Assembly: GCA_004299235.1 (NCBI GenBank)
Contig: SCQL01000029.1
Span: 1 to 64,000, forward strand
From: a bacterium
GTDB taxonomy: Bacteria; Chloroflexota; Dormibacteria; Dormibacterales; Dormibacteraceae
Direction of reading: 5' to 3'
Length of the DNA: 64,000 nucleotides
Part shown: positions 1 through 64,000 of the stretch, piece by piece
Layout: every line of letters starts with the position of its first letter
Numbering within the stretch: the stretch's first letter is position 1
The notes under the pieces: generated by a model
The model's database searches: none
The model's input: only the letters and a program-made list of their open reading frames with translations
What the model was told of the DNA's origin: nothing
Position numbers and translations under genes: made by a program

Positions 1-45
1 CTCGACGACGATGGCCTCGACGATGTAGCGATCGCGATTGGACAT
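1..45 (-). CDS. IS481-like transposase, N-terminal start only (runs off the left edge)
   Basis: Only the first 15 codons are in the window. They read MSNRDRYIVEAIVVE, which resembles the start of IS481-family transposases with an N-terminal helix-turn-helix. A good ribosome binding site (GGAGGTG) lies 4 bases upstream of the ATG. Just upstream are two direct copies of an IS-end-like motif. A transposase C-terminal remnant of the same family lies at 8.8-9.2 kb. The family call is from a very short fragment. Confidence 0.5.
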   Translation of the reverse strand, partial: MSNRDRYIVEAIVVE

Positions 46-66
46 GACCACCTCCGGATTTGGTGG

Positions 67-101
67 TGTCCACTATGTCTTGCGACATCTGTCCACTATG
101 T
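67..101. repeat. IS-end direct repeats (2 x 12 bp, 23-bp period)
   Basis: The 12-mer TGTCCACTATGT occurs at 67-78 and again at 90-101, directly upstream of the partial transposase. The segment around 74-89 resembles the end of the IS481 remnant near 9.2 kb (shared core ATGTCTTG followed by GACA). It is probably the terminal region of the IS at the left edge. Positions 102-271 hold no recognisable gene. Confidence 0.5.
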
Positions 102-271
102 GCTGAAACCACACACCTGCCCCTCCGCCACACTTGGGTCTCCTCACCCGCACGCTCGGGAACCGCCACGGCCTTTCTGATCGATCGCGACCGGGCCGAA
201 TGTCCTATGGACGCTGCTCTTGCCCTGTGCTAATCCCAATGGGTCTCGGCGGTCTGTGAGTAGGAGGTGGG

Positions 272-1069
272 ATGGTGCAGTTCTTTCGCCGGAAGCTTCC
301 AAGCTTCCTCGGAGCGGCCGCTCTGGCGGCGACATTCATGGCGTCGGGGGTCGTCAATGCGGCCGCGTCCTTCCCGGACGCCACCTGCGCCGGAGGCACC
401 GTCGCCGCCGGCACATACCACTCGCTGACCATCACCGGTTTCTGCCTGCTGAACGGCGGGAACGTGACGGTTCAGCGCAACGTGGTGATTCAGACCGGTG
501 CGACTTTGCTGGCAGCGTTTGACGGCTCGAACCTGTCGGTCGGACGCGACCTCCTGGTCGGGTCCAATGCCAGGCTCGTGCTGGGCTGCGAGCCCGCAAT
601 CTTCCCGTGCTTTGGCGACGCGGATGGGGTGACCTCCGACACCATCGGCAACAATCTGGTTGCGATTGGGGCCAAGGAAGTCATCGCGCACCACAACACC
701 GTCTGGGGTGAGGTCGCCCAGACCGGTGGCGGCGGTGGCCTCTTCTGCGACTTCAGCATGGGCTTCGCCAGCCTTTTCTACAGCACGTACGAGGACAACG
801 TGATCCACGGCGACGCCACCGTCGCGGACCTCAAGACGTGCTGGCTCGGTTTCATCCGCAACACGGTGTGGGGCACAGCCAACCTCAACCAGAACTCAAC
901 CTTTGACGAGGATGGAAACGAGTTCATCAGCAATACGGTCCACGGTAATCTCAACTGCTTCGACAACGATCCCGCCGCTCAGGTCGGCGACTCCGGGGGC
1001 TCCCCGAACGTGGTGTTTGGAGTCGCCCGCGGTCAGTGCGCCGCCTTGTCGGTGCCACCCGCGCTCTAG
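272..1069 (+). CDS. secreted repetitive protein, possible beta-helix
   Basis: This 265-aa protein starts with a classic signal peptide: RRK, then an Ala-rich hydrophobic stretch ending near residue 31 (VNAAA). A GGAGGTGGG motif sits just before the ATG. The mature part is rich in Gly, Asn, Val and Thr, with short recurring units of the type NxV.GNxxV, for example DNVIHGDATV, RNTVWGTANL and SNTVHGNLNC. This spacing suggests a right-handed beta-helix or similar solenoid. It has several Cys that could form disulfides outside the cell. No catalytic motif is visible. A strong hairpin follows the stop. Function unknown. Confidence 0.75.
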   Translation: MVQFFRRKLPSFLGAAALAATFMASGVVNAAASFPDATCAGGTVAAGTYHSLTITGFCLLNGGNVTVQRNVVIQTGATLLAAFDGSNLSVGRDLLVGSNARLVLGCEPAIFPCFGDADGVTSDTIGNNLVAIGAKEVIAHHNTVWGEVAQTGGGGGLFCDFSMGFASLFYSTYEDNVIHGDATVADLKTCWLGFIRNTVWGTANLNQNSTFDEDGNEFISNTVHGNLNCFDNDPAAQVGDSGGSPNVVFGVARGQCAALSVPPAL

Positions 1070-1080
1070 CCTCGGATCGC

Positions 1081-1110
1081 GAGAGAGGGCCCCACGCCGG
1101 GCCCTCTCTC
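1081..1110 (+). terminator. hairpin terminator after the secreted protein
   Basis: A perfect 12-bp stem (GAGAGAGGGCCC paired with GGGCCCTCTCTC) encloses a 6-base loop, 11 bases after the stop at 1069. There is no T-run, as is usual in GC-rich genomes, so it may act as an I-shaped terminator or RNA 3' end stabiliser. Confidence 0.65.
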
Positions 1111-1188
1111 CCCGGCGCGCCGGCAGCGGTTCGCATCCATGCCGGATCGGCTCCAGCCAGCGCATTATGGGATCACTCGGTGGGAGCG

Positions 1189-1644
1189 GTGGCCGGTTAC
1201 CTCGTGGTCGCGAATGAGACGGCGGAGAGCCCTGAGCTCCTCAGCGCAGTGGCTGAGATCCACGCGCGCGATCCGCGAGCCGAGTTCCTGATCGTCGTCC
1301 CCGCCACGCCGCTCAACCTGCTGCAGCAGTTCGAGGGCACGGCGAAGTCGGCGCGGGCGCTGGCCGCTCAGCGAGCGCAGAGCATGCGCCGGCACCTGGA
1401 GGACCGAGGGATCCGGGTCCGCTCGACGCGCATCGGCAGCTGGGACCCGTACGTAGCCATCGAGGCCGAGCTTGCCGCTGAGGAGTACGAGGCGGTCGTG
1501 CTGTCGACATTGCCGCCGGGTGTCTCGCGCTGGCTCCGTATGGACCTGCAGTCCCGCATCGCCCGCCGCCACCCAGGCATGCGAATCATCCACGTCGTCG
1601 CCCGATCAGCACCGAGCGAATCCGCCGAGAAGACGCCGCGTTAG
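1189..1644 (+). CDS. universal stress protein-like nucleotide-binding-fold protein
   Basis: GTG at 1189 is preferred because GGTGGGAG lies directly upstream; the frame is open further back but is not protein-like there. The 151-aa product begins with a beta strand (YLVVANETAESPELLSAV) and alternates beta strands and helices: AEFLIVVPAT, then a long Arg/Ala-rich helix, VVLSTLPPGVSRWLRMDL, IIHVVA. This matches a UspA-like Rossmann-type fold. The usual G-2x-G-9x-G ATP motif is replaced by the LSTLPPGVSRW segment, so nucleotide binding is uncertain. A degraded SIMPL gene follows. Confidence 0.6.
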   Translation: MAGYLVVANETAESPELLSAVAEIHARDPRAEFLIVVPATPLNLLQQFEGTAKSARALAAQRAQSMRRHLEDRGIRVRSTRIGSWDPYVAIEAELAAEEYEAVVLSTLPPGVSRWLRMDLQSRIARRHPGMRIIHVVARSAPSESAEKTPR

Positions 1645-1668
1645 CGCGCCGCGGTCGCCGCGCCGTAA

Positions 1669-1993
1669 GGGGTCAGCCCCAACTACGTCCCGCCCGACGG
1701 CGCCCTCAACGGCTATCGGGCCTCCGAGCAACTGCAGATCAAATGGCATGACGTCGACACGGTGGGCACGCCCGGCGGCGATCGCGGATGCCCGTGCCAA
1801 AGCCCAGGCGATGGCCGGCGCCGCGGGGGTCAGGCTCGGGCAGGTGATGCGGGTGAGCGACCTCTCGACGTCTGGGGGCAGGCCCGCGTACAGGGATTTC
1901 GCGGGCGCCGCCATCCCCGCCGCCAGTCAGCTTCCGGTGGGCGAGCTGGACGTGCAGGTGACGGTCGAGGTGGATTTCGCGCTCGCCGGCTGA
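1669..1993 (+). pseudogene. SIMPL (DUF541) domain protein remnant
   Basis: Frame 1 from 1669 reads SPNYVPPDGALNGYRASEQL and then KWHDVDTVG, which matches the middle of SIMPL-domain proteins. Reading then has to jump to frame 2, which continues AAIADARAKAQAMAGAAGVR and ends GELDVQVTVEVDFALAG, the family's typical C-terminal half. The 25-30 residues normally between the halves are missing, and a stop at 1666-1668 precedes the first piece, so the N-terminal half is gone too. This is a deletion plus frameshift relic rather than a working gene. Confidence 0.7.
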
Positions 1994-2000
1994 GCCGGCC

Positions 2001-2630
2001 TCACAGGGCGGTGAAGAGCGTGATCGCGCCGCTGGCGATGAGGACCAAGCTCCAGCCCAGGTCGAGGTTGAACCAACCCCGGCGCAGGATGCCGAGTCCG
2101 ACCCTCTCGTACACCACCACCGATACCACTCCCATCACGAACAGCATCGCCGCCACGTGCAGCGATGCCGCCGCCACCGCCAGGAGCGAGATCTCGCGCA
2201 GGCTGTGATAGGCGGCGCTGATGGGCAGCCCGAGCAACACCGGGGCCAGCATCAGTCCCGCTCCGTGCGCCGACGACATGAGGAACGACCAGCCCACCAG
2301 CCCCATAAAGCCGACGCGCATGCCGAATCCTTTGGGATGCGAGCGCGGCCGCGCCAGCTTGTACGCGCCGAAGCTGACGAGGACCAGCGCCGCGATCAGG
2401 CGCACCAGGTAGGGAGGCGCGAACTGCTCGGTGAGCGACACCGCGATGACCACGATCACGATCGAGGCCTCGTGGCCGAGCGCGATGGGCAGCAGGGAGC
2501 TGAGCACCGCGTTGCGGCTCTGCTCCTGCAGGCCGCGGGCGACCGCGAACAGCCAGCCCATCCCCGGGTTGATGCCGTGGTAAGCCCCGAGCAGCACGAG
2601 TGCCGCCCAGGGCCACCAGTCGACGCTCAC
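2001..2630 (-). CDS. polytopic membrane protein paired with the selenium-binding protein
   Basis: 209 aa with about six hydrophobic segments, starting WWPWAALVLLGAYHGINPGMG. Histidines recur inside or next to membrane segments (AYHGINPG, ALGHEAS, SSAHGAG, AAYHSL, SLHVAAM), a pattern reminiscent of metal or small-molecule transporters. Its ATG overlaps the stop of the selenium-binding protein gene by 4 bases (ATGA), so the two are translationally coupled. A role in moving a substrate or product of that enzyme is inference from this coupling. Homologues are often labelled only as membrane protein or ArcD-like. Confidence 0.7.
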   Translation of the reverse strand: MSVDWWPWAALVLLGAYHGINPGMGWLFAVARGLQEQSRNAVLSSLLPIALGHEASIVIVVIAVSLTEQFAPPYLVRLIAALVLVSFGAYKLARPRSHPKGFGMRVGFMGLVGWSFLMSSAHGAGLMLAPVLLGLPISAAYHSLREISLLAVAAASLHVAAMLFVMGVVSVVVYERVGLGILRRGWFNLDLGWSLVLIASGAITLFTAL

Positions 2631-4015
2631 GAGTAGCAGTAGGAGTCGGAAGAAGCGTCACCGCCTTCGAGGTGGATCTGGTGGGTTCGCTGCTGGAACT
2701 CGGTGAAGAATCCGTCTTCCAGGCTCAGCCCGCCGCCGGCCTTGGCGTGGATCAGCGTCACCCAGCTCTTGATGCCTGCGGGGTAGAACTGCTCGTCCCA
2801 GCTCCCGTACAGCGAGTTGGTGAGATAGATCCGCTTGCCGTCGCGGCTCACCTCCACCATCTGGGGGCCGCCGTTGAGCGGCCCGCTGTCGGGATGCGCG
2901 GCCTTGCGGACGATGCCGCCCAGGTGAACGCTGCCCGTCTGCTTGGGCTTGAACGGGTCGCTGACGTCGAACTGCAGGAACTCGCCGGTGCCCCACGCCG
3001 AGACGTAGAGCCAGCGGTCGTCGAGGGAGAGGTTAATGTCGGTGACCAGCGGCGGAACGGCCTTGAAGCCCTTGAGCAGTGGTGGCAGGTCGTCGGCCGA
3101 GGCCGGCTCGGCCGGGATCTCGATCACCTTCTCGACCTTGTACGACGTCCCGTCCAGGTGCCAAACCCAGACCGACGCGCTGAGGTCCTTCAGGCTCGTG
3201 ACCACGCCGGCAAACCCGTACGCCCTGGTGGGGTTGTGGGCGGGGCGCAGCTCGAGCACCATCTGGTGCTCCGAGCCGAGGTCGATCTCCTGGCGGTGGC
3301 GTCGCTTGGGCAGGTCCCAGATGTGCAGTTTGTGGCCGTAGCCGCCCGCCAGCAGGGTCTCCGCGTTGACGCCCGCCTCGACCATGTTGGGGGTGCCCCA
3401 TTCGCTCGTGATCGCCGTGTCGTAACCCAGGTGCCACCAGAAGTCGTATGCCAGCTGCTGCGGGCCGCGGTCGAGCTCCCACCGACCCTTGACCGAGAAG
3501 TTGTCGTGGTCGACGATGAAGATCCCTCCCGGGCCGTTGCCGTCCGGAGCGCCGAGCGCGCTGACGTAGATGCCGTCCGGTCCGCAGTGGATCGTATGCG
3601 GCCGGCTGTAGCCCGCGCGGTCGGCGATCTCGTCGGCTTCGATCGTGTGCACGAGCTTGGGCTGCCGCGGGTTGGCCTTGGTGTCGAACACGTAGATCCG
3701 CGAAGAGCGGAGCCCAGGAACCAGCAGGTAGCGGCGCTCGATGTGAGGATGTGGTGCATAAGGGCACAGCGCGGAGCTGCACGCGTTCCAGCCGAAGTGG
3801 TGGAACTCGTCGCCGGCATGCGGTGCCTCGACGCGGTCCGCCTGCTTGCCGTAGCCGGGCGACTGGGGGTCGAGGTCGAGGGTGACGAGCGCATCCGGCG
3901 CTTTGGCGGTCGGGTCGAAGGTGACCATGTAGGCGAGGGTTTCGACCGGTGCTTTTTCCGCCAGGCGTGGCGATGGATAGAAGGTCTGGTCGGGTCTTAG
4001 TAATGTGGTGGCCAT
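2627..4015 (-). CDS. selenium-binding protein / methanethiol oxidase family (SBP56)
   Basis: This 462-aa soluble beta-propeller protein matches the SBP56 family along its full length: TLAYMVTFDP, DEFHHFGWNACSSALC, YLLVPGLRSSRIYVFDT, HTIHCGPDGIYVSALG, YDFWWHLGYDTAITSEWGTP and a C-terminal HQIHLEGGD. Conserved His residues and the Cys pair in ACSSALC are present. Bacterial members oxidise methanethiol to formaldehyde, H2S and H2O2, using copper; the human homologue binds selenium. The name does not itself imply selenocysteine use. AAGGAG precedes the ATG. A membrane protein is coupled downstream, and a structured leader lies about 50 bases upstream. Confidence 0.9.
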   Translation of the reverse strand: MATTLLRPDQTFYPSPRLAEKAPVETLAYMVTFDPTAKAPDALVTLDLDPQSPGYGKQADRVEAPHAGDEFHHFGWNACSSALCPYAPHPHIERRYLLVPGLRSSRIYVFDTKANPRQPKLVHTIEADEIADRAGYSRPHTIHCGPDGIYVSALGAPDGNGPGGIFIVDHDNFSVKGRWELDRGPQQLAYDFWWHLGYDTAITSEWGTPNMVEAGVNAETLLAGGYGHKLHIWDLPKRRHRQEIDLGSEHQMVLELRPAHNPTRAYGFAGVVTSLKDLSASVWVWHLDGTSYKVEKVIEIPAEPASADDLPPLLKGFKAVPPLVTDINLSLDDRWLYVSAWGTGEFLQFDVSDPFKPKQTGSVHLGGIVRKAAHPDSGPLNGGPQMVEVSRDGKRIYLTNSLYGSWDEQFYPAGIKSWVTLIHAKAGGGLSLEDGFFTEFQQRTHQIHLEGGDASSDSYCYS

Positions 4016-4064
4016 TTGCTGCTCCTTTCAAGGCGCCTCGAGGGCGCGGGCGGGGGGAAAGGAC

Positions 4065-4107
4065 AGGTCGCCTATGGGCCGGGCGTGCGCCCGGGGGCTA
4101 GCGACCT
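4065..4107 (-). promoter_or_regulatory. structured 5' leader of the selenium-binding protein gene
   Basis: On the minus-strand RNA an outer 7-bp helix (AGGTCGC with GCGACCT) encloses an inner 7-bp GC hairpin (CCGGGCG with CGCCCGG) and an internal loop. The element ends about 50 bases before the ATG at 4015. It resembles a small cis-regulatory RNA, but I cannot match it to a named riboswitch class. A terminator or processing structure is the alternative. Confidence 0.4.
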
Positions 4108-4234
4108 AGCAGGTACAGAAGCAATCTGGGGCCTCGATGAGTCGATGCGCCGGGAACTCCAGATCCGGATTCATCGTGTCCTGGAGTCTACCAGCGGACG
4201 CTCGGTTGGATCGGAGGTGGCTATCGTTGTCGCC

Positions 4235-4450
4235 ATGTGCCGGAGCATCAAGACGCTGCGCCATGCGGATGTCGTCGCGACCGATGAGGAGATCCGCGCG
4301 GCGGCGCGGCAGTTCGTGCGCAAGGTGAGCGGGTTCCGCGAGCCGTCGGGCAGACACCAGGAGGCATTCGAGGGCGCGGTCGACGAGATCGCGATCGCCT
4401 CCCAGCGCCTGCTGGAAAGCATCTCTGGGAACCTGTCCAGGCGATCTTAA
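4235..4450 (+). CDS. DUF2277 family protein
   Basis: 71 aa starting MCRSIKTLR, the invariant opening of DUF2277 proteins, followed by the family motifs ATDEEIRAAARQFVRKVSG and ending with an amphipathic helix (VDEIAIASQRLL). The frame is open upstream of 4235, but those codons are not conserved-looking. A GGAGGTGG lies about 14 bases upstream of this ATG. Small cytosolic helical protein of unknown function. Its stop codon lies inside a 93-bp dispersed repeat. Confidence 0.85.
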   Translation: MCRSIKTLRHADVVATDEEIRAAARQFVRKVSGFREPSGRHQEAFEGAVDEIAIASQRLLESISGNLSRRS

Positions 4451-4538
4451 CGACCTGGGTTGACGCCCCCCATACGCTGGTCTCGGCTGGCCGGCGGGGG
4501 AGGGACGGCCTGGTGGAGGAGGGAGGGCCCTCGGCGAG
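4446..4538. repeat. 93-bp dispersed repeat, copy A (intergenic)
   Basis: Matches copy B at 21591-21683 over exactly 93 bases with about 8 mismatches, all in the first half; the second half is identical. Copy A starts with the TAA stop region of the DUF2277 gene and ends just before the 3' end of mutM. It is rich in purine-strand GGGAGGG motifs and contains the palindrome GAGGGCCCTC. Confidence 0.9.
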
Positions 4539-4550
4539 GAGCGCTCGCGG

Positions 4551-5378
4551 TTAGAGCTGACAGCCTCGGCAGAAGTTCAAGGGCTCCCGGTTCGAGCCGA
4601 GTTGGCTGATCCGGTGCCCGCAGCGCGGGCAGGTCTTGCCGCCTTTCATGTGGACCGCCAGGAACGACCGATCCTGCTTCGACTCCTCGTAGGCCGGGTT
4701 GGCGAGGATGGCCTCAACCGCACGCCGTAAAACCGCTGGTATTGCCGCGAACAGGGCCTCTTCGTCGGCCGGCTTGAGTGATGCCCGGCGCCGCAGCGGC
4801 AGCAGGCGGGCCTCGAACAGGATCTCGTCCGAATAGGCGTTGCCGACCCCGGCCAGGAACTCCTGGTTGCGCAGGAGGTCCTTCAGCTCGTCGCGAAACC
4901 GCCGCAGGCGCTTGCGGAAGACGTCGATGCCCATGTCGGGAAGGGAGTCGGCCTCGGGTCCCAGCAGCGCCCAGCCGGGGACCTCACGCTCCAGGTCGGA
5001 CACCCAGTAGATCCGGCCCATGTCGCGGAAGTCCAGATAGCGCAGCTCACGCCGCCCCTCGATCCTGATGGTGAACACCTCGGTGGCGGGCACCGGTGCC
5101 TCGCCGTCGGCCATCTGGAACCTGCCGCCGAGCATGGGGTTGATCACCAGGCAGCGCGGCGACCCGCCGCCGCCGAGCTCGGTGGCGAACACGAGATGCT
5201 TGCCGCGCCGCGTGAGTGAAGCGATCCGCCGCGCCGGCAGCTCCCGGGCGAAGTTTTCGACCGGGTAGCGCAGCATGTGCGCCTTTTTCGGGTTGACTGA
5301 CGCGGCCGTGATCAGCTTCCCCTCGAGTCGGGGACCCAACCGGACGCGGACCGCCTCCAGCTCGGGAAGCTCGGGCAT
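4551..5378 (-). CDS. mutM: formamidopyrimidine-DNA glycosylase (Fpg/MutM)
   Basis: 275 aa, usual length. After Met removal the N-terminus is PELPELEAV, supplying the catalytic proline and Glu. Lys60 in RRGKHLV, the helix-two-turn-helix with LLRNQEFLAGVGNAYSDEI, and a C-terminal zinc finger (Cys250, Cys253, Cys270, Cys273) are all visible. It excises oxidised purines such as 8-oxoguanine and nicks the abasic site. The gene is convergent with DUF2277 across the 93-bp repeat and divergent from the ClpB-like gene. Confidence 0.95.
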   Translation of the reverse strand: MPELPELEAVRVRLGPRLEGKLITAASVNPKKAHMLRYPVENFARELPARRIASLTRRGKHLVFATELGGGGSPRCLVINPMLGGRFQMADGEAPVPATEVFTIRIEGRRELRYLDFRDMGRIYWVSDLEREVPGWALLGPEADSLPDMGIDVFRKRLRRFRDELKDLLRNQEFLAGVGNAYSDEILFEARLLPLRRRASLKPADEEALFAAIPAVLRRAVEAILANPAYEESKQDRSFLAVHMKGGKTCPRCGHRISQLGSNREPLNFCRGCQL

Positions 5379-5433
5379 GGCGCCAAGATACGGCTCCGGT
5401 TTGGCGCCCGGCGGCGGCGGGTAGCTTGACTAC

Positions 5434-5865
5434 ATGCGGTCGGACAGGTTCACGGAAAAGGCCCAGGAGGCTCTGCAGGAGGCTGCCGAGCTGGCACGCA
5501 GCAACGGCCAGCAGGCGGTTGAACCCGAGCACCTGCTGCTGGCGCTGATCGAACAGCACGGGGGCGTGGCGCGCACGCTGCTCGAAGGAGCCGGCGTCCA
5601 GCTGCGGCGCCTGGAGCGCCGCCTCGCGGAGCGAAGGGTGGGTCTGGTCGTCACCGACGAAGCCCGCCAGCTGCTCGCCAAGCGCGGCTGGGACCCGGTG
5701 TACGGCGCCCGTCCGCTGAAGCGCGCCATCCAGCGTCTCGTGCAGGACCCGCTGGCGATGATGCTGCTCGAAGCCAGGTTCGCCGAAGGCGACACGGTCG
5801 AGGTCGGCGTCAGCGGCGGCGAGCTGAGTTTTGTGAAGGCCAAGACCGCCGCGCCGGTCGGCTAG
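5434..5865 (+). CDS. internally deleted ClpB-like protein (Clp N domain joined to D2-small domain)
   Basis: 143 aa. Residues 1-65 (RFTEKAQEALQEAAELA, EPEHLLLALIEQ, LLEGAGV) are a Clp N-terminal repeat. Residues 68-143 (LVVTDEARQLLAKRGWDPVYGARPLKRAIQRLVQDPLA, then FAEGDTVEVGV) match the extreme C-terminal D2-small domain of ClpB. The two AAA+ modules and the middle coiled coil, roughly 700 residues, are absent, so there is no Walker A or B motif and no ATPase activity. The join is in frame and the protein reads through cleanly, so it may be expressed as a binding module. A recent deletion in a redundant clpB copy is the alternative. Confidence 0.8.
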   Translation: MRSDRFTEKAQEALQEAAELARSNGQQAVEPEHLLLALIEQHGGVARTLLEGAGVQLRRLERRLAERRVGLVVTDEARQLLAKRGWDPVYGARPLKRAIQRLVQDPLAMMLLEARFAEGDTVEVGVSGGELSFVKAKTAAPVG

Positions 5866-5875
5866 CCAGGCGCTC

Positions 5876-7360
5876 TCAGCCGGGGCAGACGGTCCCGGGG
5901 GCGGGGAGCTTGAGGTCGATCAGGTAGGCGTCCTCCGCCTGCCTGGCGCAGGCGCTCTTGTCATAGGACACGTGCCCGTTGCCCTGTCGCGTCAGCAGGA
6001 CTGAACCCGCCATCTGCCGGTTCACGGCTTGCGCCCACGTGTAGGGCGTCGCCGGGTCGCCGGTTCCCCCGACCAGCAGGATCGGAGGCGCGCCCTCCGC
6101 GGTCAGCACGCCCGGAGTTCCGGTCGCCTTCACCGGCCAGTACGCGCACACCAGGTTGGAGTACTGGAACGCAGGCCCGAACAGGGCCGACGCCTTGGCA
6201 TACGCGGGCCCCAGCTCGTCGTAGGCCGCGACGTCGGTCGGGACCGCACGGTCGAGGCAGTTGACAGCGCTGTTGGCGTCCGTCTGATTGTCGTACGTGC
6301 CGTTGGCGTTGCGGCCGAGGTAGAGGTCCGCGAACTGGAGAAGGAGCGCGCCGTTGCCGCGGTCGGCGAGCGTGAGCGCCTGGTCGAGGTAGGGCCAGGT
6401 GCTCTGGTCGTAAAGCGGCGTCAGGACTCCGATGACCGCCAGGCCACGGGTCAGCTCGCGGTTGCCGACCGGCAGCGGGCTGCTGTCCAACCGGTCCATC
6501 AGCGCCATCAGCTTGGTGCCGGGGTCGCCCGCCTGCGCGTAAGCGCAAGGATTCGCCGCGGTCTTGCGCGCCCGGCAGTCGCTCAAGAAGGACTGCAGGT
6601 TTTGCTCAAAGCCCACGAGCTGAGCGAACAAGAGGTCATTCGCCGAGAGGCTGGGATCGATCACACCGTCCAGGGCGAGGGCGCGGACGTGGGTGGGGAA
6701 GAGGTGGGCGTAGTTCTCGCCAAGAAAGGTCCCATAGGAGAAGCCGAGATAGGTGAGCTTGGTGTCGCCGAGCGCGGCACGGATGACGTCAATGTCCCTG
6801 GCCGCGCTGACCGTGTCGAGGAACGGGAGGATGTTCGCGCTCTTCTGCTCGCACCCGGCGGCAAACGTCTTGTCGGCCTCGATCGCCGCCTGCTTTTCCT
6901 GGGTGTCGTCCAGCACCGGGTCCAGCGCGTTGTAGGTGTCCTCCTGAGCGCCGTCGAGGCAGCGCACCGGCGCGCTCTGGCCGATACCGCGCGGGTCGAA
7001 CCCGACGAGGTCGAATCTCCGATTCAGGTTGGTCATCGCGCCGACTTCGCCACGGAGGAACTGGATCCCCGAAGCGCCGGGACCGCCTGGATTGATCAGC
7101 ACCGAGCCGATGCGGTTGGCGGGATCGGTCGCCGCCTTGCGGTTGATGGCGATGCCGATGGTGCCGGCTCCCGGATGTGAGTAATCGAGTGGCACCTGCA
7201 CGGTCGCGCACTGGAACCCGGCCCCGCAGTCGGTCCACGCCACGCGGCTGGGCGAAGGAATCGCATGCGGGCTGTTCTCGGCCGCCTTGTGCGGGTTGCG
7301 CGTGCACGCGGTCGCGAAAAGCGCGGCGATCACCGCGAGCGCCGCAAGCCGTCGGACCAT
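5876..7360 (-). CDS. secreted lipoprotein alpha/beta hydrolase (tripeptidyl aminopeptidase-like)
   Basis: 494 aa with a lipoprotein signal peptide (LAALAVIAALFATAC, Cys at residue 19). The fold motifs follow in order: VLINPGGPGASG (oxyanion region), DLVGFDPRGIGQS, the nucleophile elbow GFSYGT (Ser near residue 207), the acid in GTGDPATP (near 437) and the His in GNGHVSY (near 464). The C-terminal part is the TAP-like domain. This arrangement is typical of Streptomyces-type secreted tripeptidyl aminopeptidases and related exported hydrolases. It probably acts on peptides outside the membrane. Substrate not certain. Confidence 0.88.
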   Translation of the reverse strand: MVRRLAALAVIAALFATACTRNPHKAAENSPHAIPSPSRVAWTDCGAGFQCATVQVPLDYSHPGAGTIGIAINRKAATDPANRIGSVLINPGGPGASGIQFLRGEVGAMTNLNRRFDLVGFDPRGIGQSAPVRCLDGAQEDTYNALDPVLDDTQEKQAAIEADKTFAAGCEQKSANILPFLDTVSAARDIDVIRAALGDTKLTYLGFSYGTFLGENYAHLFPTHVRALALDGVIDPSLSANDLLFAQLVGFEQNLQSFLSDCRARKTAANPCAYAQAGDPGTKLMALMDRLDSSPLPVGNRELTRGLAVIGVLTPLYDQSTWPYLDQALTLADRGNGALLLQFADLYLGRNANGTYDNQTDANSAVNCLDRAVPTDVAAYDELGPAYAKASALFGPAFQYSNLVCAYWPVKATGTPGVLTAEGAPPILLVGGTGDPATPYTWAQAVNRQMAGSVLLTRQGNGHVSYDKSACARQAEDAYLIDLKLPAPGTVCPG

Positions 7361-7419
7361 TGGACCGAGTCTAATGGCTCACCCTCGCCGGCCAAGTCGT
7401 ACGGGTCTGCCGTCTATCT

Positions 7420-7579
7420 GAGCTGGGGCGCTTTGACTACGTCGCGGTCATCGACGCGCCAACGACGAAGTCGCGGCGCAGTTCGCCCTCGCGACGGGCA
7501 CGCGTGAAACCTGACCACCGAAACCACCCGAGCCTTCACGGAGGCCGAGGTCGAAACGCTGATCAGCGCGCTACCCTGA
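7420..7579 (+). pseudogene. GYD-domain protein remnant
   Basis: Spliced across two 1-base deletions the sequence reads ELGRFDYVAVIDAP, then NDEVAAQFALATGTR, then NLTTETTRAFTEAEVE and ALISALP before TGA, the C-terminal two thirds of a GYD-domain (ferredoxin-like fold) protein. The frame breaks fall near 7460 (missing C) and 7505. No start or N-terminal third is seen. The rest of 7361-7716 holds nothing else I can recognise. Confidence 0.7.
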
Positions 7580-7716
7580 TCGCTGAAAGGTGGCGGCCTC
7601 TCCCATCCGCGACGGGTGCGCAATGGCAGGAAAGGAGGGATGCCCTGCCTGACTTGGCAACGCGAACGGGCTCTCGATCTGTGAGCTAGGCAGAGGACCG
7701 GTTAGGGCGCCCGCGA

Positions 7717-8715
7717 TCACTGATCCGACGCGAGCAGGTTCTCCTTTTGGCTCTGGAATTCTTCTTCGGTCAAAACGCCGGCGTCGCGAAGCTTGCCTAG
7801 CCGCTCAAGTTGTGTGAGTAGGTCGGTAGCGGTGCCAGGACCCGACGGGGGCGCCGAAGAAGGCAGCGGCTGTGCCGTGGACCCGCCTTCGCGGACCCAA
7901 GTTACGGTCACCGGATCGCCCTTTCGCGATGGCCGCATAACTGCCCACGGCAGGAAAACGCCTGCCTTAAGCAGTGTTCGACCCATGTTCACTTTGCCGC
8001 GAGCCGTCGTCGTTGACAGTGGACGCCAACCCAATGGAATGCGGGAGCGCGCGTCGCGCTCGTAGTCGTCTTCGTTGCGGTACGTATTCACGTCAACCTG
8101 TGGCGCCGCGTTGGCACTCGGCGAATTGTTCTGCGTCGTCGGTGTGGCAACCGCCATAACTTTCCGAGAAATGTCTTCCAGGGCGTCAATCGGCTGACAG
8201 GCCTCGAACGTCTCAATTAGTTCGGCGCCGTCGTATACCCAGGCGTTTCCGAACTTATCCGCCTTCAGCTGTGCTCTACCTAGCGGGACGGTGATGCTCC
8301 GCTCAGGCGTAGGCTTCCTGACTAGGCTTCCCTTATCGGCTGCAATGGTCAAGACGAGCTGATCGCTCACCAACCTCAACTTTGAGCCGGCCTTGGACGA
8401 AGCAACCGGTCCCTCGGATACCGATCCAGAGTCAGCTCCGTTCGACCCCCCGGCAATCAACGCTCGTTCGGCCGATGCCAGGTCGCCATGCAGCGAAACG
8501 AGCTGCGCCAATTCCTTGCCAGCATCCTCGACCTTGCCGTAGTCCGAAAAGCTGCGACCGCGCAGCAGGTGCGCAACATCCTTGCGGTCCTTGCCAAGCA
8601 GCATCCCCGGTTGTCTCGAGATTGGATTCGGCCCTAGGGCAGCCCAGTTTCGGCTGTTCCAGTACCACTGCCCCGAGTCGTCGACGACCGCCCCGTTCGA
8701 AAGCATGCGTGCCAT
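7717..8715 (-). CDS. SHOCT-domain protein of unknown function
   Basis: About 332 aa if started at the ATG at 8715 (MARMLSNGAVVDDSGQWYW); an ATG 10 codons upstream is possible. The N-terminus resembles short domains that begin with a displayed sequence such as DDSGQWYWNSRNW. The middle is low-complexity Ser/Ala/Gly/Pro. The last 30 residues (LTQLERLGKLRDAGVLTEEEFQSQKENLL) are a SHOCT motif, a short oligomerisation or membrane-associated helix pair. No enzyme motif or membrane segment is seen. It is followed by tRNA-Ser and IS remnants, suggesting an accessory location. Confidence 0.7.
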   Translation of the reverse strand: MARMLSNGAVVDDSGQWYWNSRNWAALGPNPISRQPGMLLGKDRKDVAHLLRGRSFSDYGKVEDAGKELAQLVSLHGDLASAERALIAGGSNGADSGSVSEGPVASSKAGSKLRLVSDQLVLTIAADKGSLVRKPTPERSITVPLGRAQLKADKFGNAWVYDGAELIETFEACQPIDALEDISRKVMAVATPTTQNNSPSANAAPQVDVNTYRNEDDYERDARSRIPLGWRPLSTTTARGKVNMGRTLLKAGVFLPWAVMRPSRKGDPVTVTWVREGGSTAQPLPSSAPPSGPGTATDLLTQLERLGKLRDAGVLTEEEFQSQKENLLASDQ

Positions 8716-8833
8716 GGCGGGGAGTTTGCCATGAGCCCATCGCAAATGCCAGAGGCGCTCGAACTTTTCCGCTCGACGAAGGCGTTCCCGACCGGGCCTC
8801 TAACGCGCCACAAAGCCCGCAGCGGTCTCGGAC

Positions 8834-9202
8834 GGACAACAACCAAGCGACCACCATCGAGCACTCAACAGGCAGTCCCGCGCCATCTTCAACGCACTCA
8901 TCAAGGCCAAGCCCGCAGAGCAGCCAGCGCCTGTCGACCACCACGTCCGCCGCCGCGGCAAAATCGATCGCTTCGGCTCGGTCACCCTGCGCTACCTCAG
9001 CAAGCTCCGGCACATCCGCGTCGGTGGCGCCCACAAGAACAGGAAAGTCCACCTTCTCGTTGCCGATGCCGACGTCCGCATCGTCACCGAGGACGGTCAG
9101 CTTCTCAGAGCCCTCACACTCGAGCCAAACCGAAGCTACTACGGTCTTGCAGGCCGCTGGCCTGTGCACAATGTCCTGCAACAGGTGTCCTCGATGTCTT
9201 GA
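8834..9202 (+). pseudogene. IS481-family transposase C-terminal remnant
   Basis: Frame 2 reads DHHRALNRQSRAIFNALIKA, then a C-terminal domain GKIDRFGSVTLRYLSKLRHI, AHKNRKVHLLVADADVRIVT and ALTLEPNRSYYGL, typical of actinobacterial IS481 (rve-type) transposases. The HHRAL piece is the end of the DDE domain. The upstream catalytic domain and the helix-turn-helix are absent. An inverted repeat overlaps the stop codon, which marks the IS end. Confidence 0.8.
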
Positions 9203-9211
9203 GACAGGACA
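9186..9211. repeat. IS481 terminal inverted-repeat region
   Basis: TGTCCT at 9186-9191 pairs with AGGACA at 9206-9211. The inner bases GATGTCTTGAGACAGG resemble positions 74-89 at the left edge of the window. It lies 1 base from the CCA end of tRNA-Ser. Confidence 0.5.
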
Positions 9212-9212
9212 C

Positions 9213-9305
9213 TGGCGGGAAGGGAGGGATTCGAACCCTCGAGGGGGTTTCACACCCCCTACCCGCTTAGCAGGCGGGTGCTTTCGACCGCTCAGCCACC
9301 TCCCC
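9213..9305 (-). tRNA. tRNA-Ser(GCT)
   Basis: Long-variable-arm (class II) tRNA of 93 bases including an encoded CCA. The acceptor stem is GGGGAGG with CCTTCCC (one G-U pair). The anticodon stem-loop CCCGC-CTGCTAA-GCGGG gives anticodon GCT. The T arm is GAGGG-TTCGAAT-CCCTC. The variable arm GGGGGTGTGAAACCCCC is a clear stem-loop. Confidence 0.96.
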
Positions 9306-9366
9306 AAGGAGTCAGGGTCGTCGATCGATTCTATCCGGCGTAGCTCCTCTCCATACTTATTGGCCG

Positions 9367-11610
9367 ATGGAGGCTCCAGGAGGCCCAGGCGCACCGCCCA
9401 TGTGGGGTCCCGCGCGCAAGATGGCGTTCGGAGCCGCGCCCGGTCCCAGGAGCAAGCTCTGGTACACGCTCGCGGACGGCTCGCTCAGCGAAGTCTTCTT
9501 CCCGTTCCTCGATCGCATCGCGCTCCACGAGCTGCGATTCTTCGCCTCCGCCGGCGGAGCGCCGCCGGTCGACGACGCCCGTGACGGCCAGCACCGCGTC
9601 AGCTGGCTCAGCCCGGGGGTGCCGGCGTTCACCGTCGACAGCACCCATCACGAATACCGGCTGACCAAAGAATTTTTCTCCGACCCTGAGGAAAACTCGT
9701 TGCTGATAGCAGCGACGTTCACACCGGAGCTCCCCGACGTCCGCCTGTACATGCAGGCATCCGCCCACTGGCAGCCCGGTACCGAAGGCAACTTCGCCAA
9801 TGTGCTCGACACCCATCCGCCGGCGTTGCTGCTCCGGCAGCAGGACGTGTGGATCTGCATCGTCGGCCCCTTCAGTCGGGCCACCGTCGGCTACTACCGA
9901 AGCTCCGACCTGCAGGTCGACCTCAATGACGGGGACGGCTACCTCACCACCTCCTACGACCGCGCCGGTCCGGGGAACGTTGCGGTGGGCGCCGAGATCG
10001 GCATCCGCGCCGGGTCGTTCCAGATCGCCATCGGCTTCGCTCACTCGCGTGCGGATGCCGAGGAGGTCGCGCGGCAGGCGCTGCAAAAGGGCGCGGGCAG
10101 CATCCGCGAGTCGTTCGAGCGAGCGTGGCGGACTCTCCCCGACATGCCGCAGGCGCTGAGCAAGGTGAGCGGCGATGAGGGGATGCTGGCGCGCGCATCG
10201 CTCTCGTTGCTGCGATGCCTGGAAGACAAGTCGCACGCCGGCGCTTTCATCGCCGCTCCCTGCGCACCGTGGGGCGAGAGCAACCACGACGGCAACCACG
10301 TCTATCACCTCGTTTGGCCGCGCGACCTGTGCCGCATCGCGACCGCGCTGCTCGACGCGGGCGACAGCGATGCGGCGCTCCGTGCCTTCCGGCACCTCGA
10401 GTCCCAGCAGCGGCCGGACGGCGGTTGGCACCAGAACTGGTTCATCGACGGCACCCCGCACTGGACCTCGACCGAGCTGGACCAGGTCGCGCTGCCGATC
10501 CTGCTCGCCTGGCGCTTGGGAGTCGCCGGCTGCCTCGACCATGACCCGTATCCGGTGATGGTGCGGCCGGCGGCGCAATTTCTCATTCGCGAGGGGCCGC
10601 TCACGCAGCTCGATCGCTGGGAGGACCTTGGCGGCCTGTCGCCGTCAACCCTCGCGGTGTGCATCGCCGCGCTCGTGGTGGCGGCGGAGTTCGCCCACGA
10701 CGCGGGCGAGCACGTCGCGGCCGCTCATCTGCGGGCGGTTGCCGACTACTGGAACGATCGGGTCGAGGCCTGGTGCTCGACGCCTGAAGGTCAGTACGTC
10801 CGCCTGGCCGGCGACCCCGACCACCGTCCGACCGAGGGCGCCGTCGGCCCCGAGTTTCTCGAGCTGGTGAGATACGGGCTGCGGCGGCCCAAGGACGAGC
10901 GGATCCTGCGCAGCCTCCAGGGGGTGGACATGTCGCTCAAGGTGAGCCTGCCCGCCGGGCCCAGCTGGCGGCGCTACACGGGCGACCAGTACGGCGAGCA
11001 CGAGGACGGATCGCCGTGGGATGGCAGCGGGCGCGGCCGTGCCTGGCCGGTGCTCACCGGTGAGCGCGCGCGCCACTTCTTCGCCATGGGCCTGCCGGCC
11101 GGCGAGCTGGTGCGCACGCTCGAGGGTTTTGCCGGTCAGGGCCTCATGCTGCCCGAGCAGCTTTGGGACGCGGCCGACATCCCCGGCCGCGGCCTGCAGC
11201 TCGGACGGCCCACCGGCTCCGCGACGCCGCTGGGTTGGGCGCACGCCGAATACCTGGAGCTGCTGGTCACCATCGCCCTCGCCGGCTTTCCGGACATCGT
11301 GCTGCCCGCACGCCGCCGCTACACCGAAGGCGCGGCGCACGAGCCCGCTTTCGTGTGGTCGCACAACCATCAGATCACGAGGCTGGCCGCGGGGCGCCGG
11401 CTGCGGGTCCAGCTGCCGCGACCCGGCTCGGTGCACTACACGTTCGACCAATGGAAGACCGTCGGCGAGGTCGAGGCCACCGAAACTACGCTGGGCGTGT
11501 GGGTGGCGGAGATCCCCGCCAACAAGCTCGCGCGCGGCTCGGAATTCTCCTGGACCGCGCACTACGCGACCGGCTGGGAGGGGAAGAACTTCGATCTCAC
11601 GGTGGAGTAG
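9367..11610 (+). CDS. GH15 glucoamylase / glucodextranase-like glycoside hydrolase
   Basis: 747 aa without signal peptide. The N-terminal 270 residues form a beta-sandwich domain (LWYTLADGSLSEVFFPFLDR, TVGYYRSSDLQVDLNDG) of the type that precedes bacterial GH15 barrels. The (alpha/alpha)6 barrel follows, with HLVWPRDLCRIATALLDAG, PDGGWHQNWFIDGTPHW and LPEQLWD (probable catalytic Glu). A C-terminal segment follows the barrel. The family hydrolyses terminal alpha-glucosidic bonds, releasing glucose, and fits the glycogen genes at 30-37 kb. Being cytosolic, it likely acts on internal glycogen, trehalose or maltooligosaccharides. Confidence 0.92.
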   Translation: MEAPGGPGAPPMWGPARKMAFGAAPGPRSKLWYTLADGSLSEVFFPFLDRIALHELRFFASAGGAPPVDDARDGQHRVSWLSPGVPAFTVDSTHHEYRLTKEFFSDPEENSLLIAATFTPELPDVRLYMQASAHWQPGTEGNFANVLDTHPPALLLRQQDVWICIVGPFSRATVGYYRSSDLQVDLNDGDGYLTTSYDRAGPGNVAVGAEIGIRAGSFQIAIGFAHSRADAEEVARQALQKGAGSIRESFERAWRTLPDMPQALSKVSGDEGMLARASLSLLRCLEDKSHAGAFIAAPCAPWGESNHDGNHVYHLVWPRDLCRIATALLDAGDSDAALRAFRHLESQQRPDGGWHQNWFIDGTPHWTSTELDQVALPILLAWRLGVAGCLDHDPYPVMVRPAAQFLIREGPLTQLDRWEDLGGLSPSTLAVCIAALVVAAEFAHDAGEHVAAAHLRAVADYWNDRVEAWCSTPEGQYVRLAGDPDHRPTEGAVGPEFLELVRYGLRRPKDERILRSLQGVDMSLKVSLPAGPSWRRYTGDQYGEHEDGSPWDGSGRGRAWPVLTGERARHFFAMGLPAGELVRTLEGFAGQGLMLPEQLWDAADIPGRGLQLGRPTGSATPLGWAHAEYLELLVTIALAGFPDIVLPARRRYTEGAAHEPAFVWSHNHQITRLAAGRRLRVQLPRPGSVHYTFDQWKTVGEVEATETTLGVWVAEIPANKLARGSEFSWTAHYATGWEGKNFDLTVE

Positions 11611-11670
11611 GTCGTCGGACCTGCCCGCCCGGACTCCGCCGACCTCCCAGGTGAGCGGGGAGGTGATGGG

Positions 11671-12558
11671 TCACCTCTCTTCGGGGGGCTCCAGGTCGTC
11701 GAGCCGGAGCTCGTTGCCGGCGTCCTCGTCGAACTGGCTGTGGAGTTCACCGCAATCCGCGCAGCGGTAATACTCGCCGACAAAGCCCTTGTGCCAGACG
11801 GCATAGCTCACGACACCCGGCTCCTCGACGAGGATCTCCTGCTCGAGCCGGTAGATCACCTGCTCCCAGCCGCCGGCCTCGATGTCGTCGTCGAGCACGA
11901 CCACGCAGTAGGGGTGAGGCTCGCCCCAGACCATGGTCACCTCGCCTCGCCGCTCGTCGTCGGCGTTGACGATTGACCAGGCTTCGGCCGCCTGCGCGCG
12001 CGTGCTGCGTACGAGGCGCAGCGGCGCCCAGAACTTCTCCGCCGATTCGCGCTCGGCCTTGTCGTGCTCGGCCTGCGCCTCCTGGAACGCGCTCCACATG
12101 CGCAGCAGGTGGTTGCGGAAGCGGTGATATGTGGGCAGCATCTTCGGCTGCTGCTTGGGGGATCCGATGAGCTGCTCGAAGGCATGCTCGAAGGCCGCCT
12201 CGACCCGTTCCTGGCGGTCGGCGACATCGGGCGCCCAGCTCTCGTCCTCCGACAGCCGCATGCTCTCGTTGAGCACGACTTCGAAGTCGAGCCAGTCGTC
12301 GCCGAACTCCGGCACGAAGACGCTCTCGACGAGGTCGGCGAGCCGGTGTTCCTCCAGCACCGCCGGGGTCACTTTGCCGCGCGCGTCCGGCCACCCCTTC
12401 CAACCCATGACGTTGTGGATCCAGTAGTCGAAGATCGTGACCGCGTACTGCAGTGCCGCGGGCGATGTCCAGATGCCCGTGGGCCAGGTCCGCTTGCCGG
12501 TCCGGACCTTGTTGTAGAGGGCGATGACCTGCTCTTCATCGAGGTATTCGTTCTCCAT
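11671..12558 (-). CDS. conserved hypothetical protein with C-terminal CxxC
   Basis: 295 aa from the ATG at 12558, chosen because AAGGGGG lies 3 bases upstream. Soluble and acidic, with Trp-rich N-terminal segments (TWPTGIWTSPAALQYAV, YWIHNVMGWKGWPD), a helical middle, and a C-terminal part with WGEPHPYCVVVLDDDIEAGG and a CADCGELH motif that could bind zinc. No family recognised. It is convergent with the glucoamylase gene and divergent from the MoeB-like operon. Confidence 0.7.
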   Translation of the reverse strand: MENEYLDEEQVIALYNKVRTGKRTWPTGIWTSPAALQYAVTIFDYWIHNVMGWKGWPDARGKVTPAVLEEHRLADLVESVFVPEFGDDWLDFEVVLNESMRLSEDESWAPDVADRQERVEAAFEHAFEQLIGSPKQQPKMLPTYHRFRNHLLRMWSAFQEAQAEHDKAERESAEKFWAPLRLVRSTRAQAAEAWSIVNADDERRGEVTMVWGEPHPYCVVVLDDDIEAGGWEQVIYRLEQEILVEEPGVVSYAVWHKGFVGEYYRCADCGELHSQFDEDAGNELRLDDLEPPEER

Positions 12559-12599
12559 GCGCCCCCTTCGGTAATTGCGGGTTGAACCCGCCACCAGAC

Positions 12600-12618
12600 C
12601 TCTCCCCGAGGGGGAGAG
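12600..12618. repeat. short perfect hairpin between divergent genes
   Basis: CTCTCCCC at 12600-12607 pairs with GGGGAGAG at 12611-12618 around a 3-base loop. It sits upstream of both divergent genes. It may be a REP-like element or operator; there is no second identical copy in the window. Confidence 0.45.
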
Positions 12619-12656
12619 CTTATCTAGTCTAGGAATAACCGCCGAACGACCCTGGG

Positions 12657-12662
12657 TATAGT
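12657..12662 (+). promoter_or_regulatory. -10 box for a leaderless MoeB-like transcript
   Basis: TATAGT ends 9 bases before the ATG at 12672. No usable Shine-Dalgarno lies between them (a GGAG abuts the ATG with no spacing). Transcription would start at or within a few bases of the start codon. The -35 region is not recognisable. Confidence 0.5.
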
Positions 12663-12671
12663 TCTTTGGAG

Positions 12672-13517
12672 ATGGCTCAAGGCAAAGGATTCACACCCGA
12701 CCAGGTTGCCCGCTACGCCCGGCATTTGATTCTGCCCGAGGTGGGCGGCACCGGCCAGCGCAAGCTTTTGGCGTCGAGCGTGCTGCTCTTGGGGGCGGGC
12801 GGCCTCGGCTCGCCGGCGGCCATGTACCTGGCGGCCGCGGGCGTCGGCAAGATCGGGATCGTCGATTTCGACGTCGTCGACTCCTCCAACCTCCAGCGGC
12901 AGATCCTGCACGGGACCGCGGACATCGGACGCACGAAGGTCGAGTCGGCGGCATCCACGCTGCGCGGCCTCAATCCGGACGTCGAGGTGGTGCCGATCAA
13001 CGAGCACCTCAACTCGGAGACCGCGATGCGGATCTTTGCCCCGTACGACATCATCCTGGACGGAACCGACAACTTCCCGACGCGCTACCTCGCGAACGAT
13101 GCCGCCCACTTCCTGGCCAAGCCGCTGATGCACGGCAGCATCTTCCGGTTCGAAGGCCGCCTGGCGATGTTCAACTCGGCCAACGGCACGGGCTGCTACC
13201 GCTGCCTGTTCCCCGAGCCGCCGCCGCCGGGGTCGACTCAGAGCTGCGCCGAAGCGGGCGTGTTCGGAGTCCTGCCCGGAATCATCGGCAGCTTGATGGC
13301 CTTCGAAACCATCAAGTACATGCTCGGCATCGGCCAGTCGATGATCGGCCGTTACCTGCTGTTCGAGGGCGAGGACATGAGCTTCCGCGAACTGAAGCTG
13401 CGGCAGAGCAAGACCTGCCCACTGTGCGGCGAGAACCCGACCATCGACTCACTGATCGACTATGAAGCGTGGTGCGGCGCTCCCCTCATGGAACCCTCCG
13501 AAGCCCGAGCGAGCTAA
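12672..13517 (+). CDS. MoeB/ThiF-family adenylyltransferase (E1-like)
   Basis: 281 aa. It contains ARHLILPEVGG, the nucleotide loop LGAGGLGSPAAMYLAAAGVG, IVDFDVVDSSNLQRQILH, the catalytic Asp in DGTDNFPTRYL, two zinc Cys pairs (CYRC and CPLC) and the SCAEAGVFGVLPGIIGSL segment. These enzymes adenylate the C-terminal GlyGly of a ubiquitin-like sulfur carrier (MoaD, ThiS or CysO type). There is no C-terminal rhodanese domain. First gene of an operon with larE 13 bases downstream, suggesting shared sulfur-transfer work. The ATG at 12672 is preferred over a TTG two codons earlier. Confidence 0.92.
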   Translation: MAQGKGFTPDQVARYARHLILPEVGGTGQRKLLASSVLLLGAGGLGSPAAMYLAAAGVGKIGIVDFDVVDSSNLQRQILHGTADIGRTKVESAASTLRGLNPDVEVVPINEHLNSETAMRIFAPYDIILDGTDNFPTRYLANDAAHFLAKPLMHGSIFRFEGRLAMFNSANGTGCYRCLFPEPPPPGSTQSCAEAGVFGVLPGIIGSLMAFETIKYMLGIGQSMIGRYLLFEGEDMSFRELKLRQSKTCPLCGENPTIDSLIDYEAWCGAPLMEPSEARAS

Positions 13518-13530
13518 TCTCCTTGCTGGA

Positions 13531-14355
13531 ATGATCCAGCTGGACCGCAACGACCCGAACCGCCTGGACATCGCCCGCGGGATCGTGCGCGACCTGGGGT
13601 CGGTGCTGGTGGCGTACTCGGGCGGCGTTGATTCCACGCTGCTGTTGAAGCTCGGGCTGGACGAGCTTGGCGACGGCGCGGTCGCTGTTCTGGCCAGCTC
13701 TCCGGCTTATCCCGAGGCCGAGCAGGAAGAGGCTCGCGCACTGGCCAAGACGCTGGGCGCCAAGCTGGTCGAGGTGTCGACCGGCGAAGTCGCGCTCGAG
13801 GCGTACGCGCGCAACCACGCCGACCGCTGCTTCCACTGCAAGGAGGAGCTGTTCGGCACCCTCGAGCCGATTCAACGTGAGCTGGGGCTCGCGCATCTCG
13901 CTTACGGCGCCACCGCCGACGATGCCGGCGATCACCGTCCCGGACACGGGTCCGCCATCCGCCGCGGCGTGCGCTTTCCCCTGCTCGAGGCGGGGATGGG
14001 CAAGGCGGAGATCCGGGCGGCTGCACGCGCCCTGGGCCTGCCCAACTGGAACAAGCCGTCGTTTGCGTGCCTTTCGTCGCGCATCCCGCACGGCACGCAG
14101 GTGACGGTGCTGGCGCTGCGGCAGATCGAGGCCGCCGAAGCCGCGCTCAAAGCGCTGGGCTTCTCGCAGGTGCGGGTGAGGCACCACGGCGACGTGGCCC
14201 GGATCGAAGTCGAGCCCGCGGACATCGCGCGGCTGCTGGCCGATCGGGGCCAGGTCGTGAGCGCGGTGCGGAAGGCCGGCTACAAGTTCGTCTCCGCCGA
14301 CCTCGAGGGCTACGCGACCGGAAGCCTGAATCGAACCTGGAAACCCGGCGCGTAG
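13531..14355 (+). CDS. larE: LarE-like ATP-dependent sulfurtransferase, three-cysteine type
   Basis: 274 aa from ATG 13531; the frame is open upstream into the previous gene, but family proteins start about here. The PP-loop motif VAYSGGVDSTLLLKL is near residues 26-40. CFHC and a later Cys in PSFACLSSRIPHG give the three-cysteine pattern of [4Fe-4S]-dependent LarE (Thermotoga maritima type), rather than the single-Cys sacrificial enzyme of Lactiplantibacillus. LarE thiolates the pyridinium cofactor precursor of lactate racemase; larB, larC and larA are not in this window, so its target here is open. Confidence 0.9.
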   Translation: MIQLDRNDPNRLDIARGIVRDLGSVLVAYSGGVDSTLLLKLGLDELGDGAVAVLASSPAYPEAEQEEARALAKTLGAKLVEVSTGEVALEAYARNHADRCFHCKEELFGTLEPIQRELGLAHLAYGATADDAGDHRPGHGSAIRRGVRFPLLEAGMGKAEIRAAARALGLPNWNKPSFACLSSRIPHGTQVTVLALRQIEAAEAALKALGFSQVRVRHHGDVARIEVEPADIARLLADRGQVVSAVRKAGYKFVSADLEGYATGSLNRTWKPGA

Positions 14356-14371
14356 CGGAGCCGGCAAACCC

Positions 14372-15862
14372 GTGCTTGATCGCGGGGTGGTCCTCAGCCT
14401 GGACGAGGGCACGACCGGCGCCACCGCCCTCGCTGTCGGCCTCGATGGCGAGGTGCGCGGCCAGGGCTATCGCGAGATCACGCAGCACTATCCCGAGCCC
14501 GGCTGGGTGGAGCACGACCCAGAGGAGATCTGGACGGCCGTGCAGCGCGCCGCGAGCGATGCGCTCGCCGCGGCGGGGGCGACGCCCGCGGACGTTCGAG
14601 CGATTGGGATCACCAACCAGCGCGAGACGCTCGTCATCTGGGATCGCCGCACGCTCAGGCCCCTAGGTCCGGCCATCGTCTGGCAGGACCGGCGGACCGC
14701 CGCCGAGTGCACCCGGCTCCGCGCGGCCGGGCACGAGGACAGGGTGCGCGAGATCACCGGCCTCGTGCTGGACCCGTACTTCACGGCCACCAAGCTCGCC
14801 TGGGCGCTGGAGCACCTGGAAGGCGCGGCCGGCGCCGCGGTGGGGACGGTCGACAGCTGGCTGGTCGCGCGCCTGTCGGCCGGGCGTGACCACGTCACCG
14901 ACGCCTCCAACGCTTCGCGCACGCTGCTGTTCGACATCGGCCGGGGGACATGGAGCGAGGAGATGGCTGGACTGTTCGGCGTCTCCCTCGCCAATCTCCC
15001 CGCAGTGGTTGATTCCAGCGGCGATATCTCGCGCAGCGATCCAGCCTCGTTCGGAGGCATAGGCGTGCCGATCAGCGGCATCGCCGGCGACCAGCAGGCC
15101 GCGCTGTTCGGCCAGGCCTGCACCAAGGTCGGGATGGCGAAGAACACGTACGGCACCGGTTCGTTCGTGCTGTTGCAGACCGGGGCCGATCGCGTCGCGT
15201 CGAAGACGGGCATGCTCACGACGGTCGCGTGGCGCCGAGGCGGGCAGCTGACGTATGCGTTGGAAGGCGCCATCTTCATCACCGGCGCCGCGTTGCAATG
15301 GCTGCGCGACGGTCTCGGCATCATCGGCAGCGCCGCCGAGGCGGGCCCCATCGCGTCGTCGGTGCCGGACAGCGGCGGCGTCTTCATGGTCCCGGCCTTC
15401 GTCGGGCTCGGCGCGCCGCACTGGGACCCCTACGCCCGCGGCACGATCGTCGGCCTGACGCGCGGCAGCGCCCGCGCGCACCTGGTGCGTGCCGCGGTCG
15501 AGTCGATGGCCTATCAGACCTGTGACGTGGTCGAGGCCATGGAGCGGGACACCGGCGAGCCGATGCACGAGCTCCGGGTCGACGGCGGCGCGGCGGTGAT
15601 GGACGTCCTGTGCCAGTTTCAGGCCGATTTGCTCGGCATCCCGGTGCGGCGGCCGCGGAACAACGAAACGACGGCGCTGGGCGCGGCCTTCCTCGCCGGT
15701 CTCGGCGCCGGCATCTGGACCGACTCCGACCTGAAGGACCTGTGGAAGCTCGACCGCGAGTTCGAGCCGAAGATGCCTCGCGACCAGGCGGAGGCGCTGC
15801 TGACGCAGTGGCGCAACGCGGTGAAACGGAGCCGGCAGTGGGCGCTACCTGATAATCAGTAG
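14372..15862 (+). CDS. glpK: glycerol kinase
   Basis: 496 aa, full length for FGGY-family glycerol kinase. Motifs: LSLDEGTTGATALAVG near the N-terminus, ITNQRETLVIWDRRT, AIVWQDRRTA, GIAGDQQAALFGQAC, KNTYGTGSFVLLQTG and FMVPAFVGLGAPHWDPYARG. It phosphorylates glycerol to sn-glycerol 3-phosphate in the cytosol. Start is GTG 14372, 16 bases after larE; a second GTG at 14387 is possible. No glpF or glpD is adjacent. Confidence 0.95.
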   Translation: MLDRGVVLSLDEGTTGATALAVGLDGEVRGQGYREITQHYPEPGWVEHDPEEIWTAVQRAASDALAAAGATPADVRAIGITNQRETLVIWDRRTLRPLGPAIVWQDRRTAAECTRLRAAGHEDRVREITGLVLDPYFTATKLAWALEHLEGAAGAAVGTVDSWLVARLSAGRDHVTDASNASRTLLFDIGRGTWSEEMAGLFGVSLANLPAVVDSSGDISRSDPASFGGIGVPISGIAGDQQAALFGQACTKVGMAKNTYGTGSFVLLQTGADRVASKTGMLTTVAWRRGGQLTYALEGAIFITGAALQWLRDGLGIIGSAAEAGPIASSVPDSGGVFMVPAFVGLGAPHWDPYARGTIVGLTRGSARAHLVRAAVESMAYQTCDVVEAMERDTGEPMHELRVDGGAAVMDVLCQFQADLLGIPVRRPRNNETTALGAAFLAGLGAGIWTDSDLKDLWKLDREFEPKMPRDQAEALLTQWRNAVKRSRQWALPDNQ

Positions 15863-15865
15863 GTC

Positions 15866-16468
15866 TTGAGCACCAACCCAGTTTCCCCAGGGCGATTGCG
15901 GCACCCGATCCTCTATGCCGACCAGATGTGGCGGCAGCAGCGCTTTTTCGCCGGCTTCCTGGTCGCGGTGGGGCTGGTGATGACCGTCCTTCTGGTCTAT
16001 CAGGGCCAGCTCCACAAGACCGCCAACCTCATCTGGCTGGTGTACATTCCGAGCGGGCTGCTGCTCGGCGGTGCCTTTCTGCTCTACAAGCGGCGCAGCT
16101 TCGTCGAACCGCTCGACGGCGGGCTGAAGCTGTCAACCCTCCGATCGAGCGTGCTGATCGATTACGACCTGATCCGGGGCGTGCGGGTGCAGCCGCTCAA
16201 GCTGGCGTTCCAGGACCGGCGCAGCCGCATGGTGGCGCCGATGATGAAGCCGCTGATGGACAAGCCCGCGCTCTTCGTTCGACTGCGCGGCACCGACGAG
16301 GACGTCGCGCTGCTCAAGAAGAAGTTGGGCTCGCGCATGTTGTACGAGGACACGATCGCGCTTCCGGTCAAAGACCCGGATGCGGTGGCATGGGAGATCA
16401 GCTCGCGACTGCCGGACCGCCTGGGCCAGAACCAGGGCGGGGGCAAGCACCGTAAACGGCGACGTTGA
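15866..16468 (+). CDS. two-TM membrane protein with a PH-like domain
   Basis: 200 aa, TTG start 3 bases after the glpK stop with AGTAGG just upstream. Two adjacent membrane spans (FFAGFLVAVGLVMTVLLV, and LIWLVYIPSGLLLGGAFLL) are followed by a soluble part whose strands (SFVEPLDGGLKLSTL, SSVLIDYDLIRGVRVQPLKLAF) resemble bacterial PH-like domains. It ends in a very basic tail, HRKRRR. Its stop overlaps the TTG of the next gene by 4 bases. Function unknown. Confidence 0.75.
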   Translation: MSTNPVSPGRLRHPILYADQMWRQQRFFAGFLVAVGLVMTVLLVYQGQLHKTANLIWLVYIPSGLLLGGAFLLYKRRSFVEPLDGGLKLSTLRSSVLIDYDLIRGVRVQPLKLAFQDRRSRMVAPMMKPLMDKPALFVRLRGTDEDVALLKKKLGSRMLYEDTIALPVKDPDAVAWEISSRLPDRLGQNQGGGKHRKRRR

Positions 16469-18177
16469 CGGGGCCGCCCGCCCATCAGTTAGAAGAGTCA
16501 CAAGCACCACAGGCTCGGCGCGAGCGAACCCATCTCGACCGCTGGGATCTGGTCGCGCTCCTGACGCTGACGGCCGTCGCGTTCGTCCTGCGCTTCTTCA
16601 GCCCGATCATGCCCGACGTTTTCGCCCACCCGTTCCACGGCCCGGCCGTTTCCGACTGCGTTTCGAGCACGCCCATCGACCCTCAGGGTGACCCGGGCAC
16701 GCTGTGCGGCCTCGCCTACCCGTTCAACCGCGGCTACCCGGACGCCAACGGCCAGCTGTCGCCGCCCAACGGCCAGGTTTTCGACGAGATCTACTTCCCC
16801 GTCGACGCCTATGACGACGTCAAGGGCATGGAGGTGTGCCGGCCGTCCACGGTCAACTGCCGGTTCAACTATTTCGACCCTGAGCCTCCGCTCGGCAAGC
16901 TGATCATCGCCGCCGGCGAGTGGAGCTACGGCTGGTACCGGGCTCACTTCCAGGGCGCCACCGGCGATTACATCGACCTGGGATTCAAGCCTTTTGGCTG
17001 GCGAATCGCCGCATGCCTCTTCGGCACGCTCTGCATCTCGATCATGTACCTGCTCGCCCGGCGCCTGTGGCCCAACCGGCTGTTTGCGATCGCCGCCGCC
17101 ACGCTCGCCTGTTTCGACGGGATGTTCTTCATCCAATCTCGAATCGGAATGATCGACATCTTTCCGATCTTCTTCATCCTGCTCGCCTACCTTCTCTACC
17201 TGGTCCACGTCCAGAGCCGCGGTCCGCGCGGGTCGCTGATCTCACTGCTGGCGCTCGGAATCGTCCTGGGCATCGGCATCGCCTCGAAGTGGATCGTCCT
17301 CGCCGCGTTCGCGAGCATCGTTTTCCTCCTCGTCATCCGGGCCGTCCGCCGGCACGTGAATTTCCACGTCGGTCCGCCCGGCGGCCCGATCTGGTCGTGG
17401 GGCCGAGGCGATGGGCCCGCGGTCCCGGGCGGCGTGCGGTGGCAGGTGTACCTGCCGCTGGCCCTGGTCGCCCTGGTGGTGATCCCGGCCGCGATCTACG
17501 TCGCCGCGTGGTACCCGTTCTTCGCCCGCGGCCAGTTCCACAACCTGGCCGACCTCATCGACTACCAGCGGGCGTCGTACATCTACCACGCGACGTTGAA
17601 AGCCACGCATCCGTATGGCTCGCCGTGGTGGTCGTGGCCGTTCCTGTCGCGGCCGGTGCTCTATTACGCCGAGTACACCGGCCTGGGGGTGGACCACTGG
17701 ACGGGCCAGCAGCTCGTTTCGCGGATGGCGAACCTTGGTAACCCCTGGATCTGGTGGACGAGCCTGCCCTGCGTGGCGTCGCTGCCGTACTTCATCCTCC
17801 GGCACCGAAGCTTCCCGGCCACGGTGATCCTGCTCGGGTTCATCAGCCAGTACCTGCCCTGGTCTCAGATCAGCCGGGTGATCTTCATGTACCACATGTT
17901 CGGCGGGCTCATCTTCATGATCCTGGCGCTCGCGTTCGTGCTCACCCACATGGCCGAGCACCTGCGTCCGCCCGGCCGGCAGCTCCTGGTCGTCAACCAC
18001 CTGGCGGTGGCCGTGGTCTTCTTCATGTACTTCTACCCGGTCTGGACCGGCCTGCCGATCTCCGGCTCGGCGTACTTCATCGGTTCGGGGACGCCGCCTT
18101 GGGGGCCGAAGATCTGGCTCATCAACTGCAAGGCCAACCTGCCGCCTGGGCAGCCACAGTTGTGGTGTTGGAACTAG
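16465..18177 (+). CDS. PMT-type protein mannosyltransferase (GT39)
   Basis: 570 aa, multi-pass membrane protein of dolichyl-phosphate-mannose--protein mannosyltransferase type. Seen: first TM LVALLTLTAVAFVLRFF, the acidic loop QVFDEIYFPVDAYDD, the FDPEPPLGKLIIA motif equivalent to HPPLGK in Pmt proteins, and several later TM segments. It would transfer mannose from polyprenyl-P-mannose to exported Ser/Thr proteins. The start TTG overlaps the previous stop by 4 bases. A second large membrane protein overlaps its 3' end. Confidence 0.88.
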   Translation: MTGPPAHQLEESQAPQARRERTHLDRWDLVALLTLTAVAFVLRFFSPIMPDVFAHPFHGPAVSDCVSSTPIDPQGDPGTLCGLAYPFNRGYPDANGQLSPPNGQVFDEIYFPVDAYDDVKGMEVCRPSTVNCRFNYFDPEPPLGKLIIAAGEWSYGWYRAHFQGATGDYIDLGFKPFGWRIAACLFGTLCISIMYLLARRLWPNRLFAIAAATLACFDGMFFIQSRIGMIDIFPIFFILLAYLLYLVHVQSRGPRGSLISLLALGIVLGIGIASKWIVLAAFASIVFLLVIRAVRRHVNFHVGPPGGPIWSWGRGDGPAVPGGVRWQVYLPLALVALVVIPAAIYVAAWYPFFARGQFHNLADLIDYQRASYIYHATLKATHPYGSPWWSWPFLSRPVLYYAEYTGLGVDHWTGQQLVSRMANLGNPWIWWTSLPCVASLPYFILRHRSFPATVILLGFISQYLPWSQISRVIFMYHMFGGLIFMILALAFVLTHMAEHLRPPGRQLLVVNHLAVAVVFFMYFYPVWTGLPISGSAYFIGSGTPPWGPKIWLINCKANLPPGQPQLWCWN

Positions 18178-20129
18178 CGCCGGCGAGCTTTCTGGTCGCG
18201 TGCGTGGCGGCCGGGTTCGGCATCACGTACCTCAGCGGCCTCGCTTTGAATCTCGAGGAGCGGGTGGCTTTCGGGGCCGTGCTCGGCGCGATGGCGGTGG
18301 CGACGGCGAGCTTCGTCGCGTCGATGGTGGTTGGCGAGGTCACGGTGCCGACGGCGCTTGCGGGGCTGGCGATCAGCCTTGCGCTCGGCGCGGGAGCCGC
18401 CTTCGCACGGCGCTCGCAGGTCATCTCGGATTGGACGGATGCGCGCCGGCGCTGGTCGGCGTCACCGAAATCGTCCGCGCATCCCTGGCCCCTCGCCGCG
18501 GTGGTCCTCGTCTGTGGCGTCTGGTCGGTCCACTTCCTGCACCAGGCGTACGTGTATCTGCCGAACGGCCTGTTCGCGGGCTACGTCAACATCTGGGGCG
18601 ATTGGGCGGCGCACCTGAGCTTTGCCGGCTCTTTCGCGTACGGACGCAACTTCCCGCCCGAGTACTCGATCGATCCAGGCAACCACCTCGGCTACCCCTT
18701 CATGATCGATTTCTTCGCCGCCGACCTGGTGCCACTCGGCAGCAGCCTGACCTCGGCCCTGGTGCTGACGTCGGGCCTGCTCGGCCTGACTTTTCCAGCC
18801 GTGCTGTACCTGGCGGCGCTCAGATTCGCGGGCGGCCGGGCGGCGGCCGCGATCGCGGTGTTCGTGTTTCTCTTGAGCGGCGGGCTGGGGTTCGTCTATC
18901 TGTTCGGCGACGTGCAGCGCGGTGGCCTCGGCGCTTTGCTGCACCTCGGTCGCGAGTACACGCTCAATCGCGGGCTCAACTACCAGTGGCTGAATCCGGT
19001 GCTCGCCTACCTGGTGCCGCAGCGCTCGACGCTGTTCGGCTTCAGCCTCGCCCTGATCCTCCTCGTCGTGCTGTGGCGCGCGGCGCGCGGCGGTGCCGGC
19101 TGGCGGCCGTTTCTCTTCGCCGGCCTGGTCGCCGGACTGACACCGGTCTTCCACGTGCACGCTTATGGAACCGTCGTCGCGCTCGCCGTTTTCTGGGCGG
19201 TCTTCAGCCGGCGGCGCGAATGGCTCGCTTTCTTCATCCCCGCGCTCGCCCTGGGGGTCCCGATCCTGGTGTGGATGTGGCCGCCCGCGAACAACAGCAT
19301 CTGCGCCGGCGGCCTGGCTGTGCACGGCTTTTGCCTCGAGGCGGGCTGGCTTTCGTACACCGATTGGCAGCGCGACGGCGTGTTGTGGTTCGGCCGCGAC
19401 TTCGCGTGGTTCTGGATCAAGAACACGTCGCTCTTCATCCCGCTTCTCATCGCCGCCCATTTCCTGCATCGATGGTTCGACACCGATTTCCCCCGGTGGT
19501 TCGCGCCGATGTGGCTGTGGTTCATCGTCCCGAGTTTCATCGTCCTGCAGCCCTGGGACTGGGACAACACCAAGTTCTTCATCTTCTGGGCGCTGCTGGG
19601 CAGCGTGATGGCCGGCGCGGTGCTCGCCGGCATGCTGCGGCGTGGGGGCGGCACGGCGATCGCCGCCGGGGTGCTGCTGCTCCTGCTCGGGCTCGCCGGG
19701 ACCCTCGACCTGGCGCGCGCCTCGGATTTCAGCGTGAGCTCGGTGCGGTTCACGGACCAAGGCGGGCTGCGGGTGGCGGATTGGGTGAGGCAGCACACGA
19801 GCCCGACTTCGGTTTTCGTCGTCGCGGACGAGCACAACAACCCCATCCCTACGCTGACGGGCAGGCGCGTGCTGATCGGCTACCCGGGCTGGCTGTGGAC
19901 GTACGGGCTGGACGATTACGTCCAGAAAGGGGTGGACGAAAAGCTCATCCTCGACGGTGCGCCCTCGACGCCCGACCTGGTGCTCAAGTACGGCGTCGAC
20001 TACGTGCTGATCGGCCCGCAGGAGCTGCCGCGCGGCGCCAGTCGCGCGTACTGGGACGAGCACGGCACGCTGGTCTATGACAGCGGCGATTACGCCGTGT
20101 ACCGAACCTTGAGGGCTGGCGCGGGTTAG
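18165..20129 (+). CDS. large polytopic membrane protein, probable GT-C glycosyltransferase-like
   Basis: About 654 aa from GTG 18165 (or TTG 18168), overlapping the end of the PMT gene by 13 bases. It has many hydrophobic segments, an early extracytoplasmic loop with WGDWAAHLSFAGSFAYGRNF, PGNHLGYPFMIDFFAAD and LNRGLNYQWLNPVLAYLVPQRSTLFG, and a soluble tail (VADWVRQHTSPTSVFVVADE, VDYVLIGPQE). The acidic pair in the first loop and the overall layout resemble GT-C-fold glycosyltransferases. Genetic coupling to the PMT gene supports a role in protein or lipid mannosylation. The exact donor and acceptor are unknown. Confidence 0.8.
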   Translation: MLELAPASFLVACVAAGFGITYLSGLALNLEERVAFGAVLGAMAVATASFVASMVVGEVTVPTALAGLAISLALGAGAAFARRSQVISDWTDARRRWSASPKSSAHPWPLAAVVLVCGVWSVHFLHQAYVYLPNGLFAGYVNIWGDWAAHLSFAGSFAYGRNFPPEYSIDPGNHLGYPFMIDFFAADLVPLGSSLTSALVLTSGLLGLTFPAVLYLAALRFAGGRAAAAIAVFVFLLSGGLGFVYLFGDVQRGGLGALLHLGREYTLNRGLNYQWLNPVLAYLVPQRSTLFGFSLALILLVVLWRAARGGAGWRPFLFAGLVAGLTPVFHVHAYGTVVALAVFWAVFSRRREWLAFFIPALALGVPILVWMWPPANNSICAGGLAVHGFCLEAGWLSYTDWQRDGVLWFGRDFAWFWIKNTSLFIPLLIAAHFLHRWFDTDFPRWFAPMWLWFIVPSFIVLQPWDWDNTKFFIFWALLGSVMAGAVLAGMLRRGGGTAIAAGVLLLLLGLAGTLDLARASDFSVSSVRFTDQGGLRVADWVRQHTSPTSVFVVADEHNNPIPTLTGRRVLIGYPGWLWTYGLDDYVQKGVDEKLILDGAPSTPDLVLKYGVDYVLIGPQELPRGASRAYWDEHGTLVYDSGDYAVYRTLRAGAG

Positions 20130-20158
20130 GGTCGTGCCCCGTCGGACCTGGGTCGGGC

Positions 20159-20737
20159 CTATGGGGCGGGGAGGATGATCGGGGGACGCTCCGGTGCGCT
20201 GGGCTTGGGCGTCGGAGGTTCGATGCTCGAGTCCATGGCCGCCTCCAGCCGGCGCGTCAGGCGCTTCATCTCGCGATCGCTGCGGTCCAGCCGGTTGACG
20301 ATCTGAAGCAGGATCTCGTCCTGGTGCATCAGGTGGTTCATGAGCGCCTTGAGCTCTTCTTCGGCTTTGACGTCGAGCTCGTAAGCGTGCTGCGCTCGAA
20401 GCCGGTCACGGTCGGCGAGCCGGTTGAGGGCCATCAGCACGACGGAGACCCACACCGCGGCCTCGAGGCTGAGGATGAAGTTGAGGAACATGAAGGGGTA
20501 GCGGTCCCAGGGCCGGATGAGGTTGAGGGCGTTCAGGGCGACCCACAGGACCATGATGCCGACCTGGGCCAGGACGAAGGCCCAGCTCCCGATCAGGCGG
20601 GCGAAATCGTCGGCGACGCGATCGGCAAAGGTCAGCTTGCGTTCGACTTCGCGGTTGAGATCGCGGACCGGCGGATGGTCGTGCTGATGCCTGATCAGGT
20701 CTTTGGCGATGTCTTCGATTTCTCGGCCGATTGACAT
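20159..20737 (-). CDS. DUF1003 membrane protein
   Basis: About 192 aa from ATG 20737 (MSIGREIEDIAKDL), preferred because AGAGG lies at good spacing; an upstream TTG at 20794 would add 19 residues. The DUF1003 core includes FADRVADDFARLIGSWAFVLAQ, two TM segments around NALNLIRPWDRYPFMFLNF, and DRLRAQHAYELDVKAEEEL, followed by a helical region and a Pro-rich tail. Homologues are sometimes annotated near magnesium transport or stress genes, but the function is not established. Confidence 0.9.
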   Translation of the reverse strand: MSIGREIEDIAKDLIRHQHDHPPVRDLNREVERKLTFADRVADDFARLIGSWAFVLAQVGIMVLWVALNALNLIRPWDRYPFMFLNFILSLEAAVWVSVVLMALNRLADRDRLRAQHAYELDVKAEEELKALMNHLMHQDEILLQIVNRLDRSDREMKRLTRRLEAAMDSSIEPPTPKPSAPERPPIILPAP

Positions 20738-20840
20738 TGGGTCCATCCTCTGGGGTTGCTGCGTTGAATAGGCGTAGCTGATAGCTTCGCTCAAAGGACC
20801 CCCACCTGGCTACCGAAAGTAAGTCTTGGGTTGGTCCCTG

Positions 20841-23800
20841 CTAACGGTAATCGTGCGAGCGCTGCTGGGGCCGGGGCACGCCCCGGAGCGCTTCGATGTG
20901 GCTCGCGAGCACCGACCAGACACCATCTTGGCGCTGCATCACGCCGTCGATGATCAAGATCGGTTGGCGGTTAGCGATGTGGCGGTAGCGGTCGTAGACG
21001 TCGGGCTTGATCGTGACGTTGACCTGGCCGAACTCGTCCTCGAGGGTGAAGAAGCGGATCTTCTTCGCGGTCGAGGGCGCCTGGCGGGTGATCACCAACC
21101 CGGCCACTCGCACCCTGTGGCGGTCGGGGATCGACGGCAGCTGGTTGCTCTCGAGGGCGCCCATCGCTCGGAGTCGGTCGCGGCAGAAGTGGATGAGGTG
21201 GTGGCCGGTGGAGAGGTCTGAGATTCGGTACTCGAGCTGGTTGGCGTCGAACTCGTCGACCGCTGGCAGGTCGGGAGCGGTGCCGTTCAGTCGCAGCTCG
21301 GCTTGGGTCCCAAGGCCCCGGCGCAGACCGTGGCCGTGCCATCGTTCCTGCCAGCCCCACAGGAGCTTGCGCCGGGGTTGGCGGAGGGCATCGAAGGCGC
21401 CGACCATGACGAGGTTGCGGACCGCGCGAGGGCCGATGGGTCCGCCGCGGAGGCGGTTCAAAAAATCGTCGAAGGAGCTGTAAGGGCCGGCGCGCCGGCG
21501 CTCGGCGACGATCGCGTTGCGGCCGTCCTCGCCCAGGTCGCGGACGTAGTTGAGGCCGATGCGCATGGCGTGGGTCATGGCCGCCTGCGCCTTAACCGCC
21601 TGGGTTGACGCGACCGATACGCTGATTTCGGTTGGCCGGCGGGGGAGGGACGGCCTGGTGGAGGAGGGAGGGCCCTCGGCGAGCTGTGGCTTGGTTGGGG
21701 AGAGGGCCAGGGGTTCGGGGAGGCATCTTGCGTACGAACGGTTGACGTCCACCGGCAGCACCTTCACTCCGTGGCGCTTCAGGTCCTCGACCAGCACGCT
21801 GGGGTGGTAGAAGCCCATCGGCTGGTGGTTCAGGAGGCCGCAGCCGAACTCGACCGGATAATTGAGCTTGAGCCACGCCGTCTCGTAGGTCGTGCGCGCG
21901 AAGGCGGCGGCATGCGAGCGGCAAAAGCCATAGACGGCGAAGCCCTGCACGGCGGCGAAGAGCTGGTCCGCGACCTCGCGCGGCACGCTGTTGGCGAGGC
22001 AGCCGTTGATGAAATCACCCTCCAGCGAAGACATCTCGACGCGGTTGAGGTGGCGGGTCATCGCGCGCCGGAAGCCGTCCGCCTGGCTGGGCGTCATGCC
22101 CGCGACCCGCATGGCGATCTCGATGATCTGCTCCTGGTAGAGAATCACGCCGAGCGTGTCCTTGAGGACGGGCTCGAGCAGCGGATGCGCGTAGATCACC
22201 GGCTCGCGGCCCTGCTTGCGCCGGATGTAGGGATGGACGGCATTGCCCTGGATCGGACCGGGCCGGATGATCGCGACCTCGACCACCAGATCGTTGAAGC
22301 TCTGCGGCCGGGTGCGCGGGAGGGTCTGCATCTGGGCACGCGACTCGATCTGGAAGACGCCGATGGTGTCCGCCTCGCTGCACATCTCGAACACCTTCGG
22401 ATCGTCCAGCGGCAGCCGGTCGAGGTCTGGGCGCGTGCCGGTGGTGTCTTGGATGAGGTCCAGGGTCTCGGCCACGACCGAAAGCGTGCGCAGACCGAGC
22501 AGGTCCACCTTGATCAGGCCCAGGTCCTCGACGTCGTCCTTGTTGAACTGGACGACCCGGCGCCCTTCCATCGTGGCCGGCTCGACCGGCACGATGTCGA
22601 CCAGCGGCTCGCCGGTGACCAGCATCCCGCCCACGTGGATCGAGAGGTGCCGCGGGAATTCGATGACCTCCCGGCACAGCTCCAGGAACTGCTGCCAGCT
22701 CTGGGGACGCATATCCGCCGGCGGCGGCATCGCGCCGGTCATCGAATCCTCGACGCCTTCCGTGGGGTTTCCAGGCGGCGTCAACATCTCGCCTGGGGCC
22801 GGCCATCGGTCCACGCCCTTGGCGAGCCGGTCGAGCAGCTCGGCCGAGAAGCCCAGCGCCTTGCCCACCTGCCGGATCGCCATGCGCGGCTGGAAGGTGA
22901 CCACGTTGCACACCATCCCGGTCCGCTCCCAGCCGTACTTGTCGTAGACGTACTGGATCACCTGCTCGCGGTGCTTGGTCGAGAAGTCGATGTCGATGTC
23001 CGGCGTGCTCGTCATCTCCTCGTGCAGGAAGCGCTCGAAGAGGAGGTTGTGCTCGATGGGGTCGACGCGCGTGATGCCGAGCACGTAGGCGACGATCGAG
23101 TCGGCGGCCGAGCCGCGGCCCTGGCCGGGGACGCCGTGCTCACGCGCGAAACGCATGAGGTCCCAGTTGATGAGGAAGAACTCGGCGAGCCCGGTCTTCT
23201 CGATGACCTCGAGCTCGCGTTGGAGCCGGCGGGCCACCTCGGGCGTGATCGGCCTGTAGCGCTCTCGAACGCCTTCGAAGCAGAGCTTGTAGAGAAACGA
23301 GAAAGGGGTTTCGCCCGCGGGCACCGGGTAGCCCGGGAAGCGCACCTTGCGGAAATCGAGCTCGACAGCACACTCCTGCGCGATGTCCCACGGCGCCGCC
23401 AGCGCCTCGGCGTGGCCTTTGAAGAGCGGGCGCATCTCATCGCCTGCCTTCAGGTGATGCTCGGCGTTGGGGAAGAGGTGCGGCCGCGCCCCGTCCAGGG
23501 TGGTGCGGTGGCGGATCGCGACCAGCACGTCGTGGAGGCGGCGCCGCTCAGGGACGTGGTAGTGGACCTGGTTGGTGGCAACGACGGCGGCCCCGCACCG
23601 CTTCGCCATCGACGCCCGGCCCTCGAGCACCCATGGGTCCTCAGGGCGAAGGTGGTGGTGGAGCTCGCTGAAAACGCTCTCGTTGCCGAGCGCCTCCTGG
23701 AGCTCGCGCAGGCGCCGTTCATCGTCGGTGGCGCTGAGATAGAAGAGGTCGCCCTTGTGCTCGGCGACCCTGGTGAGCGTCGCGCGCGCCTCGCCTTTCG

Positions 23801-24101
23801 GTTGATCGGCGTGAGCAAGGCTCAGGAGCCGGCAGAGGTTGGAGTAACCGCGCAGGTTGCGGGCGATGACCACCGTCTCCTGGCCATCGACCTCCAGCGC
23901 CGTGCCGATGAGCGGCTTGACCCCGAGCTTGCGGCAGGCCTGGAGGAACTTCACCGCGCCATAGACCCCGCCGCGATCGGTGATCGCGAGCGCGGGCATC
24001 TCGAGCTCGGCGGCGCGCGCCGCCAGCTCGGCGGGATGCGAGCCGCCATCGAGGAAGGAGAAGTTGGAGTGGCAGTGCAGCTCGACGTAGGGCGCGCGCA
24101 T
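20841..24101 (-). CDS. dnaE2: error-prone DNA polymerase III alpha subunit DnaE2
   Basis: 1086 aa from ATG 24101 (MRAPYVELHCHSNFSFLDGG). The PHP domain is N-terminal. The Pol III alpha palm carries GRGSAADSIVAYVLGITRVD and the catalytic PDIDIDF. The helix-hairpin-helix and OB-fold (VRVAGLVITRQAPSTAKKIR) are C-terminal. It replicates across lesions as part of the ImuA-ImuB-DnaE2 mutasome. Oddity: a 31-residue segment (LAEGPPSSTRPSLPRR through TQAVK) after VDVNRSYARCLPEP is encoded entirely by a copy of the 93-bp dispersed repeat. It is preserved in frame, and the conserved fold resumes just afterwards with AMRIGLNYVRDLGEDG. Confidence 0.95.
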   Translation of the reverse strand: MRAPYVELHCHSNFSFLDGGSHPAELAARAAELEMPALAITDRGGVYGAVKFLQACRKLGVKPLIGTALEVDGQETVVIARNLRGYSNLCRLLSLAHADQPKGEARATLTRVAEHKGDLFYLSATDDERRLRELQEALGNESVFSELHHHLRPEDPWVLEGRASMAKRCGAAVVATNQVHYHVPERRRLHDVLVAIRHRTTLDGARPHLFPNAEHHLKAGDEMRPLFKGHAEALAAPWDIAQECAVELDFRKVRFPGYPVPAGETPFSFLYKLCFEGVRERYRPITPEVARRLQRELEVIEKTGLAEFFLINWDLMRFAREHGVPGQGRGSAADSIVAYVLGITRVDPIEHNLLFERFLHEEMTSTPDIDIDFSTKHREQVIQYVYDKYGWERTGMVCNVVTFQPRMAIRQVGKALGFSAELLDRLAKGVDRWPAPGEMLTPPGNPTEGVEDSMTGAMPPPADMRPQSWQQFLELCREVIEFPRHLSIHVGGMLVTGEPLVDIVPVEPATMEGRRVVQFNKDDVEDLGLIKVDLLGLRTLSVVAETLDLIQDTTGTRPDLDRLPLDDPKVFEMCSEADTIGVFQIESRAQMQTLPRTRPQSFNDLVVEVAIIRPGPIQGNAVHPYIRRKQGREPVIYAHPLLEPVLKDTLGVILYQEQIIEIAMRVAGMTPSQADGFRRAMTRHLNRVEMSSLEGDFINGCLANSVPREVADQLFAAVQGFAVYGFCRSHAAAFARTTYETAWLKLNYPVEFGCGLLNHQPMGFYHPSVLVEDLKRHGVKVLPVDVNRSYARCLPEPLALSPTKPQLAEGPPSSTRPSLPRRPTEISVSVASTQAVKAQAAMTHAMRIGLNYVRDLGEDGRNAIVAERRRAGPYSSFDDFLNRLRGGPIGPRAVRNLVMVGAFDALRQPRRKLLWGWQERWHGHGLRRGLGTQAELRLNGTAPDLPAVDEFDANQLEYRISDLSTGHHLIHFCRDRLRAMGALESNQLPSIPDRHRVRVAGLVITRQAPSTAKKIRFFTLEDEFGQVNVTIKPDVYDRYRHIANRQPILIIDGVMQRQDGVWSVLASHIEALRGVPRPQQRSHDYR
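21591..21683. repeat. 93-bp dispersed repeat, copy B, inside dnaE2
   Basis: About 91 percent identical to copy A at 4446-4538, same length and same orientation on the + strand. It encodes exactly 31 codons of dnaE2 on the minus strand with no stop codon, so it behaves like a protein-tolerated mobile repeat. The last 50 or so bases are identical between copies. Confidence 0.9.
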
Positions 24102-24168
24102 CAGGCGGGCCTCGGGAGGTCTACCGCCGGCCGGCGATGCTCGGCTCCGGCATCGTTCGTCAAGGTGC

Positions 24169-24417
24169 TCAGTCGTAGACCCGTTCCACGAACCATTCGT
24201 CGCGCGAGAGGTCGTGGTACAGCTCGCACAGCACGTTGCTGTTGAGCAGCGCCTTCCAGTACTCGCGGACCACGGGCTCGTGCCACCACTCGGTTTCGAC
24301 CTTCCAGCGCGCGATGGGGTCGATGGAGCCGCTGAACCCGCCCGAGATGAATGCCGGGGTGCGGTCATCACCGAGCGTGACCTCGACCGCGGCGGGAGGC
24401 GACAGCAGGTGGGTCAT
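24169..24417 (-). CDS. DUF6504 mutasome-associated small protein
   Basis: 82 aa starting MTHLLSPPAAVEVTLGDD, with RTPAFISGGFSGSIDPIARW, HEPVVREYWKALL and a C-terminal DEWFVERVYD. Proteins of this type lie between imuB-like and dnaE2 genes in several GC-rich phyla, so a structural role in the mutasome is likely but unproven. Its ATG overlaps the imuB stop by 4 bases. Confidence 0.8.
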   Translation of the reverse strand: MTHLLSPPAAVEVTLGDDRTPAFISGGFSGSIDPIARWKVETEWWHEPVVREYWKALLNSNVLCELYHDLSRDEWFVERVYD

Positions 24418-25565
24418 GCGAAGCGCTGTGAGGGGATTGGGGAAAAGACAAGTCCAGGGCGCGGCTTGCGCACCACGTCATCGCCGTGTCGTTCCTGCAA
24501 CCGCTCGAGTGCCGCGATCACCTCGTCACTGTTGCCGTCCCCGCCCGCCCACAGCCGCAGCTGTCTTCGACCCGCGCCTTCCAGGACGGGGAGCTCGATC
24601 CACAGCTCGGTGATCGGAGCGCGCGGCTGCCACTGCTTGATCCACGAACCGATGAGCCCGAACAGCTCGGCCGCGCTGGAGAGTGGATGGCGCACGACGG
24701 AATCACGCGTCTCGGGCCGCCCCGATTCGAAGAGCAGCCGTATGCGCACGTGTTTGGCGCCGGCGCCTCGCAGCCCCAGCTCTTCGGCAAGGTCGCCGCA
24801 CAGCGCTCGCGCGACGAAGAGCAGTGCCTCGCGGTCTTCGACCGGTGAATCGAACTGTCGATGCGCGCTAGTGAATTGCGGAGGACGCCAGGGCGTTAGC
24901 TGCTCGGGTTCGAGGCCTCGCGCGAGAAGGACCGCGCGCCGGCCGGCGGGGCCGAGCTGGCTTTCGAGCTCGCGCGGTCCGATGGCCGCCACGGCGCCCA
25001 GCGTGCGAAGGCCCAGCAGGTCGAGGCGTTCCAGCTGCTCCGTGTCGAGGGAGAGCTCGTGAGAAGAAAGTGGGGCGAGGAACGCGCCCGCGTCATCGAC
25101 GCGCATGAGGCGGCCTGGTCGCGCGCGAGCCGCGGCGAGCTGGGCGGAGAAAGGCCCGGGCGCTAAACCGAGCCGTGGTTCGCGGCCGATGGCGGTGCGC
25201 AGGCGACGCCGCGTTTCGCGGATCGAATCGCCCGGCTTCGGCACACCGCTCACGTCCAGCCACGCGACGCCTTCGACTCGCGCCTCGACCACCGGGGCGA
25301 GGTCGTAGAGCGCGGAGGCGATGAGCTCGCGCAGGCGCGCGGCCGCGTCGGGGTCCGGCGGTAAGAAGGTCGCGTGCGGGCAGAGGTGCTCGGCCTGGCG
25401 CAACGGCATCCCGGGCGCCACGCCGAACGGCAGCGCCTCCTCGGAGGCGGCGATGACGCGGTCCTCCCAATGGCCGACCACGACGGGCCCCCCGTACAGG
25501 TCGGGGCGTCGGGCGAGCTCCAGATGCCCGGTCAGACCACAGCAGTGGCTGGTGAAAGATCCCAA
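24414..25565 (-). CDS. imuB: ImuB-like inactive Y-family DNA polymerase
   Basis: 383 aa from TTG 25565, with GGGAGGTGA upstream. Y-family fold: VIAASEEALPFGVAPGMPLRQA (fingers), VEGVAWLDVSGV (palm), a thumb with LLGLRTLGAVAAIGPRELE, and a little-finger domain. The N-terminal strand HCCGLTGHLELA has no catalytic Asp, and the usual SxDE motif is replaced by EGVAWLD, so like other ImuB proteins it should be a non-catalytic hub. It links DnaE2 to the replication clamp and ImuA. It overlaps imuA by 34 bases. Confidence 0.9.
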   Translation of the reverse strand: MGSFTSHCCGLTGHLELARRPDLYGGPVVVGHWEDRVIAASEEALPFGVAPGMPLRQAEHLCPHATFLPPDPDAAARLRELIASALYDLAPVVEARVEGVAWLDVSGVPKPGDSIRETRRRLRTAIGREPRLGLAPGPFSAQLAAARARPGRLMRVDDAGAFLAPLSSHELSLDTEQLERLDLLGLRTLGAVAAIGPRELESQLGPAGRRAVLLARGLEPEQLTPWRPPQFTSAHRQFDSPVEDREALLFVARALCGDLAEELGLRGAGAKHVRIRLLFESGRPETRDSVVRHPLSSAAELFGLIGSWIKQWQPRAPITELWIELPVLEGAGRRQLRLWAGGDGNSDEVIAALERLQERHGDDVVRKPRPGLVFSPIPSQRFA

Positions 25566-26329
25566 CTTGTCACCTCCCGCGACTGCGTCGCGGGGACCCC
25601 AGAGGACGTGGAGGCTGGGGAGGGGGCGCTGACGCAGACGTTGACCTGGTGGTCGAACAGGGGCTGTGCGCTCAGCGGGTAACGGATCTCCAGCTCGGTT
25701 TCTCCAAGCGGAGGCGCCACGCGATTCTTCAAGCAGCGCGCCGAAGTCCGCAGGCCGACCAGCTGCCCTCGCTCCCAGACCCAGTCCGTGCGGGAAAAAC
25801 CAAGGCTCAGGCTCGAGGCGTGTGCGAACGCGCGGCCGGGCGCATCGACCACTCCCACCAGCACGGTTCCCGAGCGGTTGGCTCCGGCTTCAAGTGGTCC
25901 CAGCCAGTGCTCCGGGACCTCTCCCATTAAAAGGATGAAGCCGGCCCCGGCCCGGGCCAGCGCCGCCGCCGCCTCCCCGGCCGGGTCGGGATCGGGCGGG
26001 CGAATCACGGTCAGCGAGCTCAGCTTCGGATCGAAAGGCAGCAGCGCCCAGGGATCGAAACTGGCGCCGCTGTCGATCACCATGGCGTGCGCGAACTCAT
26101 GGGTGGCGCCGGCGAGCAGCGCGAGAGCAAGCGTGAGCTTGCCGCAGGTCCCGCTCCCGGTCAGAAGCACAAGCCGGCCGCGCGGCAGACCCTCGATCCC
26201 GGTCAGGCGATCGATCGGGGTCCGGCTGGGCCAGGGCCGAGGAGGCGGGAGCTCCGCCGCCCTGGTCAGCGCCTGGCTGCCGAAACGGAGCCGGATCGAG
26301 TTGATGGCGTCGTCGAGCTGTGCCTGCAT
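25532..26329 (-). CDS. imuA: ImuA-like RecA-fold protein
   Basis: 265 aa, first gene of the mutasome operon; GGAG lies 6 bases before the ATG. RecA-like core: IDRLTGIEGLPRGRLVLLTGSGTCGKLTLALAL with a degenerate Walker A (GSGTCGKL, lacking Ser/Thr after Lys), AHAMVIDSGASFDPWAL, and FILLMGEVPEHWLG. The C-terminal tail is Ser/Pro-rich. ImuA proteins support ImuB and DnaE2 during mutagenic repair; the altered Walker A suggests weak or no ATP hydrolysis. Confidence 0.85.
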   Translation of the reverse strand: MQAQLDDAINSIRLRFGSQALTRAAELPPPRPWPSRTPIDRLTGIEGLPRGRLVLLTGSGTCGKLTLALALLAGATHEFAHAMVIDSGASFDPWALLPFDPKLSSLTVIRPPDPDPAGEAAAALARAGAGFILLMGEVPEHWLGPLEAGANRSGTVLVGVVDAPGRAFAHASSLSLGFSRTDWVWERGQLVGLRTSARCLKNRVAPPLGETELEIRYPLSAQPLFDHQVNVCVSAPSPASTSSGVPATQSREVTSWDLSPATAVV

Positions 26330-26400
26330 CTTTTTCTCCAGTGGGCGGGCCTCCGGATAAGAGAGACGCAGGGGGGAAGAGGAGGTGCCTCAAGCCTATC

Positions 26401-26412
26401 GAACAGATGTTC
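26401..26412. promoter_or_regulatory. LexA (SOS) box for the mutasome operon
   Basis: GAACAGATGTTC is a perfect GAAC-N4-GTTC palindrome, the LexA operator of Actinobacteria, Bacillus and related groups. It lies 72 bases upstream of imuA and 31 bases upstream of the divergent thiO gene. This predicts DNA-damage induction of imuA-imuB-DUF6504-dnaE2. Confidence 0.8.
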
Positions 26413-26442
26413 TGAAGTCAAGCCAGAGGCTATCTTTCTTAT

Positions 26443-27465
26443 ATGGCCCGGGTGGTGGTGATCGGCGGCGGCGTGATCGGCTGCGCCATCGCCGAGCGCC
26501 TGACCCTCGAACGCCATCACGTCACCCTGCTCGAACGAGACCGGCTCGGTGGCCGCGCCTCCGGCGCTGCGGCGGGCGAGCTCAGCCCTCAGGCCGCTGG
26601 CCGCACCCTCGAATCCGCCGCCCGCAGCCTGCGGATGTTTCCCGAGCTGGTGGCGCGCATTGAGAAGGACGCCGGGGTGGAGGCCGAGTACCGTCCCCTG
26701 CCGGCGCTCCTGCCCGCCTTCGACGAGGACGAGGCGGCGCGTCTCAGGGCCTGTGGAGGACGCTGGCTCGATGCCCAGGCCTGTCGTGGCATGGCTCCCT
26801 CTTTGACTCCGGACGCGGTCGGGGCTCTGCTGCTCAACCACGCACAGATCACGCCGCCGCGCTTCGTGCGCGCGCTGGCCCGGGCGGCGGCGTCACGTGG
26901 CGCGGAGATTCGAGAAGGGACACCGGCCACCGGCTTGGTCGTCGAAGGTGGCGAGGTGCGAGGCGTCAGGACTCCCTCCGCCACCCTGGAAGCGGACTGG
27001 GTCGTGATCGCGGCCGGACCCTGGAGCAGCGAGGTGGCGTCGTCGGCCGGCATCACCGTCGACGTTCGCCCGCAGCGGGGTCAGCTGGCGGCGCTCAGCT
27101 CCACGTCGGTGCGGTTGACGCAGAGCATCTTCTGGTCGACGGGATACCTGGTGCCGAAACCCGACGGCACCGTCATCGCCGGCGGCACGGAGGAGGATTC
27201 GGGATTCGACGACCGGCCGACCGTGGCGGGTGCCGCGAGTCTGTTGAGCTTCGCCTGCCGCATGGTGCCGGACCTTGGCGCGGCGACGCTCGAGCGGCTG
27301 TGGGCGGGTCTTCGACCCGTGACCCCTGACGGCGAGCCGATCGAACGCCTCGCTCCAGGCGTCGCCAACCTGATCGTCGCGACCGGTCACCACCGCAAGG
27401 GCATCCTTCTTTCCCCGCTCGCGGCGGCCACCGTCGCGTCGATGATCGGCGGCTCGAGAAAGTAA
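26443..27465 (+). CDS. thiO: FAD-dependent glycine oxidase / amino acid oxidase (ThiO-like)
   Basis: 340 aa. N-terminal dinucleotide-binding motif ARVVVIGGGVIGCAIAERL followed by VTLLERDRLGGRASGAAAG. The DAO fold continues with WVVIAAGPWSS, YLVPKPDGTVIAGGTEEDSGFD and a C-terminal WAGLRPVTPDGEPI and ATGHHRKGI. ThiO oxidises glycine to the imine used in thiamin thiazole synthesis. No other thi gene is adjacent, so a general D-amino acid oxidase role is possible. It is divergent from imuA. Confidence 0.87.
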   Translation: MARVVVIGGGVIGCAIAERLTLERHHVTLLERDRLGGRASGAAAGELSPQAAGRTLESAARSLRMFPELVARIEKDAGVEAEYRPLPALLPAFDEDEAARLRACGGRWLDAQACRGMAPSLTPDAVGALLLNHAQITPPRFVRALARAAASRGAEIREGTPATGLVVEGGEVRGVRTPSATLEADWVVIAAGPWSSEVASSAGITVDVRPQRGQLAALSSTSVRLTQSIFWSTGYLVPKPDGTVIAGGTEEDSGFDDRPTVAGAASLLSFACRMVPDLGAATLERLWAGLRPVTPDGEPIERLAPGVANLIVATGHHRKGILLSPLAAATVASMIGGSRK

Positions 27466-27467
27466 GA

Positions 27468-27495
27468 GCGCCGGGGCTCCACAGAACCCCGGCGC
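27468..27495. terminator. bidirectional hairpin terminator
   Basis: A perfect 9-bp stem (GCGCCGGGG with CCCCGGCGC) and a 10-base loop begin 3 bases after the thiO stop. The convergent small-peptide operon ends at 27534, so it can serve both strands. Confidence 0.7.
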
Positions 27496-27533
27496 AGAAC
27501 GAACGAACTAGGAAACGCTTGAAGAAGTTCTAG

Positions 27534-27608
27534 TTACTTCTTCTTCGCGGACTTCTTGGCAGCCTTCTTGGCAGCCGGCTTCTTAGCAGCCTTCTTCTTA
27601 GCCATCAT
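27534..27608 (-). CDS. 24-aa Lys/Ala-rich basic peptide (histone H1 tail-like)
   Basis: The peptide reads MMAKKKAAKKPAAKKAAKKS followed by AKKK and a stop. AGGAGG stands 6 bases before the first ATG, an excellent ribosome binding site. Composition matches the AKKPAAKK repeats of bacterial histone H1-like tails, so it probably binds nucleic acid. Its ATG overlaps the stop of the 47-aa gene upstream by 4 bases, showing translational coupling. Confidence 0.7.
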   Translation of the reverse strand: MMAKKKAAKKPAAKKAAKKSAKKK

Positions 27609-27748
27609 GCATTACCTCCTTCTCCCTTGATGCGGACCCGATAGGTTCCATCGGCTTGGCGGGCTCCATGTCCTGGTGGGACGTGATGCACGTTCTCTTC
27701 TGCACGCACCTCCTCTGCAACCCCACGGGTTTCGCCGCGAAGCCTCAT
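27605..27748 (-). CDS. 47-aa protein coupled to the Lys/Ala-rich peptide
   Basis: ATG 27748 is chosen because GGAGA lies 8 bases upstream; the frame is open back to 27847 but less convincingly. The product MRLRGETRGVAEEVRAEENV is followed by HHVPPGHGARQADGTYRVRI and KGEGGNA. No family recognised; the second half could form a small beta hairpin. Coupling by ATGA to the 24-aa basic peptide is the main evidence that it is real. The 240 bases upstream to 27990 hold no gene I can support. Confidence 0.5.
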   Translation of the reverse strand: MRLRGETRGVAEEVRAEENVHHVPPGHGARQADGTYRVRIKGEGGNA

Positions 27749-27990
27749 CGATGAGGTCTCCGAAACGTTGGCGGTTGTGCGAAATGGGTCGCGCACTCGC
27801 GTCGGGTCCGTCGCCTCTGTGGTGGCAACCGCGAGTGGCATCGCCATACAAGTTGTTGTGATACTCGACTGAACCCACTCACGTCAATGGGTAGCTAAGA
27901 TTTTTTTTGTGAGGTCTCCGACGATGTACGTCGACGGCGTCACCCTCACGACCTCTCTCGACGTTTTGAAGCACTGAGACGGCGGACGAC

Positions 27991-28491
27991 ATGAGGATCG
28001 TGCTCGGTCATGGCGCATCGGGCAATGCAGCGTCGATGAAGCCCTACGTCGATGGTTTCAAGCGTCGCGGAATCGATGCCGTCGCGGTCGATCTTCCACG
28101 CGGAAGCGCGGAGCACGCGGTCCCCGTTTTCATCAAGGCCTCGGGACGAGGACACCAGGCCATCGGTGGCGGCCAGTCGTTCGGCGGCAGGGTCGCGAGC
28201 CTGGCCGCGGTCGAGGCGGACTTCGGTGGACTGATCCTCTTTTCGTATCCGCTTCACCGGCCGGGCTTCACCGACGAGCGCCGCACCGTGCACCTGCCCT
28301 CCATTCGCTGCCCCACCCTGTTCCTGAGCGGCGACCGCGATCCCTTTGCGCGCCTCGACCTCCTGCGGGAGTCCGTCAAGCTCGTCCCCAACGCCCGCCT
28401 CGAGGTCTTCAAGGGGCAAGGCCACGGCCTGCTCGCCGTCCTGGACCAGGCGCTCGACGTTGCGGCCGATTTCATCAGCACCCTCAAATGA
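27991..28491 (+). CDS. small alpha/beta hydrolase (KANL3/Tex30-like)
   Basis: 166 aa. It starts MRIVLGHGASGNAASMKPYV (oxyanion loop), has the nucleophile elbow GGQSFGGRVAS (Ser), the acid in FLSGDRDPFA and the His in KGQGHGLLA. This compact cap-less hydrolase type is conserved but its substrate is unknown. The stop overlaps the ATG of the next hydrolase by 4 bases. Confidence 0.85.
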   Translation: MRIVLGHGASGNAASMKPYVDGFKRRGIDAVAVDLPRGSAEHAVPVFIKASGRGHQAIGGGQSFGGRVASLAAVEADFGGLILFSYPLHRPGFTDERRTVHLPSIRCPTLFLSGDRDPFARLDLLRESVKLVPNARLEVFKGQGHGLLAVLDQALDVAADFISTLK

Positions 28492-29645
28492 CGGCCAGCC
28501 AGCACATGGTCCACGCCAACGGACTGCGCTTCCGCACCATGGTCGACGGACCCGCCGGCGGCGAGCTCTTCATCCTCCTGCATGGGTTCCCGGAGGGAGC
28601 GGAGTCCTGGTCAAAGCAGGTGGAGGCTCTGTCGAGGGCCGGCTGCCTCACTGTCGCGCCGGATCTTCGCGGCTACGGCCTGAGCGACGCACCGGACGGA
28701 GTCGAGCACTACGCCATCACCCACCTGGTCGAGGACGTGGCGGGGATCATCAAAGCTTTCGGCCGGGCCGCCGCTCACGTCGCCGGTCACGACTGGGGTG
28801 CGGTCGTGGCCTGGTTCTTCGCCGGCCGCCACCCGGAGATGACGAAAACGCTCACGGCGCTTTCGGTCGCGCATCCCGCCGCGCTCGCCGCAAGCAGCCG
28901 CGAGGACGAAGACCAGCAAACCCGCTCACGCTACGTCGCGCTTTTCCTGATGGAGGGCAAGGCGGAGCGGGTCCTGGCGGACGAGGACCATCGCCGGCTG
29001 CGCGCCATGTTCGCATCGGGCCCCAAACCCGACGCGGTGCCGCGCGGCGTGATCGATCACTTCACGCGATCACTCGGCCGGCCGGGCCGCCTCACCGCCG
29101 CGCTCAACTATTACCGCGCCAACCTCCGGACCGAAGGCGGCGCCTGGGAGGCACTGGCCGGCCTGGGCGCCATCCAGGCACCGACGCAGCTGCTGTGGGG
29201 CGACCAGGATCCCGCGCTGGGCAGACGCGCCATCGAGGCCACCGCCGCCCGCGTCCAGGGCGAGTTCCGGCTCGAGATCCTGGCCGGCGCGGGGCACTGG
29301 CTGCAGTTCGAGCGTCCCGACGAGGTCAACCGTGCGCTCACGCGAGCCGCGAGTAAGCTTTCTGGGATGCTCCACCGGGACGAACAGGAGCGGCGGCAAG
29401 GCCTGCGCCGACTCGATGACATCCTGGACACGCTCGAGCAGCTCAACCTTCACGACAGGACCGAACTGCCCGACCACGTGGCCGAGGCCCTGGTGCTGCT
29501 GGGGATCACGGCTCCGCACAGCATTCCCGTCCCGCAGCTGATCGAGCGCGTGTGGGCGATGCAGCAGCCGTACCTCATCACCATCGTCGTCGAGCGCCGC
29601 CGGCGCCGGCGCCGAAAGGTCTCGAGCGAATCCGCCCTTGTCTGA
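28488..29645 (+). CDS. epoxide hydrolase-like alpha/beta hydrolase with a C-terminal extension
   Basis: 385 aa. Residues 1-290 form the hydrolase: FILLHGFPEGAESW (HGxP motif), VAPDLRGYGLSD, the elbow VAGHDWGAVVAW with Asp as nucleophile, as in epoxide hydrolases and haloalkane dehalogenases, LLWGDQDPAL and the His in GAGHWLQFE. Residues from about 295 on (MLHRDEQERRQGLRRLDDIL, then VPQLIERVWAMQQPY and a poly-Arg tract) are not part of the fold and look like a fused helical module. Likely hydrolyses epoxides or esters. Confidence 0.85.
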   Translation: MTASQHMVHANGLRFRTMVDGPAGGELFILLHGFPEGAESWSKQVEALSRAGCLTVAPDLRGYGLSDAPDGVEHYAITHLVEDVAGIIKAFGRAAAHVAGHDWGAVVAWFFAGRHPEMTKTLTALSVAHPAALAASSREDEDQQTRSRYVALFLMEGKAERVLADEDHRRLRAMFASGPKPDAVPRGVIDHFTRSLGRPGRLTAALNYYRANLRTEGGAWEALAGLGAIQAPTQLLWGDQDPALGRRAIEATAARVQGEFRLEILAGAGHWLQFERPDEVNRALTRAASKLSGMLHRDEQERRQGLRRLDDILDTLEQLNLHDRTELPDHVAEALVLLGITAPHSIPVPQLIERVWAMQQPYLITIVVERRRRRRRKVSSESALV

Positions 29646-29708
29646 GAGCGAGACCACGCCGCACTGGTTCCGCGCCCGCTGAGACCCAGCGACTGGCTCG
29701 AGGTCTTT

Positions 29709-30497
29709 GTGCGGATCAGCGCCGGCGTGCGCCAGGTCGTGCTGCCTCTCGCGGGCACCGAGGCGGGACGCGCGCAGCTGGACATCGGCGCGGGCGGCGA
29801 CCGGACGATGGAGCTCGACCGGGCGGCGGAGGCGGTCGTTTTCGTCGAACTGGAAGCGCTGGCCGAGCGGGGGGAAAGCTTTTCGGTGCTTTCTGAAGAG
29901 GCGGGGCACCGGAGCTTCGGCTCCGATTACCCGCTGGTTCTCGTCGACCCCGTGGACGGCAGCCTCAACGCCAAGCAGGGCATCCCGCTGTTCGGGGTCA
30001 TGCTCGCCGTGCTCGACGGCCCGACCCTCGACGACACCTTCGCCGGCTGCGTCCTGAACCTCAACGCCGGTGAGTCCTGGACGGCGATCCGCAAGCAGGG
30101 CGCGTGGCGCAACGGGCGCCCGCTGACCGTGCTGCCTCGGCCGGATCCCCAACGCATCCAGGTCGTCGGGCTCGAGAGCACGCCCCGCGCGCTGGCGCTC
30201 GCGCGTCCGCTGGTGGATCGCGCGACCAAGATCCGCATACTGGGTTCGATGGCGCTTTCCATAGCGCACACCGCCGCGGGTGGGTTCGACGCTTTCTGCG
30301 CGCCGATCCCGGTGCGCGCCTTCGACACGGCCGCGAGCCTGCTGCTCCTCGCCGAGGCGGGGGGCGTGGCCACCGACATGCGCGGCGCTCCGCTGGGCCC
30401 GCTGCCCTGCACGCTGGACAGCCGGACCACGGTCCTGTGCGCGCCCAGTCCGGAGCTGCACGCCGAGGCGATCAGGGCGCTGGGGCCGCGGCGGTGA
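29709..30497 (+). CDS. inositol monophosphatase family protein
   Basis: 262 aa from GTG 29709. Metal-binding motifs of the FIG/IMPase superfamily: FSVLSEEAGH (Glu), VLVDPVDGSLNAKQGIPLFG (DPxDGT-like, with Ser for Thr) and a C-terminal RAFDTAASLLLLAEAGGVATD (WD-type motif with FD). It probably dephosphorylates inositol phosphate or a sugar phosphate using Mg2+. The stop overlaps the GTG of the glycosyltransferase gene by 4 bases (GTGA), placing it in the glycogen/sugar operon. Confidence 0.88.
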   Translation: MRISAGVRQVVLPLAGTEAGRAQLDIGAGGDRTMELDRAAEAVVFVELEALAERGESFSVLSEEAGHRSFGSDYPLVLVDPVDGSLNAKQGIPLFGVMLAVLDGPTLDDTFAGCVLNLNAGESWTAIRKQGAWRNGRPLTVLPRPDPQRIQVVGLESTPRALALARPLVDRATKIRILGSMALSIAHTAAGGFDAFCAPIPVRAFDTAASLLLLAEAGGVATDMRGAPLGPLPCTLDSRTTVLCAPSPELHAEAIRALGPRR

Positions 30498-31771
30498 TCA
30501 ACGGCCCGCGCCGGACGGTCTTCGTCGTCCTGAGCTTCGAAGGGCCCGACGTTTACAGCCAGGCGGGCGGCCTCGGCGTGCGTGTGAAAGGACTCTCACG
30601 CTCGCTGGCGAAGCTGGGTTACGACACGCACCTCTATTTCTGCGGCGATCCCGACCTGCCGGGCGAGGAGACGCACGAGGCCGGCAGGCTGCACCACCAC
30701 CGCTGGTGCCAGTGGATATCGGCCCGGCATCGCGGCGGCGTGTACGACGGCGAGGAGGGAAAGATCCGCGACTGGAACTCCAGCCTGCCGGCCAGCTTGA
30801 TCGACAACGTCATCGCGCCGGCTGCCGCCGCAGGCAAGAACGTGGTCGTGCTCGGCGAGGAGTGGCACACGTCGTGGTCCATGCACCTCATCGCCGAGGC
30901 GCTGCGTTGGCGCGGCCTCCGCGATCGAGTGGTCATGCTGTGGAACGCCAACAACACGTACGGCTTTCACCGCATGGATTGGGGCCGGCTCGCGTCGGCC
31001 GCGACGATCACGACCGTCAGCCGATACATGAAGTTCAAGTTGTGGGATTGGGGCCAGAACCCGATCGTCATTCGCAACGGCATCCCGCGCTCGTCGATCC
31101 AGAACGCCGGCGCCGAGGCGGTCGCCGAGCTCAAGGCGGCGGCGGGCGCGGACCACTTCTGTTTCAAGATCGGACGCTTCGACCCCGACAAGCGCTGGCT
31201 GATGGCGGTGTCGGCGGCGGGCCAGCTGAAGCGGAGCGGGCACTGCGTCAAGCTCCTGATGCGCGGTGGTCGCGAGCCGCACGGCGGCGAGGTGCTCGAC
31301 CACGCCCGGCAGCAGGGGCTGACCGTCATCGACGCCAAGGCGCCGCCCGACGCATCCGGCCTGTCCGCGCTCCTGCGCAAGAACCCCGACCGGGATGTGA
31401 TCAACCTGACGAGCTTCGTCGGCGATGCGCTGCTCGGGGTCATCTATTCGGCGTGCGATGCCGTGCTCGCCAACTCCGGGCACGAGCCCTTCGGCCTCGT
31501 CGGCCTCGAGGTGATGGCGGCGGGCGGGCTCGCGGTGACCGGGTCGACGGGCGAGGACTACGCCGAGGCCTACCGGAACGCCCTGGTCCTGGAAACCGAC
31601 GACCCGATCGAGCTGGTCACCGGCCTGAGGCTGCTGAAGGAGCGGCCGAGGCTCGTCGAGTCGATGCGCAAGCGCGGCCGGACCACCGCGCGGGCCTACG
31701 TCTGGGAGAAGGTGATCGCCGAGCTGCTCCTGCGCATCGAATTCGCCGCCGCCCGGCAGTCAATACCCTAG
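30494..31771 (+). CDS. GT4-family glycosyltransferase
   Basis: 425 aa from GTG 30494. GT-B fold: VFVVLSFEGPDVYSQAGGLGVRVKGL at the N-terminus, RFDPDKRWLMAVSAAGQLKR at the start of the second lobe, and the donor-site motif NSGHEPFGLVGLEVMAAGGLAVTGSTGEDYA. It is followed 6 bases later by the GH57-GlgA fusion. Related enzymes make glucans, trehalose or glucosyl-lipids; the neighbours favour a storage-glucan role, but the acceptor is unknown. Confidence 0.85.
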   Translation: MINGPRRTVFVVLSFEGPDVYSQAGGLGVRVKGLSRSLAKLGYDTHLYFCGDPDLPGEETHEAGRLHHHRWCQWISARHRGGVYDGEEGKIRDWNSSLPASLIDNVIAPAAAAGKNVVVLGEEWHTSWSMHLIAEALRWRGLRDRVVMLWNANNTYGFHRMDWGRLASAATITTVSRYMKFKLWDWGQNPIVIRNGIPRSSIQNAGAEAVAELKAAAGADHFCFKIGRFDPDKRWLMAVSAAGQLKRSGHCVKLLMRGGREPHGGEVLDHARQQGLTVIDAKAPPDASGLSALLRKNPDRDVINLTSFVGDALLGVIYSACDAVLANSGHEPFGLVGLEVMAAGGLAVTGSTGEDYAEAYRNALVLETDDPIELVTGLRLLKERPRLVESMRKRGRTTARAYVWEKVIAELLLRIEFAAARQSIP

Positions 31772-31777
31772 AGGGAG

Positions 31778-34700
31778 ATGAAACCACTTCAGGTCGCCTT
31801 CGTCTGGCACATGCACCAGCCGTATTACAAGGACGACCTCACCAACACATACCTGCTTCCGTGGGTCCGTCTTCGCTCGGCCAAGGATTACTTCAAGATG
31901 CCGGCGCTGCTCGACGCCTATCCGAAGGTGCGCGCCACGTTCAACCTCGTGCCGTCCCTGCTGGCGCAGATCGAGGACTACGGCAAGGAGGAGTCGGTCG
32001 ACCTCTTTCTCAACCTCAGCCGGCGGGAGGCGGGCGAGCTGTCGGCCGAGGAGCGGGAGTTCCTGCTCCGATGGATGCGGGAGTCACCGCGCGCGCTGCG
32101 CGTCCAGCAGTCGCCCCGCTACCTCGAACTCGCGTCGCGAACCGTGGACGCGCCGTTCACGACCGCAGACATCCGCGACCTCCAGATCTGGTTCAACCTC
32201 GCGTGGTGCGACCCGGCGTGGGCCGAGTCGGATCCGCGCCTGGCCGAGCTCAAGCGCAAGGACCGCGACTTCACGGAGGAGGACAAGCTGCCCCTGTTCG
32301 AGGCGCAGATGGAAGTCATGCGGCGGATCATCCCCAAGTACCGCGAGCTCGCCGACCGGGGGCAGGCGGAGCTGACCTTCTCGCCCTACTACCACCCGAT
32401 CCTGCCTCTCATCTGTCATGTCGACTCGGCGCGCAGCGCAAATCCGCACCTGCAGCTGCCGGAGCGCCACTTCTCTCATCGCGAGGACGCGGAACGGCAG
32501 ATTGGCCTCGGGCAGGGGCTGTTCGAGCGCCTGCTCGGGCGCCAACCGAAAGGCATGTGGCCTTCCGAGATGGCGGTGGGGGAGAGCGCGGTCGGGCTCG
32601 CGGTGAGGGCCGGCGTCGAATGGATGATCAGCGACGAGGAGGTCCTGGCGCGCTCGCTCGACGCCCACTTCTCGCACGACGGCGAGGGCAGGGTCAACGC
32701 GCCGGAGCAGCTCTACCAGCCGCGCCGCGTCGACCGCGAGGGCCAATCGCTCGCGATGGTGTTCCGCGACTCCAATCTCTCCAACGTCATCGGGTTCGAC
32801 TACCAGCGAATGTCCTCCCCGGACGCCGCCCGCAACCTGATGGGACGGCTCAGGCGCATTCGCGAGCAGCAGGGCGATCGCGATTTCCTGGCCGTGATCG
32901 CGCTCGATGGCGAAAACCCGTGGGAGTTCTTCCCCCGTGACGGCCACGACTTCCTGAACGCGCTTTACACCGAGCTGGAGGCGAGCGAGGACATCGTGAC
33001 CACCACCGTCTCCGACTTCCTCGCCGAGCACCCGGCCCAGCAGCCTCTCCATCACCTGCACACCGGGAGCTGGATCGGCGCGAGCCTCGACACCTGGATC
33101 GGCGACCCCGAGCACAACATCGCGTGGGACCTGCTGGCCGAGACGCGCTCGTGGCTCGAAGACCAGTCGAGGCAGCGGCCGAAAGATTCGGACCAGGCGG
33201 CGCTGGCGTGGCGCGAGATCCTGATCACCGAAGGCAGCGACTGGTTCTGGTGGTTCAGCCGCAAGCACGATTCGGGCATGGACCCGATCTGGGACAACCA
33301 GTTTCGCCTGCACCTGCGCAACGTCTACAAGCTCATGGGCGCGCGCGCCCCGGCGCGGCTGTTCCAGCCGATCATCAAGCGTGCCCCCACGCCCGAGCGC
33401 GGCGTCCCGGCGGTCGTCATCAGCCCGGAGTCGCGCGAGGACCCGGCCTGGAGCCAGGCCGGCTACTACCTGGTCGGATCAGGGTTCGGCGCACTGCACC
33501 GGCCGGCGGGCGTGGTCGAACGCGTGCTCTACGGCCATGACGACCAGAACATGTATTTCCGCATCGACACGCCGCGCTCGGCGGGCGAGCTGGAGTCGGA
33601 GCACATCGACTTCTGGCTTTACTGCTCGGGCGCCCCGGCGGGTGACGGCGCGAGCGACATGGACCTGCCGCTGCCGGCGACCGCGGCGTCCGATCTCGGA
33701 TTCGAGCCCGCGTACGTGATCAGGATCGTTCCCCGCGCCCACGGCGGCTCGGTCACCGTGGCCCGGATCGTCGAGCCGCAGACCAAAGCGGTCGCCGAGT
33801 CGGGCTGGGAGATCGCCGACCCGTTCTTCGTCTGCATACCGTTCCAGCAGCTCGGCAAGCGTCCCGGCGACACGCTGGAGGTGGCGGTGGTGGTGAGCCG
33901 CGACGGCCGCGACATCGAGCAGGTGCCGCCCTCGGGTTCGCTCGGCCTGCGTGTCCCCGGTGAAACGGCCGCGGCCGAGGTGCCGCACGCCAAGCACCTG
34001 AAGGTGCTGGTGGCCACGGCCCAGCTCGCGCCCTTCGCCAAGCTCGGCGGCGTCGCGGACGTGGCCGCGGCCCTGTCGAAGGAGCTGCGCCACCTCGGGC
34101 ACGACGTGCGGGTGGTGCTGCCGCGCTACCGCCAGATCGACATCGACCGGCACGGACTGCGCCCGGTGCTCACCGACCTGCAGGTTCCGCTTGGGGCTCA
34201 GAGGTTGGCGGCGACGATCTACGAGAGCCGGCTCGGCGAGGTGGTCGTCTACTTCGTCGACTGCCCGTCGCTGTACGACCGCGACGGGATGTTCGGGTTC
34301 GGAGACGACGACGCGCGGTCGGTGTTCTTCTCGCGGGCGCTGCTGGAGATGCTGCCGGCGCTGGAGTTCTTTCCCGACGTCATCCACGTCCACGACTGGT
34401 ACGCCGCGCTGGTGCCGAACCTGCTCGATCGCGTCTACACCGATGGTCCTTACGCCCGGATCGCGACCACGCTCACCATCCACAACCTGGCCGCCCAGGG
34501 CGTGTTCGGGTTTGGCGCGCTGATGCTGGCCGGCCTCGAGGAATGGGGTCTCATCAGCATCGGCATACCGGGCCTGGACAACGTCGTCAACGTCCTCGGG
34601 CGCGGCATCCATTTCGCCGACGTCGTCAACACCGTGAGCGAGCGCTACGCCGCCGAGATCCAGACTCCGCCACTGGGCGAGGGCCTTGACGAGCTGCTGC

Positions 34701-35461
34701 GGTCGAACGCCCACAAGCTGCACGGGGTGGTCAACGGCATCGACTACGAGCTCTTCGATCCCGAGCGCGATCCCAACATCACGCACCACTACTCGGCGGA
34801 GGTCCCCGAGCCGAAGGCCCTGTGCCGGGCGGAGCTGCGAGCCGAGCTCGGCCTCGACGACGTCGACAAGCCGCTCTGCGCGATCGTTTCTCGCTTTTAC
34901 GACGTCAAAGGCCTGGACCTGGTGGAGCAGGCGATGGCGCAGCTGCTGCAGCTCGGGCTGCAGGTCGTCGTCATCGGCACCGGCGATCGCCGCTACGAGG
35001 ACATGTTCCGGCGCTGGGCGGCCGAGCGGCCGCACCAGGTCGCCGTCTCGATCGGCTTCGACGCCGCGCTCGCCCAGCGCATCTATGCCGGCGCGGACAT
35101 GCTGTGGATGCCGTCGCGATTCGAGCCGTGCGGCCTGGCACAGCTGATCGCGCTGCGGTACGGGACGATCCCGGTCGTGCGTGCGACCGGCGGGCTGGCG
35201 GACACGATTCGCGACTACGACCCGGTCGCGGCGACCGGGCACGGCTTCACGTTCGAGGCCTACGACGCGTGGCAGTTCTTCGCCGCCGTCGTCCGCGCCG
35301 CGGAAACGTACCGGCATCCTTCACTGTGGGCCTGGCTGGTCCGGCGCGCGATGACCGAGGACGTCTCGTGGTCGCGCTCAGCGCATCGCTACGTGCAGCT
35401 CTACCTGGCGGCGATCACGGCGCGGCTGGAGCGCCTCGGGGTCACGGCAGCGGTCGACTGA
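31778..35461 (+). CDS. glgA: GH57 amylase-like domain fused to glycogen synthase (GlgA)
   Basis: 1227 aa. Residues 1-400 are a GH57 barrel: region 1 HMHQPYY, region 2 YYHPILPLI, region 3 GMWPSEMAVGE with the probable nucleophile Glu, and region 4 ALDGENPWEFF. A central part (about 400-730) carries helical and beta-sandwich segments. From about residue 740 the GT5 glycogen synthase begins, KVLVATAQLAPFAKLGGVADVAAALSKEL, continuing with DVIHVHDWYAALVPNLL and RFEPCGLAQLIALRYGTIPV. It can plausibly both extend alpha-1,4-glucan from ADP-glucose and hydrolyse or rearrange it. The glgP gene runs convergently downstream. Confidence 0.93.
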   Translation: MKPLQVAFVWHMHQPYYKDDLTNTYLLPWVRLRSAKDYFKMPALLDAYPKVRATFNLVPSLLAQIEDYGKEESVDLFLNLSRREAGELSAEEREFLLRWMRESPRALRVQQSPRYLELASRTVDAPFTTADIRDLQIWFNLAWCDPAWAESDPRLAELKRKDRDFTEEDKLPLFEAQMEVMRRIIPKYRELADRGQAELTFSPYYHPILPLICHVDSARSANPHLQLPERHFSHREDAERQIGLGQGLFERLLGRQPKGMWPSEMAVGESAVGLAVRAGVEWMISDEEVLARSLDAHFSHDGEGRVNAPEQLYQPRRVDREGQSLAMVFRDSNLSNVIGFDYQRMSSPDAARNLMGRLRRIREQQGDRDFLAVIALDGENPWEFFPRDGHDFLNALYTELEASEDIVTTTVSDFLAEHPAQQPLHHLHTGSWIGASLDTWIGDPEHNIAWDLLAETRSWLEDQSRQRPKDSDQAALAWREILITEGSDWFWWFSRKHDSGMDPIWDNQFRLHLRNVYKLMGARAPARLFQPIIKRAPTPERGVPAVVISPESREDPAWSQAGYYLVGSGFGALHRPAGVVERVLYGHDDQNMYFRIDTPRSAGELESEHIDFWLYCSGAPAGDGASDMDLPLPATAASDLGFEPAYVIRIVPRAHGGSVTVARIVEPQTKAVAESGWEIADPFFVCIPFQQLGKRPGDTLEVAVVVSRDGRDIEQVPPSGSLGLRVPGETAAAEVPHAKHLKVLVATAQLAPFAKLGGVADVAAALSKELRHLGHDVRVVLPRYRQIDIDRHGLRPVLTDLQVPLGAQRLAATIYESRLGEVVVYFVDCPSLYDRDGMFGFGDDDARSVFFSRALLEMLPALEFFPDVIHVHDWYAALVPNLLDRVYTDGPYARIATTLTIHNLAAQGVFGFGALMLAGLEEWGLISIGIPGLDNVVNVLGRGIHFADVVNTVSERYAAEIQTPPLGEGLDELLRSNAHKLHGVVNGIDYELFDPERDPNITHHYSAEVPEPKALCRAELRAELGLDDVDKPLCAIVSRFYDVKGLDLVEQAMAQLLQLGLQVVVIGTGDRRYEDMFRRWAAERPHQVAVSIGFDAALAQRIYAGADMLWMPSRFEPCGLAQLIALRYGTIPVVRATGGLADTIRDYDPVAATGHGFTFEAYDAWQFFAAVVRAAETYRHPSLWAWLVRRAMTEDVSWSRSAHRYVQLYLAAITARLERLGVTAAVD

Positions 35462-35498
35462 GAGAAGGCGTGACGTGGGGCCTGAGCTCCAGCGGTTC

Positions 35499-37553
35499 TC
35501 ACCCACCCCAGTCGGGAAGCAGGCGCAGCTGCTCGACGCGGCGGGCGCCGGGCGCGTACGCCTGGTTGAAGTAGTCGATCACCATGCGGCGGGCAGCGAA
35601 TGCCGTCGCGGTGTGACGGATCGACGCGCGCATCATCTCCACCCAGCGCTGCGGGATCCCATCCGCGTCGCGCTCGAAGAACGCGGGCACGACCTCTCGC
35701 TCGAGCAGCCGGTAGAGGTTTTCCGCCTCCGCCCGGTCGTCCACCTCCGGACGGTCGAGCGTGGCCGCCGACGGGATCGCCCACCCGAGCTCGGGGCGGT
35801 AGGCCTCGTCCCACCAGCCGTCCAGGATGCTGACGTTCAGGACACCGTTGGCGCCCGCCTTCATGCCACTGGTGCCGCTCGCCTCGAGAAAGCGGCGCGG
35901 GTTGTTGAGCCAGACGTCCGCGCCATGCACGAGACAGCGGGCGAGTTCCATGTCGTAGTCCTTGAGAAAGACCACGCGGGGCTCCTCACGCGCGAGGGCG
36001 ACCACGCCGGCGATGATGTCCTTGCCCGGCTGGTCCGCCGGGTGCGACTTGCCCGCGAAAAGCATCTGTACCGGCCGCTTGGCGTCGCGCAGCAGCCTGA
36101 CCAGACGCGGCCGGTCCTGGAGCAGGAGATCGGCCCGCTTGTAGGGGGCGAAGCGGCGAGCGAAACCAAACGTGAGCGCACTCAGGTCGAGGTCGGCCGA
36201 GTCGTCTGACCGCACCTTCGCCATCGCGAGCAAGCGGCGCTTCATCTCGACATGGATGCCCCAGAGCTCCGCCGCCGGGATCTCGAAGACCGCGTGCCAG
36301 CGGCCGTCGGCGCCATCCAGGTCCCACCAGTCGGGCCCCACGTACCGGCGCAGCAGATCCGCGATCTCCGGCGCCACCCAGGTCGGCATGTGCGCGCCGT
36401 TGGTCACGGACCCGATCGGCACCTGCGTCTCGGGCAGCCCGCGCCAAGCGTCCTTCCACAACCGCCGCGAGACGGCGCCGTGCAGGCGGCTGACGCCGAC
36501 CGACTGGTCCGCCAGTCGTAGGGCGGCATACGTCGTGCACAGCTTCTCACGCGGGTCGCCAGGGCGCTGGCGGCCGAGATCCATGAACCGGTCGAAGCCG
36601 ATTCCGACCTGACTCAGGTACGGGTTGAGGAGGTCCCAGACCAAGCCGGGCTCGAAGTAATCGCTGCCCGCGGCGATCGGTGTGTGGGTGGTGAAAACGA
36701 TGCCGGCGCGCGCCACGAGCCGGGCTTCCTCCAGCGTCATCTGGCGCAAGGCGCGAAGCTCGCGGATGCGCTCGATGGCGCACAGCCAGCTGTGGCCCTC
36801 ATTGAGGTGGAAGACGCCGGCATCGATGCCCAGCGCGCGCAGCACGCGCACCCCGCCGATGCCGAGCACGACCTCTTGGCGCAAGCGGCGGTCCGGCTCA
36901 GGCACGTAGAGGCGGTCGGTGATGGCGCGCAGGTCGGGCGGGTTGGCCTCCAGGTCGGTGTCGAGCAGGAACAGAGGCACCCTGCCGACCTGCGCGCGCC
37001 AGACTCCGATGCGCACGCTCCGGCCGCCGATCGGGGCCTCGACCTCGACCCCTTCGACCCGGCGCACCGGGAGCTCGCCGCCGTGGTTTTCCGAGTACAC
37101 CTCGACCTGGCGGCCGGCGGCGTCGATGTCCTGCCGTCCGAAGCCCTGCTTGTAGAGAAGGCCGACGGCGACCAGAGGCAGGCCGAGGTCGCTCGTCGCC
37201 TTCAGGTGGTCGCCGGCGAGCACGCCGAGACCGCCGGAGTAGATGGGCAGGCACTCGGCGAGGCCGAACTCGAGGGAGAAGTAGGCCACGACCAGCGGCG
37301 CGTGCGCGTCCATGAAGCGCGGGTGGCGGTCGTAGTACTCGCGATATGCCGCGCGAGCATCGTCGAGCGCCCTCTGCACGTCCTCGCGCTCGCACGCACG
37401 GGCGACCCCGTCCCCGCCGAGCCGCGCGAGTAGCTGCACCGGGTTCTGCCGCGTCGACTCCCACAGCCCAGGGTCGAGGGCGCGAAACAGAGCTTCGATG
37501 CGCGGCTGCCAGGTCCACAGCAGGTCGAGGGCGAATTGCTTTAGTTCTTCCAA
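35499..37553 (-). CDS. glgP: alpha-glucan (glycogen) phosphorylase
   Basis: 684 aa, of the shorter bacterial/archaeal GT35 type. Seen: YFSLEFGLAECLPIYSGGLGVLAGDHLK, NEGHSW, TTHTPIAAGSDYF, GFARRFAPYKRADLLL and the PLP site EASGTSGMKAGANGVLN, whose Lys holds pyridoxal phosphate. It releases glucose 1-phosphate from glycogen. It is convergent with the synthase fusion and divergent (38 bases) from the ManC-like fusion, giving opposing synthesis and breakdown genes side by side. Confidence 0.95.
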   Translation of the reverse strand: MEELKQFALDLLWTWQPRIEALFRALDPGLWESTRQNPVQLLARLGGDGVARACEREDVQRALDDARAAYREYYDRHPRFMDAHAPLVVAYFSLEFGLAECLPIYSGGLGVLAGDHLKATSDLGLPLVAVGLLYKQGFGRQDIDAAGRQVEVYSENHGGELPVRRVEGVEVEAPIGGRSVRIGVWRAQVGRVPLFLLDTDLEANPPDLRAITDRLYVPEPDRRLRQEVVLGIGGVRVLRALGIDAGVFHLNEGHSWLCAIERIRELRALRQMTLEEARLVARAGIVFTTHTPIAAGSDYFEPGLVWDLLNPYLSQVGIGFDRFMDLGRQRPGDPREKLCTTYAALRLADQSVGVSRLHGAVSRRLWKDAWRGLPETQVPIGSVTNGAHMPTWVAPEIADLLRRYVGPDWWDLDGADGRWHAVFEIPAAELWGIHVEMKRRLLAMAKVRSDDSADLDLSALTFGFARRFAPYKRADLLLQDRPRLVRLLRDAKRPVQMLFAGKSHPADQPGKDIIAGVVALAREEPRVVFLKDYDMELARCLVHGADVWLNNPRRFLEASGTSGMKAGANGVLNVSILDGWWDEAYRPELGWAIPSAATLDRPEVDDRAEAENLYRLLEREVVPAFFERDADGIPQRWVEMMRASIRHTATAFAARRMVIDYFNQAYAPGARRVEQLRLLPDWGG

Positions 37554-37591
37554 TACCGAACTAGGATGGTACTGACTGTGATGAGCGCGAC

Positions 37592-40114
37592 ATGAAGGCG
37601 GTGGTCATGGCGGGGGGGGAAGGGTCTCGTCTCCGACCGCTCACCAGCCGCCAGCCCAAGCCGCTGGTGCCGGTGGCCGGCCGGCCGATCATGGAGCACA
37701 TCCTCCTGCACCTGCGCCGCCATCAGATGCGCGACGTGGTGGCCACGGTGCAGTACATGGGCGCCTCCATCCGCAACTACTTCGGCGATGGCTCAGAACA
37801 GGGGGTGGCGCTCACCTACTCGGTCGAAGACTCGCCGCTGGGGACCGCCGGCTCGGTCATCCTCGCCCGGCAGCACCTCAACGAGCCGTTCGTCGTCATC
37901 TCCGGCGACTCGTTGACCGACATCGACCTCGCCGCCGCCGCCCGCTTCCATCGCGAGCGCCGGGCGATCGCCACCATCGTGCTCAAACCAGTGCCGAACC
38001 CGCTCGAGTACGGCGTCGTCGTCGTTGACCAGGGTGGGGCGGTCCAGCGCTTCATCGAGAAGCCGAGTTGGGGCGAGGTGATCTCCGACCTCGCCAACAC
38101 CGGGATCTACATCCTGGATCCGGCGGTCTTCGATTTCTTCCGGCCCGGCGAGGTGACGGACTGGTCGGGTGATGTCTTCCCGAAGCTGCTGAAAGAGGGC
38201 GAGCCGGTCTTCGGCTGGGTGGCGTCAGGCTACTGGGAGGACGTCGGCAGCCACGCCGCCTACGTCAAGGCGAACTTCGACTGTCTCGAAGGGCGCGTCA
38301 AGGTGCAGATTCCAGGCGACCGCGTCGGCGACTCGACGTGGATCCATGAGGATGCGGAGGTGTCGCCCGGGGCGCGCATCGACGGGCCCGCATTCATCGG
38401 CGCCGGCGCCAAGGTGCGTGCGGGCGCGTGGGTCAACGGGCCCTGCGTGGTCGGCGCGTACACGACGGTCGACTCCGGCGTCAAGATCTCCAACTCCATC
38501 ACGTGGGACCACACCTACATCGGGTTGAATAGCCGCCTTCGCGGTGCTGTGGTGTGCCGGTCGGTGACGATCAAGAACGGCTGCCTGCTCGAAGAGGGGA
38601 GCGTCGTCGGCAGTGACGTGGTCATCGGCGCGGGTTCGACAGTCAACGCGAACGTGCGCATCTGGCCCAACAAAGAGGTCGAGCCGGGCGCGGTCGTGCA
38701 CGAGTCGATCATCTGGGCGGGGTCCTGGAAGCGCGGCCTGTTCAGTTCCTACGGGCTGAGCGGCCTGATCAACGTGGAATTCACGCCGGAATTCGCTTCC
38801 CGCCTGGGCGCGGCCATCGGCGCGCTCAGCCCCAAAGGCAAGGAGATCGCGATCTCACGCGACTACACGCGGTCGGCGCGCATGATCCACCGCGCCCTGA
38901 TGTCGGGAATGATCTCCTCGGGGGCCGGCGCCACTGACCTGTCGGTGCTGCCGGCGCCGGTCGCGCGCTACTGGGCCCGCCATAATCACATCCCCGCCGT
39001 GCACGTGCAGACGTCCCCGGTCGATCCGCGTTCCGCGGACATCCGCATCTTCGACGACCACGGGCTCGACCTGGACAAGCGGAGCGAGCGCAAGCTCGAG
39101 GGTCTGTTCTTCCGCGAGGACATCAGGCGTGTCTCGCACTATGAGATGGGTCGCATCGTGCGGCGCGACGTCCAGACCGACCGCTACATCGAGGACATGA
39201 TCGGCAAGCTTGACCTCGAGGCGGTGCGCGGGGCGGCGTTCAAGGTGCTCATCGACTACAACAACGGCGCGGCCGCCCTGGTGCTGCCGCGCGTGCTACA
39301 GGAGATGAACTGCACGGTCATCCCGCTCAACGCCTCGCCCGCGGAGATCGTGGTCGAGCAGGACGAGGCCACTTTCCGCGATCACCTGAAGGAGATGGGC
39401 GTGATCGTTTCGGCGGTCAAAGCAAAGCTTGGCGTTTTCATCGATACGCCCGGTGAGCGCTGCTTCCTGGTCGACGAGACCGGGGCCGTGCTCGATCACG
39501 ACACCGCCTTTGCCGTGATCTCTCAGCTCGCGCTGGCGAACAAGATGGGGATGGTGCTCGGTCCGGCGTCGGCATCGCTGGCCTTCTCCATGATCGCCGA
39601 CCAGATGCAGAGCCGGTTCGTGCCGACCAAGATCACGCCCGGTGCGGTCCTGCGAGCGGCTCAGCATGCCGATACGGTGGTGGCTTCGGACGGTGCGGGC
39701 GGTTACTGCTGGCCCGACTTCGCGGTCTCGTTCGATGCCATCTTCACGACCGTGCGCGTGCTCGAGCTGCTGGCGCAGACGGGAGCCGGGTTGGGCGCGC
39801 TCCGCTCCCGCATCCCGCCGGTGTCGCACCGCACCGCCGTGGAGTTCTGCCCATGGGAGGTGAAGGGCCGAGTCATGCGAACCATGATGGAACAGCACCT
39901 CAAGGACCGGGTCGACCTGACCGACGGGGTGAAGGTGTTCGTCGAGGGCGGGTGGGTGCTGGTGGTCCCGGACGCGGACCGCCCTGAGTACCACGTCATC
40001 GCCTCGACGTTGGATCCGGTCCAATCGGAGCGCCTGGTCGAGAAGTACTCGGCCATGGTGCGTTCGGTCGTCTCCGAAGCGGCCCCGCAGGCCGAAGCGG
40101 TCGTCGAGACGTAG
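37592..40114 (+). CDS. sugar nucleotidyltransferase fused to a phosphomannomutase-like domain
   Basis: 840 aa. Residues 1-235: nucleotidyltransferase with KAVVMAGGEGSRLRPLTSRQPKPLVPV and VISGDSLTDIDL. Residues 250-385: left-handed beta-helix hexapeptide repeats. Residues 390-840: alpha-D-phosphohexomutase fold. This architecture is usually annotated mannose-1-phosphate guanylyltransferase/phosphomannomutase. In the mutase part the expected TASHNP phosphoserine loop reads TSPVDPRSADIRIF and the expected DGDADR metal loop reads IDTPGERCFLVDE, so mutase activity is doubtful and the domain may be regulatory. Supplies NDP-mannose or NDP-glucose for the glycosyltransferases nearby. Confidence 0.9.
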   Translation: MKAVVMAGGEGSRLRPLTSRQPKPLVPVAGRPIMEHILLHLRRHQMRDVVATVQYMGASIRNYFGDGSEQGVALTYSVEDSPLGTAGSVILARQHLNEPFVVISGDSLTDIDLAAAARFHRERRAIATIVLKPVPNPLEYGVVVVDQGGAVQRFIEKPSWGEVISDLANTGIYILDPAVFDFFRPGEVTDWSGDVFPKLLKEGEPVFGWVASGYWEDVGSHAAYVKANFDCLEGRVKVQIPGDRVGDSTWIHEDAEVSPGARIDGPAFIGAGAKVRAGAWVNGPCVVGAYTTVDSGVKISNSITWDHTYIGLNSRLRGAVVCRSVTIKNGCLLEEGSVVGSDVVIGAGSTVNANVRIWPNKEVEPGAVVHESIIWAGSWKRGLFSSYGLSGLINVEFTPEFASRLGAAIGALSPKGKEIAISRDYTRSARMIHRALMSGMISSGAGATDLSVLPAPVARYWARHNHIPAVHVQTSPVDPRSADIRIFDDHGLDLDKRSERKLEGLFFREDIRRVSHYEMGRIVRRDVQTDRYIEDMIGKLDLEAVRGAAFKVLIDYNNGAAALVLPRVLQEMNCTVIPLNASPAEIVVEQDEATFRDHLKEMGVIVSAVKAKLGVFIDTPGERCFLVDETGAVLDHDTAFAVISQLALANKMGMVLGPASASLAFSMIADQMQSRFVPTKITPGAVLRAAQHADTVVASDGAGGYCWPDFAVSFDAIFTTVRVLELLAQTGAGLGALRSRIPPVSHRTAVEFCPWEVKGRVMRTMMEQHLKDRVDLTDGVKVFVEGGWVLVVPDADRPEYHVIASTLDPVQSERLVEKYSAMVRSVVSEAAPQAEAVVET

Positions 40115-40143
40115 TCGCCTAGAATCTGGAGTTCGCGGATCGA

Positions 40144-40219
40144 GCGGGAGTAGCTCACTGGGTAGAGCGCGACCTTCCCAAGGTCGAGGTAGCGGGTTCG
40201 AAGCCCGTCTCCCGCTCCA
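40144..40219 (+). tRNA. tRNA-Gly(CCC), integration target
   Basis: 76 bases with encoded CCA. Acceptor GCGGGAG with CTCCCGC, D arm AGCTCACTGGGTAGAGC, anticodon stem-loop CGACC-TTCCCAA-GGTCG (anticodon CCC) and T arm GCGGG-TTCGAAG-CCCGT. The antisense strand encodes the last residues of the adjacent serine recombinase. Its 3' 13-17 bases recur at 54.9, 55.7 and 56.1 kb, with a diverged copy at 56.3 kb. Confidence 0.97.
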
Positions 40220-41762
40220 AACCTCCTTGTTCGAACTCTGGCAAAACAAAAAGCGCGCCAAACGGTTCGCGATATGCGATCTCGCTGATCTCTCCGTTTC
40301 GCACCGTGAGTCGCTCGAACACAGCCGAGTTGTAGAGTTTGCGAGTGCGGCCGTTGGCCGACCGATACGCCTTTCCGCAATTGGTGGCGAACTTGAAGGC
40401 TATGGCGAGCACCTCCTGCCATTCGGCCAGTGACGCCTCGACGCTCTTGAGCCGCTCCTCGACCTCGCGAATCTCGCTCCCAATCCGTTGCTGCTCGCTG
40501 CGCAGTAGTGCTACGTCGATCGCACCCGCGTAGTAGGCCTCGAGTAGCTTCCGTCGTTCCGTCTCGACCTTGGCCAGCTTGCGGGTGAGGAACTCGCGCT
40601 CGCTGGCGTTGCGGTCCTGGCGGGCGATGATCTCCGCCTCCATGGATGCGCGCAGACGCTTGGCCCACTCGGGCGGGAGCTGGACGCGTTGGTAGAGCTC
40701 CTCGACCTGGCGCTCCAGCTTTTCGGCGGCGATGTAGGCCTCTTTGCAGCCGGTGGGACGCCGGCGGTCTTTCTGGCCAAGACAGAAGAAGTAGAGATAG
40801 CGGCCCTTCGAGCGTTGAAGAGAAAGACCCCGGCCGCAGACTGCGCAGTAGAGGAAGCCTTTCAGATAGTGCGCGTGGCGGATCTCGCGGGTCCAGCGGC
40901 CGGAACGGCTGGCGAATAGGTCTTGGACTCTGAAGAACGCCCTGGAGTCCACCAGAGGCTCGTGGAGGCCCTTGTACTCGACTCCCTGCCACTCCACCAG
41001 CCCGGCGTAGAACTTGTTGGTCAGCAGCCAGGTCAAACCGTGCATGGTGATGGGCATGGCCGGGTAATCCTTGCGGCCCCGGTTGGTCAGACCGCGTGCG
41101 CGCAGCTCTTCTAGCAGTGCCTCCAAGGTGTGGTCGCCAGTTGCGTAGAGATTGAAGGCGAGCCGAACCAGCTCCGCCCGCTCGGGATCGGGAGCCACGT
41201 AGGAGATGCGCCGGCCGCCGGCCCATTCGCGCACGTTGATGTAGCCGAGCGGTGCACGATGAGTCCAGCCGCCCATCTCGACTTTTTGTTTCATCCCCTT
41301 CTTGACCTCGGCCGAAAGATTGGCCGAGTAGAACTCCGCCATCAGAGCGTGGATGCCTTCAACCAAACGTCCTGAGGCGGTCTCTTCCAGTTGCTCCTGG
41401 ACCGAGACCAATCGAACGCCGCGCTGGCGCAGAGCAGCCCTCACGGCCAGGTGGTGGGCGGCATCGCGGGAGAATCGATCCAGCTTGTGGACCACGACCA
41501 CGTCGACGTCGCCCTGCTCGAAGATCCGCGCCAGCATGGCCTTGAACTGGGGCCGGTCGCCCGAGCGCTTGGAGGCCGAGTCGCGGTCGACGTACTCGTC
41601 GACCAGCGTCCAGTGCTGGTCGCGGATGTGCTGCAGGCAAGCCTCGCGCTGCGCCGGCAGCGAAAAACCCTCCTCGGTGAAGTCGCGCTGGGTCTGCTCC
41701 TCCGTGGAGACGCGGAGATAGATCACGCAACGCGGTGAAGGCGATGCCATAGACTCGCTCAT
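40155..41762 (-). CDS. large serine recombinase (integrase) of element 1
   Basis: 535 aa from ATG 41762, which has GGAGGG 7 bases upstream. Catalytic resolvase domain: CVIYLRVSTEEQTQ (Ser nucleophile), VVVHKLDRFSRDA. Then the recombinase domain (GGWTHRAPLGYINV), a zinc ribbon (CAVCGRGLSLQ...FCLG) and a coiled-coil motif. The C-terminal residues LERETGFEPATSTLGRSRST and the final Gln are encoded by the antisense strand of tRNA-Gly, as expected when the gene's original 3' end (attP) was exchanged for the tRNA on integration. It should mediate integration and, with a directionality factor, excision of element 1. Confidence 0.95.
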   Translation of the reverse strand: MSESMASPSPRCVIYLRVSTEEQTQRDFTEEGFSLPAQREACLQHIRDQHWTLVDEYVDRDSASKRSGDRPQFKAMLARIFEQGDVDVVVVHKLDRFSRDAAHHLAVRAALRQRGVRLVSVQEQLEETASGRLVEGIHALMAEFYSANLSAEVKKGMKQKVEMGGWTHRAPLGYINVREWAGGRRISYVAPDPERAELVRLAFNLYATGDHTLEALLEELRARGLTNRGRKDYPAMPITMHGLTWLLTNKFYAGLVEWQGVEYKGLHEPLVDSRAFFRVQDLFASRSGRWTREIRHAHYLKGFLYCAVCGRGLSLQRSKGRYLYFFCLGQKDRRRPTGCKEAYIAAEKLERQVEELYQRVQLPPEWAKRLRASMEAEIIARQDRNASEREFLTRKLAKVETERRKLLEAYYAGAIDVALLRSEQQRIGSEIREVEERLKSVEASLAEWQEVLAIAFKFATNCGKAYRSANGRTRKLYNSAVFERLTVRNGEISEIAYREPFGALFVLPEFEQGGLERETGFEPATSTLGRSRSTQ

Positions 41763-41806
41763 GTCTTGACCCTCCATATCAGGGTTGAGGCCACGGGGTC
41801 GGCCGT

Positions 41807-42100
41807 TCACGCGGCGCGACCCCACCTCTTTCGCCGCCGATTGTAGATCCCTACCGGGCGGTCTGCCGGTTTGGATACCACTGCGGTAGAAGGAGCGATG
41901 CTCGGCTCTGCCGTCCGCTGCAGCGCGTATGCCTCCATTGCAGAAACGATCATGGCTCGTGCCAGGCGGCGCAACGATTCGATGGCTTCATCGGACGGTA
42001 GGGGTTCAACGTCGGACCCCTGTGGGCTGTCGCGTAACAAGCCGCCATGCACGGGTCGAGCGCTCGACCCTCGCTGCTTTCCCGGCGAACCTTCCTTCAT
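41807..42100 (-). CDS. small protein coupled to the replication-relaxation gene
   Basis: 97 aa from ATG 42100, whose first bases overlap the stop of the upstream gene (ATGA). The middle contains a helix (PSDEAIESLRRLARAMIVSAMEAYALQ) and the ends are basic and Pro/Ser-rich. No family recognised. A counterpart sits at the same place in element 2 (50697-50927), which supports it being a real accessory gene of this element family. Confidence 0.6.
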   Translation of the reverse strand: MKEGSPGKQRGSSARPVHGGLLRDSPQGSDVEPLPSDEAIESLRRLARAMIVSAMEAYALQRTAEPSIAPSTAVVSKPADRPVGIYNRRRKRWGRAA

Positions 42101-43371
42101 GCCACCTGACCGCCCCCAGGCCGGCGCTCCCACCATGCCGGCTTACCGATGCAATCGGCGATCGCTCGCTCGTTGGGTTGCATGGGCGGCAGTCGCCTGA
42201 ACGGAATGCGCTTGCCGAGCTTGGTCACACTCAGCGGGGGCGGCTCGGCGGCACGGTTCTCGACCCTCAGCCAGATCGTGCCGAGCGGACCCCACCAGCG
42301 CAGGCGATCGGAGGTGGTGGTCCAGAAGCTGCAGCAGCTATCGCTACCGAAGTGGGGGCGTCCCTGCCAGATCGTGTACTGCAGCTTGTCCTCGCGATCG
42401 TCGGTGGGCACCACGAAAAGCACGTGGTGCTGCTCGGCGTTGCGGAAGTGCTCGAAGTAGCCGACGTAGGAGGCGATCTTCTGGCGCATCCGGCCCATCG
42501 ACTCTGTCGCCCGATCCCACTCCAGGTCGAAGAGGATGCGTCCCGCGTCGGCTAGATAGACCCCGCAGCCGTCCGGCGTCGGCGTGGGCCATTTGTACTC
42601 GCGCGCCTTCTCGCGGCGCTCGGCTCGGACCTGCTCCTCGCCGTGCCAGAGCAGCAGCCCCTCGCTGGCCAGTTGCCGGCTGCGGCTGACCAGCGAGACG
42701 AAGAACTGGTTGGCCTCCAGGTCGTGAAGGGCGTGCCAGCAGTGGTCGCGGGCGTCGTGACTGCGCTCGACGTAGTCGCGCGGATTGTCACCGTGGCAGT
42801 CGGCGAGCACCCTGGCCCCCCGCGCTGAGATCAGGCACATGGAATGACGACGTCTGACGCCGGGGGTTTCGATGACTTTCCAGACGTAGACGAGTCCGAG
42901 ATGCTTGAAGTGTTGCAGCCGGATCTGGCAGGAGCGGAGGCTGGGAAAGAAGAGTTCTGTGACCTGGAGCGTGTTCAGGTAGCGATAGTCGTATAGGACT
43001 TGGAGGATGACCAGGTCGCGTTGGGTCAGTGATCGGTGGAGTTTGCTGAGTTGAGCTTGTGAGGGACGAGCGTCGGCTTGGGGAGGAAGGTCTCGGAGGA
43101 TGATCGGATGAGTTGAGAGGAGAGACCGTCCTGGTTCGCCGGGTGGCTCAGTTTGATCTTGGAAGGTGGGGTCCTCGTCTTTCGCTTCCTGAAGCGCAGG
43201 CCGCAACGAACCCCCAGAAGCGAAAGACGAAGCGAAATCGGGCACTTCCTCCGCCTTTTCCGCGGGAACGTCCTCGGCCTCTGGCTCCTCGTCGACGTCG
43301 CCTGATTTGTCATTGGGTTCCTCATCGTCGTCGTCCAGCGACTCGGAATGAGATGGCCTCATACTTGCCAT
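42097..43371 (-). CDS. replication-relaxation family protein
   Basis: 424 aa. An acidic N-terminal region (LDDDDEEPNDKSGDVDEEPE) is followed by a winged-helix segment (LTQRDLVILQVLYDYRYLNTLQVTELFF, RLQHFKHLGLVYVWK) and a nuclease-like or relaxase-like C-terminal part (ILFDLEWDRATESMGRMRQK, HHVLFVVPTDDRED). This family is found on actinobacterial integrative elements and is thought to start DNA replication or transfer. Iteron-like repeats and a hairpin lie 50-125 bases upstream of its start. A truncated paralogue is in element 2. Confidence 0.85.
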   Translation of the reverse strand: MASMRPSHSESLDDDDEEPNDKSGDVDEEPEAEDVPAEKAEEVPDFASSFASGGSLRPALQEAKDEDPTFQDQTEPPGEPGRSLLSTHPIILRDLPPQADARPSQAQLSKLHRSLTQRDLVILQVLYDYRYLNTLQVTELFFPSLRSCQIRLQHFKHLGLVYVWKVIETPGVRRRHSMCLISARGARVLADCHGDNPRDYVERSHDARDHCWHALHDLEANQFFVSLVSRSRQLASEGLLLWHGEEQVRAERREKAREYKWPTPTPDGCGVYLADAGRILFDLEWDRATESMGRMRQKIASYVGYFEHFRNAEQHHVLFVVPTDDREDKLQYTIWQGRPHFGSDSCCSFWTTTSDRLRWWGPLGTIWLRVENRAAEPPPLSVTKLGKRIPFRRLPPMQPNERAIADCIGKPAWWERRPGGGQVA

Positions 43372-43420
43372 CCCCTCTGGGTCTCAGCTCCATCAACGCG
43401 GTAAGGCCGGAGCCGTCGAC

Positions 43421-43453
43421 CGCACGCAGAGCGCACGCTGGGCGCACGCTGAG
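43421..43453. repeat. three tandem 11-bp iteron-like repeats
   Basis: CGCACGCAGAG, CGCACGCTGGG and CGCACGCTGAG follow each other without spacing. They share the core CGCACGC and differ in the last 4 bases. They lie 50 bases upstream of the replication-relaxation start, the usual place for initiator binding sites. Confidence 0.7.
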
Positions 43454-43469
43454 CTTGGGAGATGGTCGT

Positions 43470-43495
43470 GGAGGGGGCCGGAGTCCGGCCCCTCC
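43470..43495. repeat. strong bulged hairpin next to the iterons
   Basis: GGAGG-GGGCCGG pairs with CCGGCCCCTCC (11 bp, one bulged G) around an AGT loop, 16 bases from the repeats. It could be the nick-site hairpin of an oriT or rolling-circle origin, or a terminator. Confidence 0.5.
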
Positions 43496-43715
43496 TGCAA
43501 GACCGTAGGAGTCTCGAACGCTTGTCGCCGAGCGCCGTCGAAGGGAGCTCGAGAGCGGAGGTGGAGGGCGAAATCGCCTTCGGCCGACCCCGGTCTGGCC
43601 GCTCAGCTTTGCGCCGAGGGCCCTGGGTCAAAAGCCATGGGCGTCCCGACAAATGCTTCTATAGATACTAAGTGTGGACGATTTGCGTCCTTCGCCTTGA
43701 AACTGCAAGCTGCAA

Positions 43716-44477
43716 ATGCGATCGCGACAGGTGAAGTTCAGACTGATCAAGCTCGACGTTGCGGCCAAGCGTGTGGGATGCCACGTCGAGACGCTCAGGC
43801 TGCGGATCCGGAGCGGGAGATTGAAAGCCGTTCGGGGGCCGCACGGCGCCTACTTCATCTCGACTCGCTCCTTTCTGGGCCTTCGCGTGCGCAAGCCGCC
43901 GCCGTGGAAGCGGCGCCGCCCAACCGCTGAAGAGCGGGAAGCAGCCTGGGAGACGGCGGCGAAGAGACTGCGGCGGCAGTCGCGCGCCTTCGATGAACTC
44001 ATCCCGTTTCTTGTCGCGCTGAAAGTGAAGCCTTCCCTGAAGACGCCCGCCCATCGACTCATTTGTGCCCACGGCCTCCGAGACCTTGGCTTCGGCGCGG
44101 CGGCGATTGCGGCGGAGCTGGGCGTGTCTACGCGTCACGCCCGGCGCTTGATTCGAGAGGACCTCGCCGGCCCTATCGCCGGAGCCGCCCATCGCTGGGC
44201 GCAGATCGAAGCGCGGCGATTGGTCCGCGAGCTGCGCGAAGGCCTCAAAGCAGAGGGGTTTCGTTTCCACCAGTGGGTGATGCGAGGCGATCGCGTGGCC
44301 GGTCCACCGACACATCGCGATCGCCCCAGGCCGGCCTTCAAACTGATCGCGCTGACCCGGGACGAGAAGATCTCGCTGCGAGCGGCGGGTCTTACCAATG
44401 ACCAGATCTGGGCGATCGGCGTTATCGGCATCGGCTCGGACGAGCTGAATGAACTACAGCTTCATGGGCTTCCCTGA
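43716..44477 (+). CDS. DNA-binding protein with two helix-turn-helix motifs
   Basis: 253 aa. The N-terminus IKLDVAAKRVGCHVETLRLR followed by IRSGRLKAVRGPHGAYFI is an excisionase/MerR-type winged helix. A second HTH lies near residues 125-150 (LGFGAAAIAAELGVSTRHARRLIRED). The middle is highly basic. It is divergent from the replication-relaxation gene, so it may be the element's regulator or recombination directionality factor. That role is inference from position. Confidence 0.7.
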   Translation: MRSRQVKFRLIKLDVAAKRVGCHVETLRLRIRSGRLKAVRGPHGAYFISTRSFLGLRVRKPPPWKRRRPTAEEREAAWETAAKRLRRQSRAFDELIPFLVALKVKPSLKTPAHRLICAHGLRDLGFGAAAIAAELGVSTRHARRLIREDLAGPIAGAAHRWAQIEARRLVRELREGLKAEGFRFHQWVMRGDRVAGPPTHRDRPRPAFKLIALTRDEKISLRAAGLTNDQIWAIGVIGIGSDELNELQLHGLP

Positions 44478-44614
44478 CACGGCGTTGCCCTCGAAGGCGA
44501 GACGTGGCCACCGTTTCGTGCAACCTTGGCCGGTCGCTTGCCGAGCCACCGAGCTTGGAGCACGGCTCGCGACGCTCGCTAAGCGAGCAGTAATGCTCTT
44601 GAATAACCAACCGC

Positions 44615-44642
44615 TTGACAACACGCGGAGGAAATGTAAGCT
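44615..44642 (+). promoter_or_regulatory. promoter candidate for the MauE cassette
   Basis: TTGACA at 44615-44620, 16-base spacer, TAAGCT at 44637-44642. Downstream start is 44685. The -35 is perfect; the -10 is weak. Confidence 0.45.
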
Positions 44643-44684
44643 CAGTTTGGCAACAGATGCTCGGGGAGTCAGCGGGGTGGCGGA

Positions 44685-45248
44685 ATGTTTAGCGGGTCGA
44701 TGCTATTGGGACCCGTAGTCCCGATTACAGAAGGGCTGCAGCTCGCGACCGCGGCGATTAACTGTGTCGCGGCCGCATTGTTGATCAGTGCTGGAGTGTC
44801 TAAGCTGGCAAGGCCAGACCCATTTCGTCACGCGCTGGAGGAGGTCGTCGGCCGAACCGGCCGGCTGGTTAGCCGGACGTGGATTCGGCTCATTGCAGTT
44901 TTCGAAATCGTCGCAGGCGTTTCCCTGACGACCGCTCCATCGAGGGTGCCCGGAGCGGTTGCCGCAGGATGTCTTGGAATCTGTTTCGTGGTTTTGGGTG
45001 TGGCCGGGTCAATTCGTGGCAGTCGACTGCCCTGCGGTTGCTTTGGCGCTACTAACGGAAGGCGCCCGTTTGGATGGGTCAACGTTGTGAGCGGCGCATT
45101 CTTCATCCTGCTCCTGCTGACCAACCTGCTGCAGAGCGTCGTGGTCCAGACGGTGCCGAGCCTTTACCTGGTCTCAATCGCGATCGTCGGTTGGACATTT
45201 TGGGTTCACCGCGGCCTAGTGGGTGGTGTCCTCGTCCGCCGTGCTTAG
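44685..45248 (+). CDS. MauE/DoxX-like redox membrane protein
   Basis: 187 aa with four or five membrane spans: ATAAINCVAAALLISAGVSKLARP, IAVFEIVAGVSLTT, AGCLGICFVVLGVAGSI, FILLLLTNLL and LYLVSIAIVGWTFWV. The motif LPCGCFGATN after the third span is the MauE signature Cys pair. MauE proteins support disulfide formation in exported Cys-rich proteins such as the methylamine dehydrogenase small subunit. A thioredoxin-like protein and a 12-Cys exported protein follow. A/T-richer codon choice than the backbone suggests transfer. Confidence 0.82.
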   Translation: MFSGSMLLGPVVPITEGLQLATAAINCVAAALLISAGVSKLARPDPFRHALEEVVGRTGRLVSRTWIRLIAVFEIVAGVSLTTAPSRVPGAVAAGCLGICFVVLGVAGSIRGSRLPCGCFGATNGRRPFGWVNVVSGAFFILLLLTNLLQSVVVQTVPSLYLVSIAIVGWTFWVHRGLVGGVLVRRA

Positions 45249-45274
45249 CACCGAAAGAGCGAGGTGATGGGACT

Positions 45275-45838
45275 GTGATCGATTTGCTGTTCGCGTTCGT
45301 GCTCCTCTTCATGGCGGCAGCAATTGTCGTGCTCTTCGCCATGCTTGGTGAACTGGCTTCGCGAATTCCCCAGCCTGCGCGGCTTCATTCGGGACCTTCG
45401 ATCAAGCCGGTTGAAGGTGCACGCATCGGACATGTGGCCTCCTGGTGGCCGACGCAACTGGCATACCTCAAGGAAGCTCGAGACGGTGTGCTCTTGGTAT
45501 TGAGTAGCGCATGTGCCAGCTGTGAGGAGATTGGAGTGCAGTTTCGGAAAAGTGAGGATCCGCGCATAAGCGGATTCGGAATCCTCATGTCATGTGGAAA
45601 CATCGAGTCCGGCCACGACTTCATTGCACGGCACGGACTGAGCAAGGCCAGTTCCTACATCGATAAGGGAGGTGAATGGGTTCGAGGTGAATTCAACGTA
45701 ATGATGAGTCCGGTAGCCCTCTTCTTCAGGGAGGGTCGCCTGCAAACGGCGCTTGTATTCGATGACCTGGATGCGCTGCACAAGCTAACCGATGACGGCC
45801 AATCGCTTTATCCGATTCCTACCGTTGCGAACGTATGA
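45275..45838 (+). CDS. membrane-anchored thioredoxin-like protein (MauD-like)
   Basis: 187 aa from GTG 45275. One N-terminal membrane anchor (LLFAFVLLFMAAAIVVLFAML). The extracytoplasmic domain has GVLLVLSSACASCEEIGVQF, where CASC is the redox CxxC of the thioredoxin fold. A thioredoxin-type strand with the cis-Pro position follows (NVMMSPVALFF). It resembles MauD and would act with the MauE-like protein to transfer disulfides to the Cys-rich protein encoded next. Confidence 0.8.
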   Translation: MIDLLFAFVLLFMAAAIVVLFAMLGELASRIPQPARLHSGPSIKPVEGARIGHVASWWPTQLAYLKEARDGVLLVLSSACASCEEIGVQFRKSEDPRISGFGILMSCGNIESGHDFIARHGLSKASSYIDKGGEWVRGEFNVMMSPVALFFREGRLQTALVFDDLDALHKLTDDGQSLYPIPTVANV

Positions 45839-45857
45839 AGTCAGGGAGCTTAGCGCT

Positions 45858-46169
45858 ATGAGTGATAGAGGTGGCCTCGCGAGCGTATTCGACGAAAGAC
45901 CTCCGCGCCGGAAGTTCTTGACATGGTTAGGTGCCGGAGGGTTGGCAGCGGCTGCAGGACTGTTCGGTCACACAGGCACCGTGCAGGCGTCATGCGGGCT
46001 AGCGTGTTGCAATCTGATCTACTGCCCGCCAAACGAAAGCATCTCCGCCTGTATGAACTACCCCGGCAGCTACACGTGGATCTGCAACCAGGATCAGTGC
46101 CAATCGTGCTACTGCTGCGAGGACTGGCACGGTCATTCCGCCCAGAGTTGTTCCAGTCCGGGGTGTTGA
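45858..46169 (+). CDS. 12-Cys Tat-exported small protein
   Basis: 103 aa. A twin-arginine signal (RRKFLTWLGAGGLAAAAG) ends near residue 43. The mature 60 residues contain 12 cysteines (SCGLACCNLIYC, SACMNY, WICNQDQCQSCYCCEDW, SCSSPGC) and two tryptophans. Methylamine dehydrogenase light chain MauA also has 12 Cys in six disulfides, is exported folded, needs MauE and MauD, and builds its cofactor from two Trp. The spacing here differs and the protein is shorter, so homology is not claimed. It is the obvious client of the two redox proteins upstream. Confidence 0.8.
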   Translation: MSDRGGLASVFDERPPRRKFLTWLGAGGLAAAAGLFGHTGTVQASCGLACCNLIYCPPNESISACMNYPGSYTWICNQDQCQSCYCCEDWHGHSAQSCSSPGC

Positions 46170-46184
46170 CCCGAGCCCTCAAGC

Positions 46185-46262
46185 ATGAGTACCACGAGCT
46201 GGACGGCGGTCTCGTTAGCGGTCGGGGTTGTCGGCGCGGCACTGCAAGCCTTCAGTCCTTGA
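46185..46262 (+). CDS. possible 25-aa hydrophobic peptide
   Basis: MSTTSWTAVSLAVGVVGAAL followed by QAFSP and a stop. It would form one short membrane span. No clear Shine-Dalgarno precedes it. It lies between the 12-Cys protein and the next membrane protein gene, whose ribosome binding site overlaps its end. May be fortuitous. Confidence 0.3.
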   Translation: MSTTSWTAVSLAVGVVGAALQAFSP

Positions 46263-46271
46263 GGTCTGTCG

Positions 46272-46868
46272 ATGACTGGCGTGGCCAGCCCAATGCTTAA
46301 AGCCTTTCCTGCCCGCGGCGTCAGGTTTGTGACCGGCCTGTTAGTTGGGGGCGTGGCTGCGGGTTTGCTTCTATCGCTCGCCGTTTATCTGATTGGTTCC
46401 AGCGCGGTAGCCCTTCTACCGAGCCGCAACAGATTGCTCATTGTCGCTGGCATCGCCATGACGTTGGGTATTGCAGATGTTATCGGCCGCACGCCTTCTA
46501 TCAATCGCCAAGTACCGCAACGTATGGTGCGGTCGGTGCCTGCAGGCTTTCTTGGGCTGACGTATGGATTCGATCTCGGCCTTCTGTTCACGACCCAGAA
46601 GACGACATCTCTGATTTGGCTTGCAATCGCAATGGCACTCCTCCTCGAGCCCGCTTCGTCTCCTCTCATTTTGCTGGCAATTGCGTTAGGAGCCGCGGGC
46701 ATCGTGGTGCTTGTTAGCTTCATCCTGAACGGAGATATGGCCCGAATCGAGGGGCCGCTACTGATTAACGGCCGCCACCTAAGCGTCGTAGATCATATTC
46801 GGAAGGGAACAGGCCTCCTCATCCTTGCGACCGTTCCAATTCTGGCGTGGCAGGCGCTCATTGCGTAG
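46272..46868 (+). CDS. polytopic membrane protein of the MauE cassette
   Basis: 198 aa with five or six membrane spans (VTGLLVGGVAAGLLLSLAVYLIG, LLIVAGIAMTLGIADVIG, LIWLAIAMALLLEP, LILLAIALGAAGIVVLVSFIL, LLILATVPILAW) and a central loop RSVPAGFLGLTYGFDLGLLF. GAGG lies 8 bases before the ATG. The arrangement recalls CcdA/TauE-like carriers of reductant, which would fit the redox cassette, but there is no Cys pair in the membrane, so the role is unknown. Confidence 0.7.
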   Translation: MTGVASPMLKAFPARGVRFVTGLLVGGVAAGLLLSLAVYLIGSSAVALLPSRNRLLIVAGIAMTLGIADVIGRTPSINRQVPQRMVRSVPAGFLGLTYGFDLGLLFTTQKTTSLIWLAIAMALLLEPASSPLILLAIALGAAGIVVLVSFILNGDMARIEGPLLINGRHLSVVDHIRKGTGLLILATVPILAWQALIA

Positions 46869-46877
46869 GTGGTACAT

Positions 46878-47261
46878 GTGCCTGATCACGATGATCAGAC
46901 TGGAGGTTGCGTAGTTATTACACGTTTCGAGTGTCGCACGTTGCCGCGTCTGTTGTACCTGGTGTTAAGACACTCAGCTACTAAGCGGGCTGTCAGAAGG
47001 AGCGCAAAAGGCTATGTGGGCAGCAGAGCCATCGTCGACTGGCGCCAACGAACCCTGATGAGTGTATCGCTCTGGCGGAGCGTCGCATCCATCTTTTCAA
47101 TGGGTGAGGTCCAGGAGCACGTAGTCGCAGCTCGCTTGCCACGGAGACTTGGAATCGCTACGACGTGCGGTATCTACACGTTCGCCGGCGATTGGCGGAC
47201 CGTGATGTTTGGCACCGTCACTGAAGCCCACTCACCCTTGGAACTAATCAGGAATGAATAG
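46878..47261 (+). CDS. probable dimeric alpha/beta-barrel (CrtA/ABM-like) protein
   Basis: 127 aa from GTG 46878, chosen because AGGTGG is 5 bases upstream. The segment RRSAKGYVGSRAIVDWRQRTLMSVSLWRS, followed by MGEVQEHVVAARLP, resembles the ferredoxin-like fold of spheroidene monooxygenase-type and antibiotic-biosynthesis-monooxygenase-type proteins, which use a conserved Trp and His. Weak similarity by eye only. Part of the cassette behind the 12-Cys protein. Confidence 0.55.
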   Translation: MPDHDDQTGGCVVITRFECRTLPRLLYLVLRHSATKRAVRRSAKGYVGSRAIVDWRQRTLMSVSLWRSVASIFSMGEVQEHVVAARLPRRLGIATTCGIYTFAGDWRTVMFGTVTEAHSPLELIRNE

Positions 47262-47299
47262 TCACGGAATCCCGACGTGGTTGTTAGGAGGACAGCACG

Positions 47300-47578
47300 A
47301 TGACATCACCAACTGATAGAGGGAACGTAATCGTCCGCAACGAGTCAGATGGCACTACAACTGTCATGCTCTGCGCGGGCTTCCGCGCCGGTAAGCCAGT
47401 CGACGTTTTTGCAATCCACTCCCACGTGGCATCTGTGGAGATCCAAGACGGCATAAGCCTCCGACGGCTTCCTGGAGGTGGAGCTGACAGCTACACGGAC
47501 GACATCGTGCAGGTTTACCGCGACGACGATGGCACCGTGCGTGTGCAGTCGCCCGGCGCTGGGCTGTTTCCTGGATAG
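47300..47578 (+). CDS. small hypothetical protein
   Basis: 92 aa with a strong TTAGGAGG ribosome binding site 8 bases before the ATG. Soluble and beta-rich (NVIVRNESDGTTTVMLCAG, VASVEIQDGISLRRLPGGG, IVQVYRDDDGTVRVQS). One Cys. No family recognised. Last cytosolic gene before the lipoprotein. Confidence 0.6.
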   Translation: MTSPTDRGNVIVRNESDGTTTVMLCAGFRAGKPVDVFAIHSHVASVEIQDGISLRRLPGGGADSYTDDIVQVYRDDDGTVRVQSPGAGLFPG

Positions 47579-47603
47579 GACGGAGGTCTTTCGAGGTTCT
47601 CGT

Positions 47604-48098
47604 TTGAGGTATCAATACTGGCTGGCACTCCTGGCTGCTCCACTGCTGGTTTGCTGCTCTGGCAATCCAAGCTCGACGCTGACTCCCTCGAAGGTGATGA
47701 TGAATGACAGTTGTGGGGCGACACCGATATACAAGGGAGGAATGCCTGACTGGATTCGCCACCAGCTTGGGTCATCTGCTTCGAATGACTCGGTCATCTA
47801 TGTCGTTGCCTCACCCTCGGACGCGGCAGGCATCCTGTTTGGCTATCCGCTACGTGCTGGCCATCCCACGAACCCCAATAACAAAATCCTTTGGTTGGTG
47901 AACGGCTTGCCGACCGGCCCTGCCCTCGAGATCAGTGGCAATGCAGCCGACTCGTCGGTCGCAAATGTTCGACAGGAAGTGCCATTTATCGCAAGTGGAC
48001 AGGGCCCCTCAATAGTTGACCTTCCAGCAGCCGGTTGCTGGCACCTACAGCTATCTTGGTCCGGTCACACAGCTGCGGTCGACGTTCCATACCACTGA
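47604..48098 (+). CDS. secreted lipoprotein of unknown function
   Basis: 164 aa from TTG 47604, with GAGG 6 bases upstream. Lipobox LLVCCSG ends the signal peptide (YWLALLAAPLLVC). The mature part starts CSGNPSSTLTPSKVMMND and contains one more pair of Cys, ending PAAGCWHLQLSWSGHTAAVD, like a small beta-sandwich. Not recognised. Right end of element 1, 50 bases before the att scar. Confidence 0.65.
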   Translation: MRYQYWLALLAAPLLVCCSGNPSSTLTPSKVMMNDSCGATPIYKGGMPDWIRHQLGSSASNDSVIYVVASPSDAAGILFGYPLRAGHPTNPNNKILWLVNGLPTGPALEISGNAADSSVANVRQEVPFIASGQGPSIVDLPAAGCWHLQLSWSGHTAAVDVPYH

Positions 48099-48149
48099 GG
48101 CCATCGAAACGGCCGCGTTCCCGGTCCGCCTTCCAGACTGATTTCCGAG

Positions 48150-48211
48150 GTGGTAGGTGAACTGGACGAGCGCATTGCGACCCGGGCCTTGAACCCCGGT
48201 CTCCCAGTCCA
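48150..48211. other. right-end att scar 1 (between elements 1 and 2), diverged
   Basis: The minus strand reads VDWETGVQGPGRNALVQFTY, the same tail type as the other scars. The core GGTCTCCCAGTCCA matches the tRNA-Gly 3' end (CGTCTCCCGCTCCA) with 3 mismatches. Recombinase 2 begins 4 bases further right. Confidence 0.6.
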
Positions 48212-48214
48212 CCT

Positions 48215-49993
48215 TCAACCTCGCTCCCCTCGAACTCGGTTGGCGCGGACGATGGAGCTCGCCGGGTTCGAAAAGTCCGGCGCCAGAAGCGCTGGTGGCC
48301 CGTGTCGATGCGATGCGACGCGCCCTGGATAGGACGGAACGGCGAGAGCGGCCAAGGGCCTGATCCGATGAGCCATCGCGCTGAGGTTCGAACAAGCAAG
48401 CGTGTGGTGCTCCAGTACCAAGCCTTCAAAAAACGGTCGCCAAGCCTCGCGCGGAACGGCGACCACTCGCAACGAACCCTCCGGCAAAGCCTCGGCTTCG
48501 AGATGCTCGAAGATGCCTGCGACGAGGCGCTCCCGCTGGCTTGAGTCAGCCTTCTCCCATGCCGTCGTGAAATCGAGCAGCTGGGATTCGCACCACACAA
48601 CGTCGACCGAGCCTGCGTCAGTCGCGTTCTCAAGCTGACGCTTCTGCTCGTTGAGCTCCTCACGCCGCTTGCAGAACGTCTCCCAGTCGTACTCCCCGTA
48701 CTCGAAGAGCCTCCTGGCGCGATCAAGCTGGGCAGCCAGACGCTCGACCGCCGCGGCCGTGCTCTTACGGGATGCAGTTGGCCGGCCGCCAGCGCGAAGG
48801 CGATTCCGCAGTGCGGCATGCATCTCGCCGCTAGGCACCAGCTGCGACAGCTCGTGATGGATCGCATCCTCGAGCAGCTCGCTTTTGAACATGCGTGCAT
48901 CGCACCGCGGACCAGAGGGATGGACTGCGGAACGGTTCCGTCGCGCGACGTGGCAGCCGTAGTAGCGCTGAATCCGTCCTTTGCGGCTGTCGGCCTCACC
49001 GTGCATAGGACCGCCGCAGCGGGCGCACAGCAGGATCGGGGTCAGCGGATAGGTGTGTTTGGTCCAGGCCTTGCTGGTGCGCCTTACGTTGCGCTTCTTG
49101 ACGTCCTGGCAGGCTCGCCAGGTCTCCTCGTCGACCAGCGCGGGATGGAGACCCTGCACGAGCTCGCCTTCGACGAGGACCTTGCCGGCGTAGGAGGGGT
49201 TGCCGATGAGGTCTTTGAGCACGTCGCCGGTGAAGATGATCGCCCTCGATCGGTTGTGATTCGTCTTATCTGCGCCGCGGTAAGGCTTGATGCCAGACCG
49301 ATTCAGATGCTCGGCCAGGGAGCGCAGGCTGAAGCGGCCGGTGGCATAGAGCCGGAAGATCTCCTTGATCGCCGGTGCCGCATCGGGATCCTCCATGATC
49401 CGTCCATCGACGCGGCGGTAGCCCTGCGGGATCGTGCCCAGTAGCTGCCCATTGCGTCGTAGGTAGCGGAGGTTGTCGCGGACGCGCCTCGACACCTTCT
49501 CGCGCTCCTCCTGGGCGACGATGGCCTTGATCTTCCAGGAGAGCCGATCGACGTTGCTGATCAGGCCATTGGTGTCGAAGACCAGGATGCGGCGCTCGGT
49601 CATCTCGGCCATGAAGCGGAAGAACTCGACGTCGTTGCGATGGAGGCGATCGGCGTCGAAGAAGGCAATAGCGCCAACCTGCCCGGCCGGCAGTGTCCGA
49701 GTGCGCTCCATGAGTGCGAGGTAGCCAGGACGTCTCGAGGTTTCCTTGCCGGAACGGTCGGCATCCTCGAAATGCTCGAAGGCGAGACCCTCCAGCTCTG
49801 GTCGTCGCAGGACCGCGTCCAGTTGCTGGCTAAGCGAGGGACCGCGCGGACGTCCGTCGGCATCGAAGTCGCTGACAGACTGGCGGGTGTATACGAGCAC
49901 GACCGGTGCTGAGCGATGCGCGTTAGCGGCGCTACGCAACCGCTCCAGTGCAGCGGCTTCGGTCTCGCGTGTCCACTCGTCCTGCCGGTTCAT
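48215..49993 (-). CDS. large serine recombinase of element 2
   Basis: 592 aa. Catalytic domain VVLVYTRQSVSDFDADGR (Ser nucleophile), IAFFDADRLHRND; recombinase domain LGTIPQGYRRVDGR; zinc ribbon LLCARCGGPMHGE...YYGC; coiled coil. The last 65 residues (after RPFFEGLVLEHH) are Pro/Ala/Ser-rich and run up to the att scar, likely a replaced or frayed C-terminus. It is only distantly similar to recombinase 1, so the two elements used related but distinct integrases at the same tRNA. Confidence 0.92.
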   Translation of the reverse strand: MNRQDEWTRETEAAALERLRSAANAHRSAPVVLVYTRQSVSDFDADGRPRGPSLSQQLDAVLRRPELEGLAFEHFEDADRSGKETSRRPGYLALMERTRTLPAGQVGAIAFFDADRLHRNDVEFFRFMAEMTERRILVFDTNGLISNVDRLSWKIKAIVAQEEREKVSRRVRDNLRYLRRNGQLLGTIPQGYRRVDGRIMEDPDAAPAIKEIFRLYATGRFSLRSLAEHLNRSGIKPYRGADKTNHNRSRAIIFTGDVLKDLIGNPSYAGKVLVEGELVQGLHPALVDEETWRACQDVKKRNVRRTSKAWTKHTYPLTPILLCARCGGPMHGEADSRKGRIQRYYGCHVARRNRSAVHPSGPRCDARMFKSELLEDAIHHELSQLVPSGEMHAALRNRLRAGGRPTASRKSTAAAVERLAAQLDRARRLFEYGEYDWETFCKRREELNEQKRQLENATDAGSVDVVWCESQLLDFTTAWEKADSSQRERLVAGIFEHLEAEALPEGSLRVVAVPREAWRPFFEGLVLEHHTLACSNLSAMAHRIRPLAALAVPSYPGRVASHRHGPPALLAPDFSNPASSIVRANRVRGERG

Positions 49994-50003
49994 GCATTCA
50001 CCT

Positions 50004-50438
50004 TCAAACTCGAGTGACAGTCATGCGATGGCCAAGCCGCACGGTGCTGAAGTGGCGCATGTCGACCGTGATCAGCTCTTCCACGCGATTTCGTTCCGCG
50101 GCTGCCAGCAAGAGAGCGTCGACGTAGGAGAGACGGAGCTGGCTGTAGCGCTCCAGGATTCCGGCCGCGCGCTGATGGTCGGCCTCGTCTGTGCGAAGCA
50201 GCTCGATCCCGCTCTCGCGAGCCCAGCGCAGAACGACCAGGGCGGGTTCGGCTGAGCGGGCAGGCGCGTAGCGCATGCGAAACAGCGTGTAGGCCTCACC
50301 GATCACCTCCCAAATCGTGCACAGCTTCCTCCCTCTCCGACCGCTGGCCTTGATCGCTGCAACTGACGCCGCGTGGTGCTCGTCGTCCTCAGAAAGGAGT
50401 CCGACCACCGGCCCGGTATCCAGAATCACCGCCCGCAC
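50004..50438 (-). CDS. PIN-domain toxin (VapC-like)
   Basis: 144 aa. Acidic residues of the PIN nuclease are present: ILDTGPVVGLL (Asp), WEVIGEAYTLF (Glu), LSYVDALLLAAAE (Asp) and LITVDMRHF (Asp). It starts 3 bases after the antitoxin stop. It would cleave RNA when free of its antitoxin. Element maintenance is the likely role. Confidence 0.9.
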   Translation of the reverse strand: MRAVILDTGPVVGLLSEDDEHHAASVAAIKASGRRGRKLCTIWEVIGEAYTLFRMRYAPARSAEPALVVLRWARESGIELLRTDEADHQRAAGILERYSQLRLSYVDALLLAAAERNRVEELITVDMRHFSTVRLGHRMTVTRV

Positions 50439-50441
50439 GTC

Positions 50442-50663
50442 TCAGCGGTAGACCACCTCGTCGACTTCCTCTGAGAGCGTGGGGGGTGCCCCCTTGATCA
50501 CGCCCGCGAAGGCGAGGACGTGGTCGACCTGGGTTGCGGTCTCGGGCAGGGCTTCGACGGCCTCGACGATCAAAGCGCTCTGTGAGATCCCCTTCTGGCG
50601 CGCCAGTCGTCGGATCCTCTTGTCCGTCTCTGACGGCACAATGATCTGCTTGCGAACCAACAT
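50442..50663 (-). CDS. ribbon-helix-helix antitoxin (VapB-like)
   Basis: 73 aa from ATG 50663, placed 7 bases after a TACAAT -10 box (leaderless); an ATG 3 codons earlier overlaps the box itself. MLVRKQIIVPSETDKRIRRL is the RHH strand and first helix; QVDHVLAFAGVIKGAPPTLS forms the toxin-binding tail, ending DEVVYR. Clear paralogue of the antitoxin at 55355-55585. Confidence 0.85.
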   Translation of the reverse strand: MLVRKQIIVPSETDKRIRRLARQKGISQSALIVEAVEALPETATQVDHVLAFAGVIKGAPPTLSEEVDEVVYR

Positions 50664-50670
50664 GAGCTGC

Positions 50671-50676
50671 ATTGTA
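50671..50676 (-). promoter_or_regulatory. -10 box of the element 2 toxin-antitoxin operon
   Basis: TACAAT ends 7 bases before ATG 50663. No Shine-Dalgarno lies between. Leaderless transcription is inferred. Confidence 0.5.
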
Positions 50677-50696
50677 CATCGATCAGTGTGTAGCGG

Positions 50697-50927
50697 TCAC
50701 GCAGCCGGAATGTCTTCGAATGATTCTTTTTTGGCGGGATCATTTGGAATCATTCGCGCGACTGAATTGCCTTCGACGGGCCGTCTTCGGCGCTGCTCGA
50801 GCATGATCTCCGCGACTACAGCGATCACCTGAACGATCTCGGGCGCCAGGTCGGCCGGCGTCGATGGCGCCTTCGTTCGGGGCCGTGCGCTCGAAGGGGT
50901 CAAGCGCTTGACTCTCAGCCTCCTCAA
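50697..50927 (-). CDS. small protein downstream of the replication-relaxation pseudogene
   Basis: 76 aa from TTG 50927, which overlaps the upstream stop (TTGA). Basic N-terminus (LRRLRVKRLTPSSARPRTK), helix PADLAPEIVQVIAVVAEIML, acidic tail. Position and overlap match the 97-aa gene in element 1. The sequence is only weakly similar. May still be expressed if a promoter remains. Confidence 0.45.
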   Translation of the reverse strand: MRRLRVKRLTPSSARPRTKAPSTPADLAPEIVQVIAVVAEIMLEQRRRRPVEGNSVARMIPNDPAKKESFEDIPAA

Positions 50928-51485
50928 GCGACCTGACCTCCACCCGGTCTTCGCTCCCACCAGAATGGCTTGCCGATGCAGTCAGCAGTCGAGCGATCGG
51001 TGTCATCCATCGGCGGCAGTTGCCTGAAGGCGATCCGCTGACCGACTCTGGTGAATCCGATCGGCGGCGGTTTCTCGGCGCGGTTCTCGACCTTGAGCCA
51101 GATCGTGCCCAGCGGTCCCGACCGGCGCAGGCGATCTGAAGTCGTGGTCCAGAAGCTGCAGCACGTGTCGAGGCTGTAGGTCGGCCGGCCTCGCCAGGTC
51201 TCGTACTGGAGGCTGTCTTCGCGCCCGTCGTTGGGGACGACGAACAGGACGTGGTGCCGTTCTGCGTCACGGTAGTGCTTGAAGTAGGCGACGTAGGAGG
51301 CGATCTTCTGGCGCATCCGCTGCAGCGACTCGGTGGCCCGATCCCACTCCAGGTCGAAGAAGATCCGCCCTCCGTTGGCGCGGTAGATCCCGCGCCCGTC
51401 CGGCGTGGGTATCCGCTGCTTGATCTCGCGCGTCCGCTCCCTGCGCTCCTCTCGGACCTGCTCCTCACCAGCCCATACCTGGAGT
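50924..51485 (-). pseudogene. replication-relaxation protein, 5'-truncated
   Basis: Reads GLQVWAGEEQVREERRERTR, then FFDLEWDRATESLQRMRQK, SYVAYFKHYRDAERHHVLFV and ends with WWERRPGGGQVA, closely matching the C-terminal 180 residues of the element 1 protein. The winged-helix N-terminal half is missing. The break point abuts the IS630 remnant at about 51485. Confidence 0.85.
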
Positions 51486-51486
51486 C

Positions 51487-52368
51487 CATGGCGGCTTTAT
51501 CGAGGCTGGCCTGGAAGGCCTCGAAGAAGGAGAAGGCCGCGGCCGGCGCGCAATTTATGGCCGGGAGGATGTGGAGCGCGTGCTGAGCACGACCATGTCC
51601 AAGCCGCCGGATGGAACCACACATTGGAGTACGCGGACCTTGGCCGAACGCGTTGGTCTCAGCCGCAGCACAGTGCAGCGGATCTGGAAGGAGTACCGTC
51701 TGCAACCCCACCGCTCTCGCAGCTTCAAATTCAGCAAGGATCCTGAACTCGTCGAGAAGGTCACCGATGTGGTCGGGCTATATCTCCAGCCACCCAGGAA
51801 TGCAATCGTGCTCAGCGTCGACGAGAAGAGCCAGATTCAAGCTCTGGATCGGACTCAGCCCTTGCTGCCACTGCGGCCTGGGCAGCCCGAGCGACGCACC
51901 CATGATTACAAGCGGCACGGCACAACAACCCTGTTCGCATCACTCGACGTCGCCACCGGGGAGGTGCACGGCAACTTCTCGCCTCGCCATGGCGTCAGCG
52001 ACTTCTTGGACTTCTTGAAGTTGCTCAACCGCACCTATCCGCGCCACGAATTGCACCTGATCGTTGACAACTACCACCCCCACAAGAACGTGCTCGTCAA
52101 GCAGTGGCTCAGCCGACACCGGCGCTTCCACATGCACTTCACCCCGACCGGCTCGAGCTGGCCCAACCAGGTTGAGGGTTGGTTCTCGCTTCTCAGCCGG
52201 CGTGCCATTCGTCGCGGCGTCTTCCAGAGCGTTGGTCAGCTCATTGAAGCGATTCAGCGCTTCATCGCCACCTGGAACAACCAGCGCCATCCCTTCATCT
52301 GGGTCAAGACCGCAGATGAGATCCTCGCCAAAGCCAACCCGAAAGCTACTTTCGGGTCGGTGCACTAG
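51487..52368 (+). pseudogene. IS630-family transposase, N-terminally truncated
   Basis: Open from about 51487 (IEAGLEGLEEGEGRGRRAIY) and in frame to 52368. It has PPDGTTHWSTRTLAERVGLS, then the DDE domain: VLSVDEKSQIQALDRTQP (first Asp), LHLIVDNYHPHKNV (second Asp) and HFTPTGSSWPNQVEGWFSLL (Glu). The first HTH (about 60-80 residues) is missing and the frame has no good start, though an ATG at 51598 exists. Probably inactive. It replaced the 5' part of the replication-relaxation gene. Confidence 0.8.
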
Positions 52369-52605
52369 GAGCGTTCTTTCTTGAGAGGGCGCGTCCTCGG
52401 CGCGCCAGACCTAGCCAGTCGACCTTGAAACTGGACTCGGTAGGTCCGGAGTTCCCGACGCCCGTGGCGAATCCACGGCGACTCCAAAGCGACTCCGGGC
52501 GCACTTTCCGCTATGGACGAAGCAATCTCTGGCGCGTCCCAACGACCCGGCAAGCGGGGTGCCGTTCAACAAAAGCCTCTACGTCCGCAGCTTTGCCCTA
52601 GTGCC
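52369..52605. other. gap after the IS630 remnant, no gene seen
   Basis: No coding potential I can support on either strand. It may contain the IS630 right end; I could not identify a matching inverted repeat. The promoter of the LuxR-like gene follows immediately. Confidence 0.5.
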
Positions 52606-52634
52606 TTGACACATTAGTTAACGGCAGGTAGAGT
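52606..52634 (+). promoter_or_regulatory. sigma70-type promoter for the LuxR-like gene
   Basis: TTGACA at 52606-52611, 17-base spacer, TAGAGT at 52629-52634. The start codon is at 52679. Confidence 0.7.
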
Positions 52635-52678
52635 GCTGGCTCGTCAGCTGGGTTCCATGTGTTGCGAGGGGACAAATA

Positions 52679-52924
52679 ATGGTTGCACAGGCTGCCGACG
52701 ATCGACTGGAGCAGGCCGGCACGAAGGCTCGATTCACGCCGCGAGAGGCAGAAATATTGCTTCTCCTGTCTCAGGGCTTGGCTGACAAGCAGATCGCGTC
52801 GATCCTGTCCATCTCGCTCAGCACGCTCCGGACACACATCCACCGTCTATTCACCAAGACTGGCTGTTTCAGCCGGGCTGGACTCGTCGCCGCTTGGCTG
52901 GCCGTCCAACCGAAACGGTTCTGA
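52679..52924 (+). CDS. LuxR-type HTH mini-regulator
   Basis: 81 aa containing essentially only a LuxR/GerE HTH: FTPREAEILLLLSQGLADKQ, then IASILSISLSTLRTHIHRLF and TKTG. No receiver or sensor domain. GAGGGGA precedes the ATG at good spacing. It likely controls the cargo genes just downstream. Stand-alone LuxR HTH proteins of this size also include GerE-like regulators. Confidence 0.85.
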   Translation: MVAQAADDRLEQAGTKARFTPREAEILLLLSQGLADKQIASILSISLSTLRTHIHRLFTKTGCFSRAGLVAAWLAVQPKRF

Positions 52925-53082
52925 ATTGTGGCAGCGCAGCTTGCGCGCACCGGGGCGCTGTCGTCATTTCTGCTGACTGTACGCGGCTCAGGTGCACTGC
53001 CAAAGTCGAGGCACTTCCTGGCGGGCTCAATAGGGACGTGACCAGACGTTTCGGATAGAAACAAGATGGAGGCAAAAGGGCC

Positions 53083-53700
53083 ATGCATTGTCCTCGGCTA
53101 CGGTCTTTACTCCTTGCTGCCGTAACCGTATTTGGCTTCTCGATGTTAGGGGATGTGTCAGTCTATGCCTACAGCGGCAACGGGGCGGCGTCTTGGGCCG
53201 ATGGGCACTGGAACGCAGATGCCCCTGGATGGCCAACATTCAGCGACGATTGCACGAACTACGTCTCGCAGGCGTTGTACCTCGGAGGCGGGTATCCCCA
53301 GACAGCGAATAACGGGTCACCGACAGACGACTCTTACTGGTACATGAACCTTGGTAGTCAAACATGGACGTATAGCTGGACGGTCGCATTTGACCAGGAG
53401 AGGTTCCAGGCGATTCACTACCCCGGCGGCTACTACTGGGGGACTTACTCCGGTACCTACGGCGGCAATGACACTATTTACGCGGGCGACGAGCTCTTTT
53501 ATGACTGGAATAGCGACGGCAGAGTCGATCACATGTCGATTCAGGTTTCGTATGGCACCGACCCGAACAGCGGATGGTACGGCGATCTAGTGGACCAGCA
53601 CACAACGAATCGCTACCACGCCTACTGGACACTACAGCCTTACAACGCCAATTCATCGACGACCAGCATCGACGAATATCACATCTCTTCAAGCAACTGA
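53083..53700 (+). CDS. secreted amidase-like (Amidase_6) protein
   Basis: 205 aa with a signal peptide (LRSLLLAAVTVFGFSMLGD). The mature domain starts YSGNGAASWADGHWN and contains DDCTNYVSQALYLGGGYP, the catalytic-Cys segment of Amidase_6 domains, plus DGRVDHMSIQVSYG with the likely His. Rich in Tyr and Trp. Such domains are papain-like amidases found on exported proteins; the substrate (peptidoglycan or peptides) is not known. Confidence 0.8.
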   Translation: MHCPRLRSLLLAAVTVFGFSMLGDVSVYAYSGNGAASWADGHWNADAPGWPTFSDDCTNYVSQALYLGGGYPQTANNGSPTDDSYWYMNLGSQTWTYSWTVAFDQERFQAIHYPGGYYWGTYSGTYGGNDTIYAGDELFYDWNSDGRVDHMSIQVSYGTDPNSGWYGDLVDQHTTNRYHAYWTLQPYNANSSTTSIDEYHISSSN

Positions 53701-53711
53701 GGGCGCGAGAA

Positions 53712-54308
53712 ATGGCATCGAGACCCTACTTCATCCCAATCCGCGTTCGCGGTATGTATCGACTGATCTTGATGGCAATTGCCGCCCTAATCGCGGCAGC
53801 TGCGATCTTCTCGTCAGTCGCGCTTCGAGCTAACGCTACGACTGATGAGGTTGCCATTCAGCAGGTCATTCGCGGAGCTTTGACTGCGACGCACACTCTG
53901 GAAGTTCCGCCACCGGCGTACCAGGGCGGAATAATGCCCGACGCGATCAACCAGCAGATGATCGACCGCGTTCCTGTGGTTCTCAGTCAGTACTACACCG
54001 GCTCACCGTTGGCCAGAAACGTCAATGTGATCCAGGCAAATATTCGCGCTGACAAGCCTGGAAAAGTCCGCTACCTTGCCGGCGGCGTCGAGAATCTGGT
54101 GTTCACGTCTATATCGGTCAACGGGTCAACTGCACTTGTAAGCGTCTCTTTGACCGCGTGGACGAGGGTTGCCCAAGACCAAAATGGCACGTTAGTTCAA
54201 GCTAATCCGCATAACGACGTTGACTACACCTTCACACTTACCAAGGCCAGCGGGCGCTGGCTAATCGACAGCGAGGCATGGAGCTTTAGACCAGGCAGCG
54301 CTCCGTAA
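53712..54308 (+). CDS. exported NTF2/SnoaL-like protein
   Basis: 198 aa from ATG 53712, 12 bases after the amidase stop. One membrane segment (LILMAIAALIAAAAIFSSVAL) then a soluble domain: EVAIQQVIRGALTATHTLE, TALVSVSLTAWTRVAQDQNG, DVDYTFTLTKASGRWLIDSE. The alternating strands and the final W-hydrophobic-I-D motif resemble NTF2-like folds. Likely co-transcribed with the amidase and possibly its partner. A strong hairpin follows. Confidence 0.65.
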   Translation: MASRPYFIPIRVRGMYRLILMAIAALIAAAAIFSSVALRANATTDEVAIQQVIRGALTATHTLEVPPPAYQGGIMPDAINQQMIDRVPVVLSQYYTGSPLARNVNVIQANIRADKPGKVRYLAGGVENLVFTSISVNGSTALVSVSLTAWTRVAQDQNGTLVQANPHNDVDYTFTLTKASGRWLIDSEAWSFRPGSAP

Positions 54309-54322
54309 GTCGCCGTTGGAAA

Positions 54323-54354
54323 GACGAGCCGCCTCAGTCAATAGGCGGCTCGTC
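54323..54354 (+). terminator. hairpin terminator after the amidase operon
   Basis: A perfect 11-bp stem (GACGAGCCGCC with GGCGGCTCGTC) and a 10-base loop, 15 bases after the stop at 54308. No T-run. Confidence 0.75.
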
Positions 54355-54371
54355 TACTGGGTCCGATTGGA

Positions 54372-54725
54372 ATGAAGCGAAATTCTGAACTGGTCATTTA
54401 TCTGCCGTCGATCGCCTTTCTATCGCTATGTAGTCGAATCGGAATCGGGCTTGCTGTGGGGGCAGTGGGCGGCCAGCCTATTGCAACCCTTCTCGGCACT
54501 GAGGCTTATCTGACTATAGCGGGCCACCTTCCTTCGCAGATGGCCTTGTCTCGCGCAGTAGCCGTGCCGTTGCTCGCTGTGATTGCCGCACCGGGTTTGA
54601 TTCTTGCTGTCGTGATCGGAATCTCACGGCGGAGCGCTGCCGGCATTGGACTGAGCCTCGGCCTCACAGGGGCGTCGGTCTCCGCAGCTTGGATACACAT
54701 CATTTCTGCGGGCCTCGGACGGTAG
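54372..54725 (+). CDS. small three-TM membrane protein
   Basis: 117 aa with three membrane spans (IYLPSIAFLSLCSRIGIGLAV, AVAVPLLAVIAAPGLILAVVIG, IGLSLGLTGASVSAAWIHII). No motif recognised. It lies right after the hairpin, with a weak ribosome binding site, and is the last gene of element 2. Confidence 0.55.
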   Translation: MKRNSELVIYLPSIAFLSLCSRIGIGLAVGAVGGQPIATLLGTEAYLTIAGHLPSQMALSRAVAVPLLAVIAAPGLILAVVIGISRRSAAGIGLSLGLTGASVSAAWIHIISAGLGR

Positions 54726-54802
54726 GCACCAGGCGCTCAGTGGCGGACGGGTTTGTTGAGGCTGACCAGAAGTCCTGTCCTGATTGGCAGCCCTAGGCAT
54801 CC

Positions 54803-54873
54803 CTAAACAATCCTGTAGATGAACTGGACCGAGCGCTTGGCACTTGGGGCCTCGCGCCCCGTCTCCCGCTCCA
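54803..54873. other. right-end att scar 2 (end of element 2)
   Basis: The minus strand reads ERETGREAPSAKRSVQFIYR, then IV and a stop. The + strand core CCCCGTCTCCCGCTCCA includes the last 13 bases of tRNA-Gly exactly (GTCTCCCGCTCCA). This is a hybrid of the tRNA 3' end and an integrase C-terminal tail. Confidence 0.8.
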
Positions 54874-54908
54874 GCTGACTCTCGCCTACGCCCCGCGAGT
54901 TCGCAGGA

Positions 54909-55358
54909 TCAGTCGCTCGGCGTCGACACGGCAACGCTGTGCGAGAAGCGGTAAGCCGCGAGACTCGAGTCGACCGTCCAAAGCCTCTCGACCCGGCGAT
55001 CGTCATCGGCACTCAGGAGGACGATCGCGTCCACCCATGAGAAGGACTGGTCGATATATCTCGCTAACAGAGCCACGGAGCGCCGAAGAGATTCATCTGG
55101 CATGCCTCGGACTTCAAAGATCTTGCTGCCTGCCTCGAGGAGACCGAAGACAGTGAGGGCGGGCCGGGCGTCGCCGCGGCCGCTGATGCGTCGGTCGTAT
55201 CGCAGTTTGGTGAAGGCTTCGCCTGCGACCACTTCAGGTACAACTAACGGAGTCCTTAATCTTCGTTGAGCCTCTATTGCGTTCATCGCCCAGCGATGGT
55301 GGCGATCACCACGATTCAGCGCTGCGATCAGAAGCCCGCTGTCCGCGACAGAGCTCAG
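54909..55358 (-). CDS. PIN-domain toxin with a possible CTG start
   Basis: PIN residues are SSVADSGLLIAALN (Asp), VVAGEAFTKL (Glu), FSWVDAIVLLSA (Asp) and LWTVDSSLAAY (Asp). The first Asp lies upstream of the first ATG (55286), so the functional gene must start earlier; no ATG, GTG or TTG is in frame, but CTG 55358 overlaps the antitoxin stop (CTGA). About 149 aa from there. Either translation re-initiates at CTG or the toxin is N-terminally damaged. Paralogue of the element 2 toxin. Confidence 0.75.
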   Translation of the reverse strand: MSSVADSGLLIAALNRGDRHHRWAMNAIEAQRRLRTPLVVPEVVAGEAFTKLRYDRRISGRGDARPALTVFGLLEAGSKIFEVRGMPDESLRRSVALLARYIDQSFSWVDAIVLLSADDDRRVERLWTVDSSLAAYRFSHSVAVSTPSD

Positions 55359-55585
55359 CGGCGATACACCGTCTCGTCGATGGTTTCGGACAGGTCTGGA
55401 GGACCGTGGAGAACTCCAGCGAAAGCCAACATACGGTCAACCTGACCCGCTTCAGCGTCCAGGCCCTTCTCTACAAGGTGGACGATGAGCCCACTCTGCG
55501 TAGTGCCTCGTTTGAGCGCGGTCTTACGGATGCGTTCGTCGAGTGAACGGGGAAGCGTGATGTTCTTCCTCACGTGCGTTGCCAT
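55355..55585 (-). CDS. ribbon-helix-helix antitoxin of element 3
   Basis: 76 aa from ATG 55585. VRKNITLPRSLDERIRKTAL is the RHH strand and helix; QVDRMLAFAGVLHGPPDLSE and ETVYRR form the tail. It aligns along its full length with the element 2 antitoxin. A TATAGT box ends 6 bases before the ATG with no Shine-Dalgarno, again suggesting a leaderless transcript. Confidence 0.85.
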   Translation of the reverse strand: MATHVRKNITLPRSLDERIRKTALKRGTTQSGLIVHLVEKGLDAEAGQVDRMLAFAGVLHGPPDLSETIDETVYRR

Positions 55586-55591
55586 TAACCA

Positions 55592-55597
55592 ACTATA
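55592..55597 (-). promoter_or_regulatory. -10 box of the element 3 toxin-antitoxin operon
   Basis: TATAGT, 6 bases before ATG 55585. No clear -35. Confidence 0.5.
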
Positions 55598-55634
55598 CAC
55601 ACCAGGATCATCGGCGTACACACTATTGTCCTAA

Positions 55635-55704
55635 CTAATTGACGCGGTAGACGAACTCGACGCCCTGATGGTACTCGGGGCGTTGGACCCCGTCTCCCGC
55701 TCCA
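55635..55704. other. right-end att scar 3
   Basis: Minus strand ends GVEFVYRVN plus stop, after a frame slip. Core CCCCGTCTCCCGCTCCA at 55688-55704 is identical to the core of scar 2. Element 3 between scars 2 and 3 has lost its recombinase and keeps only the toxin-antitoxin pair. Confidence 0.78.
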
Positions 55705-56042
55705 GCTTGTGCACTCGATTTCAAACGCAGATGCTGGCTCAAACGCGTCCCGGCGCTAAGGGGGCCTTGCTATTTCATGCCGCTTTCCCGACCTCGGACT
55801 TCGGCGGCCCTTGGCCGCAGGCCGTTCCGCTGCAGATCCACATGATGGAGGCCGACGAGTGGGTGCAGGAAGGAGACCTCGACGCTGCCCGCGAGCTCAA
55901 CCGAACGATTGATGGCGCGGAGCTGTTCCTGTACCCAGGCGATCGCCACCTCTTCGCTGACAACAGCCTCCCCGACTACGACGAAAGAGCCGCGGCACTG
56001 CTCATGCAACGGGTGCGCGCCTTCTTGAAGGACGTTGGGTAG
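55705..56042 (+). pseudogene. dienelactone hydrolase-family C-terminal fragment
   Basis: Reads GGPWPQAVPLQIHMMEADEW, then GAELFLYPGDRHLFADNSLP (catalytic His region) and ERAAALLMQRVRAFLKDVG, the C-terminal half of a DLH-type hydrolase. The nucleophile half is missing; the fragment begins directly at the att scar, so a recombination event probably cut it. Confidence 0.7.
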
Positions 56043-56060
56043 CAGGATCGAAACGGCCAG

Positions 56061-56130
56061 TCAAGCCAGGCGGTAGATGAATTCGACCGACTGATTGGTA
56101 CTCGGGGCAGCGGACCCGTCTCCCGCTCCA
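56061..56130. other. right-end att scar 4
   Basis: Minus strand ends QSVEFIYRLA plus stop. Core CCCGTCTCCCGCTCCA at 56115-56130 matches the tRNA-Gly 3' end exactly. Confidence 0.8.
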
Positions 56131-56258
56131 CCTTTTTCCCTTTGCTGTTCTCACCGGGCGCGCGCCGAGACGCCGGCTGGCGTCGGGCATGAGGCGATGC
56201 ACGAATCAGCGCGTTACGTGCAGGCTGCGCCCAGACGCCAGCTGACCTTGGCTCCCAT

Positions 56259-56325
56259 CGGAGGCGATAAGTGAATTGGACGGATGGCTTGGTAGTCGGG
56301 GCCCCGCCTCCCGCCTCCCGCTCCA
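56259..56325. other. right-end att scar 5 (outer boundary of the island)
   Basis: Minus strand reads VEREAGGGAPTTKPSVQFTY followed by RLR. Core GCCTCCCGCTCCA at 56313-56325, one mismatch to the tRNA end. The next gene, at 56345, begins backbone-like sequence, so this is the probable original tRNA-distal boundary. Confidence 0.65.
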
Positions 56326-56344
56326 CCGCCATAATCCGCCTGCT

Positions 56345-56929
56345 GTGGCCCGTAACGGCAAGACGCACAGACGGTCAGGACGCCTCAATCTCGTTCCTGC
56401 GTTCGTCCTCATCGGCTTGGTGTTCATCGCCATCGGAGCCACACCGCTGGTCACTGGACTGCCCGGCCAGCTGGAAAGCTCAGCCAGGCGATACCACTCA
56501 TCTCCGACCTGCGGGCCCTACAGCCATGACGCGGCCGTTTCCGCATCGACCCGTTGTCGCTTTCAGGATTCAGGCACAGTCACGCAACAGTTCACCTCGG
56601 CCTGTGGCGGGCGTTACACATCAACCTGCTACAACGTGGTCGTGACCACCTCGTCCGGTCTGAGTTCCACGACAGACAGCCGGGCTCTCTACGACGAAGT
56701 GGCAGTGGGTTCGACCTATCCGGTCGAGATCTGGCAATCAAGGATTACGTGCATCTTTGTCCAGCCCGGTGCTTGTGCCCAGACGGGGGACAATCCAGAT
56801 CTGGTCGCCAGCAACAACAGTGCCGTCCGGATGCTTCTGATCGTCGGCATCGGGCTGCTGTTTGGCTTCCCGCCTCTGGCGTACGAATTTACCGAGCGAC
56901 TGCGGCGTGGACGTAAGAAGCGCCCCTAG
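56345..56929 (+). CDS. two-TM membrane protein with Cys-rich outer domain
   Basis: 194 aa from GTG 56345, 20 bases after the outer att scar. TM1 LVPAFVLIGLVFIAIGATPLV and TM2 MLLIVGIGLLFGFPPLAYEF flank an extracytoplasmic domain with six Cys (TCGPY, TRCRF, SACGG, STCYN, ITCIF, GACAQ). The short C-terminus is basic. The pattern resembles DUF3592-type membrane proteins. Function unknown. Confidence 0.65.
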   Translation: MARNGKTHRRSGRLNLVPAFVLIGLVFIAIGATPLVTGLPGQLESSARRYHSSPTCGPYSHDAAVSASTRCRFQDSGTVTQQFTSACGGRYTSTCYNVVVTTSSGLSSTTDSRALYDEVAVGSTYPVEIWQSRITCIFVQPGACAQTGDNPDLVASNNSAVRMLLIVGIGLLFGFPPLAYEFTERLRRGRKKRP

Positions 56930-56965
56930 CAAACAAAGATCGCTCTGGTTGGCGGGGGGAGCCAC

Positions 56966-58198
56966 GTGACCGATGTCCTGGAGTCGAATCGTGACTGTCC
57001 TGGTACGGTGACCGTCGCCCCGGCGCGGCTCCCGTGGCGGCGGATCTGGCTGTGGTCGCTGGCTGCGTTCACCGTCACGCGGGCCGGCTTCTTGCTGCTG
57101 ACCGTCGTCGCGGGGGCGGTCCATGGGAGCCACGTCCCCGGCTCCTTGCTCGAACTGTGGGACCAGTGGGACACCCATTGGTACCAGCTGATCTCCCGGC
57201 AAGCCTACTTCTCGCCCAAGGCCACGGTGTTCTTTCCGCTCTATCCGGCTCTGCTCGGAGCCCTGGCGGGGGCCCTCGGTCACGCGGGCGGCCCGGTGTG
57301 GCCGGCACCCGACCCGGTCCGGCTTGGGGCTGCCATGCTGGTCGCCAACCTGGGAGGCCTGGCCGCGATCGCCGGCGTGGTCGCGCTCGGCGCCGCCGAA
57401 GAGGACGAGGCGCTCGGTCGCCGCGCGGCGCGCCTGTTCCTCGCCTACCCCTTCGCCTTCTATCTCGCGGCGGCCTACACCGAGGGACCGTTCATCGCCT
57501 TCGCGGTCTGGTCTCTGCTCCTCGCTCGGCGGGGCAGATGGGCGCCGGCGGCCGGGCTCGCCTTCCTGGCCGCACTGACCCGGGTCACCGCGGTGATCCT
57601 GGTCTTGCCTCTGATCTGGGATTTGGGCCGCCAGCGGGGCTGGTGGCAAAGGCAGACCGCGCTGGCCCGGCTTGGCGAGATCAGCCGGCTGCTGGCGATG
57701 GCCGCTGCCGTCCCGGCCGCGATCGGCCTGTACATGGCCTACCTGGCGACCCGTTTCCACGACCCGTTGCTGTTCGTTCGCGAACAGTCGATCGGCTGGC
57801 ACAGGCAGGCAGCCTTGATCTTCTCCGTACCGTTCCAAGCCGCCGCGCGGATCGTGCGCCTGCCGCTTGCCAGCGAGGGGCGCTGGGTCCAGACCGCTGA
57901 GCTGCTCGCCGTTCTTCTGGTCGCCGTGCTGCTGGTCAGCGCCGCTCGCCGGCAACCGCTCGCCTTCACCCTCTACACCGCCGGGCTGCTCTATCTCGCC
58001 CTCGCCGCGCCGATCGTGTCAGGCTCTTACTACCTGCAGAGCGCGGGGCGCTTCATGTGCGCGGCGGTGCCCGCGTTTCTTGCCCTCGGCCGCCTCCTCC
58101 AGCGCCACCGTGTTCTCGAGACCGTGGTCCTGGGGGCGGGGTTTGGTCTTCAGGCCGTCTTCCTGGCGGCCTTTCTCGCCGGTCAGGCAATCGAGTGA
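56966..58198 (+). CDS. PIG-V-like mannosyltransferase
   Basis: 410 aa, about ten membrane spans. LLELWDQWDTHWYQLISRQAYF contains the conserved W-D-x-W/H acidic motif of the PIG-V/GPI mannosyltransferase II family, followed by ATVFFPLYPALLGAL and FLAYPFAFYLAAAYTEGPFI. It probably transfers mannose from polyprenyl-phosphate-mannose to a lipid acceptor in the membrane. It complements the PMT-type enzyme at 16.5-18.2 kb. Confidence 0.85.
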   Translation: MTDVLESNRDCPGTVTVAPARLPWRRIWLWSLAAFTVTRAGFLLLTVVAGAVHGSHVPGSLLELWDQWDTHWYQLISRQAYFSPKATVFFPLYPALLGALAGALGHAGGPVWPAPDPVRLGAAMLVANLGGLAAIAGVVALGAAEEDEALGRRAARLFLAYPFAFYLAAAYTEGPFIAFAVWSLLLARRGRWAPAAGLAFLAALTRVTAVILVLPLIWDLGRQRGWWQRQTALARLGEISRLLAMAAAVPAAIGLYMAYLATRFHDPLLFVREQSIGWHRQAALIFSVPFQAAARIVRLPLASEGRWVQTAELLAVLLVAVLLVSAARRQPLAFTLYTAGLLYLALAAPIVSGSYYLQSAGRFMCAAVPAFLALGRLLQRHRVLETVVLGAGFGLQAVFLAAFLAGQAIE

Positions 58199-58202
58199 TG
58201 CG

Positions 58203-59381
58203 TCAGCGCCCTGCGGTAGGCCCGTAAGAGGACGGAATCCGCAGCGGCAGCGCGAGCCAGCCCATGAGGGCGGCGCCGACGACGCCGGGCAGGAAGGCGA
58301 GGACGGCCTTGCCGCTGGCGTCCCACATGAAGCCGGCGATCACAGGCACGACGAAGGCGGTCGAGTACTGGATCGTGAACACGGCCGCGCTCATGCGGTG
58401 GACGTCTCCGGGCGGAGCCAACTTGGGCGGCAGGGTGAGGGCGACGATGAAGGCCAGCGCCGAGGCAAAGCCGAGGATCAGGGCGCACACGATGACCCCA
58501 CTGCCCGGCACGACCGCCATCCCCACCTGGCCGACCGCCATCAGGGCGGCCGAGCCGATGAAGCCGACGCGGCCGGTCAGCAGGCGCTCGCGCAGGATGA
58601 CGGCCGGCGCGGTCAGCAGCTGGGCGCCGTTGAGCGCCGCCAGCGTGGGGGAGATGAGCTGATGCCTACCTGTCTGGTCGAGGAAATCGGGGATGTAGGC
58701 GTTGGTGCCGAAGTAGACGGCGGAGGCCATGCCCATCACCAAGCCGATCCGGATCGTCTGCCCTTCGCGCCAGTTCGGCCACCAGGGAGTGGGGACCGCG
58801 GGCTTGGGGCCGCGCGCCGGAACCGCGACCGTGATGGCCACCGCGGTGATGACGACGAAGATCCCCCACAGCGCCAGCGCCCAGCGCCAGTCGCCGTGCG
58901 CGAGGGGCAGCACGCCGAACGGCGTGGTCAGCGCCGTCGGTATGGTTTCGCCGATCAGGATGCCGTTGCTGTACAGGGCGGTGGCGATCGCGATTCGGCG
59001 CGGGAACCAATCGCGGACGAGCGAAGGAAAGGCGGGCTGGGTCACCGCGATGCCGGCGCCCATCAGGAACGTGGCGCCGAACAGGACCTGTGTGCTCGGG
59101 CCGAACCCGCGCACGGCGCCGAAGACGGCGACGCAACCCAGCCCCACCGCGAGGGCGCCACGCACGCCGACCCTGGCGATGAGCAGGGCCCCGGGCACAG
59201 CCGCGACGGCGAACAGGAGCACCGGCAACGAAACGAGCGCCCCGACCGACTTCTCGTCGAGGTGAAGGTCGTGGTGGATCAGCGGGATGACGGGTGGCAC
59301 CGCCAGCAGCGTGAGACGAAGATCAATCCCCCCCAACCAGAGCAGGAACAGGCGTGCCCAGTCCGCGCGGGTGAGCTTCAC
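58203..59381 (-). CDS. MFS transporter (CynX/NimT-type)
   Basis: 392 aa with twelve predicted membrane segments. LGGIDLRLTLLAVPPVIPLI at the start, LHLDEKSVGALVSLPVLLFA, and FGATFLMGAGIAVTQPAFPSLVRDWFPRR (MFS signature loop) fit the cyanate/nitroimidazole-type MFS family. Substrate unknown. It is divergent from the DsrE gene and convergent with the mannosyltransferase (4-base gap). Confidence 0.85.
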   Translation of the reverse strand: MKLTRADWARLFLLWLGGIDLRLTLLAVPPVIPLIHHDLHLDEKSVGALVSLPVLLFAVAAVPGALLIARVGVRGALAVGLGCVAVFGAVRGFGPSTQVLFGATFLMGAGIAVTQPAFPSLVRDWFPRRIAIATALYSNGILIGETIPTALTTPFGVLPLAHGDWRWALALWGIFVVITAVAITVAVPARGPKPAVPTPWWPNWREGQTIRIGLVMGMASAVYFGTNAYIPDFLDQTGRHQLISPTLAALNGAQLLTAPAVILRERLLTGRVGFIGSAALMAVGQVGMAVVPGSGVIVCALILGFASALAFIVALTLPPKLAPPGDVHRMSAAVFTIQYSTAFVVPVIAGFMWDASGKAVLAFLPGVVGAALMGWLALPLRIPSSYGPTAGR

Positions 59382-59419
59382 GCAGACGCCATGGTCATCA
59401 ACTGCGCATACTGAGGCCT

Positions 59420-59782
59420 GTGCCAGGCCTCCTGATCGTCACCGCGGCCGGTCCTGAGAACCCGACTCGCGCCACCGTGCCGTTTCACATCGCGGTCAAC
59501 GGCGCCAAACCGAACGGCACCGAGTGTGCGGTCGTGCTGGCGGGCGATGCCGCCGAGCTCCTGAAGCCGGACGTCATCGCCAACGTGCTTGGCGTGGGCG
59601 TGCCGCCGCTCCGCGACCTGTTGGACAAATGCCTGGATGCGGACATCCATTTCTACGTTTGAAAAGGCTGTGCTGAGGCCCGTGGGGTCTTACCTTCGAT
59701 GCTCACCCCGAACTGCTCGTTCATCGCACCGCCGGACCTGGTTCGACTGACGATGGAGGCCGATCGCGTCCTCAGCTTCTAG
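59420..59782 (+). CDS. DsrE-family protein with in-frame UGA: candidate selenoprotein
   Basis: Read through one TGA (59660-59662) this is 120 aa, the normal DsrE length. Before it: MPGLLIVTAAGPENPTRATV, VPFHIAVNGAK, CAVVLAGDAAELLKPDVIAN, GVGVPPLRDLLDKC, HFYV. After it in the same frame: KGCAEARGV, and the family-typical end LVRLTMEADRVLSF. The TGA stands where DsrE proteins have the first Cys of CxxC, giving UxxC. A short stem-loop with a G-containing loop lies 20-22 bases downstream, as in bacterial SECIS elements. DsrE-like selenoproteins are known from metagenomes. The alternative is a nonsense mutation; the absence of any further decay argues against it. Probable sulfur-relay or redox role. 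Confidence 0.7.
59675..59691 (+). promoter_or_regulatory. candidate SECIS element
   Basis: GAGGCCC (59675-59681) pairs with GGGTCTT (59685-59691), including two G-U pairs, around the loop GTG (59682-59684). Loop position is 20-22 bases after the TGA, within the usual bacterial range, with G in the first loop position. Confidence 0.5.
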
Positions 59783-61727
59783 TCGCGCCGATGGCGGCGA
59801 GCGCGCTGGGGTTTTCGAGCGAGGACAAATCGCCAGGGTCGGATCCGGTGTAGACCGAGCGCACCACCCGCCGCAGGATCTTGGCGTTGCGCGTGCGGGG
59901 CAGGTCGGTGACGAAGTGAACGGCCTTCGGGCGCAGCGGCTTACCTAGAGAGGTTGCGACCAGGTCCTGGAGCTCGCCTGACAGCTGGACGCTGGCCTGG
60001 CGGCCCGGGCGCAGGATGACGAAGCAGACGAGCGCCTCGCCCTTCAGCTCGTCCGGCACGCCGATGGCGGCCGACTCCGCGACGGCGGGGTGCCCGACGA
60101 GCACCGACTCGACCTCGGCCGGTCCGAGCCTCTTGCCCGCGACCTTGATCGTGTCGTCGGAGCGGCCTAGCACGTACCACAGGCCGTCGTCGGGATCGGC
60201 GTACGCCCAGTCGCCGTGGACCCACACGCCGTCGAAGCGGCTCCAGTACGTGTCGAGGTAGCGCTGCCGGTCGCCCCAGAAGCCGCGGGTCATGCCCGGC
60301 CATGGATTTCGAATCGCGAGCTCACCGACCTCGCCTCGCACCGAGCGGCCCTCGGTGTCGATCACGTCGGCCGCGATGCCGGGGAGCGGGCCCGCGAACG
60401 AGCACGGCCGCAGGTGGGTGATCACGTTGCCGCAGAGGATGCCGCCTGAGATCTCCGTGCCCCCGCTGTAGTTGATGATCGGGATCCGGCCACCGCCGAT
60501 CTGCTCGAAGAACCACTGGAACGGCTCGGGGTTCCAGGGCTCTCCCGTGCCCCCGAGGATGCGCAGGCTGGACAGGTCGTGGCGCTCCGGCACCTCGTTG
60601 CCGTGGGTCATCAGGCTGCGCACGAGCGTGGGAGAGACCCCGAGCACTGTGACCTTGTGGTCGGCGACCATGCGCCACAGGCGGTCCGCCGCCGGATAGT
60701 CCGGCGTGCCCTCGTACAGCACCATCGTCGCGCCGAGGACCAGCGACCCGAAAATGAGCCAGGGGCCCATCATCCAGCCGATGTCGGTGTACCAGAAGAT
60801 CGTGTCGCCGGTGCCGACGTCGAAACCGTGCGCCATGTCCTGCGCGCTCTTGACCGGGAAGCCGCCGTGGACGTGCAGCGTGCCCTTCGGCTTGCCCGTC
60901 GTCCCGGAGGTGTAGATGATCATCAACGGGTCTTCGGGGTCGAGCTCGTGGGTGGGCGAGTGGTCGGGTTCGTCCTCGAGCAGGACCTCCCACACCTGGT
61001 CACGACCGTGCGTCCAGGGGATCTCGCGCACCACCCGGCGGTGGACGATCACCTTGGTCACGGTCGGGCAGGACACCAGCGCCTTGTCGGCGGTCTCTTT
61101 CATCGGCACCACCTGTCCGCGGCGGTAGAAGCCGTCGGCGCAAATGAGCACCTTGGCCTCGCCGTCGCGGAGCCGCGTCGCGATCGCTTCCGCACCGTAG
61201 CCCGAGAACAGCGGGATGATGACCGCGCCGATCTTCGCCGTCGCCAGCACGGAGACGGCGACCTCGGGGCACATCGGCATGAAGATGCCGACGCGGTCGC
61301 CCGGCCGGACGCCCAGCCGGCGCAGCGCGCCCGCGAGGCGGCAGACCTCCTTGTCGAGCTCGCCGTAGGTGAGCTTGCGCACCTCGCCCGGCTCGCCTTC
61401 CCAGATCACGGCGAGCTTGTCCTGGAGCTCGCGGTCGCGATGGCGGTCGAGGCAGCTCTGCACGATGTTCATGCGCGCGCCGATCCACCACCGGGCCCAG
61501 GGCTTGCCCAGCGAAAGGTCGACGACTTTGTCGTAGCGGCGGTAGAAGGCGACGTCGATGTCTTTGATCGCGGCGTCCCAGAACCATTCGATGTCGCCGT
61601 CCGCGCGCTGCAAGAGCTCGGCGAACGTATCGATGCCGTGGCGGTTCATGAAGCGCTTGAGCCGGCTCTTCTCGATCACCTCGGCGCTCGGTTCCCAGAT
61701 CACGTCCCCGATCACGACCGGCTGCAT
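59772..61727 (-). CDS. acetyl-CoA synthetase-like AMP-forming ligase
   Basis: 651 aa. ANL superfamily motifs: IIYTSGTTGKPKGTLH (P-loop), INYSGGTEISGGIL, WVHGDWAYADPDDGLWYVLGRSDDTIKVAGKRLGPAE and the catalytic Lys in PRTRNAKILRRVVR. The N-terminal domain (DIEWFWDAAIKDIDVAFYRRYDKV) matches acetyl/propionyl-CoA synthetases. It activates acetate or a short acyl acid with ATP and CoA. Its 3' end overlaps the DsrE gene's 3' end by 11 bases on the opposite strand. Confidence 0.92.
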   Translation of the reverse strand: MQPVVIGDVIWEPSAEVIEKSRLKRFMNRHGIDTFAELLQRADGDIEWFWDAAIKDIDVAFYRRYDKVVDLSLGKPWARWWIGARMNIVQSCLDRHRDRELQDKLAVIWEGEPGEVRKLTYGELDKEVCRLAGALRRLGVRPGDRVGIFMPMCPEVAVSVLATAKIGAVIIPLFSGYGAEAIATRLRDGEAKVLICADGFYRRGQVVPMKETADKALVSCPTVTKVIVHRRVVREIPWTHGRDQVWEVLLEDEPDHSPTHELDPEDPLMIIYTSGTTGKPKGTLHVHGGFPVKSAQDMAHGFDVGTGDTIFWYTDIGWMMGPWLIFGSLVLGATMVLYEGTPDYPAADRLWRMVADHKVTVLGVSPTLVRSLMTHGNEVPERHDLSSLRILGGTGEPWNPEPFQWFFEQIGGGRIPIINYSGGTEISGGILCGNVITHLRPCSFAGPLPGIAADVIDTEGRSVRGEVGELAIRNPWPGMTRGFWGDRQRYLDTYWSRFDGVWVHGDWAYADPDDGLWYVLGRSDDTIKVAGKRLGPAEVESVLVGHPAVAESAAIGVPDELKGEALVCFVILRPGRQASVQLSGELQDLVATSLGKPLRPKAVHFVTDLPRTRNAKILRRVVRSVYTGSDPGDLSSLENPSALAAIGATRS

Positions 61728-61766
61728 CGCCCCTGGATTCTAAACGCGCCCCTACACTGCGGTTCG

Positions 61767-62003
61767 ATGCGGGAGCTGCCCGACGACTTCGCCGTGACGC
61801 TGGCTCGAGTCCTCGAACCGGGTGAGCGCGAGACCGCCGCCAACGTCATCGAGGCCGCGACCATGCTCGACGACGACGGCTTGCGCATGTTCCTCGAGAT
61901 GTTCGCCCGCAGAGTGCGAGCCTCGGCTGCGCCGGTTAGGCACGAGGAGCTGCGGAAGTTCCTGCATTCGGCCGCGCGCGGGGAACGCGAAGCCGCTCCC
62001 TGA
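61767..62003 (+). CDS. small helical hypothetical protein
   Basis: 78 aa: MRELPDDFAVTLARVLEPGE, then a helical stretch RETAANVIEAATMLDDDGLR and MFLEMFARRV, basic end. It starts 40 bases from the divergent ligase gene. Its 3' end overlaps the convergent 62-kb gene by about 68 bases, which lowers confidence. No family recognised. Confidence 0.45.
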   Translation: MRELPDDFAVTLARVLEPGERETAANVIEAATMLDDDGLRMFLEMFARRVRASAAPVRHEELRKFLHSAARGEREAAP

Positions 62004-62568
62004 TCCGCTGCGCCTCCTGGTGCAGCTCCCAGTAGTTGGACCAGGCGGTGTGCGCGACCGCCACCGCGACGGGTGCCTTGAAGCGCTCGCGCGCGGCGCG
62101 AATCGCGTGCTGCTGCGCGTAGCACCAGCGGTCCCAGGCCCGCTCCACCGTGCAGTCGACCAGCTCGAGCCACTCATCGTCAGAGACGCTGCCGCCGGGC
62201 GGCGGGAGCGTGAGCACCTTCCAACGCCTGCCCTCACCGACGATCGTGACGACGGGTTGACCGCCCGGCCGGCCCGCGTGGCGATTCGGCCGCGGGTGGT
62301 TGGGGTTGGCCGCCATCAACCGCTGCTGCACGGCAAAGACGAGGTCGTGCGCCGCATGAAGCGTCGCGGGCGGCAGCGGGGGGTTGCGCCGGCCGAGCCT
62401 CAGCTGCAGCGCGCGAATCGCCTCGCGCAATCGTGGCGGCGCCTCGCTTCGGTCTTCGAGACGCAGGGTCTCCACGTCGTCGAGAAGGCCGTCGGATTCG
62501 GCAAGGAGCGATCGGCGTCGCGTCTCGGTCGCCCGCTCCGACTCGACCGGCATGGTCACCGCGGCCAT
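61936..62568 (-). CDS. hypothetical protein, leaderless start
   Basis: 210 aa from ATG 62568, chosen because a promoter (TTGACA, 16 bases, TATGGT) places transcription start at about this codon; ATG 62580 overlaps the -10 box itself. Residues: SLLAESDGLLDDVETLRLED, REAIRALQLRLGRRNPPLPP, HDLVFAVQQRLMAANPNHP, VVTIVGEGRRWKVLTLPPPG, then an Arg/Ala-rich helix with WDRWCYAQQHAIRAARERFK. No known family. Convergent with the 78-aa gene. Confidence 0.6.
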   Translation of the reverse strand: MAAVTMPVESERATETRRRSLLAESDGLLDDVETLRLEDRSEAPPRLREAIRALQLRLGRRNPPLPPATLHAAHDLVFAVQQRLMAANPNHPRPNRHAGRPGGQPVVTIVGEGRRWKVLTLPPPGGSVSDDEWLELVDCTVERAWDRWCYAQQHAIRAARERFKAPVAVAVAHTAWSNYWELHQEAQRIRERLRVPRARPNAGTSAAPRA

Positions 62569-62575
62569 GCCCAGC

Positions 62576-62603
62576 ACCATAGCCGCTGCAGGTGGTTTGT
62601 CAA
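62576..62603 (-). promoter_or_regulatory. promoter of the leaderless 62-kb gene
   Basis: TTGACA at 62603-62598, 16-base spacer, TATGGT at 62581-62576, then 7 bases to ATG 62568. Confidence 0.65.
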
Positions 62604-62711
62604 GTGGGGGTTTACACGTCCGAGGCGATGGAGCCCCTCGCATCTCCAAGGGGAGGGCATTCGTTAACAGGCTGGGTTGTTCGCCCATTCGGGCAGTCAT
62701 AAGGTCGAGCC

Positions 62712-63332
62712 GTGATGAGGCGGTGGTTGGTCGCTCTTGCGGCTCTGACGATCGGTGGAGGGGTCAGCGCGGCGTTGCTGGTCCTCGCCAATCCCGCGCG
62801 CGACATGACTGACGTCTACGTGGCGGCGCGCGACGTGCCGGCGGGAGCGGTGCTGGGCGCCGGGGTGATCGCGCTCGAACGGATCCACGTCACCGGCGGC
62901 CGTGCGCTGCTGTTCACGCGCGGTGACGAGTCGAAGCTGGTCGGCCTGCAGACCACTCACGACCTCCTGACGGGCCAGCTCATCCAGCGCAGCGACGTTG
63001 GGGAGGCGGGTGTGATCGCCGACCGCCGGCTGGTGTTCGTGCCGGTCAAGGAGGCGCCGCCGGCGACGCCCGGTTCGAAGGTCGACCTGCTGGTCGTCGG
63101 CGGGGCGCCCGACCACCCGTCGGTCACTCCCTTCGCACTCGCTGTCGAGGTGAGGGCTACTGTCGCCGGAGGCTTGGTGGTCGTCGTCGCGTCCAGACAG
63201 GCCGCCGCCTTCGTGTATGCGGCAAGCAACATGCATCTCGCCGCGGTGATCGCCGAACCTGGCGCGGCGGATGGCTCTGAGGAATCGGTCTCCACCCCGG
63301 AGCAGGCGATGGCGGTGGCCGGTCAGCGGTGA
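62712..63332 (+). CDS. cpaB: CpaB-like SAF-domain pilus assembly protein
   Basis: 206 aa from GTG 62712 (ATG 62715 also possible). Signal anchor MRRWLVALAALTIGGGVSAALLVLAN, then a SAF domain VYVAARDVPAGAVLGAGVIALE...LVGLQTTHDLLTGQLIQRSDV and a C-terminal RcpC-like part. CpaB/RcpC proteins assist Flp/Tad pilus secretion through the outer layers. First gene of the Tad operon that continues off the right edge. Confidence 0.82.
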   Translation: MMRRWLVALAALTIGGGVSAALLVLANPARDMTDVYVAARDVPAGAVLGAGVIALERIHVTGGRALLFTRGDESKLVGLQTTHDLLTGQLIQRSDVGEAGVIADRRLVFVPVKEAPPATPGSKVDLLVVGGAPDHPSVTPFALAVEVRATVAGGLVVVVASRQAAAFVYAASNMHLAAVIAEPGAADGSEESVSTPEQAMAVAGQR

Positions 63333-63339
63333 CCTGGAC

Positions 63340-64000
63340 GTGAGCGGCGCCACCATGTCCGCAGTCGAGGCGGACGTCCGCGCCCGGGTCGAGGCGGAGC
63401 TCGCGGCCGAGCTGGCGCGCCGCGACCGCACGCGCCTGCGCGTCGAAGACCAGCTGTGGATCTACGAGCTGGTGGGGCGCCTGGTTAGCGAGGAGGAGCA
63501 GCGCCGGCCCGCACCTCTCGACTGCGCCGAGGCGGAGCAGCTGTGGCGGCGGATCTTTGCATCGGTGACCCCGCTCGGTCCGCTGGCCGAACACCTCGCC
63601 GACCCGGAGGTCGAGGAGGTGCGCATCAACGGCACCGACGCGTGCTTCGTCTTCCGAGCCGGGCGGCGTCAGGCGGTTCCACCGCCGTTCGGCGACGAGG
63701 CCGCGCTGGTCGAGCTGGTCCACTGGTACACCGACGGCACGCCCAGCGCGCGCCTCGATCGCGCCAGCCCGACGGTGACCATGACGCTGCCCGAAGGCAG
63801 CCGGCTCCACGCCGCCCTTTCGCCGCCCGCGCGGCCCATGAGCGTGACCATCCGCCGCCACCCGGCCACGCGTTTTGCGGACCTGGCGGCGCTCGCGGCC
63901 TCCGGCTTCCTGCCCCAGGCGCTCATCCCGTTTCTCGAATCCGCCGTGGCGGGCCGCTTGAACATGCTGGTGTCCGGCGGCGCCGGCGCGGGCAAGACGA
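63340..64000 (+). CDS. cpaF: CpaF/TadA-type secretion ATPase, N-terminal part (runs off the edge)
   Basis: GTG 63340 preferred (GGTGA 7 bases upstream); ATG 63355 possible. The visible 220 residues include an N-terminal helical region, FASVTPLGPLAEHLADPEVEEVRINGTDACFVF (conserved N-terminal domain), SVTIRRHP and the Walker A loop LVSGGAGAGKT at the window end. CpaF powers Flp/Tad pilus assembly and retraction. The catalytic core lies outside the window. Confidence 0.88.
   Translation, partial: MSGATMSAVEADVRARVEAELAAELARRDRTRLRVEDQLWIYELVGRLVSEEEQRRPAPLDCAEAEQLWRRIFASVTPLGPLAEHLADPEVEEVRINGTDACFVFRAGRRQAVPPPFGDEAALVELVHWYTDGTPSARLDRASPTVTMTLPEGSRLHAALSPPARPMSVTIRRHPATRFADLAALAASGFLPQALIPFLESAVAGRLNMLVSGGAGAGKT

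Follow-up and report, generated by a model that had tools for sequence, protein, structure and literature searches.

A 93-nt repeat beside mutM and inside dnaE2

The window, meaning the whole 64,000-nt stretch that was analysed, belongs to a Dormibacterota MAG of 2.87 Mb and holds exactly two copies of a 93-nt repeat. A repeat search placed them at 4446–4538 and 21591–21683, both on the plus strand and 91% identical; among repeats of 40 nt or longer, the window has no other pair as similar. The differences cluster in the first half, where identity is 0.83, compared with 0.96 in the second. Both the locations and the higher identity of the second half had been described in an earlier sequence-only reading, and these descriptions hold.

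The first copy lies between a gene named DUF2277 in that reading (4235–4450, plus strand) and mutM, which encodes formamidopyrimidine-DNA glycosylase (4551–5378, minus strand) and is convergent to the element. It had been described as intergenic; the site is right, but the copy overlaps the end of the DUF2277 gene, whose stop codon (TAA, 4448–4450) it provides. Its box CTTAACGACCTGGGTTG occupies 4446–4462 and its hairpin 4489–4510, with the loop GGGGGAGGG at 4496–4504. The second copy lies within dnaE2 (20841–24098, minus strand), which encodes an error-prone DNA polymerase (PRK05672), and runs antisense to it. It comprises the box CTTAACCGCCTGGGTTG (21591–21607), a -10-like TACGCT (21618–21623), a hairpin (21634–21655) formed by a GGCCG arm, a loop with GGGGGAGGG (21641–21649) and a CGGCC arm, and the conserved 3' block GGGAGGGCCC (21666–21675). 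In both copies the hairpin is assigned from the sequence together with covariation over 25 sites. Read from the minus strand, the dnaE2 copy is in frame and stop-free, as had been claimed, and encodes residues 806–836.

Gene conversion from the dnaE2 copy to the mutM-side copy would be the simplest reading of the near-identical second halves, because the mutM-side half is closer to copies at the dnaE2 site. Its identity is 0.90 to the dnaE2-site copy of genome G024 and at most 0.77 to the mutM-site copies of relatives.

Anatomy and distribution of the element family

The repeat belongs to an element family of about 105 bp that is found in seven to eight genera, all from a single Dormibacterota family, at 1–19 copies per genome. 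Copies were counted with a sequence profile built after aligning 41 of them; BLAST undercounted, recovering three copies in this genome and pieces in relatives. At E ≤ 0.01 the profile matches this genome nine times, and about eight of these matches are strong, so that the genome-wide count proposed earlier extends well past the two copies in the window. Relatives hold 1–17 copies each, rising to as many as 19 when the cut-off is relaxed. Among 301 genomes sampled across the phylum, no copy was detected in those of other families. No Rfam covariance model matched at E up to 1, and a known RNA family was rejected on this ground. The element is an old, clade-specific and previously uncatalogued DNA element of soil Dormibacterota, present in roughly ten copies per genome.

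Side by side, the copies display a common order: CTTAACAGGCWGGGTTG, a spacer, TAnnnT, about 8 nt, GGTGTG, a stem arm, the loop GGGGGNGGG, the second stem arm, about 10 nt and the downstream block GGGNGGGCCC. The element has a TTAACAGSCWGGGTTG box, and the TAnnnT hexamer lies 17 nt after TTGnnn, ahead of the covarying hairpin. When each of 27 sites is represented by a single copy, information content is 1–2 bits at most positions of the box and at three of the -10, compared with mostly 0.0–0.3 in the spacer. Over 94 copies, the spacer preceding TAnnnT measures 17 nt in 56, 18 in 4 and 7 in 15. The spacer-7 copies (S-type, as opposed to the 17-nt L-type) occur at three unrelated sites, namely mutM, dnaE2 and site 4. 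Both window copies are S-type, with a spacer 10 bp too short (7 nt after TTGnnn in the dnaE2 copy), and their promoters may therefore be inactive.

Complementarity of the hairpin arms at 25 sites scores 4.68; shuffling the arms lowers it to 2.86, and none of 300 draws overlaps the observed value. The supported stem length is only 5–8 bp. Arm shuffling replaced single-sequence folding, which was uninformative (z mostly near 0). A second hairpin or terminator after GGGCCC received no support (4.28 versus 4.14 shuffled); T-runs follow the hairpin at some sites only, and there is no consistent terminator. The element had been likened to Rickettsia palindromic elements (RPEs), but a palindrome spanning the whole element, as in RPEs, is not found here. 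Instead, its anatomy is that of a promoter and a hairpin, and it has no reading frame of its own.

The loop GGGGGNGGG and the 3' block GGGNGGGCCC share the same middle base in 87 of the 88 parsed copies (A/A in 78, T/T in 7, C/C in 2), and the single exception (L214) is a parsing error, its sequence reading A in both blocks. This coupling runs by identity, not complementarity. The idea that another base varies along with these two, examined by eye, was rejected. A TTCAnT-like -10 accompanies most of the T/T pairs; T/T is thus partly a subfamily, and inheritance or conversion may account for the identity coupling. The hairpin loop is longer in three copies, and in two of these the extension is an insertion of an unrelated 46-nt repeat. 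This separate repeat (GGGGGCAATCAGTAGGTCACATCCTTATCGCCG..GCGCGCAGG) sits in the GGGGG/AGGG loop of the element (L010:1551–1620 and L233:5958–6004) and has at least 22 copies in genome G020 and 10 in G010.

When copies were clustered by their conserved flanking genes, 19 sites common to at least two genomes held 81 of the 95 copies; the clustering is by single linkage and may have wrongly merged a few, site 17 having two copies of one genome. Some element sites occur in a single genome only, and every strong copy of this genome occupies a site shared with other genomes. Cross-genus identity at the same site (0.72) is little above that between unrelated sites (0.70), so that vertical descent is argued from position and not from sequence. 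The sequence-only reading had suggested fairly recent mobility; the shared sites of all strong copies here and a dnaE2 insertion that appears to predate the split of at least five genera speak against it. The neighbouring genes are unrelated from site to site and include mutM as well as one gene resembling endonuclease III and another resembling AlkA; except for mutM, they were named by sequence alone. Upstream genes frequently terminate in the element's own TAA. By our own reading of the contexts, about 11 of the 18 sites other than dnaE2 have a convergent gene as their next conserved neighbour downstream, and some copies stand in front of genes for a cysteine desulfurase, a lipoprotein or transporters.

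A Y1 (RAYT-type) transposase (PF01797) was not found in six genomes, in a search whose control was detected, and a REP/RAYT element was rejected on this ground. Neither terminal inverted repeats nor target duplications were seen by eye in the aligned copies.

The insertion in the DnaE2 linker

The in-frame copy sits between the motifs ..VNRS.RCLPE and HAMRIGLNYVRDLG. In the alignment, distant DnaE2 proteins run almost straight from VN.S to GFNYV, in agreement with the earlier statement that family members pass nearly directly between these motifs. The insert had been described as 93 bp long; the repeat does lie there in frame, but the whole dnaE2-specific insert is longer, at about 46 residues (PLALSP..TQAVKAQAAMT). 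From HPSVLVEDL to GFNYV, proteins outside this family mostly have 45–55 residues, compared with 49 to 129 in the element-bearing clade.

A dnaE2 tree built with the linker left out is compatible with a single gain, in the ancestor shared by 25 rows, plus several losses or replacements, with six changes needed, and the tree alone cannot separate gain from loss. Three older branches (L096, L097 and L099) have dnaE2 without the element, though their genomes hold it elsewhere. The dnaE2 copies of genera g2, g6 and g11 retain the intact 17-nt spacing. The pattern fits a single gain before the split of at least five genera, followed by later losses.

The AlphaFold model gives a pLDDT under 50 at residues 800–839, between strands at 793–796 and 843–846. 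The insert is accordingly predicted to form a disordered loop between two strands, consistent with the surface loop proposed at the outset. The frame used by dnaE2 is open in 13 of 13 dnaE2 copies, compared with 29 of 78 copies elsewhere and roughly one in two shuffled sequences. Inspection of about 95 copies revealed dnaE2 as the only gene that clearly carries one within it.

Other repeat-like inserts have also entered this linker: ASAGTRGIPEPLKP tandem units (L087, L105, L106 and L121), SPLAGEVGGEAAGWG (L091) and NAPFMG..LLTP (L084, L092 and L093). In this clade the linker seems to be a place where insertions are tolerated. Elsewhere in the window DnaE2, residues 431–448 (PAPGEMLTPPGNPTEG) form a second low-confidence stretch that is missing from the alignment consensus and is possibly another small insertion.

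Solo boxes and possible functions

The same box, with identical spacing but with the hairpin absent, directly precedes a set of genes. The pattern TTAACNRSCWGGNT, 22 nt, TANNNT has 48 matches in 12 genomes, against none for the reversed control, and all but one (before parA in g7) fall in element-bearing genera. A solo box precedes ssb in all six element-bearing genomes tested. Other genes behind solo boxes, recognised through Pfam, are comEA (SLBB plus HHH_3), comM/yifB (ChlI), those for a PLD-family and a YgjP-like protein, and one with a weak PrgI match; pilus or transfer genes are among the genes preceded in this way. Behind comEA comes comEC (PF03772), the ends of the two overlapping. In the window, a solo box with a -10 (GTTAACAGGCTGGGTTG..TAAGGT; 62663–62705, plus strand) and no hairpin precedes a CpaB-like gene that starts at 62712 or 62715, with a weak ChapFlgA (SAF-type) match (promoter plus gene, 62663–63332). 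Since the solo-box genes are DNA-uptake and transfer genes, they likely constitute a competence regulon, as judged from gene content. An SOS (LexA) operator was ruled out: no box with up to 4 substitutions occurs within 400 bp upstream of the LexA HTH gene in five genomes.

The best explanation, which we hold with moderate confidence, is an old element that combines a competence-class promoter with a hairpin, has one copy in dnaE2 and is modelled most readily as a csRNA-like family of small-RNA genes. The element would join a competence-type promoter (TTAACAGSCWGGGTT, 22 nt, TAnnnT) to a hairpin that lies near the transcript's predicted 5' end and has a G-rich loop, with another G-rich block besides. 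Insertion of one copy into the dnaE2 linker, in antisense orientation, most likely took place in the common ancestor of five genera; an uninterrupted frame and the position of the linker in a surface loop would explain why the gene tolerated it. Copies with the intact 17-nt spacer would be expressed along with the competence regulon and yield redundant small RNAs. For these L-type copies such expression, which is drawn by analogy, is quite conceivable but short of probable. Conservation of the box and -10 across 27 sites while the spacer varies counts for the model, as do the arm complementarity of the hairpin, the many shared sites, the identical promoter pattern ahead of competence genes, the dnaE2 tree and the predicted disordered loop, and the convergent orientation of the downstream gene at most non-dnaE2 sites suits a stand-alone RNA. 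The persistence of S-type copies despite their broken promoter spacing counts against it, as do the absence of a consistent terminator and the barely raised identity of same-site copies across genera, and copies ahead of genes could be ordinary promoters.

The closest known parallel is offered by the csRNAs of the CiaR regulon in streptococci, which were discovered via the regulator's promoter in intergenic regions and then a terminator (PMC3091779) and which act on competence (PMC4507080). Both families comprise several intergenic units per genome, each with a regulon promoter, and both are linked to competence (PMC3091779, PMC4507080). L-type elements share box, 17-nt spacing and -10 with the competence genes, whereas S-type elements do not, and arm covariation indicates a conserved RNA structure. 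The two differ in that sequence, box and phylum are unrelated, the element shows no consistent terminator, and one element copy lies in a coding gene.

A more specific form of the proposal remains tentative, namely a small-RNA family in an undescribed competence regulon, with a member that lies antisense in dnaE2 and encodes part of it, and with two GGGNGGG blocks whose middle base is obligately the same. The box and -10 provide a sequence handle on an apparent natural-competence regulon in a mostly uncultured phylum, and the repeat adds an element family absent from Rfam. A regulatory-type element would have been kept in a conserved polymerase gene across genera, the same DNA serving as protein linker and perhaps as antisense unit.

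The main rival is a serious one, possible if on the unlikely side. The element would be a non-autonomous mobile promoter, selfish or neutral, that spread with its hairpin and whose copies are kept alike by conversion, the dnaE2 location being incidental. The occurrence of the spacer-7 subfamily at three unrelated sites, the conversion traces, the mixed contexts and the single-genome sites are all consistent with this. Yet the majority of sites are shared between genera, the motif and stem are retained while the remainder is saturated, and neither terminal inverted repeats nor, in six genomes, a Y1 transposase was seen. Mobile or propagated promoters place one promoter sequence at many unrelated genome positions. 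The element does likewise, but it carries a covarying hairpin and mostly occupies positions that different genera have in common. Correia/NEMIS elements of Neisseria, like this one, are dispersed, measure about 105–155 bp and carry putative promoters; their ends are 24-bp terminal inverted repeats and they show target duplications (PMC2229807), of which none were seen here by eye.

Mycobacterial interspersed repetitive units are short repeats that often provide the stop codon of the upstream gene, a feature shared with the element. They run in the same direction within operons and, unlike the element, have no competence-type promoter.

A DNA-level site, G-quadruplex-forming or protein-binding and active in chromosome organisation or recombination, would require no RNA gene, and is improbable. 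Four conserved G-tracts and the identical middle base of loop and 3' block in every parsed copy favour it, but such a site needs neither a promoter signature with fixed 17-nt spacing nor arm covariation. Genome G005, which keeps solo promoters and one full element only, also adds to the case for it: its dnaE2 (L294) and mutM (L301) sites both retain nothing but the 17-nt box CTTAACNGGCWGGGTTG and break off at the same point on the right, which may reflect either precise excision or chance.

RPEs form long stem-loops and lie in frame within 19 genes (Ogata et al. 2000, reviewed in PMC2229807). They share with the element a size of about 100 bp and an occurrence both intergenic and, tolerated, in frame in a conserved protein gene (PMC2229807). 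The parallel drawn earlier survives in that an in-frame insertion is tolerated, but not beyond it, with dnaE2 the only gene clearly hit, a frame not generally open, and a promoter with a short hairpin. An RPE-like selfish repeat specialised for in-frame insertion into proteins, suggested by one in-frame copy and the similar size, is thus very improbable and largely refuted. Finally, the sequence-only reading had allowed that dnaE2 orthologues sharing the segment would make the intergenic copy a dnaE2 fragment. Such sharing does hold in part, within one family, and the 91% identity and probable conversion tract could point the same way, but the idea is refuted by some 25 other sites that hold the element and by older-branching relatives that lack it in dnaE2 and have it elsewhere, mutM included. 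Several element sites lie beside DNA-repair genes (mutM, endonuclease III-like and AlkA-like, plus dnaE2 itself), possibly by chance.
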